Assembly (NCBI GenBank): GCA_944322645.1
Contig: CALUPI010000030.1
Coordinates: forward strand, 1 to 48,445
Reading direction: 5' to 3'
DNA length: 48,445 nucleotides
Source: an uncultured Ureaplasma sp.
GTDB lineage: Bacteria; Bacillota_I; Bacilli_A; Mycoplasmatales; Mycoplasmoidaceae
The notes below the pieces were generated by a model, which had not been told where the DNA came from, searched no databases, and saw only the letters and a program-made list of their open reading frames with translations. Position 1 is the stretch's first letter; every line of letters begins with the position of its first letter. The translations under genes and the position numbers were made by a program. Shown in pieces: positions 1-48,445 of this stretch.

Positions 1-234
1 ACAATTCTTGAAGTTGTTTTAAATTTAAAAGAGGAATTTAGTGATCTAAAAACTAGAGTTGGAAACTTAGAAAATAATTTTAATGAATTTAAAACAGAAG
101 TTAAAAATGATTTAAATAATTTTAAAACTGAAGTAAAAGAAGAATTTAGTAAGGTTAATTCTCGTTTAGATAAACTGGAAAATGATGTAAACATCCTTAA
201 ATTAGAAGCCATAAAACATGGTTGAAATGTATAA
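1..234 (+). CDS. C-terminal part of a coiled-coil protein (DUF16-like)
   Basis: This frame is open from the window edge to TAA at 232-234, so the start lies outside the window. The 77 visible residues form a heptad-like coiled coil rich in Lys, Glu, Asn and Leu. Short units such as NNFKTEVKEEF and SRLDKLENDV recur, and the end is IKHGWNV with the Trp encoded by TGA. Such repeats are typical of the DUF16/UPF0134 coiled-coil proteins of mycoplasmas, but the match is by composition and phrasing only. Function unknown. It points toward the next gene, which lies on the other strand. Confidence 0.6.
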
Positions 235-251
235 TAAATATTTATAATTTG

Positions 252-1112
252 TTATATAGTTTTTAACCGAAACTCATATCATTTTTTTGAATAAATATTT
301 CAAAAATTAATCTTTTTATATACAATTTTTGGTCAAAATCATTGCAAAGTTGGTTTAGCAAAGCTATTTCTTAAAATTATTAATACTACCATTTCTAATC
401 ATACTAAAAAGTATGATAAAAACATAATATCTGGGTAACCTATATTGAACACTTCATACACTTGATGATATTCTCCATTAACATTCATTCAATCATATTC
501 AACAAGTCCTGTTGCATTTTGAGTAATATTAAGTGTTTTTACAATTATCAAAACATATATTAAATAAGTTCCAGCTAATATATGAGCTCCTAAGACATTA
601 ATGAAATTTAATCTATTATTGTAAACATAAAAGAATGTTCCAAATATTAGCATATATCCATGAATAAAATAATATAATGCTCCTTCTTGTGAACCAATAA
701 AAATGTATTTTCAAGGATTTCCTTCATCATTAGCATTTCAAATTGATCCTATAATTGTGATGGAACTGCCGATAATACTTCAAAGACTAACAACTTTAAT
801 TAATTTATTTTTATAATCAAATATAAAACATAAGTTTAAAAATACATACATGAATGGACACATATCAAGTAATAACACTTTGGAGTAATATATTGATATA
901 TCTAATGTTGAATTTTGGTAATTTATAAGGTTAATTACATCTTGTGTATATCTAAAAATTATAAAATATATTAAACCAAAAACTCCTAGAATAATTTCTA
1001 GAATTTTAATTGTTAATGTAAACTTATTTTTTCATCTTAACAATATTGCTATTCCTATCCCACTAAACGTAAACAATAATGTTAAAATTCCTACAATTAT
1101 ACCAAAACTCAT
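252..1112 (-). CDS. Polytopic membrane protein (YwaF/TIGR02206-like)
   Basis: The frame opens with ATG at 1112 and closes with TAA at 252-254, giving 286 aa with several TGA Trp codons. It has about six to seven hydrophobic segments, beginning with MSFGIIVGILTLLFTFSGIG. Asp, Tyr and Asn residues sit between helices, with a short basic tail. The motif DMCPFMYVFLNLCF in the middle resembles the 'hLpLHxC' segment of YwaF/TIGR02206-like integral membrane proteins, and mycoplasmas carry similar uncharacterised proteins; this assignment is tentative. It is the last gene of a minus-strand run that also holds the ZIP-like transporter. No function can be read from the sequence. Confidence 0.7.
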
Positions 1113-1155
1113 ATAATTCACTATTTAATATTTTATAATACGTTTTTATATAATT

Positions 1156-1180
1156 AAAAAAACACCATATGGGTGTTTTA
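1156..1180 (-). terminator. Rho-independent terminator of the ZIP transporter gene
   Basis: On the minus strand AAAACACC pairs with GGTGTTTT around a five-base loop and is followed by a run of T. The left arm contains the stop codon of the transporter gene, an economy common in mycoplasmas. Confidence 0.75.
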
Positions 1181-2188
1181 AAATATATTAATTAATTTTA
1201 AGTTATTAGACATACTAATGAACAAATTGAAACCATTAGTATGTTCATCACCATGAGAATGAATAGATATTAAAATGACCGCTAGCAATATTCCTAGTCC
1301 AATTACTCCAATTATCCCTAATCATTGTTTTGCACCAGCATTTCTATAATGAATAAATTCTGGAATAATTTCCATAATGGTCATAATTGTCATTAGTGAA
1401 CCTGAAATACTAAATAATAGTGGCATTAATCATCAAGCTTGATCAAACAAACTTGATAAATAACCACCAATAAATGTGAATGGTACCATTAATAATCCTA
1501 TTAAAATTGTGTAACCAATTGCTTTGACTTTATTATTTTTTTGAATATCTAATTGAATTAAATAAATTATTATTGATGTTGGAATTAGGTGAATAATAAA
1601 GACAATTAACATTCCTCAATTTTCAAATCCTAAAACATCATTATGTTCTGTGTTAGCCATTAAACCTAATGTAATTCCATCCACACTTCTATGTAACGCT
1701 AATAATATGATTGGCAATCATTTAATTTTTTTATTATCAATATCTGCAGCATTAAAAATAGCTTCACTATGACCATGAGAATGATGGTGCTCATGTAATT
1801 CATGTTTATTTCTAGATAATAATCATTTTGTTAGCACAACCAATGCAACACCAATAATTACCCCAGATGCAACAATTGCAACAGTTTGACTAGTTGACGA
1901 GGCATAACTAATGTTAGTTTGTTGTGCAAAATGTTCTTGTAAACTATGGACACTCTCAGCAATTAACCCAACAGTACCTAAAATTAAAATTAATCCCGCA
2001 GTAAAAGATGATAAATATATTTGTACTTTTTTAGATAATCTAAATTTAAAAAATGAAATTATTAATACAATTAAACTTGGAACAACAATTGCTAATCCTA
2101 ATAGAAATAAAATGTTAAAAAAGACATTTAAATCAGGATTACTTCATGAAGGGTTAATTCCTCCAATTTCATGTTGTAATATATACAT
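1178..2188 (-). CDS. ZIP-family metal cation transporter
   Basis: This 336-aa membrane protein probably imports divalent metal (Zn, Fe or Mn) across the cell membrane. It shows about eight hydrophobic helices in the ZIP pattern: three N-terminal helices, a cytoplasmic loop with a His-rich stretch (HELHEHHHSHGHSE, about residues 138-151), then more helices. The metal-site helices appear as LALHRSVDGITLGL and IVFIIHLIPTS, matching the His/acidic positions of ZIP helices IV and V. The His-rich loop is a usual ZIP feature for metal sensing or delivery. The start at 2188 (MYILQHEIGG) follows an AAAGAAAG stretch. The gene lies downstream of nusG on the same strand and ends in its own terminator. 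Confidence 0.8.
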
Positions 2189-2260
2189 ATTTTTTTAATC
2201 TTTCTTTAATAAATAATTACATACACATTTAAATATATGTTATATAGTTATATCATATTT

Positions 2261-2998
2261 TTATTCAACTTCTTCTAATGATGAATATTCAACCTCAATC
2301 TTATTGATTCTGTTAAACATTTCTACTTCAACTGTAGCAATACCTTTTGCATCATTTAAAGATTTAATATACCCAATTTCTCCATTCATATTTCCAGAGT
2401 TAATTTTAACTTTTGTTCCAACTGGGAATGGACATGAATAAGTGACACTTTCAAGAATAATTGAGTCATCTTTTTTATAAACATTATTAACATTTTTCCC
2501 TTTTTCTTGTTCTTGAGCAATAATGTTATCTTTATTAGATAAATTTAAAATGTTTTCAATTTCTTCACTTGAAACAGGAACTGGTTTAGCATTTTTACCA
2601 CTAGATCCAACAATTCCTGTAACCAATTGAGTGTTCCGAATAATAAATCAAATGTCATCATCCATTTTCATTTTGATAAAAATATAGCCACTAAATTTAT
2701 TCTTTTCTTCAGTTTTTATTTTTTGATAATAAACTTCACCATTTTTTTCAATAGTTCTTCATTCAACATTTTTTAATTTTCTCCCTACACTTGATGGAGC
2801 ATTGCTTTGACTGTACTCATCAACACTAATAATTTTTTCTTTAATTATTTTAATATCTTCAACACGATCATCATATCCATATGAAGAAATTTTCCCTTTT
2901 AAATTTTTGACAACATAATCTTCATTCCCACTGACCGCAGTTATTATATATCATTGCGGGACATCTAATAATTCATGAATTTTATCTAATTTACTCAT
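2261..2998 (-). CDS. nusG: Transcription termination/antitermination factor NusG
   Basis: NusG binds RNA polymerase and couples pausing, termination and translation. The 245-aa frame starts MSKLDKIHEL at 2998 behind AGAGGT. The NGN domain is recognisable from QWYIITAVSGNED and, after an insertion of about 50 residues, SGYIFIKMKM and RNTQLVTGIVGSSGK. The C-terminal KOW domain is CPFPVGTKVKINSG...GEIGYI. It is some 60 residues longer than the usual bacterial form because of the charged insertion in NGN and a longer linker before KOW. It follows secE by 20 nt, the classical secE-nusG order. Confidence 0.96.
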
Positions 2999-3018
2999 AA
3001 TATTTACCTCTATTAAAT

Positions 3019-3543
3019 TTAAATTGAAAATAATCTATCTATTCCTAAGAATATAGTTGCAAGAATTAATACAATTACAACTACAACAATAAAGCTAATT
3101 CAAACACTTTTTTTATTAGCTCATGAGATACGAGAAAATTCTTTTCCCATACCAACAAATCAACGTTTTATTTTAAAATTACCCGTTTCTCATTTATAAT
3201 CATATTCTTTTTTAAGTTCAGATAATTGTTTTTCTAATTGTTTAATTACCTTTTCTCTTTCTTTTTTAATTTTCTTATATTTTTTACTAAATTGAGAAGG
3301 TGACATTTTCGAAGCGTTCTTGCGCTTGAATTCTTCATTTAGCTCTTTTGATTTAATTTTAGCTAATTTTATTTTTTTATCTAAAACATCAATTTTTTCT
3401 CGATCAGCAATTTGTTCTTGTAATTCTTGTTTTCTTTTTAATGTTTCATAGTCATCATTTGGATTAATATAATCATTATTAGTTATTTTTACAGACGCTT
3501 TTTTTTCTTTTAATAGCCGTTTACGTTTTACTTTATCCTTCAT
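3019..3543 (-). CDS. secE: Preprotein translocase subunit SecE with long N-terminal extension
   Basis: SecE clamps SecY in the Sec translocon. The SecE core is confined to the last 45 residues: EFSRISWANKKSVW followed by one membrane helix, SFIVVVVIVLILATIFL. That is the minimal single-helix form. Ahead of it lie about 115 residues that are almost entirely charged and predicted helical (Lys/Glu/Leu rich, probably a coiled coil). Total length is 174 aa against about 60-70 for the usual Gram-positive protein. The ATG shares one base with the rpmG stop codon (TAATG) and has AAGGAG upstream. The frame crosses one TGA Trp just after KKEYDYK. Confidence 0.93.
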
Positions 3544-3689
3544 TATCTTGTCTCCTTATGCAAAGTATTTGAATTACAAGTAGGACAAAATTTATTTAAT
3601 TCTAATCGTTTAGTACTATATTGGTTTTTTGTTGTATGATAATTTCGTGAACAACAAATTGTACAAACTAAAGTAACTTTTTTTGCCAT
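3543..3689 (-). CDS. rpmG: 50S ribosomal protein L33
   Basis: This 48-aa protein is a small component of the large ribosomal subunit. The sequence [20 protein letters not shown] and the later pair CPTC give the four-Cys zinc-binding form of L33. It sits immediately before secE, a common arrangement in Firmicutes and mycoplasmas. Its stop overlaps the secE start by one base, and its own start lies one base after the stop of the upstream permease gene. The likely ribosome binding site, GAAGGAG, is inside the end of that permease. Confidence 0.95.
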
Positions 3690-3690
3690 A

Positions 3691-5199
3691 TTAAAACAAC
3701 AACTCCTTCACTAATAAATTATTTTTTGATAACTTCATTTGTTTGTATCTTAGTTTAAGAAGAGAATCATTAATTATTGGTAGCACACAAAAACCTAGTA
3801 ACATTGATAAAAAGCAAATTGAACCCATATATGCTTTAATTGTATATGTACCTGTGGCAAACAACCCTCAATTAATTTTTTCAAATGGATTTAAAAAAGC
3901 ATGAATACTAAAGAAATAGAAGAATTGATATCCAAATGCTAAATAACAACCAATTATTGCAATTGGAGCAATGATTATAAAGCCTGGCATTTTCATGACA
4001 TGAACTTTTTTATTAAACCTATTTATAAAACCTTTGAGAACAATCGTTCCATATATTGCAAACATGAAAAGTGTTGGGAAGTTAGATATACCATCAACAA
4101 ATCCATCAGTATTAAGAATTGCCGAAGGAATCATTAATATAACTCATCAAAATGTATATACAAAAAATGCGACATACATACCAACTTTTAAATCAGAATT
4201 CCCCATTTTATCAAATCATCAATATCCGTAATATATTCTATGTCTAATTGCGTATACATTTGCTCTTAATGAAACTAACACAAGGGAATTAAGAACACCA
4301 AGTACACAAATAAGTATAAAAACAGAGATTACAATTGTAAATGCATTACTTGCTGTTGGGTTGTTTACAAATATTGTTTGAAATACACCATATGCTGTCC
4401 CTGAACTTACCATAATTTGACCAATAGTTATAAATAGATACATAAATATACATATTCCCATACCTATTACAATAGTTAATGGAACTTTTTTTCTTGGATT
4501 TTCCATTTCTCCTTGTAATGCTGCAACTCCTAAAAAACTATCATAAGCAAACAAAATAGCAGGAATTGATGAAAGGATACCATTTATTGATAGTGAACCA
4601 TGTTGGGTTGAATTATTTGAGTTAAATAATGATAATTCTGGATTCATAATACCATATACTAATCCAGCAATTGCAACCATTGACAATGGTATAAATTTTA
4701 AAATTGTTGATACAATTTGAAATCTTGTTGATCATTTTAGAGATAAATAATTAAAAACAATAAATATAAATATTAGTGCAAGACCAATAACCATCACTGC
4801 TGCCATGTGTATTGTAATATTTTGATCTTTCATAAAAATATTAACAATAGATTCAGCACTAAATATTGCAACAGCTAAATTTAAAATGCCAAAATAGAAA
4901 AATGAATTATTAAAGGAAATAAATCTTCCAAATTTGTGTCCAAAATGCTTTTCAGCTGCTCCACCAATACCTGCGCCATTTCTATGATTAAAACCAATTT
5001 CAGAAAAACTATATGCAGTTGCAAGAGAAATAATTGATGCTAGTATTCATGAAATTAGTACACCAATTGCATTGTTATCATTATTTTGAAAGACAGTATT
5101 ATTTTTAAAAAATATACCAATTCCAATGATTGAACCGATTAAAATACTAATTGCTGCAAATAAACCTATTTTTTTGGCAGTTTTTATACTGACTCCCAT
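3691..5199 (-). CDS. APC-superfamily amino acid permease
   Basis: This 502-aa integral membrane protein has about 12 hydrophobic helices and probably moves an amino acid or polyamine across the membrane. The start is fixed by AAAGGAGAAATAA before ATG at 5199. Helix 1 carries the APC signature [12 protein letters not shown], with AYSFSEIG further on. A loop sequence ([12 protein letters not shown], near residue 265) matches the conserved cytoplasmic E-x-PxKxxP segment after helix 6. Substrate is not deducible. It is related to, but clearly different from, the permease in the arginine deiminase block at 40.4-42.3 kb. It is transcriptionally fused to rpmG-secE-nusG. Confidence 0.88.
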
Positions 5200-5221
5200 T
5201 TATTTCTCCTTTCGTTTGTAT

Positions 5222-5248
5222 AAAAAAAAATTGGCAAAAACACCAATT
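5222..5248 (-). terminator. Terminator after the sigma-like gene
   Basis: On the minus strand AATTGG and CCAATT flank an eight-base loop and are followed by a run of about nine T. It separates the sigma-like gene from the permease-rpmG-secE-nusG operon. Confidence 0.7.
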
Positions 5249-5267
5249 GTTAAATATATTATATACT

Positions 5268-5861
5268 TTAATTAAAATATTTGCAATATATAGGTATAAA
5301 AAATGTTTGTTTAATATAAAAAATGTGATTATATATTTTTTTTACATCCATATTCAATATATTTGATATTTCATTTGGTTTGTATTCCTTAAATATTAAA
5401 TCAATAATTTGGAGTTGAATTTTATTTTTTATAACCTTGTAGCATTCGGATTTAAAAAAATCTCAAAATGGTTCATTTTTCATTCTTCTTGGAGTTTCAT
5501 TATCTAAACAAATATAATCTGATATTCCAAAATATGTCATTGATAAAGTACTTCTTTTATGAGTCATTTGCTCTCTATTAATCATAATTATTTTTTGAAT
5601 CATAAGTTTTTTTAATAATCTTAAAAATCCATATTTTAAAAATATGTCTTTTTGAATTTTGGAAATTGATTCTATAAATTCTGGTATAAAACCTGCAAAA
5701 TTAATTTCTAAAGGTTTTAACTTAATAAAACTTTTATTAATAACATAATTATAAAAATTATTAATAAATGCATAATATTTTTTATATATGTAATCAATTA
5801 GTATTGTTTCTTTGTTTTTTAGTAATTCATATAAAATTTCATTTTTCAAAATAATCACCAT
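5268..5861 (-). CDS. Putative alternative sigma factor (sigma-70 family, SigH-like)
   Basis: The frame runs from ATG at 5861 to TAA at 5268, giving 197 aa with one TGA Trp. The C-terminal third reads as a sigma region 4 helix-turn-helix. IQLQIIDLIFKEYKPNEIS followed by NILNMDVKKIYNHIFYIKQ has the spacing of SigH region 4 (an 'L..yxEIsxxLnxxxksIxNxLxrvk' pattern). The N-terminal NEILYELLKNKETILIDYIY resembles the start of region 2, where an E-L-L-k segment precedes an aromatic helix. Family assignment is by pattern only. The gene stands alone, with no visible Shine-Dalgarno and its own terminator. Another possibility is a LuxR-like or other HTH protein. Confidence 0.55.
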
Positions 5862-5916
5862 ATTATTTATATATTTAAAATTTAAGTAATGATTATTATT
5901 AATTTATGTATTTGAT

Positions 5917-5969
5917 ATAAAAAAATTCTAAGTTAATTAGATTGATTAATCTTAATATAACTTAGAATT
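5917..5969 (-). terminator. Terminator of the TDT-cysS-rlmB operon
   Basis: A perfect 12-bp inverted repeat, AATTCTAAGTTA/TAACTTAGAATT (5924-5935 and 5958-5969), is followed on the minus strand by a T run. It overlaps the end of rlmB, whose stop codon is inside one arm. Confidence 0.75.
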
Positions 5970-6640
5970 ATACCAGTGGCGACTGATACATTTAATGATT
6001 GAACATGACCAAACATTGGTATATATAAATTCATATCTGAATTTTTAATAATTAATTCACTAATTCCCTTATTTTCATTGCCAACAATTATGCAAACTTT
6101 TGGTGGAAATTTTTCTTTGTAGTATGGAATACTATTTTTATTAAGAGTGGTTGAATATATTCAAAATCCAGTTTCCTTTAAATCTTGAATTAAATTATTC
6201 AAATTATTTGCTTCACATAGATCTAAATAATTAGTTGCGCCCATGCTTATTGAATTTACAACATTATTTATAGGAGCTTGATTATGTTTTTTAAAAAATA
6301 CTGCATCTATCTTAAAGGCATCACATGTTCTTAAAATAGAACCAAAGTTTCGTGGGTCTTCTATAGAATCTAAAATTAATACAATAGAATTAGCTTGTTG
6401 TTTTAATTTGTTAAGAATTTGTTTAATATTAAGTGGATTTTTGTCAATTTCATAGGCAATAAATTGATGCTTAATATTTTCTAAATCTTTAAAATATGAT
6501 TCATTCACAATCTTAACATTGATACTATCGATATTTAGAGATTGTACAAAATCTAAATTTTTTTTGGTAGTTAAAATATTTTTAATATTGAGATGATTTT
6601 CAATTGCATCCTTTAATGATTTTTTACCATAATTAATCAT
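5933..6640 (-). CDS. rlmB: 23S rRNA 2'-O-methyltransferase, TrmH/SpoU family (RlmB-like)
   Basis: This 235-aa SPOUT methyltransferase probably uses S-adenosylmethionine to methylate the 2'-OH of a guanosine in 23S rRNA. The N-terminal substrate-binding part (about residues 1-75) starts [16 protein letters not shown]. The SPOUT core shows all three motifs: LDSIEDPRNFGSILRT, then IVGNENKGIS, then QSLNVSVATGI. One TGA Trp is read through after KETGF. The ATG overlaps the cysS stop by one base (TAATG), so the two are translationally coupled, as often seen for cysS-rlmB in Gram-positive relatives. Confidence 0.9.
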
Positions 6641-7947
6641 TATAAAAGTCCTTTTAGTTTTATTTCTTCTCTAATTTTATCAGCATTTTCATAATCTTTA
6701 TTTTCAAGACAATCTTGTCAACTTTTTAAAAGTTGAATATTGTAATCATTATGAATATTTTTAAATTCAATACCTAATATTGATAATGAATTAATAATGA
6801 TGAATAATAAATTATTAATTAAAACATTATTTTTTTCTTTAATAGCAACATTTAATTCTTTATTTATTTTATATAATTCTGTAATTGCATTGATTAAATT
6901 TAGATTATCTTCTAAGGCTATTTCAAATTTATGAGATATATTTTGGTGTTGATTAATTTCAAAATTATTTAATATTAATGTTGTTTTAGCTAAATTAATT
7001 GCATTTTCAAATTTCCTTATTTCTTTTTCCATTTGTTGCATTATTTCATCTGAATAATTAAGTGGATTAGAATATCCAGATTGGTAGAAGAATCATCTTA
7101 ATGATTGATAAGAGTATTTATTTAAAATATCTTTGACTAAAATAAAATTATTTAATGATTTTGACATTTTTTCATTATTAATATTAATCATTCCAACATG
7201 CATTCAAATTTTAGCTAGTGAACAATTATATAATGCATGGTTTTGGGCATTTTCATTTTCATGATGAGGAAATTTTAAATCCATTCCTCCTCCATGAATT
7301 GTAACTTGTTTTCCAATGTGTTTGTTAATTAAATATGAACATTCGCTATGTCAACCAGGTCTTCCTAATGATCATTTTGTATTTCATTTTAATCCTTTAT
7401 TCGTTTTCTTTCATAATACAAAATCATTTGGATTATGTTTCTTATTATCTACTTCTACCCTTGCTCCGTTTAATAATTCATCAGTTTTTCTCTTTGAAAT
7501 TTCTCCATATGTAGATGTTGAACTAGTATCAAAATAAACATCTCCATCTTCAATATAGGCCGCCCCATTTTGAACTAATAAATCAACATAATTAATAATT
7601 CCATCGATATTATCACTAACTTTTGGATTAATCATAGGTATTGTATTTAATTTTTCTTTTATTTTTAAATATTGATCCATATAATAAGAGCTTAATTCAA
7701 GTTCAGACATATTTTGTTTTTCAGATTCATTAATAATTTTGTCATCAATATCAGTAATATTTAAGATATATTTATATGATTTATTTTGATGTTTAAGTAA
7801 TCTTACCAAAACATCAAAAGTAACTAGTGGTCTAGCGTTTCCAATGTGAATGTGATTATAAACTGTTGGACCACAGTTATAAATACTAATTTCGGGATCA
7901 TTTAATTCTATAAATTGATTAGTTCTTGAATCATATAATTTAATCAT
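6640..7947 (-). CDS. cysS: Cysteinyl-tRNA synthetase
   Basis: This 435-aa class I synthetase charges tRNA-Cys. Motifs in order: [16 protein letters not shown] (zinc Cys plus HIGH-type motif), [20 protein letters not shown] with the second zinc Cys, HHENENAQ, and KMSKS. The C-terminal helical anticodon domain is full length for the short mycoplasma form. I chose the start at 7947 ([10 protein letters not shown]) because it matches family N-termini and follows AAAGGGGC. The longer upstream reading to 7992 lies inside the transporter gene. It overlaps the TDT transporter by 8 nt and rlmB by 1 nt. Confidence 0.96.
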
Positions 7948-9109
7948 TTTTTGCCCCTTTTTTGCAATAACATTGGTGTTTAACATTATCAAGTTTATTA
8001 GTAAACAAAATGTGCCATGCTTTTATAAAAAATTTAATCATTATATAGATTATTAAAATAGTTGCTATGAATGTACAAATGTAACCTAAAATTTGAAAAA
8101 AATTCTTTATTTGGAATATAAAAGGAACATTGAACTTGTTATATAATCCATCAAAATACATAGAAACATTTGTAGTAGCGATACAACCAATAGCCAACGG
8201 AAATGTTATTGATGCGAATATATAGTCAAATTTATTAATCTTAAAAATTCTTATAATAAATAGATATAAAATAATTGTATAAACAAAACCAAATGAAATT
8301 AGTATTATTAGCATTATATTAATAAATTTATTATTATGAAAATCAAATATAGTAGTATTTGGATTTAATGATGGAATTGCAAATGATTGACAAAAACTAG
8401 CTAAAAGTAAGTTTGGAGGTGCGAAATTTACAGCTATTGAAGGAAATTTATTTGTATCACATTTTTTCTTAAATAATAGACTATACGTAATTATAGGAAA
8501 TAATATTAAAAATGAAATAAAAGCAAAAAACCATATCGCTTGAAAAAATTCTAAAGGTAAAATATTATTATTGAATCTACCTGCAAATGTTGATGCAGTG
8601 GAAATTCCGACCATAGGAACAAATCAACTACCATACATTGAATCATTGTGTCATTTATGTTTTTTAAGTATAAAAATAGAGAAAAAACATATAAAAATAA
8701 TTTGAACAATTACTCCAATACAAAGCAAGATAGCTCCTATAATTTGTAATGGAGGAAGATTGCCATGATGATATTGTCAACCAGCTAAAAATCCACCAAT
8801 ACACATTATTGTCATACTATATGTCGGTAAAAAAGATGATGCTAATGAATTTCTTGCATCAAACATTAGAATTTTAGGATGGAGTATATGTTTAAAAGTT
8901 ATTAGTAAAACAATAACAGTTGCAATAAAAATTAATGGAATAGATATTCATCAACCATTAAAATTTGTATAATTACAATTAATGTTATTCCTAAGAATTA
9001 AATCTAATGCTGTGGCCAACCCTGAAATACCCAAAGATAAACCAGTTAATGCAACAGGTAAATGTTGTGTCCTATGTTTTAAAATAGAGTTTTTTTGTGT
9101 ATTTAACAT
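7940..9109 (-). CDS. TDT-family transporter (TehA/SLAC1-like)
   Basis: This 389-aa membrane protein has about ten hydrophobic helices. The start, LPVALTGLSLGISGLATAL, and the later VGISTASTFAG and ISFLILFPIITYSLLF fit the TDT/SLAC1 fold, where a P-x-x-x-G-L segment opens helix 1 and Phe/Pro residues line the pore. Known relatives move small anions such as dicarboxylates, nitrate or sulfite; the substrate here is not deducible. It leads the operon with cysS and rlmB. A TATAAT box (9118-9123) lies only 8 nt before the ATG and no Shine-Dalgarno is visible, so the transcript may be nearly leaderless. Confidence 0.75.
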
Positions 9110-9111
9110 AA

Positions 9112-10090
9112 TTATTTATTATAATACATTTTTATAATAAAGTTATCATAAAAAAATGTATAAAGCATACTCTTTTTAGACAAGTCACTTCTATATAAAG
9201 TTATAAGTGAATTTATTGTATCTTTTAGAATTAAATATCTTTGGGCATATGGCAAATGATTTAATTCTGAATAATAATGATATCTTTGATAATTATAATA
9301 GTGCATAAATTTATTAACAATTTTTTGAATTCTACAAATGTTTTTGCTATTACAAATTCTTTCTTACAACAATGATCTATTGTTTTATGAAATCTATCAA
9401 TGCAACCATTATATTGAGGTTGACCAAGAGGAATTAAACGCTTTTAATATTTTATTATCTATACAGAATTTTCTAAACTCATTTAAATGAATAAAATTAT
9501 CTCCTTTAAACATCATTGTATTATCACTTTGAATTGATTTGATTTGTATATTATTATTTAAAAATATTTATAACCAATATTTAAATGTTTTATCATACTA
9601 TTAGTAGATTGATTTTCTAAGATTGCACTATAAACAAATATATATGATTTGTCAATCATATTAAAAATTGTGTTTTTTTGCCTTAAACTATTCTCCTTAA
9701 CACCCAATATTTTAAGTTCAGGCCGAACGTTTCCAAGTTCAACATATTTTGCTTTAAGAGGATGTTAAGTAGATTTTCAATATCGAGTTTAAATGTTATA
9801 CCAAGCTTTGCATTTAATATTGTTTTAATTGTATTTATGATATTTCAGAAAATGGTTAACAAATCTAATTAAAAGTTTTTGATTATTTTTGCTTTCAAAT
9901 TAACTTTTGATTGAATTATTGAAGTATTTAATATAATCTTTATAAATTATTAAAATTTTATAAAATTGAGCATTTTTTGACAAATTTTTAAACTTTTTTG
10001 TATGATTTAGGTTTAAAAAATAAAATTTATTTTTTAGTATACTTATAGGTTCTTTCAAAATTGTAGTTTTTGAAGTGGATAATCCCTATC
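9112..10090 (-). pseudogene. Decayed transposase of an IS3/IS481-like insertion sequence
   Basis: Conceptual translation gives successive pieces of a retroviral-type integrase (rve) core in different frames. These are KYVELGNVRPELKILG, then IKSIQSDNTMMFKG with one catalytic Asp, then LIPLGQPQYNGCIDRFHKT (the G-Q-P-x-x-N-G-x-x-E/D-R-x-H motif), and finally YNYQRYHYYSELNHLPYA. At least three frameshifts (near 9570, 9440 and 9310) and an in-frame stop break it. An N-terminal basic helical part with more breaks extends to about 10090. No terminal inverted repeats could be assigned. It looks long dead and separates core genes from the helicase operon. Confidence 0.75.
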
Positions 10091-10254
10091 ATAAATTGAT
10101 CGAATTTTTGTTTACTTCATATAGAAATATTAACAAATTTTGGTTGTCTAAAAAGAATGTGATTTATAGACTATAAAAAAAAAAAAAAAAAACTTTTAAT
10201 TGTGATATACTTATTTCCATAAGTAAATTTTAAAGAAAAGAGATTAGTAATATT
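10091..10254 (+). promoter_or_regulatory. Leader of the helicase operon with poly(A)18 and extended -10
   Basis: An uninterrupted run of 18 A at 10175-10192 is followed 13 nt later by TATACT (10206-10211) with TG one base upstream, an extended -10 element. With normal spacing the -35 position would fall inside the A tract. The first ATG is at 10255, preceded by AAAGAAAAGAGA. The rest of the stretch holds no gene. Confidence 0.55.
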
Positions 10255-10506
10255 ATGGAACCATGATTATGTAGAGTTATTGATGTTGTAGGAATAACCA
10301 TACCATTAATTTTTATATGTTTATTAATTTTATCAATTTTTAATATTGTAGATTATGTAAAAGAATATAAAAATACATATGATAAAACCTTAACAAATAA
10401 GTCATTTGCACTTTTTGTTACATGAATTATAATAGGTATTATTTCGTTAATTGGAATGATAGCTGTACCAGTAGGATTATTTGTTTCATTTCCTAATATT
10501 TGATAG
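10255..10506 (+). CDS. Small two-helix membrane protein
   Basis: An 83-aa frame, ATG at 10255 to TAG at 10504-10506, has three TGA Trp codons. It carries two hydrophobic segments: VVGITIPLIFICLLILSIF (about residues 11-29) and WIIIGIISLIGMIAVPVGLF (about 57-76). A short polar loop rich in Lys and Tyr lies between them. No family is recognised. It ends 17 nt before the first helicase gene, on the same strand, so the two are probably cotranscribed and may act together. The frame is too short for ordinary ORF filters because its TGA codons break it. Confidence 0.7.
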
Positions 10507-10523
10507 AAAAAAGAGGTTTATTT

Positions 10524-13500
10524 ATGGAAAACAAAGAAAATATTAAACTATTAAATTTAATTTCATACAATCAAGAAAACACAATTATTAATAAAAATTC
10601 AGTATATTTTGACCTTTATGATTTTGGTTTAAATAAAGATTTTTTTGTTGACAATTTTTTCAACACTTCTTATACAAAATTTGAGGTTAATTTATATAAA
10701 AATTTTGAAGAAAAAATTAAAAACTTACAAAATGCTAAATCTATTAGTGACTATAATAATCTCATTAAAGAAATCCAATCTTCAAATGAATTTTTAAAAA
10801 ATCTACCAACTTTTGGAAATGAATATAATGATCCAAATTCTTTTTTAGTTAATAAAAATTCAGTTTATAAAGAATTTATTGATAACTTATTAAAAGTTTA
10901 TCCTTCATTATTTATAGAAAATTCTAATGATAATTCAAAAATGAATTTAGGATATGGTTTAATAAGTGGTAATATTAATTCTAATAAGTTTATAAATACT
11001 TTTATATTTAATCGTGAATTACAATGAACAATTGATTTTTTAACAATTAAATTTACTTTAGGTAATGAAATTATAATTAATGAACCTGCAATGTTATATA
11101 TGTTAGATTATGCAGGTAATTATAATATTGAACCTAAATTTAGTTTTTCAAATAAGGATGAATTAGTTTCATATTTAACACAATTATTTAATTATCCAAT
11201 TGAAATTTCTAATATTGATTCACTTTCAAAAATGTTTATACAAAATAATTCTAAAAATTTACCAATTAAATTTTATGAATTATATGCTTTTGTAAAATAT
11301 AATTTAGAAAAATCTAAGTTAGATGCTGAAATTGAAAAGATTCAATATAAAGATATTGTTGTGTTAAATACGCCAATGAAAAATGATGCAAAATATTATA
11401 AAGATTTAGAAATTAATTCAGCACCATTAATTCAAATTAATAAACCTTTAAATTTAACTCAAAAATTAGCATTAAGATCTGCAGTTAATGAAAATACATT
11501 AATATATGGACCTACTGGAACTGGTAAGTCTGAGCTTTTATCTACTATTATTGCAAATTTGATGTCTAAAAATGAATCAATATTAATGACTGCTGACAAC
11601 CAAGAAGCAATTAATGTAGTTTATGATAGACTTAATAACTTACGTGATTTTGCATTAAAAATTGATGAAAATTATGATGATAAAGAAATTTTCTTTAACC
11701 AAATTTTTAGATTAATTTCTAAGCTTGGAAACTTTACAACTAACACACCACAATTTAGAAAGAAAACATTGACTATTGAACAATTTACTAAAGATAATGA
11801 AAGAGCTCTAGATTATAATCATTTAAATCAAAAATTTTTAAATAATATTAAGGAATATTTAGAATTTTGTACTAAGAGAGATAGTAACAGTCATGATTTT
11901 AAATCATATTTAATCGCTAAGGATAATATTCAAAAGTTTATAGATAATAATATTGATGCAATTAGAGAAGTTTTTAAACAATATGCTCATAAATATCCAA
12001 GATTATCAAATGAAGTTGATTTTATTACTAAAATTAGCGAATATGATATATATGTAAATGAGTATAATTTGGATAGTGAAACGTTGTCAAATATTAGTGA
12101 TAAATATTCAGAATTTTTAATTTTTTTATCTAATTTTGGATATAAAGATTTATCATATATAGATTATTCTGAACTTGTTGCTAATAATGAAAAATTAATA
12201 AGATTCTTAGATGATAATTGATTATCTAATGATGTTAATTTTATAGATGAATTAAATAAAGATCCGAATTTATTATTAGACAATTATAATGATGCTATAA
12301 AATTAAGAGACATTATTAGACGTAGTTGTACTGACGGTAAAAATGATGAATGATTTAAAAAAGTAATGACATGATTATTTACAAACAAAAATAATCATGA
12401 AGAATTTTTACATAGGGTTTCAGTGGCAACTGGAGATAAGGATGCATTAATTGGTATTGTTAATTATTTTAAAGGTACTTACAATAATAGAATATTAAAT
12501 AAAAAACTTACTAAAAAGTATCCAACTGATCCTAAAGAAATAAATAAGTATATGTCCTTATTGGAAGCGGTTAGAATATTTTATTTAATTTTTAAAAAAT
12601 CGTCTGGAAATATTGAATATATTAAATGTTTTTATGACAAAATTGACAATTATAAAGATATTTTTGCACCATTAAATGTTTTCTTTTATCTAAATAAAAA
12701 ATTATTGTCTGAAGCATTTATTAATATGTTTAATAAAAAAATTGTTTATTTTGATGATGAAATTATAAATTTATTTTATAAATTTAAATTAAATCAAATT
12801 AGTAATTATTTAAATATTTTAAATAATTATCAGGCTGAAATATTATATGGAAATTCACAATTTATTAATTTTGATATTGATATTTCAGTTAATGAATATA
12901 TTCGTGATAATTTAGATTGCATTAATAAGTTAAATTCTGCTTTTTATCAAATTTTTGTTGATTTCATTAAAAATAAAATTATTACTAAAGATCAAGACTT
13001 TAAAGACAAAATTATTACAATGTATAAATTAGCTTCTAATAATCAACAATTACCAGAAGTAAATGAATTTATTTCGCAATATTATGAACAATTAAAAGTA
13101 TTATTCCCTGTTTGATTTATGCTTCCAAAATTAGTTGCTGAATATGTTCCATTAGAGAAAGAATTATTTGATAATGTAATTATTGATGAAGCAAATCAAA
13201 TGGAATTAGAAAAATCTTTCTCAATATTATATAGAGCTAAAAAGGCTATTATTTCTGGTGATTCAAAGCAATTACCAGCTAATGTTAGTGAGTTTGTTGT
13301 TCAAAATATTTCTAAATCTTCAAAAATTGATGAAATTAATTTTAATGATGCATTATCATTATTAGATAGAGCAAAAACATTATTTTGAAATTCCTATGAT
13401 TTAAAAAATCATTATCGTTCGAATGATTATAGATTAGTAGATTATTCTAATGTTAATTTTTATGATAGAGAATTAATTTATGTTTCACAAAATAAAAACC

Positions 13501-14399
13501 AAATATATCCTTTTGAAATAATTACTTTAGATTCGACTAAATATGAAAATGGTGTAAATGAAGTTGAAGCTCAAAGAGTGTTATTTGAATTAAAGAAAAT
13601 TATTCAAGATTTTGAATCATCAAAATTGTTTTCAACATTTGCAATCGGATGTTTTACTAATGAACAAGCTGAGTATATTCTAAAAAATATTTATGATAAT
13701 CCTTCTGAAAATGATGATGTTATTAGATTAATAAGAGATAATAAATTGAGAATTTGTCATATTAATGCATTGCAAGGTAGAGAAGCTGATTTTGTAATTA
13801 TAAGTATGGTATATAATGAAAAAACTACTGATTTTAGTGAATTTGCTTCAAGAAATGCTAATAATTACTTAAATGTTGCTATTACTCGGGCTAGATATAA
13901 AAATTTAATAATTAGAAGTATTGATTTTGATCGTGCTAATAAATCTTGAGGATCAGCAGCACCTACTTTATCTAAATATTTAAAATATGTTGATGAATTA
14001 GAAAATTACATTAAAAACAATATTAATGATGATACACCTTCTTTCCATGGCCATGCTATAAGTTCAGCATTTAAGGATGAATTATGTGAAAGATTAAATA
14101 ATTATTTTGAGAAAAATAATTCAAAATATAGATGTATTCAAAATGTTAAAATTGGAAGTTATGTTGTTGATATTGCTATATACACAAATTCAATTAAAGA
14201 TATTAAATTAGTATTAATGTTAAATGAATATAAAAAATATATCACTCTTGATGAATTCTTGGTAGATTTAGACATTTTCTCATTATTAGAAAGCAAAGGC
14301 TATAATGTTTATTGAGCTCAAGAAACATTGTGAATTAGAGATCCAAATGAAGTTTTAAGAACTATTTCAAATATTTTAAGTGAACAAGAAAAAGAATAG
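10524..14399 (+). CDS. SF1 helicase-nuclease fusion, paralog 1 (DNA2/NAM7-like)
   Basis: A 1291-aa protein read in one frame with many TGA Trp codons. Residues 1-320 form an N-terminal domain of unknown role. The UPF1/DNA2-like helicase follows: Q-motif-like LTQKLALRS, Walker A GPTGTGKS (329-336), a roughly 550-residue helical insert, Walker B IIDEANQ (D888, E889), motif III GDSKQLP (912-918), motif V ALQGREAD (near 1084) and motif VI NVAITRAR (1117-1124). The C-terminus (about 1175-1291) resembles the MTES_1575/PD-(D/E)XK endonuclease domain, with D1216 in VVDIAIY and E1235-x-K1237 in LNEYKKY. The start at 10524 (MENKENIKLL) has AGAGG and matches paralog 2. Role inferred: DNA processing or defence. 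Confidence 0.85.
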
Positions 14400-14408
14400 G
14401 AGTTAATT

Positions 14409-17400
14409 ATGGAAAATATTAAAGAACTTAATCTTATTACTTATACTAGAGAAACAATTAATTTAGTTGGTAATGATGAAATTGTTGATATTAATAATTT
14501 TTTAGATCTTGAAACATTAAACTCTAATTTTTTTAAAAACGGCCCAGTTACAATTAATCTTAATATATATAGAGATTTTGAAGAACAAATCAAATCTCTT
14601 GAAAATGCAGAATCTATTGATGCATATAATAAATTAATTATTAATATTAAAAAAACAAATTCAAACTTATTTCATGATTTAAAAGAGTTTGGAATCGAAT
14701 ATAATGATAAGAACAACTTTTTAGTTAATAAAAACAATATTTATGTTCAATTTATTGAAACTTTACAATCAATTTATCCTAAAGTATTAAAAAAATGATT
14801 GAATCCTGAAGCTTGAAATAATGATGAACAACTTTATTTATCATTTGGATTAATATCTGGAATGGTTAATCCTAATCACCCTATTAATACATTTATATTT
14901 AATAGAAAATTATCTCTTAATAAGGACTTTTTAACTATTCATTTAAATCTAGATGGCAAAATGATTATTAATGATAAGGCTATTCTTTATTTATTAGATT
15001 TTGCTAATAATTATGTTGTTGATTTTAAAAATGAATTTGCAACTACTGAAGAATTTTTATCTTATGTTTCTGAAATTATCAATTATCCAGTTCCATTAAT
15101 TGAAGAATCTTCTTTAGTTTCTTATCTAAATTGTTTTAATAAAAATAAATCTACATTAAAATTTATAAATTCTTATACTTTTATTTCATATAATCTTGAA
15201 AAATCAAAATTGATTCAAGAAGACGAAAAGATTAAACCAAATGAAGTTACAATATTAAATACTCCATTAAAAAATGATATAAATTTTTATAAAGAACAAG
15301 AAATTAATGGTGCACCTTTAGTTCAAATAAATAAACCTTTAAATATTTACCAAAAATTTGCCTTAAGAAGTGCAATTAATGAAAATACATTAATATATGG
15401 TCCACCAGGAACTGGAAAATCCGAAATTATTGCTAATATTGTTGCAAATTTAATGGTAAATAATGTAACAGTTGTGATGACTTGTGAAAAACAAGAAGCC
15501 ATGAATGTGGTTTATTCAAGACTTAATGAATTAAGAGATTTTAGTTTAAAGATTGATAAGGAATATGATGATAAATTTACATTTTTTAAACAAATTTCTA
15601 ATTTATTCAATAAATTAGGGAATATTACTTCTCCTGCTCCAAGAGGAGGATTTAAAAGAAAAGTTGATGATGTAAATAAGTTTATTAATGAAAATCAAAG
15701 AGCATCAGATTATTACTTATTAAATAAAGAATTTTCTACATTAATAAAAGATTATATAAATTTCTGTAATACTAGAGATAGTAATAATAATGATTATAAA
15801 GATTATTTAATTGCAAAAGCAAACATTAATAGATTTATTAAAGATCGTTCTTCTGAAATTTTAGATATCTATAATAAGTTTGGTGCTTCATATCCTAGAA
15901 TTCAAAACGAAATTGATTTTATTATTAAAATATCTGAATATGATAACTATAGTCAGGTTTGAAATATTTCTAAGAATGAAGTTATTGAATTAATAAGATC
16001 AAAAAATGATTTTGTTACATTTTTAGTAAATGATTGTGGAATTAAAAATTTGAATTATATTTCAATTGATACTATTACTAATAATGTTAAATTATTAGAT
16101 AAATATTTACAAGATACATGATTATCAAATGATTCTGCTTTTATTGAAAATTTAAAAGAAGATCCAAAATTACTTTCAAAAGCTTTTGAATTAATGACTC
16201 AAATTAAGGATTCAGTTACTCGTGCTTTTAGTGGTAATGGCATTGATAAGGATAAAGCTGCTAAAAAAATTCATGCAACAATTGAATGATTAGTAAGAAA
16301 CTCTGCAAAGCATGGAGAATTTATTTCAAAAATTAGTAAATTATCAGATGATCAAAAAATATATGGAATTTATAACTATTATGTAGACGGTAGTCTTAAT
16401 GTTCATAAGAAATTATTATTTAAATACCCTTCAAATGAACAAAAAATTAAAGAATTAAAAGCAATATATAATTGTATTTTGTTGTTTAATCAAATTAAGT
16501 TACAAAATATTAATGCTAGTAGCTTAATAGAATTAATAAAGGTAAATAATGGTAAAGAAGTGTTTACACCTATTAATACTTGATTTTTAATTAATAAAAA
16601 GTATTTAAATGAACAATTCTTTGATGTTTTCAATAAAAAAATTGAATATTTCAATGAAGAAATAATTAATAGTTTTTATAAGTCAAAACTTAATGAAATT
16701 GGTTCATATTTAAGAGTGGAAAATGATTTCCAAGCAGAAATATTATCATCAAATAAATTTATTGCAAATTTGAATATTAATAACACAATTAAGGATTATA
16801 TTAGAAGTAATACTGATTATGTAGCTAAATTAAATGGAATTATGTATGAAATTTTTGTTGATTATTTAAGAAATAAAATTGCTAATCAAGATGATAATTT
16901 TAAACAAAAATTGTTAGAAATGGCAAAATTATCATACAATGTTAACAATTTACCTGAAGTAGATGAATTTGTTGAAAAATATTATGAACAATTAAAAGTA
17001 ATTTTCCCTGTTTGATTCTTAAAACCAGAATTAGTAGCTCACTATATTCCATTTGAAAAAGAATTATTTGATTATATTATTTTTGACGAAGCATCTCAAA
17101 TGGTGTTAGAAAAATCATATGCTCTTTTATATAGAGCTAAAAAAGCTGTAATTTGTGGTGACCCAAAACAATTACAACCTGAAGTTGGAGAATATATCAA
17201 AGAAAAATTACCAAAATCAAATGAAATTGACAAGATTAACTTTGATTTAGCAATTTCATTATTGGATCGTACAAAAACTTCCTATTGAAACACTTTTTAT
17301 CTAAGAAACCATTATCGTTCTGTTGACCACAATTTAATTGATTACTCAAATTGACATTTTTATAATAATGAATTAATATATGTTTCTAAAAACAAAAATA

Positions 17401-18296
17401 AGATTCCACCATTTGTTATAAACACAATTAATGGTAAGTGTGTTGACAACGTTAATGAATTAGAAGCAAAAGAATTAATAAAATATTTAAAAGAAATATT
17501 AGTTGGACCTGATGCCAATAAATTTAATGATATTTTGCTAATCACATTTACTGATGAACAAGCAACATATATTAAAAAATTAATCTTTGATAATCCAATT
17601 GAAAATGATGAAATTATTAGATTAATTAAAGATAATAGATTGGGAATCAACTTTATCCCAAGTTTACAAGGTTCTGAAGCAGATTTATGTTTAATAAGTA
17701 CAGTGTTTGATGTTGATTCAAAAGATTTAGGTTTACTTTCATTAAGAGATGCTGCAAATTTCTTAAATGTTGCTATTACTCGTGCTAAATATGAAAATCT
17801 TATTTTTAAGAGTTTAACTTATAAAAAAGCTGATATTGCATGAAATGGTAAGAACAAAGTATTTTTAAATTATGTTAGATATTTAGATGATCTTGAAGCA
17901 AGACTTACAATTGCTAAGAATGAAGGTGGAGAAAAACCAATTATTAATAATAATGTAAATAATTCTTCATTTAAATTAGAATTAATGGAAAAATTAACAG
18001 AATTTTTTGAAAAAACAAACTCTCCATACAAATGTGTAATGAATTTAAATATTGGTAGTTTTACAATTGATATTGCTATTTATAATCAAGATATTTCTGA
18101 TATTACATTAGTGTTAATGTTAAATGAATATAAAAAGTATGTTACTTATGAAGAATTTGTATGAGATTTAGATAAATTCTCATTATTAAAGAGTAGCGGA
18201 TATGATGTATTAATGCTTCAAGAAACAAATTGATTAGTTGATCCTGAAAGTGTGATACAAAACATAGATTCATTTATTAGAAACTTAAACAAATAA
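14409..18296 (+). CDS. SF1 helicase-nuclease fusion, paralog 2
   Basis: A 1295-aa tandem copy of the preceding gene, starting MENIKELNLITYTRET behind TAGGAGTTAATT and 9 nt after the previous stop. The architecture is the same: N-terminal domain, Walker A GPPGTGKS (331-338), long helical insert, Walker B FDEASQM (D893, E894), motif III GDPKQLQ (917-923), motif V SLQGSEAD, motif VI NVAITRAK (1120-1127), and the C-terminal nuclease-like domain with D1221 and E1240-x-K1242. Around Walker A the two proteins share well over half their residues, so this is a duplication followed by divergence. Motif V has Ser where the family usually has Arg. Transcription probably ends at the hairpin at 18301. Confidence 0.85.
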
Positions 18297-18300
18297 TTAA

Positions 18301-18335
18301 AAAATCAACTAACCTATAAATTAGTTGATTTTTAT
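18301..18335 (+). terminator. Bidirectional terminator between helicase operon and MFS gene
   Basis: AAAATCAACTAA (18301-18312) pairs with the T-rich arm at 18321-18332 around an eight-base loop. T runs follow on both strands, so it can end the plus-strand helicase operon and the converging minus-strand transporter gene. Confidence 0.8.
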
Positions 18336-18337
18336 TT

Positions 18338-19750
18338 TTATATATTAATAAATTTGAATTTATTGCTATTACTTATTTTTTCTTTTTTTCTATAAGGATA
18401 ATTTGTTTTATTGTTATATATTGTTACTAAAATGTAACTTACTCAAATAACAATAATAACACCTACAAGAATCATATTTTGGATTAGATATGTGTTCATA
18501 TAAGAATCAAAAGTCCCTGATTTATTAAGTATAGTTTTTAATCAATTTGTAAATCATCCTGAAATTGTGATTCCAACAGCTAGAATGGATTGATATAATC
18601 CTACTTTAGTAATTATTTTATTACTTAGTGTAATTGATAATACAATGGCTAGAATTAAGTTATATAAAATACCATAACCAAATCCATTTAAAGAATGAAT
18701 AATAAAGTATCCAATTGGATTTTTAATGAATGACGTTGCTATACAATATATAATTCAAGACATGGCTCCAATTGAAAAAATGGATATTGTATTCATTTTT
18801 CTAACTAGAACAGTTCCAATTAACACCCCTGCAACTAATTGTGCTAAACTAAAAATCACAGATAAATATCCTTCGTAACTTTGTGAGTTATTATGAGAGT
18901 AATATGCTAAATTTTGGAGGTGTAAGGTACCCATTGAACCTGAGTTAGCAAATTTAACAAATGCTATAATTGAACCTATAATTGCAAGTGTAATAAAAAG
19001 GAATGATGATGAGTGATTAACAATTTTTATAGAATTTAATTTTTCTATTTTTTTATTTATTAATGTATATGTTTGTCTTCTTCTTTCCTTATAAAAAATT
19101 AACATTATAAATGCAATAAAAATAAATGCAGCGCCTATATATCACATATATATTAATTTATCAGGATCAACAGTTCCATTAATAGTACTTGCAGTCTTAA
19201 CGATCGATTGAATTGGGGCTGTTAAAAAGTTAGCCAATAGTGGAGGAATAGATAAAATTGAAACTGTTAAAAATGCTTTTTTATTACTACCATATTGTTC
19301 TCTAAATAATAATTCATAAGTACCAATGCAACTAGCACCAATTCCAATGGAAATTGCACTCAGTATATTATCAACAGTATTTATATGAATCATTAGTGGA
19401 ATAATAAGAGCAAATTGAGCAATTAATGAAAAATATAGGAATGCTTTTCTATATTTAAACAAGTAATTAATTATGTCAGCAAATAATCTTACAAAAATTC
19501 CAATAAATCCATAAATAGAAGTTACAATCCATAAAAATTGCGGATCAATAATAGATTGCATTGTTCCTCTATATGATCTTAATAACATTATTGGAATTCA
19601 AAAAAATGTATATAAAATAAATAAATATTTATATCCCTTGTTATTTAACTTAATTTTTTGAATTAATATTATTGAACCTAGCAAAATAATTAAGAAGATA
19701 CCAATATTAACACCAATACTGATTAATTGACTATTAGTTAGATTTAACAT
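18338..19750 (-). CDS. MFS-like multipass transporter
   Basis: A 470-aa protein with about 12 hydrophobic helices in two halves. The halves are joined by a basic loop (YKERRRQTYTLINKKIEKL) near residue 220, the typical major-facilitator plan. Features include RSYRGTMQSII and VRLFADIINYLFKYRKAFL after helix 3, matching uncharacterised mycoplasma MFS proteins of the MG294 type; that link is from memory and tentative. Substrate unknown. The ATG at 19750 lies inside the end of the upstream gene (17-nt overlap), so translation is probably coupled. The last residues run up to the terminator shared with the helicase operon. Confidence 0.72.
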
Positions 19751-20240
19751 TGTCTAATTTTTCTATTTCGGTATTTTCTAATTTTAATTTACTATAATCT
19801 TGAAGGTTAACATCAAAATATTCAGGATTTAGAGTTGAAATTTTTTTAATTTCCATTTGAATATTATCAAATTGTTCAGAAAAATTAAAATGAGATTTCT
19901 TTTTTAAAAAATCTTGCAATAAACTTATTATAAAAAATAGTACATCTGGTGTTGATAATTTTTCGTTTTTGATAATAAGATCAGCTTGAACTAGAGCAAT
20001 AGGATTATTGCTTAATTCATCTAAAATCAAATATCCACAAATAATTAGTTTTTTTATGTTTTTAGCAATTTGAATATTAGATTGTGGAAGAATGAAATAA
20101 TGTTTTTCCATATTAAATGTAGTTATTTCACTTACAAGATATTTAACATTTTCTTCAACACAATTTAAATATTTAGCAATTACATAGTTTGCAGTACTAT
20201 TTTCCTGAATATTTAAAATATTTTTAATATTAAATTCCAT
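19734..20240 (-). CDS. Conserved-looking hypothetical protein, weakly RpiR-like
   Basis: A 168-aa soluble protein with no membrane segment. The first 70 residues (ANYVIAKYLNCVEENVKYLV to QIAKNIKKLIICGYLIL) look helical. They vaguely follow the N-terminal helix-turn-helix of RpiR/MurR regulators, where an 'iA.yI' helix precedes an 'a.i.r..kkLg..Gy' helix. There is no sugar-binding SIS domain, so if it is a regulator it is truncated. The C-terminal half is Lys/Asp/Asn rich. It overlaps the MFS transporter gene by 17 nt, suggesting a joint role. I do not recognise it with confidence. Confidence 0.6.
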   Translation of the reverse strand: MEFNIKNILNIQENSTANYVIAKYLNCVEENVKYLVSEITTFNMEKHYFILPQSNIQIAKNIKKLIICGYLILDELSNNPIALVQADLIIKNEKLSTPDVLFFIISLLQDFLKKKSHFNFSEQFDNIQMEIKKISTLNPEYFDVNLQDYSKLKLENTEIEKLDNVKSN

Positions 20241-20268
20241 ATTTAATTTATTATATCATTTTTATATT

Positions 20269-20296
20269 ATTAAAAAAATCCCAATTGTGGGATTTA
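20269..20296 (-). terminator. Terminator of rplJ-rplL
   Basis: AAATCCCA and TGGGATTT (20276-20283 and 20288-20295) flank a four-base loop and are followed on the minus strand by seven T. Confidence 0.85.
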
Positions 20297-20301
20297 AAAA
20301 A

Positions 20302-20667
20302 TTATTTTAATTCAACTTTAGCGCCAGCTTCTTCGAATTTTTGTTTTAATTCGTTAGCTTCTTCAGTCTTTAATCCTTCTTTAATTACACTTCCTGCCTT
20401 TTCAGACATTGCTTTAGCTTCCATTAAACCTAAACCTGTAATTTCACGGATTAATTTAATAACTGCAACTTTATTGCTTCCACCATCTACTAATACTAAA
20501 TTAACTTCTGTTGGAGCATCATTAGTAGCACCAGCTGCAGCAACGGCAACAGGAGCAGCTGCAGATACACCAAATTCATTTTCAATATCTTTAATTAAAT
20601 CATTGATTTCTAACATTGACATTTCTTTTAATGTTTCAATAATTTGTTCTTTAGTAACTTTTGCCAT
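20302..20667 (-). CDS. rplL: 50S ribosomal protein L7/L12
   Basis: This 121-aa stalk protein recruits translation factors to the ribosome. The N-terminal dimerisation helix pair ([20 protein letters not shown], then [11 protein letters not shown]) is followed by an Ala-rich hinge (residues 34-48) and the C-terminal factor-binding domain. That domain holds [32 protein letters not shown] and AKVELK at the very end. AAGGAAG precedes the ATG at 20667. It follows rplJ by 21 nt, the universal order. Codon use is more biased than in neighbours, as expected for a highly expressed gene. Confidence 0.98.
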
Positions 20668-20688
20668 GATTTTTACTTCCTTTTAAAA

Positions 20689-21177
20689 TTATTTTTTTTC
20701 ACCAACTGCTTTAAAAGCATACATTAAATTACGAATAGGAGATTGTAAGCAAGATAGAAACATTGAATATAATCCACTTCTACTAGGAATGTTAGCAAGT
20801 TGTTGAACTTTGCTTGCATCTGCAAATGTATTTTCAATGTATCCGGCTTTTAATTTAACTACATCAAATTCTTTTGCAACATTATTTACAGATTTAAATG
20901 GAGAAATTTCATCTCCAAAAGAAATTGCAATAGCATTTGGACCAGTTAATAAATCTTCAAAACCTTCTATTTTCGCTTCAGATAATGCACGTTTTAAAAT
21001 GTTATTTTTTAGAACATACATTTTACCATGAGCATTATGTAATTCAGTTCTTAAAGCTGTGATGTCTTTAGCACTCAAACCACTATATTCAAAAACAATA
21101 AAAGAATTAGCTTTTTCTAATTCTTCTTTAATGTTTTGAACTTGTGCTTCTTTTGCTTTAATAGCTTGTTTTCCCAT
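20689..21177 (-). CDS. rplJ: 50S ribosomal protein L10
   Basis: This 162-aa protein anchors the L7/L12 stalk to 23S rRNA. Recognisable parts are MGKQAIKAKEAQVQNIKEEL, FIVFEYSGLSAKDITALRTE, MYVLKNNILKRAL, FEDLLTGPNAIAISFGDE and the C-terminal SGLYSMFLSCLQSP helix. I start it at 21177 (MGKQ). The 7-residue extension to 21198 is out of line with the family and would overlap the AGGTGG ribosome binding site. Expression is probably controlled through the leader RNA upstream. Confidence 0.97.
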   Translation of the reverse strand: MGKQAIKAKEAQVQNIKEELEKANSFIVFEYSGLSAKDITALRTELHNAHGKMYVLKNNILKRALSEAKIEGFEDLLTGPNAIAISFGDEISPFKSVNNVAKEFDVVKLKAGYIENTFADASKVQQLANIPSRSGLYSMFLSCLQSPIRNLMYAFKAVGEKK

Positions 21178-21189
21178 TATAAAGCACCA

Positions 21190-21278
21190 CCTATTCAAAA
21201 TTATACAACATGCTTATGAGACCTCGGTAACATTATTAAGGTATAATTGACCCGTTACTGTCTTTGGCACATTGCATA
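21190..21278 (-). ncRNA. L10 leader (autoregulatory 5' UTR element)
   Basis: On the minus strand the leader contains GCCAAAGACAGTAAC and, about 20 nt later, GTTACCGAGGT. These are the paired, conserved elements of the Firmicutes ribosomal L10 leader (Rfam family L10_leader), which mimics the 23S rRNA site bound by L10(L12)4 and represses its own operon. GTTAC pairs with GTAAC to close the stem. Confidence 0.85.
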
Positions 21279-21281
21279 GAT

Positions 21282-21290
21282 ATTATAACA
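21282..21290 (-). promoter_or_regulatory. Extended -10 promoter of rplJ-rplL
   Basis: TGTTATAAT on the minus strand is a perfect extended -10 element (TG-n-TATAAT), placed 4-10 nt upstream of the L10 leader. No clear -35 is visible, as is usual in mycoplasmas. Confidence 0.7.
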
Positions 21291-21362
21291 TAATATATTT
21301 AGATTTGAAAAATATAAAAAATCTTAATTTTTTTGTAAAAAAATATATAATATAAATAAATC

Positions 21363-21406
21363 GCATTGCGAACTTCAGTTATATTTATATTAATTTGCAT
21401 TGCGAA
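21363..21406 (+). promoter_or_regulatory. Paired GCATTGCGAA operator-like sites upstream of rnj
   Basis: The 10-mer GCATTGCGAA occurs twice (21363-21372 and 21397-21406), 34 nt apart, in the short leader of rnj. The first copy lies in a perfect 5-1-5 palindrome, TCGCA-T-TGCGA; the second is a near-palindrome. They are G+C-rich against the A+T-rich background and lie just downstream of a TATAAT box at 21346-21351. A protein- or RNA-level control site is plausible. Confidence 0.45.
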
Positions 21407-21430
21407 AATTCATTAATTAAGGATGTACTT

Positions 21431-23230
21431 ATGTCAAATTTAATAGATAAAACTAATAAAACTCCAACATATATATATGCATTAGGTGGCTTAGAAGAAA
21501 TTGGTAAAAATACATATGTTGTTGAACATGGTGATGATTTATTGTTGATTGATGCTGGAATCAAATTTGCAAATGATATGCAATTAGGTTTCGATGGTTT
21601 GATTGCTAACTATAATGTATTGATTGAAAAGCAAAAAAAAATAAAGGCTTTAATTATTACTCATGGACATGAAGATCATATTGGTGGAATTGTTTATATT
21701 TTAAAAAAAGTTTCAATACCTAAAATTATTGCACCAGTTCTTTCTACAAAATTAATTGAAAAAAAGTTGAATGAGCATAGAAATATACAAAAACCTGAAA
21801 TTATCCCATATCTAGATGATGATAAATTTCAATTTGGCGAAATTGAAGTAGATTTTTTTAGAGTGTGTCATAGTATTCCAGATTCATTTGCTGTTGCTTT
21901 TTATACTCCCAATGGAAATATTGTGGAAACTGGGGATTTTAGATTTGATTTTGCAACTTCTAGCGATCAAACTGATTTGTACAAATTAATGCAAATAGCT
22001 TCTAGAGGAATTGATTTATTATTGTGTGAATCTACATCATCAGAAGTTCCAGGGTTTAGTGAATCAGAAAAATATATTATTAAAAATATAGAAGATTACA
22101 TGAAGGAAGCAAAGGGTAGAGTATTTGTATCTACATTTGCTAGTAACTTATCTAGAATAGAATCCATTATAGCAATGGGTATTAATTTAAATAGAAAAGT
22201 TGCTATATTAGGTAAATCAATGGAAGCAAATGTGAAAATTAGTCGAAGATTAGGATATTTAAAAGCTAGTGATTTAGATTTTATTCAAGCCAAGGATATT
22301 GCCAATTTTCCTGATAATGAAATACTTGTAATCTTAACAGGTAGTCAAGGTGAAGAGAATGCTGCATTAAACGTAATGGCTTCACAAAAGCATTCTAAAA
22401 TTACATTAAAACCTTCTGATACTATTATTTTATCTTCTAATCCAATTCCTGGAAATTTTGCTGCAGTTGAAGAAATGATTAATAATTTGTATAAATTAGG
22501 AGTCACTGTATATGAAAATTCTCCTGAGAAAAAAATTCATGCCTCTGGTCACGCAACTCGTAGTGAACAACAATTAATGATTCAATCTATTGGTGCAAAA
22601 TATATTATGCCTATTCATGGTGAATATAAAATGTTAAGAACTTTAAAGAAAAATGCAATGGATTTAGGTTATGATCCAAACAATATTATTATCGCTAAAA
22701 ATGGTGATGTAGTTCAATTATTAGATCACGTTGTTACATTAACAAATATCCATCATAATGCCTCACCAATGTTTATTAATGGTCATGATATTAATGAAAA
22801 TGGTTATGAATTGCTTCAAGAAAGAAATACCTTATCATCGGAAGGAATTGTAAAATTATTAGTTACATTTTCAGAACATAAAAAATCTGTTGTAAATGTC
22901 ACTATGTTAACTAGAGGAAGTTTTTATGCTAAAGATTTTTCAAGTTTAGTTCATAAAATTACTTCTACCTTAAAACACGAAATTTCCAAGGAAATATCAA
23001 ATGGTAATTTAGATTTTAAAAAACTTGAGGAAATTTCTATTGGTATTGCAAAACCAATTATTTGAAGATGAATAAAAAAGAATCCAATTTTTGTAATAAA
23101 TTTCTTAAATTTCGATAATTTAATTAATTTATCAAAAAATAATGACTTTTTTATACAAAAGCAAAAACAAATATCAACTATTAACGATTTAGAAGAAAAT
23201 AGTGAAGGAGAAGAATATTATGGAGAATAA
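21431..23230 (+). CDS. rnj: Ribonuclease J
   Basis: This 599-aa metallo-beta-lactamase/beta-CASP RNase provides 5'-3' exo- and endonuclease activity in mRNA turnover and rRNA maturation. Motifs: THGHEDHIGGIVY (zinc site), HSIPDSFAV, ETGDFRFDFA, the beta-CASP segment STFASNLSRIESI, ILTGSQGEE, ASGHATRSEQ and PIHGEYKMLR. The start at 21431 (MSNLIDKTN) follows AAGGAT; a TTG further upstream is less likely. The C-terminal 55 residues after the first TGA Trp are extended and polar. The stop overlaps the next gene by 11 nt. Confidence 0.95.
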
Positions 23231-23900
23231 TGAATCTTATATTCCACAAAATAAACCACTTAAATTAGCAAATAATATTGTTGTTGGTGGCATGATTGCA
23301 TTAGGCAAAACAACATTATCAGAACATTTAAATAAAATTATTCAACCATCTCAAGTTGTTTTTGAACTGCATGAAGATGATAAACTTATGAGTTATTTAT
23401 TAGAAAAAATGTATGAAAGAAACAATGATAAATTATATGGTTCTTTATTTCAACATTATTTTATTCTTAATAGATTTGAAAATTATAAAAAGAATGCTAA
23501 TCAAAAACATTTAACCATTTTTGATAGAAGTATTTTTGAAGATTGATTATTTGCAAGAGAAAATATTAATAATCCATCTGTGTTTAATTTTTATAATAAT
23601 TTATGAGAAGGTATTTGTAATGAGGTAAATCATATAATTGGTGTACCTAAACTTTATATTATATTAGATGCCGATTGAGAAACTTTTGAGAAAAGATTAT
23701 TTAAAAGAAATAGAAAAGTTGAAACTGAAAATTTTGAAAAAAATAAAGATTATTTTAAACACTTACATTTAATATATAAACAATTTTTAGTTGATGTATG
23801 TTGTAAATATGGAATTAATTATTTGGTTGTTGATGCTAATCTTTCAACTGAAGAACAAGGTAAAATTATTTTAAAAGAGTTAGAAAAATATGGATATTAG
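23220..23900 (+). CDS. Deoxynucleoside kinase (dAK/dGK family)
   Basis: This 226-aa kinase phosphorylates salvaged deoxynucleosides with ATP. The P-loop is VVGGMIALGKTT (residues 21-32). The FELHEDDKLM segment fits the nucleoside-contact region, TIFDRSIFED is the DRS motif, and KRLFKRNRK is the LID-type Arg cluster. Length and motifs fit the bacterial deoxyadenosine/deoxyguanosine kinases, which mycoplasmas need because they cannot make deoxynucleosides de novo. Exact base preference is not readable. The start at 23220 has AAGGAG upstream and lies inside the end of rnj. Confidence 0.85.
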
Positions 23901-23962
23901 AATCCTATTTTTTTGTTTATATGAAAAATTTATATAATTATATTATTAAGGATTTAGATTAA

Positions 23963-25486
23963 ATGAAGAAAACAAAATTTATTTTTATTACTGGTGGCGT
24001 TTATTCATCATTGGGTAAAGGAATAACAGCATCAAGTATAGGTAGAATATTAAAGGAAATGGGTTTTATAGTTGCTATGCAAAAATTGGATCCATATTTA
24101 AATGTTGATCCTGAAAATATTTCTCCATATCAACATGGTGAAGTTTTTGTTACTAATGATGGTGCAAAGGCTGATTTAGATTTAGGTAATTATGAACGTT
24201 TTACTGATCATAATTTAAATAAATATTCCACAATTACATCTGGTAGAATTTATCAAGAAGTTTTACAAAATGAAAGAGATGGTAAATATAATGGAAAAAC
24301 TGTTCAGGTTCTTCCACATGTTACTAATCAAATAATTTCTAAATTACATTTATTAGCAAAAACAAATAAAGCTGATTTTGCAATTGTTGAAATTGGAGGA
24401 ACCGTAGGTGATTTAGAATCATTATCTTTTATTGAAGCAATAAATCAATTTGGATTAGAATATGGTAAAAATAATGTTATGTATATTCATTGTGTACCAT
24501 TAATATCATTGCAATCAGTATTTGGAGAATTAAAAACTAAACCTGCACAGCATTCTGTAAAAACATTAAAATCATTTGGTATAACTCCTGATATGCTTGT
24601 ATTAAGATCACCAATAGAGGTTGAGTTAGATACAATTGAAAAAATATCTTGATTATGTAATATAGACAAAAATAAAATTTTTGTAAATAATGATTTAGAT
24701 TCTATTTATTTTCTTCCAAATGTTTTATATTATCAAAACATTCATTTACAAATTTTTAATTATTTTAAAATAAAAAAATTTAGTGATAATTTTAATGATT
24801 GAATTCAATTTACTAATAAGATTAAAAATATTTCAAACTCCTCTAAAAAATCAAGAATTTTATTATTAGGTGAATATGCTGAGCTTCATGATGCTTACTA
24901 TTCTGTAATAACATCATTAAAGTTAGCATCATATGAATTAAATATTGATTTAAAAATTGATATTTTATCAATTAGAAATTTTGATATTTTAAAGCTAAAA
25001 AAATATAATGGTTGTATTTTGTGTCCTAGTAATTCGAAAGAAACTCAAAAGATGAATATTCATATTATGGATTGAATTATTAAAAACAATTTTAATACAT
25101 TAATATATTCTACTGCTATTGAAGATTTAATATTATCAATTATTAAACACAATAATTTAAATATTAATAAAAATGATTTGTTTGTTAAACAAAAAAAGAT
25201 GGTATTAGGTAAAGTAGACATTATAAATCCTAATAGTACATTATTAAATATTTATAAAAATTGTTGTTTATATGAACGACATCATCATTGAAATGAAATC
25301 AATAATAAATATTTAGAAATATTACAAAAATATATTAATATATTAGGAGTTGATAAAAATAATCACATTCATTATCTTAGTGTAAAAAATGCTGAAAATG
25401 TCCTAGCTACATATTCTAATCCTGAGTTTTCATCTAAGCCAAATAAGGCCAATCCATTATTTATACATTTATTAAAAGGAGTATAG
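23963..25486 (+). CDS. pyrG: CTP synthase with a degenerate glutaminase domain
   Basis: This enzyme converts UTP to CTP. The amidoligase half is well conserved: [18 protein letters not shown] (P-loop), [32 protein letters not shown] and [10 protein letters not shown]. The C-terminal class I glutaminase half keeps its outline ([35 protein letters not shown]) but not its active site. The oxyanion PGGFG is PSNSK, the GICLG nucleophile Cys is Ser383, and the His of HPE is Asn486 (E488 remains). At 507 aa it is slightly short. I infer an ammonia-dependent enzyme. The stop is one base before hisS. Confidence 0.93.
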
Positions 25487-25487
25487 T

Positions 25488-26750
25488 ATGAATTTTCAAA
25501 AACCTAGGGGTACTATTGATTGGATTGGTAAAGATATTGAACAATTTAATCGTGTATGTGAAATTTTAAGAGCAATTGCCAATCTATATAACATTAATGA
25601 AATTGCCACCCCAACTTTTGAGTCTCTTGAATTATTTTTAAAATCGGTTGGAGAAACTAGTGATATAGTATCAAAAGAATTATATAATTTTGTTGATAAG
25701 GGAAATAGACAAATGTCCTTACGTCCAGAAGGAACTGCTGGAGTCGTTAGAGCATATGTGGAAAACAAAATGTACGCAAACTCAAATGATGTTACTAAAC
25801 TATTTTATATCTATAATTTGTTTAGATATGAAAGACCACAAGGTGGAAGACTTCGTGAATTTCATCAATTTGGTGTCGAATATTTAAATGTAAATGATTG
25901 ACATTATGATGTTGAAATAATAATACTGGCTCAAAATATTTTATCTATATTTAATTTAGATAAAGTTGTTAAATTAAAAATTAATAATTTAGGTTCATTT
26001 GAACAAAGAAAAAAATGAGTTAATGATTTAATTAAATATTTTGAGCAATATAATGATCAACTTTCTGAAGATTCAAAAAATAGATTATATAAAAATCCAT
26101 TAAGAATTCTAGATGACAAGGTTGATGGTAAAAAAGATTTTGTTAAATTTGCTCCAAAATTATCTCAATATTTATCTAATGATGATAATGAATATTTTAA
26201 TAATATTTGTAACGCACTAAGGTTATTAGGTGTTAATTTTGAAATAGATGAAACATTAGTTAGAGGTTTAGATTATTATTCTGGTTTAGTATTTGAGTTT
26301 CAATCATGTGATACTGAATTGCAAGGAAAATCTACAATTATTGGTGGTGGAAGATATTCAAGTTTGGTTAAACAAACAGGTGGTCCAGATTATCAAGGTA
26401 TTGGGTTTGGAATTGGTATAGAAAGATTATTAATTGCTTTAGAAGCAAATAAATATGATTTTAAGTTGGACAACAATATTGACATTTATATCGGTTGTGA
26501 AAATATTGATGTTACAAATATAGGCATTTCCATTGTTACTGCTCTAAGAAATTATGGATATAAATCTCATATTGAGTATGGTGTTTTTAAAAAAGATAAA
26601 AATGCAAAAAATGCTATAAAAAATAATGCTAAATATTTTATTTGAATTAATAGCAATTCAATTGAGTCTCAAGATATTTCAGTTGAAAATTTATCTAATG
26701 GAAAAAGAGAAATTATAAAAATATCAGAAATTAAAAATTATTTTAAATAG
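25488..26750 (+). CDS. hisS: Histidyl-tRNA synthetase
   Basis: This 420-aa class II synthetase charges tRNA-His. It begins MNFQKPRGTIDW, the usual 'PRGTxD' opening. Class II motif 2 is LFRYERPQGGRLREFHQFGVE-like, with the Arg that binds ATP. The His-specific LVRGLDYYSGLVFEF and GGGRYSSL follow, and IGFGIGIERLL is motif 3. The C-terminal anticodon-binding domain (about 325-420) is present. It starts one base after pyrG, with AAAGGAG inside the end of that gene, and is followed by aspS, the common hisS-aspS pairing. Confidence 0.96.
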
Positions 26751-26759
26751 GAAATGGTT

Positions 26760-28493
26760 ATGAAAAGAATTTATTGTGGAAATATTTCAAAAGAAAATTT
26801 AAAAAATGAAGTTCTAATAAAAGGTTGAATTAAAAAAAATAGAAAATTAGGTAAACTTATATTTTTAGATATTGCAGATAGAACCGGATTAATTCAAGTT
26901 GTATTAAATGAATCTAATCAAAATTATAATCTTGTAAAAAGTTTACCTAGAGAATCTGTTGTGGAAATTTTAGGGATTGTCGTGGAAAGAATGAATCCTA
27001 ATTTAGACATCAAAAATGGTGAAATTGAGTTAGAATTAAAAGAAATTAAAGTCGATAGTATTGCAAACACACCTCCCCTAATAATTGATGACAACACTGA
27101 TGCTTTAGAAGATGTTAGAATGAAGTATCGTTATTTAGATTTAAGACGCCCTATAATGCAAAAAAATCTAATTTTTAGAAGCAGAGTTATTAATTCAATA
27201 AGAAATTTTATGATTGACAATGATTTTGTAGAGGTTGAAACTCCAATATTAACTAAATCAACCCCTGAAGGAGCTAGAGACTATTTAGTTCCATCTAGGG
27301 TTCATAATGGTTCTTTTTATGCTTTACCACAATCTCCACAAATTTATAAGCAATTATTGATGATTGCTGGGTTGGATAGATATTTTCAAGTAGCAAAATG
27401 TTTTAGAGATGAAGATTTAAGAAGTGATCGTCAACCTGAATTTACACAATTAGATATTGAAATGTCTTTTGTTGATGAATTAGATATTCAAACTTTAATT
27501 GAAAATTTATTAAAAGATGTATTTAAGAAAAATATGAATATTGACATTACTATACCATTTTTAAGAATGGATTATGATGTAGCAATGAATAAGTATGGTT
27601 CAGATAAACCAGATTTACGTTTCGGTTTAGAACTTAATGACTATACGGCATATTTTAAGGATTCTTCATTTAAATTATTTTCAAATGTCACTAATGAAAA
27701 TAAAATAATTAAAGGAATTATATGTGATAAAATTTTGGAAAAAAGTTCAATTAAAACTTTAGATAAATATGCTAAAGATATGAAGGCTAAAGAATTAATG
27801 TGAATTTCTATCAATAATGGAGTAATTGAAGGATCATTTGCAAAACATATTGAAGAAAATATTATAAAATCTATTTTTCATGATGCTAATTTAACAAATG
27901 GTACCTTATTATTAGTGGTTGATAAAAAAGAGATAGTAAATGCATCATTAGGTATTGTGAGAGGACAATTAGCTAATATTTTAGGATTAAAAAAATCTAA
28001 TGAGTTTTCATTTTTATGAGTTGTTAATTGACCATTATATGAATTTAGTGAAGAAGAAAATAAATATGTTGCAGCTCATCATCCATTTACTCAACCACAA
28101 CCTCAATTTCATGACAATTTCGATATAGATTTAGAAAATGCTAAAGCAAGAGCATATGATGTAGTCTTAAATGGATATGAGATAGGTGGCGGAAGTATAA
28201 GAATAACTACTCCTGAAATGCAATCAAGAATGTTTAAAGCCATTGGTTTAACAAAAGAACAAGCTGAAGCTAAATTTGGTTTTTTAATTGATGCTTATAA
28301 TTATGGTGCTCCACCTCATGGGGGATTAGCAATTGGTTTAGATAGATTAATTGCAATAATTTTGAATCAAGATAACATTAAAGATTGCATTGCATTTCCA
28401 AAAAATGCTAATGCTATGGATACCTTATTTAAAACACCATGTAATGTAGATGACAAGGTTTTAGACGAATTAGGAATTATAGTTAAAAAGTAA
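26760..28493 (+). CDS. aspS: Aspartyl-tRNA synthetase
   Basis: This 577-aa class II synthetase charges tRNA-Asp. The N-terminal OB-fold anticodon domain has VLIKGWIKKNRKLGKLIFLD. Catalytic motifs: KYRYLDLRRP and RNFMIDNDFVEVETPIL (motif 1), KCFRDEDLRSDRQPEFTQLD (motif 2) and GLAIGLDRLIAI (motif 3). The bacterial GAD insert is seen around residues 290-400. The start at 26760 (MKRIYCGNI) follows TAGGAAATGG. Its last 11 nt overlap the 3' end of the convergent rel gene. Confidence 0.96.
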
Positions 28494-30666
28494 TTTGATT
28501 TATAACTTTAATTTCATTATATAAATCATTAACAAGAATTTTTATTCATTTAATATTTGATACATAGACCAATAGGTTTATTGTACAAATATTATTTTTT
28601 TTAATTCTTTCTACTTTTAATTCAGATAATGAAATTTTATGTCTATTCATAATTGATGTTATTATGTTTCCAATTGATGGAGATCAAATACAATCAAATT
28701 TTAATAAAAATTTAAATGTTTTAGCATTTGCATCGACTTGATTATTATCTCATTCTAATGGAATTATTTTAAAATTTTCAATATTTGTTGAAATTTTTGA
28801 ACATTTAGCATCATGAACAACAAGGAAATTTTTCTTATTTAATACACCAACAACTGCCATTCCAGGAATTTTATTACAACATGAAGGAAATTTTAAATCT
28901 TTAAAATGAATTTCTTTAATTTCCTTGAAATATTTAGGTTTTAAAAATTGCAAATAATACTTATTATAGAATTTATTAAATGCAGGTTTAGATATTGACT
29001 TACGTGAGTCAAAAATATTAATAAAGTCATTATCTTCAAATGCTATTGAAGGTAATTTTTTTAATAAATCTTCTAATTTTGGAATGTGTAATTTATTCTT
29101 GATAATTAATTTTAGATTTTCTAAACCACAATAATTTGATCCAAGTTTATTTTTTACTATATTAAGAAATATATTTGTATTTTGCAATTCTGTTTTAATA
29201 TTATTGTCAAGAATTTCCTTTATTGTTTCAAGTGTAGTAGAATCACTTGTAAAATTAAATCAAGATTGGTTCAGTACTGATTTATTTGAGTAAACAAATT
29301 TAATAACATCTCCATTATGCAACAATGAGTCAAAACTGGACAATCTACCATTTATATAAATTTGTTTTAAATATGGAAACTTTTCTCTAGAAAATTTTAA
29401 TGATAAATCTAAACAACTAGTTTTATGATTAATAGTATATTTTTGTTCATTATTCAATATTAATATATCAAAAACTTTTTCTTTAGTGAATTTTTTAATT
29501 TTTTCAATATTTTGATTAGGATTTTCTAGAATTTGTTTGATAAGCTCATTATTATTTAAATTATCTAGAATTAAATCAGAATTTATATCTGAGCTATTAC
29601 CATTATGTTCTTTATAATTTCAATGTGCTGCAATTCCATATTCAGCAATTGAATCCATTTCTGGAGTTCTAATTTGAATTTCAATTAATGAATTCTTAAC
29701 TAAAATTGTTGTATGTATAGATTGATATAAGTTAAACTTGGGTTTAGAAATATAATCTTTAAATGCATTTGATATATAATTAAAATTCATATTTATTAAA
29801 CCTAAAGTTTTATAACAGTCTAAAATGTTAGGAACAATAATTCTTAATGCATATATATCATGAATATCACTAATTAATTTTCCTCTAATTACTTTATCAT
29901 ATGTTGAATAAACACCCTTGATTCTATCTTTTATATTTGATTGAATATTGTTAGATGATAAAATATCAATAATTTTATTTTTTGCTTTTTGTCAATCTTT
30001 TAGATTGTTTGAAATTAAATTATTAATGCTATTATTAATTTTTTTGTATTCTTCAGGTTTTATAACTTCAAAAGATAAATCTTGTAATTGTGTTTTTAAT
30101 TTATACATCCCCATTCTTCCAGCAACATTTGCATAAACATCTAATGTTTCTTTTGCAATTTTAAGTTGTTTTTCAGGTTTTAAATACTTAATAGTAGTCA
30201 TATTGTGATAACGATCAGCTAATTTAATAATCATTGCTCTAATATCAACTGTCATCGAAATAAAAACTTGAACAACATAATCTTTTTCAATTTTTGATTT
30301 ATCTCTTTTATCTTGTCTATTTTGTTTTGAATATAAGCTTACTTTAGTAATATTTTTGACTAAAAATAAAACATCATCACCAAAGTTTTTCTTAATTTCT
30401 ATTTCTTCAGTAAATGTATCTTCTAGTACATCATGTAAAAGTCCAGCTATTACACTAGAAACATCCATTTTTCAATCTATAAGAATAATAGCAGTTTCTA
30501 TTGGATGAATAATATAAGGCTCACCTGATGCTCTAAATTGACCTTCATGTTTAATTTTTGCAAAATTAGCTGCCTCAATAATTTTATTAATATTAGAGTC
30601 AGTATAGTTATGTTCTTTAGCAATATTAGCTAATAATTCTATTTTTTTATCAATATTAGTATTCAT
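28483..30666 (-). CDS. rel: Bifunctional (p)ppGpp synthetase/hydrolase, RelA/SpoT family
   Basis: This 727-aa protein controls the stringent-response alarmone. The HD hydrolase domain (about 1-190) has GEPYIIHPIETA, IAGLLHDVLEDT and KLADRYHNMTT. The synthetase domain (about 230-350) has YSTYDKVIRGKLISDIHDIYALRI, YQSIHTTILVK and EIQIRTPEMDSIAEYGIAAH. A TGS domain follows with YINGRLSSFDSLLHNGDVIK, then a helical region, a zinc-finger-like FPSCCNKIPG stretch and an ACT-like C-terminus. Both catalytic domains look complete. The start at 30666 (MNTNIDKKIE) has no Shine-Dalgarno. It is divergent from secDF and its tail overlaps aspS. Confidence 0.93.
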
Positions 30667-30697
30667 AATGTATAATACTATTATTATATATAATAAC

Positions 30698-30715
30698 ATT
30701 ATAATTTGTTATAAT
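30698..30715. promoter_or_regulatory. Divergent rel/secDF promoter region
   Basis: On plus, TGTTATAAT (30707-30715) is a perfect extended -10 whose expected start point falls within a few bases of the secDF ATG at 30726. On minus, TATAAT (30703-30698) would start rel about 25 nt before its ATG. Neither gene has a Shine-Dalgarno. Confidence 0.6.
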
Positions 30716-30725
30716 AACTTTTTAT

Positions 30726-33700
30726 ATGAAAAAAAACCTATTCAAGAATAATAAATTGATAAAAATATTAGCATGAACAGGGTTAGGTACATTGATAGCT
30801 GGAGGGCTAGCAGGCACCACTGTTGGAATCGTTAATTTTTCTAAAGATAGTTCTTCAGTTAGTAAAGGAACTAATTTTGAAGATAGCGTTGAAACTGTAA
30901 TTAATGTTAGTGTTGATCAAAATAAATCTGAGGAAGAAAATTTAGCTATCATTCAAGATATTTCTAATAGAGTAATTGAAAATATAGAAAGTTTAGGTGT
31001 ATCTCAAATTGAAATCAAAAGTTCAATTCAATATTTACCAATTACTATTAATGATAATCCAACAAGAATGAATTCTGCATATATTCAATATGGTTCTATT
31101 CATATTTTTACTGAAAAAAACATTCCCAATTTTACAATTGATTTTAATTCAGACAATTATGTAACTAGAACTTTAAGTAAATTATCTTTATATTATTCAT
31201 TATCTAATAACTTTAATTATAATTTAGAAGCTATTAATGTTTCTAATGGCGGTAAAATAATTGATGAGTCTGGATTACCAGATTCTTCAAAAATTAATAA
31301 AAATTTTAATGAAATTTATCAAATTAATTCAAATAATAACATTGCTTTTAGAAATGAATCTTCAATTAATATACCTTTATCAAAAGTAAATAATCAAGAT
31401 TGAAATCTTGATATCATGCAAAAACAATTTACTGAAGTTTATAAATGAGATGGTACAACACCACGTGAAGATGCTATGAATGGTTCAAATGATGAATCTG
31501 CTACATATAGCAGTTATTATTTGTTGAATGAAAATCAATTTAAGGAAGGCGAAGATTCTAGTACCGATTCTTCAGATTCAGAAGAAACCTTTATTAAGAC
31601 GACACCTAAAGTTACATATTTATATTGAGAAAACAGATCTGGCTTTATTAATAAATTACAATTATTAGCTACAATTGCTTATTTGTATGCTAATAAAACT
31701 AATGGTGGTTTTCATGAAAACAATTATAATGATTACCCTGATTATAAGAATGATCCATATAATTTCCCTATAACTACCATTGAATCATTATGAGAAGAAT
31801 TTGGTGGCGATACTGATAGCGATGAAGGTTTGTTTTTAGAATATGTAAGAGGTAGTGATTATTTTGAAATAATGCAACAATTATATGATGCAAACCAATT
31901 TTCATATGGAATCAGTGATACTAATGAAGATCCATTATTGAAATTATTACGTGATTTTTTTGCATCTAATGTGTATAAAGATAAAGGCTCAGTTGATTTT
32001 GATTCTGAAAGTCCTAAATATGAATTCTTGTATTCTTGAAATGCAGATAAAATTTCTTTATTTAAATCATATTTAACTCCAATTGATTATAATAACTTTT
32101 TTAATTATTTCACTGATAATACAGATTCAGAAGACACTGAAGTAATTAAAAACTCATATGCATCACAAAACTTTAATATTTCTAAAACTGATTCTAGTGT
32201 ATCAAATATTAATTCACTAGTTAATTTAATAAATAATGCATCATATACAAACCCAATTTTATTAACTGAACTAACTTCACCTGTATTTGAATTGAATTCT
32301 TCTCCAATGGAAATTTATAATGATTTAATATCATATTTTAATTCCTTTGTATATGAATATCCAAGTTATTTATCAAATTCAGTTACAAAAATCTCTTCAT
32401 ATAATGGTGTTTTAATTGGTATATCAGTTTTAATATTGATAATAGGTATTATTGTAAGTATATTATATAGATTTCCTGGCCTTATATCATTATTAACTAG
32501 TGCATTTTCATTTGGACTATCCTTTATTATGATGATGTCATTAAACACTTTATTTAGTGTAAGTACATATATTGCATTAATTGTTTCTACAATATGTATG
32601 TTTATTCCATTGATCAATTCTCAAATACATCTCCGGAATTCAATTAGGTATAACAAAAACAATTTATATAATGCTTTTTTAAACAGTATAAAATCATTTA
32701 TAAAAACATCAATTGTTACATATATACCATTAATAATAATTTCATTAACATTTTTATTTTTTGGTAAAAACCAAGTAAATGAATTTGGTAGTTCCTTAAT
32801 TATCTTATTATTTGCTAATATAATTTCAAGTTGTGTATTATTTTTAATAATTTATTCGTTATCATATTTTTTAATTTTTAAGAATAATCCAAAATTAGTA
32901 ATATCCAAACCATATATTAATATATTAAATAAATTAAAAGTTAGAGGTGCTAAGTTTTCGGTATCATCAACGAATTCTTTATTAGATGTTGCTATAAATA
33001 AATTATTTAGTTTAAATAAAGTTAAGTTTATTATTTATTCAACTACTCCAATTGTTTTATTATTAGGAATTATTGGTTGCATTTTATTTGGAACTATTGG
33101 TCCATCATATATGGGAAATACATATGATTTTTCTCAAATGGTAATTTATTATAATTCTTCACAATCAGGTGATGTTCAAAAAATGTTGAGTGAATTAACT
33201 AATCATTTTAATATTAATTGAGAATCAAGTAAAATTGTTTCAAATATATATAAAAATGGCTTAGGTAATAATATGTATCAATATACATTAATTTCTAAGA
33301 ACACCCTAAATATTAATGAAATTTTTGCATGAATAAAAACGAGTCCTTATTCAGCATTAACTAATAACATTTCGTTTGTGACATTGAATAATACAATACC
33401 AACATTATTATTTAACAATGCCATTCAGGTAATGTTAATTGCAACTGCTTTTATAAGTATTTTTTCATTAATATATGTTAATTTTTTAAATTTTATACCA
33501 ATTCTATTAATTACAATAATCACTAACTTAGTTTCTATTGGTATTATTGGAATATTAAGAATACTAGTAGATATTAATACGATTATGATATTCTTAGGTA
33601 TATTTATAATTTCAAATATATTTATATTTAATACTTATAATAATATATTGTTTAAATTTAATAAAAAAATCGAATATTCTTATAAAGAAATATTTAATAG

Positions 33701-34007
33701 TTGTTTAAAACAATTAAAATATACAATTAAGTTACAAACATATATTCTATTAATGAGTATAATATATGGATTATTATTAATGTTGTTTGTATCTACAGAT
33801 TTAATTTTTAATCAATTAATTTTATTTATTGGTACATTGACTTCATTTATAATTACTGTCCCATTGTCTTTCATTTTCTGTGTATTAATGCTATGTTTAA
33901 GAGAATGATATATTACAAAAGTTAGAAAAAATAAAAAATCACATATTAATAAAGTTGTGTATGATAAAATTGATGAACAAATCATTGTTGGAATAAATGC
34001 ACATTAA
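30726..34007 (+). CDS. secDF: SecDF-like protein translocase accessory protein
   Basis: A 1093-aa RND-type membrane protein. One N-terminal helix (IKILAWTGLGTLIAGGLAG, about residues 12-35) is followed by a large extracellular region of about 500 residues. A cluster of helices starting at ISSYNGVLIGISVLILIIGI (about 557-720) comes next. A second helix (LFSLNKVKFIIYSTTPIVLL, about 765) then a smaller extracellular part and a second helix cluster (about 890-1060) mirror the SecD-SecF fusion plan. SecDF uses proton flow to pull secreted proteins outward. Sequence motifs are divergent, so the call rests on architecture and typical mycoplasma layout. The coding region reads through many TGA codons. 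It is followed by apt. Confidence 0.75.
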
Positions 34008-34016
34008 GGAAAAATT

Positions 34017-34538
34017 ATGATTTCACATGACAAAATAAAAGAATATATTATTGATATTCCTGATTACCCTAAAAAGGGTGTTATTTTTAGAGATATAACT
34101 CCATTATTTTCGAATTATGAAATTATAGAATCTATAATTTCTGAATTTGCACAATTTGCTGAATCATTAAATATTGATGTAATTGTTGGTGCTGAATCGA
34201 GAGGTTTTTTATTTGGAGTGCCACTTTCTTTAAAATTAAAAAAACCATTTGTTTTGGTAAGAAAACCAAATAAATTACCTAGAGAAACATTTTCTGTAAA
34301 TTATAGTTTAGAATATGGTTCTTCTTCAATAGAGATTCATAAAGGTGATATTAAACCAGGCCAAAGAGTTTTAATAATTGATGACTTATTAGCAACCGGC
34401 GGAACTGTTGAAGCAATTGAAAAATTAGTGAAATTATCCAATGGAATAGTTGCAGGAAGCGCATTTTTAATTGAATTATTAACCTTAAAAGGCAAGGAAA
34501 AATTAACAGGTAAAGTTTTCTCTATTTTAAAATATTAG
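34017..34538 (+). CDS. apt: Adenine phosphoribosyltransferase
   Basis: This 173-aa purine salvage enzyme makes AMP from adenine and PRPP. Family features: DIPDYPKKGVIFRDITPLF, VGAESRGFLFG, FVLVRKPNKLP, EYGSSSIEIHKGDIKPG and the PRPP-binding loop VLIIDDLLATGGT. Length is normal. It begins 9 nt after secDF with AAGGAAAAATT before the ATG; secDF-apt adjacency with rel nearby recalls the Firmicutes secDF-(recJ)-apt-relA cluster. The gene converges on the rRNA methyltransferase gene; no clear hairpin lies in the 16-nt gap. Confidence 0.97.
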   Translation: MISHDKIKEYIIDIPDYPKKGVIFRDITPLFSNYEIIESIISEFAQFAESLNIDVIVGAESRGFLFGVPLSLKLKKPFVLVRKPNKLPRETFSVNYSLEYGSSSIEIHKGDIKPGQRVLIIDDLLATGGTVEAIEKLVKLSNGIVAGSAFLIELLTLKGKEKLTGKVFSILKY

Positions 34539-34554
34539 TTAAATATTATTAAAA

Positions 34555-35337
34555 TTAATTTAACACCTTAAAACAAATTATTGCTGCAAATATAGCAACA
34601 TTAAAACTTTCAATGTTATTATGCATTGTAAGTTTTATTTTTTTATTTGCAATTTTTTGTAAATCTTTATTAATTCCATGACCTTCATTACCTAGAATTA
34701 TTAGATTATTATTTTTTTGAAAACTAACATTATTTATACTATCAGAATCATTATCTAAAGATGTACAAATGATGTCATATTTTTTATTGAATAGTTTTAT
34801 AAAATCAAACAACTTATCCACAACAACGATATTATTGTTAAAATTGGCTCCACTACAACTTTTTGTACATTTATTATTAAAATGATAAACACAATTATAT
34901 AAAAATACATTGTCAATCCCTAAACCAAAAGCTGTTCTTAAAATTGTCCCTAAGTTCCCAGGATCTTGTATTGAATCTAGCAATAAATAGTTTTTATTTG
35001 GTTGAATAACAAAATTATTATTTGGTAAATATTTACAAAGTGCAAAAATATTAGAATAAGTTACATTAATGGATAAATATTTTGATATTTTTTCATTTAT
35101 AAATATAACTTTATTTTCATTTAGATATTTAACTAATTTATTTTTATAAATTTTATATTCACTTTCAGTAATTAAAATAAATTCTATATTCACATTTTTA
35201 TTAATTGCTTCAAAAATTAATTTTGCTTTTTCAATCACAAATAAATTATGTTTCTTAGCGAAATGTTGGTTCTCATATACATATTTAACTTTTTTTATTA
35301 AATCATTTTGAGTTGATGTTATATTTTTAATTTTCAT
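34555..35337 (-). CDS. TrmH/SpoU family rRNA 2'-O-methyltransferase
   Basis: A 260-aa SPOUT methyltransferase, distinct from the rlmB copy at 5.9 kb. The N-terminal substrate-binding domain (about 1-105) starts MKIKNITSTQNDLIKKVKYV and includes LFVIEKAKLIFEAI, typical of SpoU_sub_bind. Catalytic motifs: LLLDSIQDPGNLGTILRTA, LIILGNEGHGINKDL and SFNVAIFAAI. The target nucleotide cannot be read; relatives act on 23S rRNA or on tRNA. It stands alone between apt and the HAD gene. Confidence 0.88.
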   Translation of the reverse strand: MKIKNITSTQNDLIKKVKYVYENQHFAKKHNLFVIEKAKLIFEAINKNVNIEFILITESEYKIYKNKLVKYLNENKVIFINEKISKYLSINVTYSNIFALCKYLPNNNFVIQPNKNYLLLDSIQDPGNLGTILRTAFGLGIDNVFLYNCVYHFNNKCTKSCSGANFNNNIVVVDKLFDFIKLFNKKYDIICTSLDNDSDSINNVSFQKNNNLIILGNEGHGINKDLQKIANKKIKLTMHNNIESFNVAIFAAIICFKVLN

Positions 35338-35392
35338 AATTATTATTTTAAATCAATATTATAGATATAATAAAAATATCAGGAGATATAAA

Positions 35393-36238
35393 ATGTCAAA
35401 TAATAAAAAATTAGTTTTTTTTGATATTGATGGAACATTATTAAATGACAAAAAAACAATTAATTATTCTACTATATCAATTATTCATGAATTGCAAAAA
35501 AAAGAGTTTATATTTTGTCTAGCTACTGGGAGAGGTTTAACTGAAGGTATTTTAGAATTAGCTAATCAATTATCTCTATCTGATTATTTAATTTTAGCTA
35601 ATGGAAATTATATTTGGGATATTAAAAATCAAAACTTAATTACTTTAGGATCAACAATTAGTAAAGAGATAGTTTTATGATTTGTTGAGCAAGCAAAATT
35701 ATATAAAAGACAACTAAATTTATTTTTTGAAGATGGTTCAATCAATTATTTTTATTTTGGTGATAATATAAATATTGATATTAAAGAACCTAAATTTTTT
35801 ATAATTGGTCCTATGATATATAATTTTTCTCATATTGATGAATTAAATGAATTATTATCTAAATCTATTGTTCATGTTGGTATAAAGGCTGAACCTGATG
35901 TAATTCAAAAAATATATAATTCATTTTTAGAAACTGAATTTAAAAATCTAGTAAAAATATCAACAGTTTCCAATATTTTTTTAGAAGTAGAATCAATTGG
36001 AGTCTCAAAATGACTTGGTATTCAATTTATTCAAAGAAAGCTAGGGATCTCTAATGACAATACATATGCATTTGGTGATTCTTTGAATGATTTAGATATG
36101 TTAGAAAATGTAGGAAATCCAATATGTATGGGTAATTCTGATCCATTATTAAAAGAAAAAATGAAAGTTATTATTGGTGACAATAATAGTGATGCCATTG
36201 CAATTTTTTTAAAAGGAATATCTAATAAAAATGAATAA
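35393..36238 (+). CDS. HAD-superfamily hydrolase, Cof type
   Basis: A 281-aa phosphatase of the Cof/IIB class, probably acting on sugar phosphates or nucleotides. Motif I is FFDIDGTLLND with both catalytic Asp residues. ATGRGLTEG gives motif II, a Lys lies in the cap-to-core return (SIGVSKWLGIQF), and AFGDSLNDLDML is motif IV. The cap domain lies between about residues 85 and 190. AGGAGATATAAA precedes the ATG. The end overlaps rpe by 8 nt, suggesting joint action in pentose or sugar-phosphate metabolism. Confidence 0.88.
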
Positions 36239-36896
36239 AACAATTTTACCTAGTTTATTATCATTTAGTATTGAACAATGAAAAAACTGCATAAATATTT
36301 CTAAAATAAACGGAATTAATGAATTTCATTTTGATGTTATGGAATATGATTATGTTAAAAACACCAGTTTTAATGCTAATGAATTTCAATATTTTTTGTC
36401 TATAGATAATAATATATTTGCAAATGTTCATCTAATGGTTCTTGATCCTTGAAAGTGAATTGATAAGTTTAGTAGTGAAAGAACAACATGTATTTATTTT
36501 CATTATGAAGTTTTAGATTCTATTGAAGATTGTATAAAATTAATAAATTATATAAAATCAAAAAAAATTTCAGCAGGAATAGTTATTAACCCTAATAATA
36601 AATTTGATGAATATAAGTTATTATTATTTAATATAGATTCAGTATTAGTTATGGGGGTAAATCCTGGTTTTGGTGGTCAAGCATTTATATTGAAAACATT
36701 AGACAATTTAAAAGAAATATATAATTTTAAAATCAACAATAATTTAAAATATATTATTGAATTTGATGGTGGTTTAAACCAAGAAACCACAGAATTGGTT
36801 TTTCCGTATACTCAAAAATTTGTAATGGGAAATTATTATTATAAAAATCTTGACAATATTAATAATTTATTACAATGATTTAAAAGTTTAAATTAA
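36231..36896 (+). CDS. rpe: Ribulose-phosphate 3-epimerase
   Basis: This 221-aa TIM-barrel enzyme interconverts ribulose 5-phosphate and xylulose 5-phosphate. Family motifs: ILPSLLSFSI at the N-terminus, FHFDVMEYDYV (metal-binding His/Asp), ANVHLMVLDPWKWI, IVINPNNKFDEY, VLVMGVNPGFGGQAF (phosphate loop) and IEFDGGLNQET (catalytic Asp). The Trp residues are encoded by TGA. Its start lies within the HAD gene, and its stop overlaps the convergent rnhC by 9 nt. Confidence 0.93.
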
Positions 36897-37754
36897 CTTT
36901 TTTGTGTTTTTAAAATGAATTTTTACAAGTTCATTTAATTTATCATATCCATATTTATTTAATATTCATGTAGATGTATTTTTGACTTTATCATTTCAAG
37001 CGCCTAGCGGCAATTCTATTCCAACTTTTCTTGATAAAGTTTCTATTTGTTTTAAAAAATAATATCTTGCAATAATAGAAGCACAAGCAACAGAAATGTG
37101 TTGTGATTCTGCTTTTGTCTTGAATTCATTAATTTGAGTGATGTTTTGTATATTTGCATCTATTAAATATTTATAGTAGTTATTTTGAGACACATATTCA
37201 TCCAAGATTATATTAGTTGTAGATTTATTGATTTGATTTTTAATTATTAAATTTGTAACTGCATTATTATGTAAAATAGTTTTGATAATATGTGTATTTT
37301 TGAATTTTTCATATAAATAATTATATTCGTTGGGAAAAATTTGACAAACTTCAAAATTAACTATATTTATTAATTTTTGAGCAATATTAATTATTTGTTT
37401 ATCACTTAATTTTTTTGAATCTTTTATATCTAGTGAATTAATTTTTTTATAGTCATTTTTTGATAAAAAAACTGCACACACCACTAATCCACCATAGTAA
37501 TCTCCAACTCCAACTTCATCCATACCGATTTCATTTTTAGTTAAATCAATATTAAGTTCATTTTCAATTGTATGAATATTAATTCCGCATAACACAGCTT
37601 TTTGGGATTTATAAATAGTTAAAGATCAATCCTTGGTTTTATAAAATTTTTCAACATAATTATTGTGATTGGAATTTTTAAATGTTGAATAGTTTTTTTC
37701 CATAAATTGTTTTTGAGCATCATTAATAATAAAAGTTTTTGTACAATTTTTCAT
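36888..37754 (-). CDS. rnhC: Ribonuclease HIII
   Basis: This 288-aa enzyme cleaves RNA in RNA-DNA hybrids. The N-terminal TBP-like substrate-binding domain (about 1-85) shows NNYVEKFYKTKDWSLTIYKS. The catalytic domain carries IGMDEVGVGDYYGGLVVCA (the DExGxGD signature), DSKKLSDK, a second acidic site in IILDEYVSQ and QHISVACASIIARY. The DEVGxGD signature plus the extra N-terminal domain separates HIII from HII. No Shine-Dalgarno is visible at the 37754 start; a TATAAT sits about 11 nt upstream, so a near-leaderless transcript is possible. Confidence 0.92.
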
Positions 37755-37812
37755 ACTATATTTTAATTATAAATTATTTCATATATAATTACATTATATA
37801 GGAGTATATTTT

Positions 37813-38109
37813 ATGGAAAAAAAACAAGTTTATGCATTTGAGAATGAATATAATGCAAAATTTAGTAGATGAATTGAAAAAAAAATTACAAAAACCTATA
37901 AAGGTTATGATCCTAATGAAACTGACATTTTAATTGATGAGATTCTAAATAATTTTAGTAAATTATTAGATAACTATAATTTAGTAAATACCGAGTTGCA
38001 AAAAATGAGAAGCAAAAATAGTAAGTTAATTGATGAAAATAATATTTTGAAAAATAAAGTTACTCAATTATCCAATGAAATTGAATTAGAAAGAAGAAAA
38101 AAGAAATAA
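37813..38109 (+). CDS. DivIVA/GpsB-like coiled-coil protein
   Basis: A 98-aa soluble protein beginning MEKKQVYAFENEYNAKFSRW. The segment TKTYKGYDPNETDILIDEIL resembles the DivIVA/GpsB N-terminal motif ('GYdxdeVdxfLdxI'). It is followed by a coiled coil from about residue 45 to the end (LVNTELQKMRSKNSKLIDEN and similar). DivIVA-type proteins organise cell poles or division sites in Gram-positive bacteria; a role in mycoplasma cell division or polarity is inference. AGGAG precedes the ATG. It sits 3 nt before acpS. Confidence 0.65.
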
Positions 38110-38112
38110 TTC

Positions 38113-38451
38113 ATGAATTTTTTACTTTTTGGACATGGCATTGACATTGTAGAAAATTCTCGAATAGAATTTAATAACATGGACTTTGCATATAGATATA
38201 TGACTCGAGATGAAATTAAACAATTATCCAAGCTTAATAATGATTATGAAAAAAGAATGTTTATGATTGGTGTTTGAGCTCTAAAAGAGTCAATTATTAA
38301 AGCAATGAATCATACTATTATTTTTAGTCAAATTAGTATTATTATGACTAATGAAGCACCAGTTTGTCAAATTAATGGTTATAAACTATTTTTAACTTTA
38401 AGCTATGAACATAATTATACAATTGCATCATGCATTTCTTATAAATTATAA
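38113..38451 (+). CDS. acpS: Holo-[acyl-carrier-protein] synthase
   Basis: This 112-aa phosphopantetheinyl transferase loads coenzyme A-derived phosphopantetheine onto ACP. The two signature blocks are seen: GHGIDIVENSRIEF (the G-I-D-x-V/I-E motif with the metal Asp) and RMFMIGVWALKESIIKAM (WxxKEAxxKA-like, Lys-Glu conserved). The C-terminal LTLSYEHNYTIASCI matches the 'SxSHxxxyAxA' end, with Tyr where Ser-His is usual. Size is normal for AcpS. The gene is packed between the DivIVA-like gene and the YigZ gene with 2-3 nt gaps. Confidence 0.88.
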
Positions 38452-38453
38452 AT

Positions 38454-39038
38454 ATGAAAACAGTTATTAATAATTTGAATAGTATTTTAAAGGTAAAAAA
38501 TTCTACTTTTTATTCATATGCATATTGTAATATTACATCAATCTCAAATGTTTCTTCAATAATTGCTAATATTTCTCGAATCCATAAAAATACAAAACAT
38601 ATTTGCTATTCATATAGAATTTTAGAAGGTAATATATTAAAAGAATTTTATGAAGAATCAACAGAACCTCATGGATCTTCTGGTTTACAAATTTATAATA
38701 ACTTAAAGAAAGAAGATATTGTCAATTCTTTAGTGGTAATTGCAAGAGATTTTGGTGGAACACAACTAGGAATTGGACTATTATCAAGAACATATAATAG
38801 TGCAACTAAGATAGTTTTAGAAAATAATTTAATGAATTATGAAAAAAATAATATTTATATAATTAAAATCACTAATAAATCTTTTGATTATTTTCAAAGA
38901 AATATCGAATTATTTAAAATTAATATTATTGAATATTTTTTTGACAAATCCTTTGTAACTTTAAAAATTTCTATATCTAGTTCTAATTTAGAACAATTTA
39001 AAGAATTTATTGACATTTTAGAAATAAAAAAAGGCTAA
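38454..39038 (+). CDS. YigZ/IMPACT family protein
   Basis: A 194-aa protein of the UPF0029/IMPACT N-terminal family. Core features are KNSTFYSYAYCNITSISNVS, THICYSYRI-like KHICYSYRILEGN, ESTEPHGSSGLQIYNNL (the 'DDGEPxGTAGxPIL' block, altered) and VVIARDFGGTQLGIGLLSRTY (the 'VVTRYFGGxKLGxGGLxRAY' block). The C-terminal ferredoxin-like domain is present. Bacterial YigZ is of poorly known role, linked to translation and amino-acid stress. The end of the gene forms one arm of the terminator shared with rplT. Confidence 0.88.
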   Translation: MKTVINNLNSILKVKNSTFYSYAYCNITSISNVSSIIANISRIHKNTKHICYSYRILEGNILKEFYEESTEPHGSSGLQIYNNLKKEDIVNSLVVIARDFGGTQLGIGLLSRTYNSATKIVLENNLMNYEKNNIYIIKITNKSFDYFQRNIELFKINIIEYFFDKSFVTLKISISSSNLEQFKEFIDILEIKKG

Positions 39039-39054
39039 AATATAGCCTTTTTTT
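39026..39054. terminator. Bidirectional terminator between YigZ gene and rplT
   Basis: AAAAAAAGGCTA and TAGCCTTTTTTT form a perfect 12-bp stem around a five-base loop. Both strands carry a T run, so it serves the plus-strand acpS-yigZ transcript and the minus-strand infC-rpmI-rplT transcript. Confidence 0.88.
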
Positions 39055-39068
39055 AATCAGTGAAATTA

Positions 39069-39416
39069 TTATTTTTTCATTACATATTCTACTAAAGATT
39101 TGAATTCATCTGGATTATTAATTGCTAATTCAGAAAGCATCTTACGATTAATTTCAATTTTCTTTTCATTTAATGCATGCATAAAAGCACTATATGTATA
39201 ACCTAATTCTCTTACAGCAGCATTAATTCTTGCAATTCATAATCTTCTAAAATCACGTTTTTTATTTCTACGGTCTCTATAAGCATATTCACCAGCACGA
39301 ATAATAGTTTGTTTAGCGATACGGTATGATGTATGTCTTGTACCTCAAGTACCTTCTGCTTGTTTTAATACAGCTTTATGACGTCTTCTAGTTACAGTTC
39401 CACCTTTTACTCTCAT
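39069..39416 (-). CDS. rplT: 50S ribosomal protein L20
   Basis: This 115-aa early-assembly protein binds 23S rRNA. The sequence opens [20 protein letters not shown] and contains [39 protein letters not shown] and [19 protein letters not shown], the usual order of basic tail and globular domain. Both internal Trp residues are TGA, which is why the frame looks broken under the standard code. AAGGAG lies upstream of the start at 39416. It is the last gene of infC-rpmI-rplT. Confidence 0.97.
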
Positions 39417-39433
39417 TTTAATTCTCCTTTATA

Positions 39434-39625
39434 CTATAAACAATGTGTATAACGTTGTTTGTCTGACTTCGTTAAAATTGCATCTTTTCTTAAATGACGT
39501 TTAGCCTTAGTAGTTCTTCCTTGTGCTAAATGTGAACGATAAGCATGTTTTCTTTTTAATTCACCAGATTTAGTCTTGCTGAATCTTTTCACAGCTGAAC
39601 GTTTTGTTTTGTGTTTAATTTTCAT
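39434..39625 (-). CDS. rpmI: 50S ribosomal protein L35
   Basis: This 63-aa, very basic ribosomal protein starts MKIKHKTKRSAVKRFSKTKS and continues KRKHAYRSHLAQGRTTKAKR, with the family ending LTKSDKQRY. GGAGG precedes the ATG. It sits between infC and rplT in the conserved operon. Confidence 0.97.
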   Translation of the reverse strand: MKIKHKTKRSAVKRFSKTKSGELKRKHAYRSHLAQGRTTKAKRHLRKDAILTKSDKQRYTHCL

Positions 39626-39649
39626 AAAAACATATCCTCCATTATTCCA

Positions 39650-40195
39650 TTACTTAATTGGTTCAATAATTGATTCATATCTAAAATTATTAACTTGCTT
39701 ATTAGCTTGTGTAACTTTACCTTTTTCATCTAGCATTTCAATGAATTTATTGTATACTAGCTGAATATATTCTTGTTTAGTACACATACGACCTCTAGCT
39801 TCAATTATAAATTTAACTTTATTGCCATCAACTAATCATTTTTGCGCATTATCAGCTCTAACTTTTAAATCATGATCACCAATTAAAGGTTTTACCTTAA
39901 TTTCTTTAACTTTTATTACTTGTTGATTTTTTTTGTTTTCTTTTTGTTTTCTTTTTTGTTCAAATTTAAATTTACCATAATCTAAAATTTTTGCAATAAC
40001 TTTATTATTTTGAATAGCAATAACTATTAAATCTAAATCTTTATCTTGTGCTAATTTTAGAGCATCATTTCTAGACATTTCGCCTAGGTGTTTACCAGTT
40101 TCATCAATTACTTCTAAAATTTTAAATTTAATTTTTTCATTAATTAAGACATTATCTTTTTTGTTTTTTTTGTTATTTTCGTTATTTTGAATCAT
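39650..40195 (-). CDS. infC: Translation initiation factor IF-3
   Basis: A 181-aa initiation factor that keeps ribosomal subunits apart and proofreads the start codon. The N-domain shows VLINEKIKFKILEVIDETG and the linker DYGKFKFEQKRKQKE. The C-domain has VKEIKVKPLIGDHDLKVRA and, after a TGA Trp, KVKFIIEARGRM. A Lys/Asn-rich extension precedes the usual start. The ATG at 40195 is only weakly supported by GGAT upstream; a non-ATG start is possible, as infC often uses AUU. It is preceded by the attenuator-bearing leader. Confidence 0.94.
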
Positions 40196-40204
40196 ATTTA
40201 TCCA

Positions 40205-40352
40205 TATATAAAATAAAATAATGTATAAAGAAAAAGAGTCATATCAAATAGAATATGACTCTTATATCATACAATACAATAAATGATGTTAAGCATGATA
40301 ACCTAATTCCACATTAAAGGGAATTCAGGTGAGTTATAAACTACTTTCTTTA
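40205..40352 (-). ncRNA. Leader RNA of infC-rpmI-rplT (L20-leader-like)
   Basis: About 150 nt of non-coding leader lies between a likely promoter (TATAAT at 40368-40363, minus) and infC. It has an upstream hairpin with AATTCC/GGAATT and an outer ATAA...CCT/AGG...TTAT pairing, then the terminator-like hairpin described separately. This layout matches the Firmicutes L20 leader, where L20 binding controls read-through. Primary-sequence identity with that Rfam family could not be tested here. Confidence 0.55.
40232..40264 (-). terminator. Attenuator hairpin in the infC leader
   Basis: On the minus strand AAGAGTCATAT and ATATGACTCTT form a strong stem around a short loop, followed by TTTCTTT. Placed 37 nt upstream of infC, it would stop transcription before the operon unless read through. 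Confidence 0.78.
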
Positions 40353-40363
40353 TACATAATTTA

Positions 40364-42265
40364 TTATACATAATTATTTTCAATTTTAATATGTAAATCT
40401 TCATCAGTTAGACTATTTCCAATTGTACCTTTTAGTTCTTGTTTTTCTAATTCATGATAAGAATGAACAATTGGTAATCCTAAATCAGCTCTAATATTGT
40501 TGACCTTAATTAATTCTCCTCTTTGATATGATCCATATTTTTTCTTTAACATAAAATCAGATACATATGTTGGTAATAACATTATTGCAATATAAACAAA
40601 TAGAACAATTACTGTCATTATTCTTGATACTAATACATCTTGATATACAGATACATTAATTCTATACAATAAGAATAAGTTTACAAATGGTTCTAATAAT
40701 CCCATTAACAAGCATATTGAGATTAAAATAACTGATAATATTGCAAATGGCATAAAATATTTGAAGTTAGATGTTTTTATTCTTTTTGATTTTTTGTTTT
40801 TTATTCCACCATAAATGGCAAATGTAATAAATAAGAAAATAAATAGTGCTGATCAATTTGAAACTACATCATTAAATGTATATAAACTACCAACTCCAGT
40901 TCCATAATGATACACCAGGTATTCATATGGTTGATTATCTACATTTCCACTTATTATGTCATTTCCAAATATTTCTTTTAAATTAGCATTTGATCCAAAT
41001 ATATGTTGAAGATCATTTGTGTTAGCAAAGAATACACCACTAGCATCATAATTATTAATATATGCTAACCCACCTATAGTGTATAGAATTATAATGGTTG
41101 GAATTGCTGTTGATAACATATAAATGACACCAACTTTTTTCTTATCACCACCTATTTTATGGGCAAATTTATTACTAAATGGTAACTCACCTTCTAAAAT
41201 TAAATCTTCAATAAATCTTGGAGATCACAATGAAAAACCATTTAAAACACTAAATATACTTATTGCTAATAAAATTTCAAATATTGCAAACAATATTAAT
41301 AAATTGTGTTTTGCAAATCATTGCACCAAGCCTTGTGGATTTCCTCCATTACTTCCTAATGACATTGAAACAGCTACTACTAAATATATAATTGTTGTTA
41401 CAACTAATCCTACTAAAATAATTGATGGAGTTTTTTTTGGTTCTTTCAATTCAGATTTAATACCAGCAGCAACATAGAAACCATCAAATGCATAAAAAAT
41501 ACTAATTGAAGCAATAAACATTCCAAATCCAGGTGAAAAAGTATTAAAAGTATATCTACTTACTTCATTGTCAACATTGCTTGGAACAAAACCAACAGCA
41601 TAATCTCCAACAAATTGACCATTATTCATTCCAAAAATTACAAATCCTATTACTGCTGCAAAAATTAATGGAAAGAATTTAACTGTCATTATCATTACGC
41701 TTTGTATATTACCAGCACGTGCAGATAATCCATTAACAACAATAAAATATGATGACATTGCAATTGCAATAACCATTATTATTGCTCAGTCTGCATTTGT
41801 CCCAAAACCATTATATGAATGTCCGGAATTGATATAAATTGCTGCCACTCCATCTTGAAATGCTTGAATACAATATAATGGCATAAAAAAATATTTTAAT
41901 GGTGCATAAATATAAAACATAAAATTTTTACATGCTTTATATACTCTTCTACTATTAAATGTTTTAGTTCAACCTATTACTGATAAATTGTCATTTCTAG
42001 CACTAGTAATATCGATTAGTGCCAGTGCCATGCATAATACACCAAAAGATGCAAATATCCATGTAAACATAGCAAATATAATTGAACCCTGTGAATTGGA
42101 TAATACATTTCCTGCTTTAAAGAATATTCCAGATCCAATACATGAACCAATTACTACTAACATAGCAGAAAAAAATCCAATTTTTTTTGATAATGGAGCA
42201 TTGGCTAGACTACGTTCAATATCTTGTTTATTCTTTTGCATAACATTATTAGAATTTTTAGCCAT
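40364..42265 (-). CDS. APC-family permease, probable arginine/ornithine antiporter
   Basis: A 633-aa integral membrane protein with about 12-14 hydrophobic helices, starting MAKNSNNVMQKNKQDIERSL behind AAAGGAG. The helix-1 signature is VVIGSCIGSGIFFKAGNV, and KSELKEPKKTPSIILVG is the conserved loop after helix 6. An unusually long extracellular loop (about residues 390-460, acidic and Asn-rich) and a 60-residue hydrophilic C-tail make it larger than typical APC carriers (about 470-500). Its place directly after arcC suggests arginine in/ornithine out exchange; this is inferred from context. A terminator separates it from arcC, so it may have its own promoter. Confidence 0.85.
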
Positions 42266-42327
42266 ATAACTCCTTTTTATTAAAATTTTTATGTTATCTA
42301 ATAATTATATCATTTTTTTACATTCAA

Positions 42328-42359
42328 TAAAAAAAAGTGCTATATCAATAGCACTTTTT
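42328..42359 (-). terminator. Terminator after arcC
   Basis: AAAAAGTGCTAT and ATAGCACTTTTT form a perfect 12-bp stem with a four-base loop; on the minus strand it ends in eight T. It lies between arcC and the permease gene. Confidence 0.88.
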
Positions 42360-42375
42360 AATACCCCAAAGTTGA

Positions 42376-43302
42376 TTAAGCAATAATTGCTGTACCAACT
42401 TTTCCTTCTAAAGCTTTTTCAATATCTTTTAAATCTGCAATAATAGCTTTTTTTCCAGGTTTACCTTTTACAAAGTTAATTGCAGCTTGTACTTTTGGTA
42501 ACATACTGCCTGGAGCGAATTGATTTTGAGCAATGTACTTTTCCATTTCAGCTACACTTGCAACTTCAAGTCCTTTTTGATCAGGTTTACCCCAATTAAC
42601 GTATACATGATCAACAGCTGTTAATATAACAAATACATCAGCATCAATTTTTTCAGCAATTTTAGCACATGTAAAGTCTTTGTCAATTACACCATCAAGT
42701 CCTTTAATTACTCCATTTTCGTTGATAGCAGGAATACCACCACCACCACCAACAATTGCAATAGTACCATTATCGATAGATTCTTTAATTGCACCAATAC
42801 CTAAAAAATCAATTGGTTTTGGACTAGGAACAACAACTCTATACCCACGTCCAGCATCTTCAACAATTTTAGAATTTGGATTAGAAGCTTTTGCTTCTTC
42901 TAAAGTTGCATAGAATGGACCAACAGGTTTTGTTGGATTATTAAATGCAGGATCATTAGGATCTACATAAGTAATTGTTTCAAAATATGCAACATTTTTA
43001 TTAACATTAAGTTTATTTAATTCAGTTTGGATTGCAGCAAGCATATGATAACCAATATAACCTTGACTCATACCACCTGCTTCAGCAAATGGAATAATAG
43101 GAGTTTTTGGATTCACTTTACGAGCATCACTAAATGAATTAAAAATCATACCAACTTGAGGTCCATTACCATGGCCGATTACCACAGTATGACCTTGCTT
43201 AGTTAAAGTTGCAACTTTTTCAGCTGGAACTTTTACTAATTCTTTTTGTTCAGATGGATTATCACCTAAAGCGTTTCCACCTAATGCAATAACTATTTTC
43301 AT
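42376..43302 (-). CDS. arcC: Carbamate kinase
   Basis: A 308-aa kinase that transfers phosphate from carbamoyl phosphate to ADP, giving ATP, the energy-yielding end of the arginine deiminase pathway. Family motifs: KIVIALGGNALGDN, VIGHGNGPQVGMIFN, PFAEAGGMSQGYIGYHM, RRVVPSP-like YRVVVPSPKPIDFLG, AIVGGGGGIPAI, VIDKDFTCAKIAEKIDADVF and FAPGSMLPKVQAAINFV. Length matches the family exactly. AGGT precedes the ATG. It follows arcB by 19 nt. Confidence 0.98.
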   Translation of the reverse strand: MKIVIALGGNALGDNPSEQKELVKVPAEKVATLTKQGHTVVIGHGNGPQVGMIFNSFSDARKVNPKTPIIPFAEAGGMSQGYIGYHMLAAIQTELNKLNVNKNVAYFETITYVDPNDPAFNNPTKPVGPFYATLEEAKASNPNSKIVEDAGRGYRVVVPSPKPIDFLGIGAIKESIDNGTIAIVGGGGGIPAINENGVIKGLDGVIDKDFTCAKIAEKIDADVFVILTAVDHVYVNWGKPDQKGLEVASVAEMEKYIAQNQFAPGSMLPKVQAAINFVKGKPGKKAIIADLKDIEKALEGKVGTAIIA

Positions 43303-43321
43303 AAATTATTTACCTACTAAA

Positions 43322-44347
43322 TTATTTTAATAATTCTTGAATAATTGCTGCAATTGAAGTTCAACGATTTCCAGCTTCAACAAATGATCAATTTCATTTT
43401 TTATTTGAGAATACTTCATCAGTTACTTCAATAGCACCACTAGCTACCATTGGATATTTTTTACCATACATTTCAGCAACTTTTTTACCATATTCAGTAT
43501 TCATGTCATGGAATGCTGGAAAACAGTGCATAAAGATAACATTATCAGCAGCCATTTTCATCATTTCTGCATCAACTTGGAATGCATGCATTTCTTCTAA
43601 ACGTTGACCTCATAAGTCAAATGATTCACCTAATGATACTCATACGTCAGTAGCAATTACATTTGCATTTTTTGCAGCTTCTTTTTTATTTTCTGTAAAA
43701 GAAATAGATCCACCATTTTTAGCTCATAGTTCTTTACAGAATTTTAAGATTTCTGGATTAATTTGCTTTTCATAAGATTTAGGACCAAACATAACTAAAT
43801 CCATTCCTGCGAATGCACAAGCATACATTCATGAAGCACCCATGTTGTTTTTGTAATCACCACAGAAAACAACTTTTAAGCCTTTGAATGAACCAAATGC
43901 TTCTTTAATTGTTTGTAAATCAGCAATTGTTTGAGTTGGGTGTTCTTGGTCACATAAACCATTGATTAATGGAATTCCTGAATTTTTTGCATAATCTTGA
44001 ATTTTATCATGTCCAAAAGTTCTAAATAATGCAATATCATACATTTCAGTGAATACATTAGCAGTATCAGCAACTGATTCCTTTGTACCCATATTAGAAC
44101 CTGTTGGTCCATTATAAAAATAATCCATACCTAAATAGTGTGCAGCACGGAAAGTAGCATTAGCTGTACGTGTAGAATTTTTTTCAAAAATTCCTACAAT
44201 TGCTTTTCCTTTACAAGTGTCTGCAACAACACCATTTCTATCATTATTTTTAATTCTAATTGATTGATCAACTAAGTACATAATTTCTTCAGTTGTGAAG
44301 TGCATTAATGTATCAAAGTGACGAGGTTTTTTTAAATTTCAAGCCAT
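43322..44347 (-). CDS. arcB: Ornithine carbamoyltransferase (catabolic)
   Basis: A 341-aa enzyme that, in this pathway, splits citrulline with phosphate into ornithine and carbamoyl phosphate. The start is MAWNLKKPRHFDTL at 44347, behind AAGGAATAAG; the third residue is a TGA Trp. Signature sequences: EKNSTRTANATFRAA (carbamoyl-phosphate site STRT), HPTQTIADLQTIKE, VVFCGDYKNN, TDVWVSLGE and FMHCFPAFHD (Cys-Pro catalytic loop). The STRT loop has Ala-Asn where anabolic forms have Arg-Thr-Ser. Confidence 0.97.
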
Positions 44348-44380
44348 AATAACTTATTCCTTTTTAATTAATATATGTGT

Positions 44381-44439
44381 AAAAATAATATTTTGCACTA
44401 ATTATATTTTAAAACATTTTAAGTTTTTTTACAATAATA

Positions 44440-44447
<8 letters not shown>
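44381..44447 (-). repeat. Inverted repeat in the arcA-arcB spacer
   Basis: A perfect 12-bp inverted repeat, AAAAATAATATT and AATATTATTTTT (44381-44392 and 44436-44447), frames a 43-nt loop. It could fold in the arcA-arcB mRNA and set relative expression or processing, although A+T-only stems of this length also arise by chance. Confidence 0.35.
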
Positions 44448-45657
<1,210 letters not shown>

Positions 45658-45810
45658 TGCAATACCTCTTAATTAAAATAAAATTAGAAATAAAAAATAT
45701 TTCTACTTATAATTTTATATCAATATAATAAAAAAAATATTTTTTTCATTAATATTATAATAAGGTAAAATTTTATTAATATAAAACATAAAGGAAGGTA
45801 TATTAGTCCA
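45658..45810. promoter_or_regulatory. Divergent spacer between arcA and the surface-protein gene
   Basis: About 150 nt of nearly pure A+T. On plus, TATAAT (45756-45761) precedes the surface-protein gene, with AAGGAAGGT near 45790-45798. On minus, several overlapping -10-like AT boxes precede arcA. No operator could be singled out. Confidence 0.4.
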
Positions 45811-48234
45811 ATGCAAAGAAAAACTAAACAAATTTTGCTCATTTTAGGAATTGGTGTGGGTGCAACTGCGGTTGTAGTTGTTCCTACAATAGTAGTTATT
45901 GTAAATAAACATAATGAAACTAAAATTATTAAACTAAATAATAATTTTATAAAATATATAAATACATTTATCCAATTAAATAAAATTAGTAAAAATAAAA
46001 ATGGTGAAGTTGAGTGATTTAATAATCAAGAAAATTTATCATCATTTAAAAAATATATTAATGAATCATTAAAAAATGTAGATTTTGATTTAAGCATTAA
46101 TGATAATTCTATGACATTTAAAATAACTAACAATTATATCTTTGATGACACTATAAATGTTACAGATGTTTCATTTGACAAAGAGGATTCAAAAATAGCT
46201 ACATTAAATGTAGTTTGATACGATCCTTATGTTATCAATGCATCAAATATTTTTGATTTTACTCAAAATTACATAACTGAACATCAAATTACCAATATAA
46301 CTAATTTAAATAATGATAAGTTTAAAGAGGCAATATTAGAATACATACTTAAAGAACAACCAGATTTAAGTTCTCAACTTACTAGTGATGATATAAATAT
46401 AGTTACTGATAATACTGATGAAAACAATCCAAAAGTTAATATTTCTATAAATTTATACATTAATGCTATTTTTGATCTTTCTAATCCATCGGAAAATATA
46501 ACTATTGTTGATCCTGAAATTTCAAAGGAAGTTTCATTTAAGAATTTAGAATTATATAATACTCAAATTAATATTGACTCACGTGTTTTAAATAACTTAC
46601 AAAATTTAGTATTTAGTGACAATATTATTTATCCATCTGATTTGGACTCAATGGTTCCACCTATCGCAATTAATAATTCTAAATTTAAAAAAGATGTTGT
46701 GGATCTTTTTAATTCAACATTATCACCAAATGATTATAAATTATCAATAAATGATATTGATCAAATAACAATGTCTTTGTTGGACAAAAAAGCATCATAT
46801 AATGATTATCTACCCAATGTTGCTAAAATAAAATTAAGTATAAGTTTAAACTCATCAAGTAAATTTAATTTTATAAATTCAGATGATTCCAATGCAATTT
46901 CTATTACTAATAACGGAAAAACCCTTAATGTTAATTTATTTTGTTTCAATGGATTGATTGTTAATGAATCAATGATGAATTCATCAACTAGAATTAATAA
47001 ATTTATCGAAATTAATCAAATCCATTTATCTACTGCAAATGATCAAATTAATTATCAGGGTTCACCATTATATCGATTTTGAAATATTTTTCTAAATAAT
47101 CAAAAAGTTAGTGATACTCCACCAAATTGAATTTATGATGTTATAGATCCTAATTTATATACAATGACTTTTGGATCTTCATATATTAAAATAACTTTAA
47201 ATGATAATTGTGGTTATAGATTTTTTGTTAATGGTAATTCAATTCAAGGTGATGTTACTGTTTCTAACGATAGCAAAACTATTACTATTAATAATATTAG
47301 TTGACCTAAAGAAGAAATTAAAATTAGCACTAATAGCATTACATCTCAATTATTAAAACAAGTATTTACTGAGTTAAATATTAATAATTCTAATCAAATT
47401 GATAAGAATAAATCCCAAATTATCCTTAGATTATTTAATAATCAATTGCCTCCTGAAAATTGTACTATTCAATATGATCAAGATTCAAATTCAATCAATT
47501 TCCAGATTGTTAATAATTCAGATTCTAATGTTTCATTTGTATTTGTAAATAATAATATTCCATTATATTCATTTATGATTGATAATGTTGAATTTCCATC
47601 AGCTATAATTTCTCCAATTAGCAATTATTTAAATTTAGTACAAGAATCAATATTTAATAATTCAATTTGTACAACTGAAAATTTAAATAATTATATAACT
47701 TCAATTATTACTAGTATTTTTTCTAATAAATTAAATCCAACACAATATACTTATGAAATTATAGATAACAATGTAACACTTACAATTAATGATGATGTAA
47801 ATATTGAAATTCAAATTTCACCAGATAGTAAATCAAAGACTTTCACTTTTCCATTTACATTATGTACAGAAATATTAATTGATTCTAATTATCAAAATAT
47901 TATCACAAAAACCTTTTTAAGTAATAATGGTATAACTGTAGATAATATTAATGATCAGTCATCTATTTCAACAATATTAAACGCAATTGTTTTAAATGAA
48001 AATAAAGATGAAATTATTCCTACAATTTCTAATATGATAACTATTTTGTATTCAAATAAGGGAGAATCTACGTTAAGTTTATCTGATAAATTAGTGAATG
48101 TTGAGTCACCATTTGCGTTTAGTGTTGACAATAATTATAGTAAGTCTATTAAAATTATTCTTGATTTTAGTGCTGATGAAACATCTCCAACTGGTGATAC
48201 TAATACATCTTTAAAGTTTTTTTCAAATTATTAA
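45811..48234 (+). CDS. Large extracellular repeat protein with N-terminal membrane anchor
   Basis: An 807-aa protein starting MQRKTKQILLILGIGVGATA. One hydrophobic segment follows the basic start (about residues 8-33) with no lipobox Cys, so it is a signal anchor or uncleaved signal. The rest is hydrophilic, very rich in Asn, Ser, Ile and Thr. It seems built of about seven degenerate modules of roughly 95-130 residues (starting near 74, 169, 289, 420, 533, 624 and 717). Each has a short amphipathic helix such as FKKYINESL or FKKDVVDLF followed by beta-strand-like stretches. No known domain is recognised. A surface role is inferred. It ends at the hairpin at 48234. Confidence 0.72.
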
Positions 48235-48256
48235 AAAATCCTTTTTAGGATTTTTC
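48233..48256 (+). terminator. Terminator of the surface-protein gene
   Basis: AAAAATCC (48234-48241) pairs with GGATTTTT (48248-48255) around a six-base loop; the stop codon overlaps the left arm. The T run is the arm itself. Confidence 0.7.
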
Positions 48257-48337
48257 CACATTTAAATAACAATTGCAACACTATATAATATAGTTGTGGT
48301 TGTTATTTTTTTTATTTTGTAGAGAGTTTGAGATAAA
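48257..48337 (+). other. Intergenic stretch with an imperfect hairpin
   Basis: ACTATA and TATAGT form a core stem, flanked by bulged AACAA/TTGTT pairing and followed by TTATTTTTTTTATTTT. It could be a second terminator, or part of the end of an insertion sequence adjoining the truncated gene. No coding region is seen. Confidence 0.35.
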
Positions 48338-48445
48338 TTGCCCAGAAAAGAGGCAAAAATGGGAAATTGACATAGACCATATCAAACAGCAATTATTATT
48401 AAAAAAATTCAGCATGATGTAAATCCAATAGAGTTATATGAGCAG
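48338..48445 (+). CDS. Start of an unidentified gene, cut by the window edge
   Basis: The frame is open from after TAG at 48320-48322 to the window end. Possible starts are TTG at 48338 (MPRKEAKMGNWH) or ATG at 48359 (MGNWHRPYQTAIIIKKI). The visible part is basic and has one TGA Trp. The last visible residues are DVNPIELYEQ. Too little is present to assign a family; a transposase or DNA-binding protein is possible given the basic start, but unproven. Confidence 0.45.

Follow-up and report, generated by a model that had tools for sequence, protein, structure and literature searches.

Three consecutive genes in the genome of an uncultured Ureaplasma sp. encode a small membrane protein and two large tandem helicases, and sequence comparison indicates that the helicase pair most likely descends from a helicase linked to a type IV secretion system (T4SS), an origin that is well supported. 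The genes lie in the window, by which we mean the whole stretch of 48,445 nucleotides that was analysed. We favour, giving it an even chance of being correct, the view that the unit is a chromosomally settled and tandemly duplicated offshoot of a conjugation-linked DUF4011-SF1B helicase-Vsr-like protein, with a shrunken pilin-like partner, that would engage DNA at the membrane, exclusion or defence being its most likely role.

ORFs called under genetic code 4 (translation Table 4) agreed with the three genes given in the preliminary description (83, 1291 and 1295 aa), with gaps of 17 nt between the 83-aa gene and helicase A and 9 nt between helicase A and helicase B (Table 1). The start of helicase A is the ATG at 10524, preceded by the Shine-Dalgarno sequence AAAAGAGG. 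Helicases A and B, consecutive on the + strand, are 46–47% identical and are tandem paralogs as described. They are not the only paralogs, as the genome holds at least five loci of the family. Besides the window pair, contig C31 carries a copy that is 39% identical and has a single in-frame stop, C8 and C3 carry copies of 1382 and 1124 aa, respectively, and C22 carries a fragment. The hairpin bears out the terminator proposed as the downstream boundary. Upstream, the term 'IS scar' is a fair one for a decayed multi-copy repeat, but no recognisable transposase and no protein family was found in the ORFs of the repeat. Inspection of the flanks revealed no VirB4, VirD4, VirB6, channel or DDE transposase gene adjoining the unit.

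Table 1. Features of the helicase unit and its borders (positions are those of the window).
Feature	Positions	Strand	Basis
Membrane protein of 83 aa with two helices; candidate for a remote relationship to T4SS pilin-like proteins (Mbov_0395/CDS15)	10255..10506	+	profile and hhalign comparisons; G003 ortholog 64% identical
Helicase A (1291 aa), composed of a DUF4011-like N-terminus, an SF1B helicase interrupted by a long helical insert, and a degenerate Vsr-like nuclease domain	10524..14399	+	Pfam and defence profiles, motif alignment, pN/pS
Helicase B, 1295 aa, architecture as helicase A	14409..18296	+	Pfam and defence profiles, structure model, motif alignment, pN/pS
Helicase B, N-terminal domain (about residues 1–300)	14409..15308	+	aligns with DUF4011 region of paralogs
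Helicase B, Walker A GPPGTGKS (residues 331–338)	15399..15422	+	alignment
Helicase B, insert (about residues 480–850), helical, low model confidence	15846..16958	+	structure model
Helicase B, motif II DEAS (residues 893–896)	17085..17096	+	alignment
Helicase B, predicted C-terminal Vsr/EDxHD nuclease fold (about residues 1186–1295); ExD/H of relatives changed to N-E-Y and V	17964..18293	+	alignment, structure model
Decayed repeat (IS-like scar) upstream of unit	9110..10254		some 20 partial matches within the window's genome; the relatives G003, G007 and G008 also carry copies
Terminator hairpin between helicase B and convergent rny-like gene	18300..18333		-11.7 kcal/mol, z -5.4

Both large proteins are SF1B (UPF1-like) helicases. 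AAA_11 (4e-17 in A, 1.5e-13 in B) and AAA_12 (1.5e-12 and 4.8e-14) matched above the Pfam cut-off, the alignment shows every motif (I, Ia, II, III, IV, V, VI) to be intact, and an AlphaFold model of helicase B (residues 97–1295, mean pLDDT 66) matched structures of UPF1, IGHMBP2 and DNA2 in the PDB at Z 18–20, which upholds the UPF1/DNA2-like assignment made earlier. The helicase and nuclease domains of this model mostly have pLDDT values of 80–93, and the insert falls below 50. The long insert reported in the helicase core is indeed present between motifs Ia and II, with a length of about 500 residues, and is predicted to be helical at low confidence. The N-terminal region had been described as an unknown domain. 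Pfam did not detect DUF4011 in A or B, and the region aligns with that of paralogs in which DUF4011 is recognised at 39.8–42.3 bits (cut-off 22.2). A scan of genome contigs that relied on very general helicase motifs mostly recovered distant Firmicutes and Proteobacteria, of use for structure alignment only.

The comparison of the whole model with the PDB barely sampled the C-terminal and insert regions, and residues 1163–1295 of helicase B were therefore folded alone (pLDDT 89). The resulting model, with the element order alpha-beta-beta-beta-alpha-beta-alpha, was closest to the endonuclease-like structure 3hrl (Z 12.1, 2.0 Å over 94 residues); the catalytic domain of I-Bth0305I (3r3p) followed at Z 11.8 and Vsr (1vsr) at Z 9.2, and Foldseek E-values were only about 0.002. 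Several of the next-best matches were mitochondrial ribosome and FASTK proteins, so this nuclease-like fold occurs beyond restriction enzymes. The PD-(D/E)XK-like nuclease proposed in the preliminary description is thus retained as a predicted nuclease fold, of the Vsr/EDxHD type, but its catalytic residues are replaced. PF18741, whose cut-off is 38.2 bits, scored 21.5–22 in A and B, but 43.3 in a core paralog. Bacillota relatives retain E..D..IECDGxxYHS in this domain; helicases A and B and both of their orthologs in G003, another genome of the genus, read ID...LNEYKKY, in which the D is kept, the E has become N, the D has become Y and the H is lost. The classical active site (D ... IECDGxxYHS) thus appears not to be conserved in A and B, and since the ExD/H residues are replaced in both, nuclease activity is doubtful and the reading of the domain as an active nuclease was rejected. 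An E-x-K (E-Y-K) lying one residue out of register, downstream, leaves some doubt as to whether the active site has been lost.

The unit had been put forward as a candidate undescribed system, but the protein family is already known. The best PADLOC match was to PDC-S37 (PDLC05009; 9e-55 and 2.7e-50, the best stretch spanning about a quarter of the model), the best NCBIfam match was to ProA (NF058533; 7.5e-58, 196 bits against a cut-off of 1500), and Hhe (PDLC02194, NF042953) matched at E-values down to 1e-41 (142.5 bits against a cut-off of 2000). The likeness to anti-phage families noted earlier is therefore real. As these closest profiles are matched far below the full-length cut-offs of Hhe and ProA, and the N-terminus aligns with DUF4011 paralogs, A and B are assigned by sequence to the known DUF4011-SF1 helicase-Vsr superfamily and not to Hhe or ProA proper. 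A phage origin of the unit was rejected: phage relatives gave only weak matches to the helicase core, and PHROGs held nothing convincing for the 83-aa protein.

What the first reading missed is the tie of this clade to T4SS operons, together with the pilin likeness of the small protein. In a tree of 35 proteins, A, B, their G003 orthologs, the C31 copy and all tested T4SS-linked (g34) copies formed one clade with SH-aLRT support of 100, in which the window pair has the C31 copy as its sister; this branching is the basis for the T4SS-linked ancestry proposed for the pair. Wherever flanks were visible, the other clade members, from two taxonomic families, lay in T4SS (mycoplasma ICE-like) operons: in G153 (L169), G155 (L224), G158 (twice, L170 and L171), G222 (L222) and the window's own genome. 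The operon order is pilin, VirB6-like, in some cases a lipoprotein (G158 and G222), and then helicase, with VirB4 alongside (in G153 and G155 it neighbours the pilin gene in divergent orientation). Family assignments were obtained for the pilin-like gene of G158 (NF045849, 40.6 bits, cut-off 40; PF18895, 28.1 bits, cut-off 26.6), the Mbov_0396/VirB6-like protein (NF045889, 75.9 bits, cut-off 70) and VirB4 (NF045975, 781 bits). On the 3' side of the T4SS-linked helicases are CDS19-like proteins of 1000–1500 aa with terminal transmembrane segments, and one large protein of the window's genome matches the protein at the CDS19 position of the G002 ICE.

Within the window's genome, contig C13 carries the end of VirB4, a pilin, a VirB6-like gene and the start of a lipoprotein gene, and C31 carries a lipoprotein gene, the helicase, another lipoprotein gene and large proteins. 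An identical stretch of exactly 127 bases, in one reading frame, is common to the ends of both contigs, a pattern that adjoining contigs of a single assembly graph would show. The join is likely, judged from this overlap, but is not proven because the element is multi-copy. VirB4 is thus present on C13, and VirD4 was found on C11. G003 gave no match to VirB4 or VirD4, but at 82% completeness the absence of a T4SS there is not firm. No VirD4 coupling protein was found in G153, G155, G158, G159 or G222.

The 83-aa product has two hydrophobic helices, in agreement with the membrane protein described earlier. No family library gave a match, including NF045849 up to an E-value of 1. When a profile built from seven T4SS pilins was searched among 763 small ORFs, the true pilins were followed directly by the ortholog in G003 (E 3.6e-4) and then by the window protein (E 0.015), and another membrane protein of the G002 ICE (L201, 5790–6089) scored near the window copy (E 0.023). 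Comparison of the 83-aa protein with the pilins by hhalign gave a weak match (P 1.3e-4, probability 46–54%), the score of which was equalled by none of 300 hydropathy-preserving shuffles. The match to the pilins is weak but specific, and two-helix proteins are easily matched by chance. Taken with the position of the gene directly upstream of the helicases, these comparisons make a remote homology to T4SS pilins fairly probable. A SecG identity was rejected, as the SecG-like protein of G153 scored lower than the pilins from that genome, from G155 and from the window's genome. Matches of the 83-aa protein in G087, G213, G266 and G268 (E about 1e-4 to 1e-3) have no recognised T4SS or helicase genes around them and were set aside as chance transmembrane matches.

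Superfamily members occur in all ten genomes of the genus, and those of M. cynos and M. hyorhinis adjoin core genes. At E <1e-100 the window clade was found in five of 320 genomes of the order, namely the window's own, G003 and three of another family; a search with a T4SS-linked helicase as query added G159 and G222, and among 395 genomes drawn across the class only the window's own passed E 1e-120. The tandem unit with its 83-aa gene, which the preliminary description suggested searching for elsewhere, is present besides the window only in G003, the genome of a sister species, where it is syntenic and has the same rny and RNase J neighbours. It was not found in the other eight genomes of the genus, four of which are at least 95% complete. 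This is an accessory distribution, as had been supposed, and not that of a single-copy gene conserved across relatives. A clean empty site was sought in relatives lacking the unit and rejected: rny adjoins a large polymerase-like gene in G007 and lies beside other genes in G006, so that with the site rearranged no simple insertion scar can be demonstrated. The tree pairs A with A of G003 and B with B of G003, and the duplication thus predates the split of the two genomes. Between them, pN/pS was 0.23 for helicase A, 0.32 for helicase B and 0.48 for the 83-aa gene, compared with 0.14–0.31 for the neighbours rny, pyrG, hisS and RNase J. Purifying selection acts on the window unit much as it does on the housekeeping genes around it.

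These observations suggest a mechanism in which the pilin-like protein would mark or anchor a complex at the membrane, and A and B, as ATP-driven translocases, would load on incoming DNA of conjugative or phage origin as it crosses or reaches the membrane, stripping or unwinding it, and the Vsr-like domain would by now serve mainly in DNA binding. The net outcome would most likely be exclusion of, or defence against, incoming DNA; complex formation, membrane tethering and this role are all inferred. Three points lead us to prefer exclusion or defence: the anti-phage nature of the named superfamily members, the link of one paralog to Abi_2, and the persistence of the unit where it has no channel. 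The eroded catalytic residues speak against DNA cleavage by A and B and, in that respect, count against the defence role in this explanation. More tentatively, and in our estimate unlikely, the unit might be a stripped-down membrane DNA machine left over from a T4SS operon, in which two SF1B helicases, their Vsr domains nuclease-dead, work together with a pilin-like protein but without VirB4 or VirD4, and either pull DNA across the membrane or seal the cell against incoming conjugative DNA.

It is possible, though somewhat unlikely, that A and B are ordinary duplicated anti-phage helicases of the Hhe/ProA/PDC-S37 type, the T4SS linkage reflecting defence cargo of ICEs and the 83-aa protein being an unrelated membrane effector or sensor. 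Anti-phage families are the best profile matches, giants joining an SF1 helicase to a Vsr REase and HEPN have been proposed as defence proteins (PMC3710099), and in five genomes of the genus an Abi_2/AbiD gene stands ahead of a separate paralog (the C8-type copy in G003, G007 and the window's genome, and copies near mraZ-rsmH in G009 and G002). The T4SS-locus helicase, however, sits inside the transfer operon and not at its edge, with VirB6-like and lipoprotein genes on one side and large surface-protein genes on the other; moreover, the effector nuclease site is eroded and the 83-aa protein resembles the pilin of that operon. The main rival to exclusion or defence is a part in DNA transfer or uptake, in which the helicase would feed DNA to a simplified type IV channel, or process it there, and the window unit would supply this function in trans. 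In two families the helicase keeps its place in the operon beside the pilin, VirB6-like and VirB4 genes, another motor could act in the five genomes in which no VirD4 was found, and the accessible part of the M. agalactiae ICE model names no relaxase gene (PMC6030558). We nevertheless consider this role quite improbable: the unit lacks channel genes, none are detectable in G003, the window's genome does carry VirD4, and MICEs, in the portions of their descriptions available, transfer without such a helicase.

A housekeeping DNA-repair or RNA helicase would be consistent with the other superfamily members in every genome of the genus, with those beside core genes in M. cynos and M. hyorhinis, and with selection on the pair as strong as on core genes. 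The patchy distribution of the pair, missing even from the near-complete genomes, led us to reject this reading, which is very improbable. The probability that the unit is a functionless, decaying remnant of an ICE insertion is almost negligible; the adjoining repeat scar and the in-frame stop of the C31 relative are what one would expect of a remnant, but all three genes are intact, the helicase motifs are complete and constraint is evident across two species.

Should the link to conjugation hold, the transfer operon of mycoplasma conjugation loci would include a helicase-Vsr protein from an anti-phage superfamily, and ICE transfer and DNA-sensing defence helicases, two fields studied apart, would become connected. 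It would also point to a protein that can be tested for a part in handling or excluding DNA, in ICEs for which the accessible part of the model names no relaxase gene. The chromosomal, ICE-free tandem unit would be a natural stand-alone version.

Among known systems, UPF1, IGHMBP2 and DNA2 share the SF1B core of A and B, but they are not anti-phage proteins and have no Vsr domain; the nuclease of DNA2 is N-terminal to its helicase. MG140 of M. genitalium and MPN153 of M. pneumoniae are helicases of the DNA2/NAM7 type. Hhe has the same order of DUF4011-like N-terminus, SF1 helicase and Vsr-like C-terminus, but at about 1800–1900 aa it is longer than the ∼1295-aa window proteins, which differ further in their tandem copies, replaced catalytic residues and pilin-like partner. 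In ProA, the best-matching stretch is the second half of the helicase plus the nuclease domain, whereas the window proteins are shorter and have another gene context. The PDC-S37 candidate defence protein has a model of 1550 aa. The literature searched yielded no naming paper for PDC-S37 and no paper on Hhe with DUF4011. The HEPN giants (MTES_1575; PMC3710099) likewise join an SF-I helicase to a Vsr-type REase, but no HEPN, transglutaminase or wHTH domain was found in the window proteins; in this genus it is paralogs that adjoin an Abi_2 (HEPN) gene. The MICE transfer module (CDS14–CDS19, Mbov_0395–0399; PMC6030558, PMC6813540) contains the pilin, VirB6-like, VirB4, lipoprotein and CDS19-like genes that the sister helicases adjoin. 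The accessible parts of its descriptions list no such helicase among the named genes (PMC7648426, PMC6813540, PMC6030558), and the window unit for its part has no VirB4, VirD4, VirB6 or transposase. Neither a helicase of this kind within a T4SS operon nor a pilin-like/tandem helicase unit was found in the searched literature, which misses most subscription papers. The helicase family is already known, and its link to the conjugation machine is new with respect to that literature.

Copy A of the tandem helicase paralogs carries derived helicase motifs in both the window and the sister species, DEAN replacing DEAS and GDS replacing GDP/GDD, and is in this respect unlike copy B; the sister copy A has the further derived motifs GREFD and AISRA. 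These motif changes suggest that copies A and B may have different jobs. Upstream of the window unit lies a decayed high-copy repeat, also present in sister species, in which no transposase was recognisable.

Related helicase genes lie inside T4SS operons at five loci (L169, L170, L171, L222 and L224), together with VirB4 or pilin, plus VirB6-like, genes. No VirD4 coupling protein was found by PF02534 in the genomes bearing them. The window's own genome contains a multi-copy conjugative element spread over four contigs, which encode VirB4, pilin, a VirB6-like protein, a VirD4/TraG of 795 aa, a BspA leucine-rich-repeat protein, a ParA-like protein and several surface proteins of 1000-1320 aa. 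On Spiroplasma citri plasmid pSciBLHMB-7, an NgoFVII-type restriction endonuclease gene lies near a DUF4011 helicase divided between two ORFs.

Coordinates and locations of the features
Feature	Locus and coordinates	Location
Copy A	10524-14399	window
Copy A counterpart	L045 2064-5927	sister species
High-copy repeat	9110-10254	window
Conjugative element pieces	L174, L173, L200, L234	own genome, contigs C31, C22, C13, C11
Abi_2/AbiD + helicase-Vsr pair	L010 5537-10623	own genome, contig C8
Further such pairs	L046, L230, L047, L048	
Two-ORF DUF4011 helicase	L235 5480-9078	pSciBLHMB-7

In five genomes of the genus, an Abi_2/AbiD (HEPN) gene lies directly 5' of a DUF4011-SF1 helicase-Vsr gene. The two genes are a candidate defence pair, and look like a two-gene split version of the HEPN-helicase-Vsr giants.
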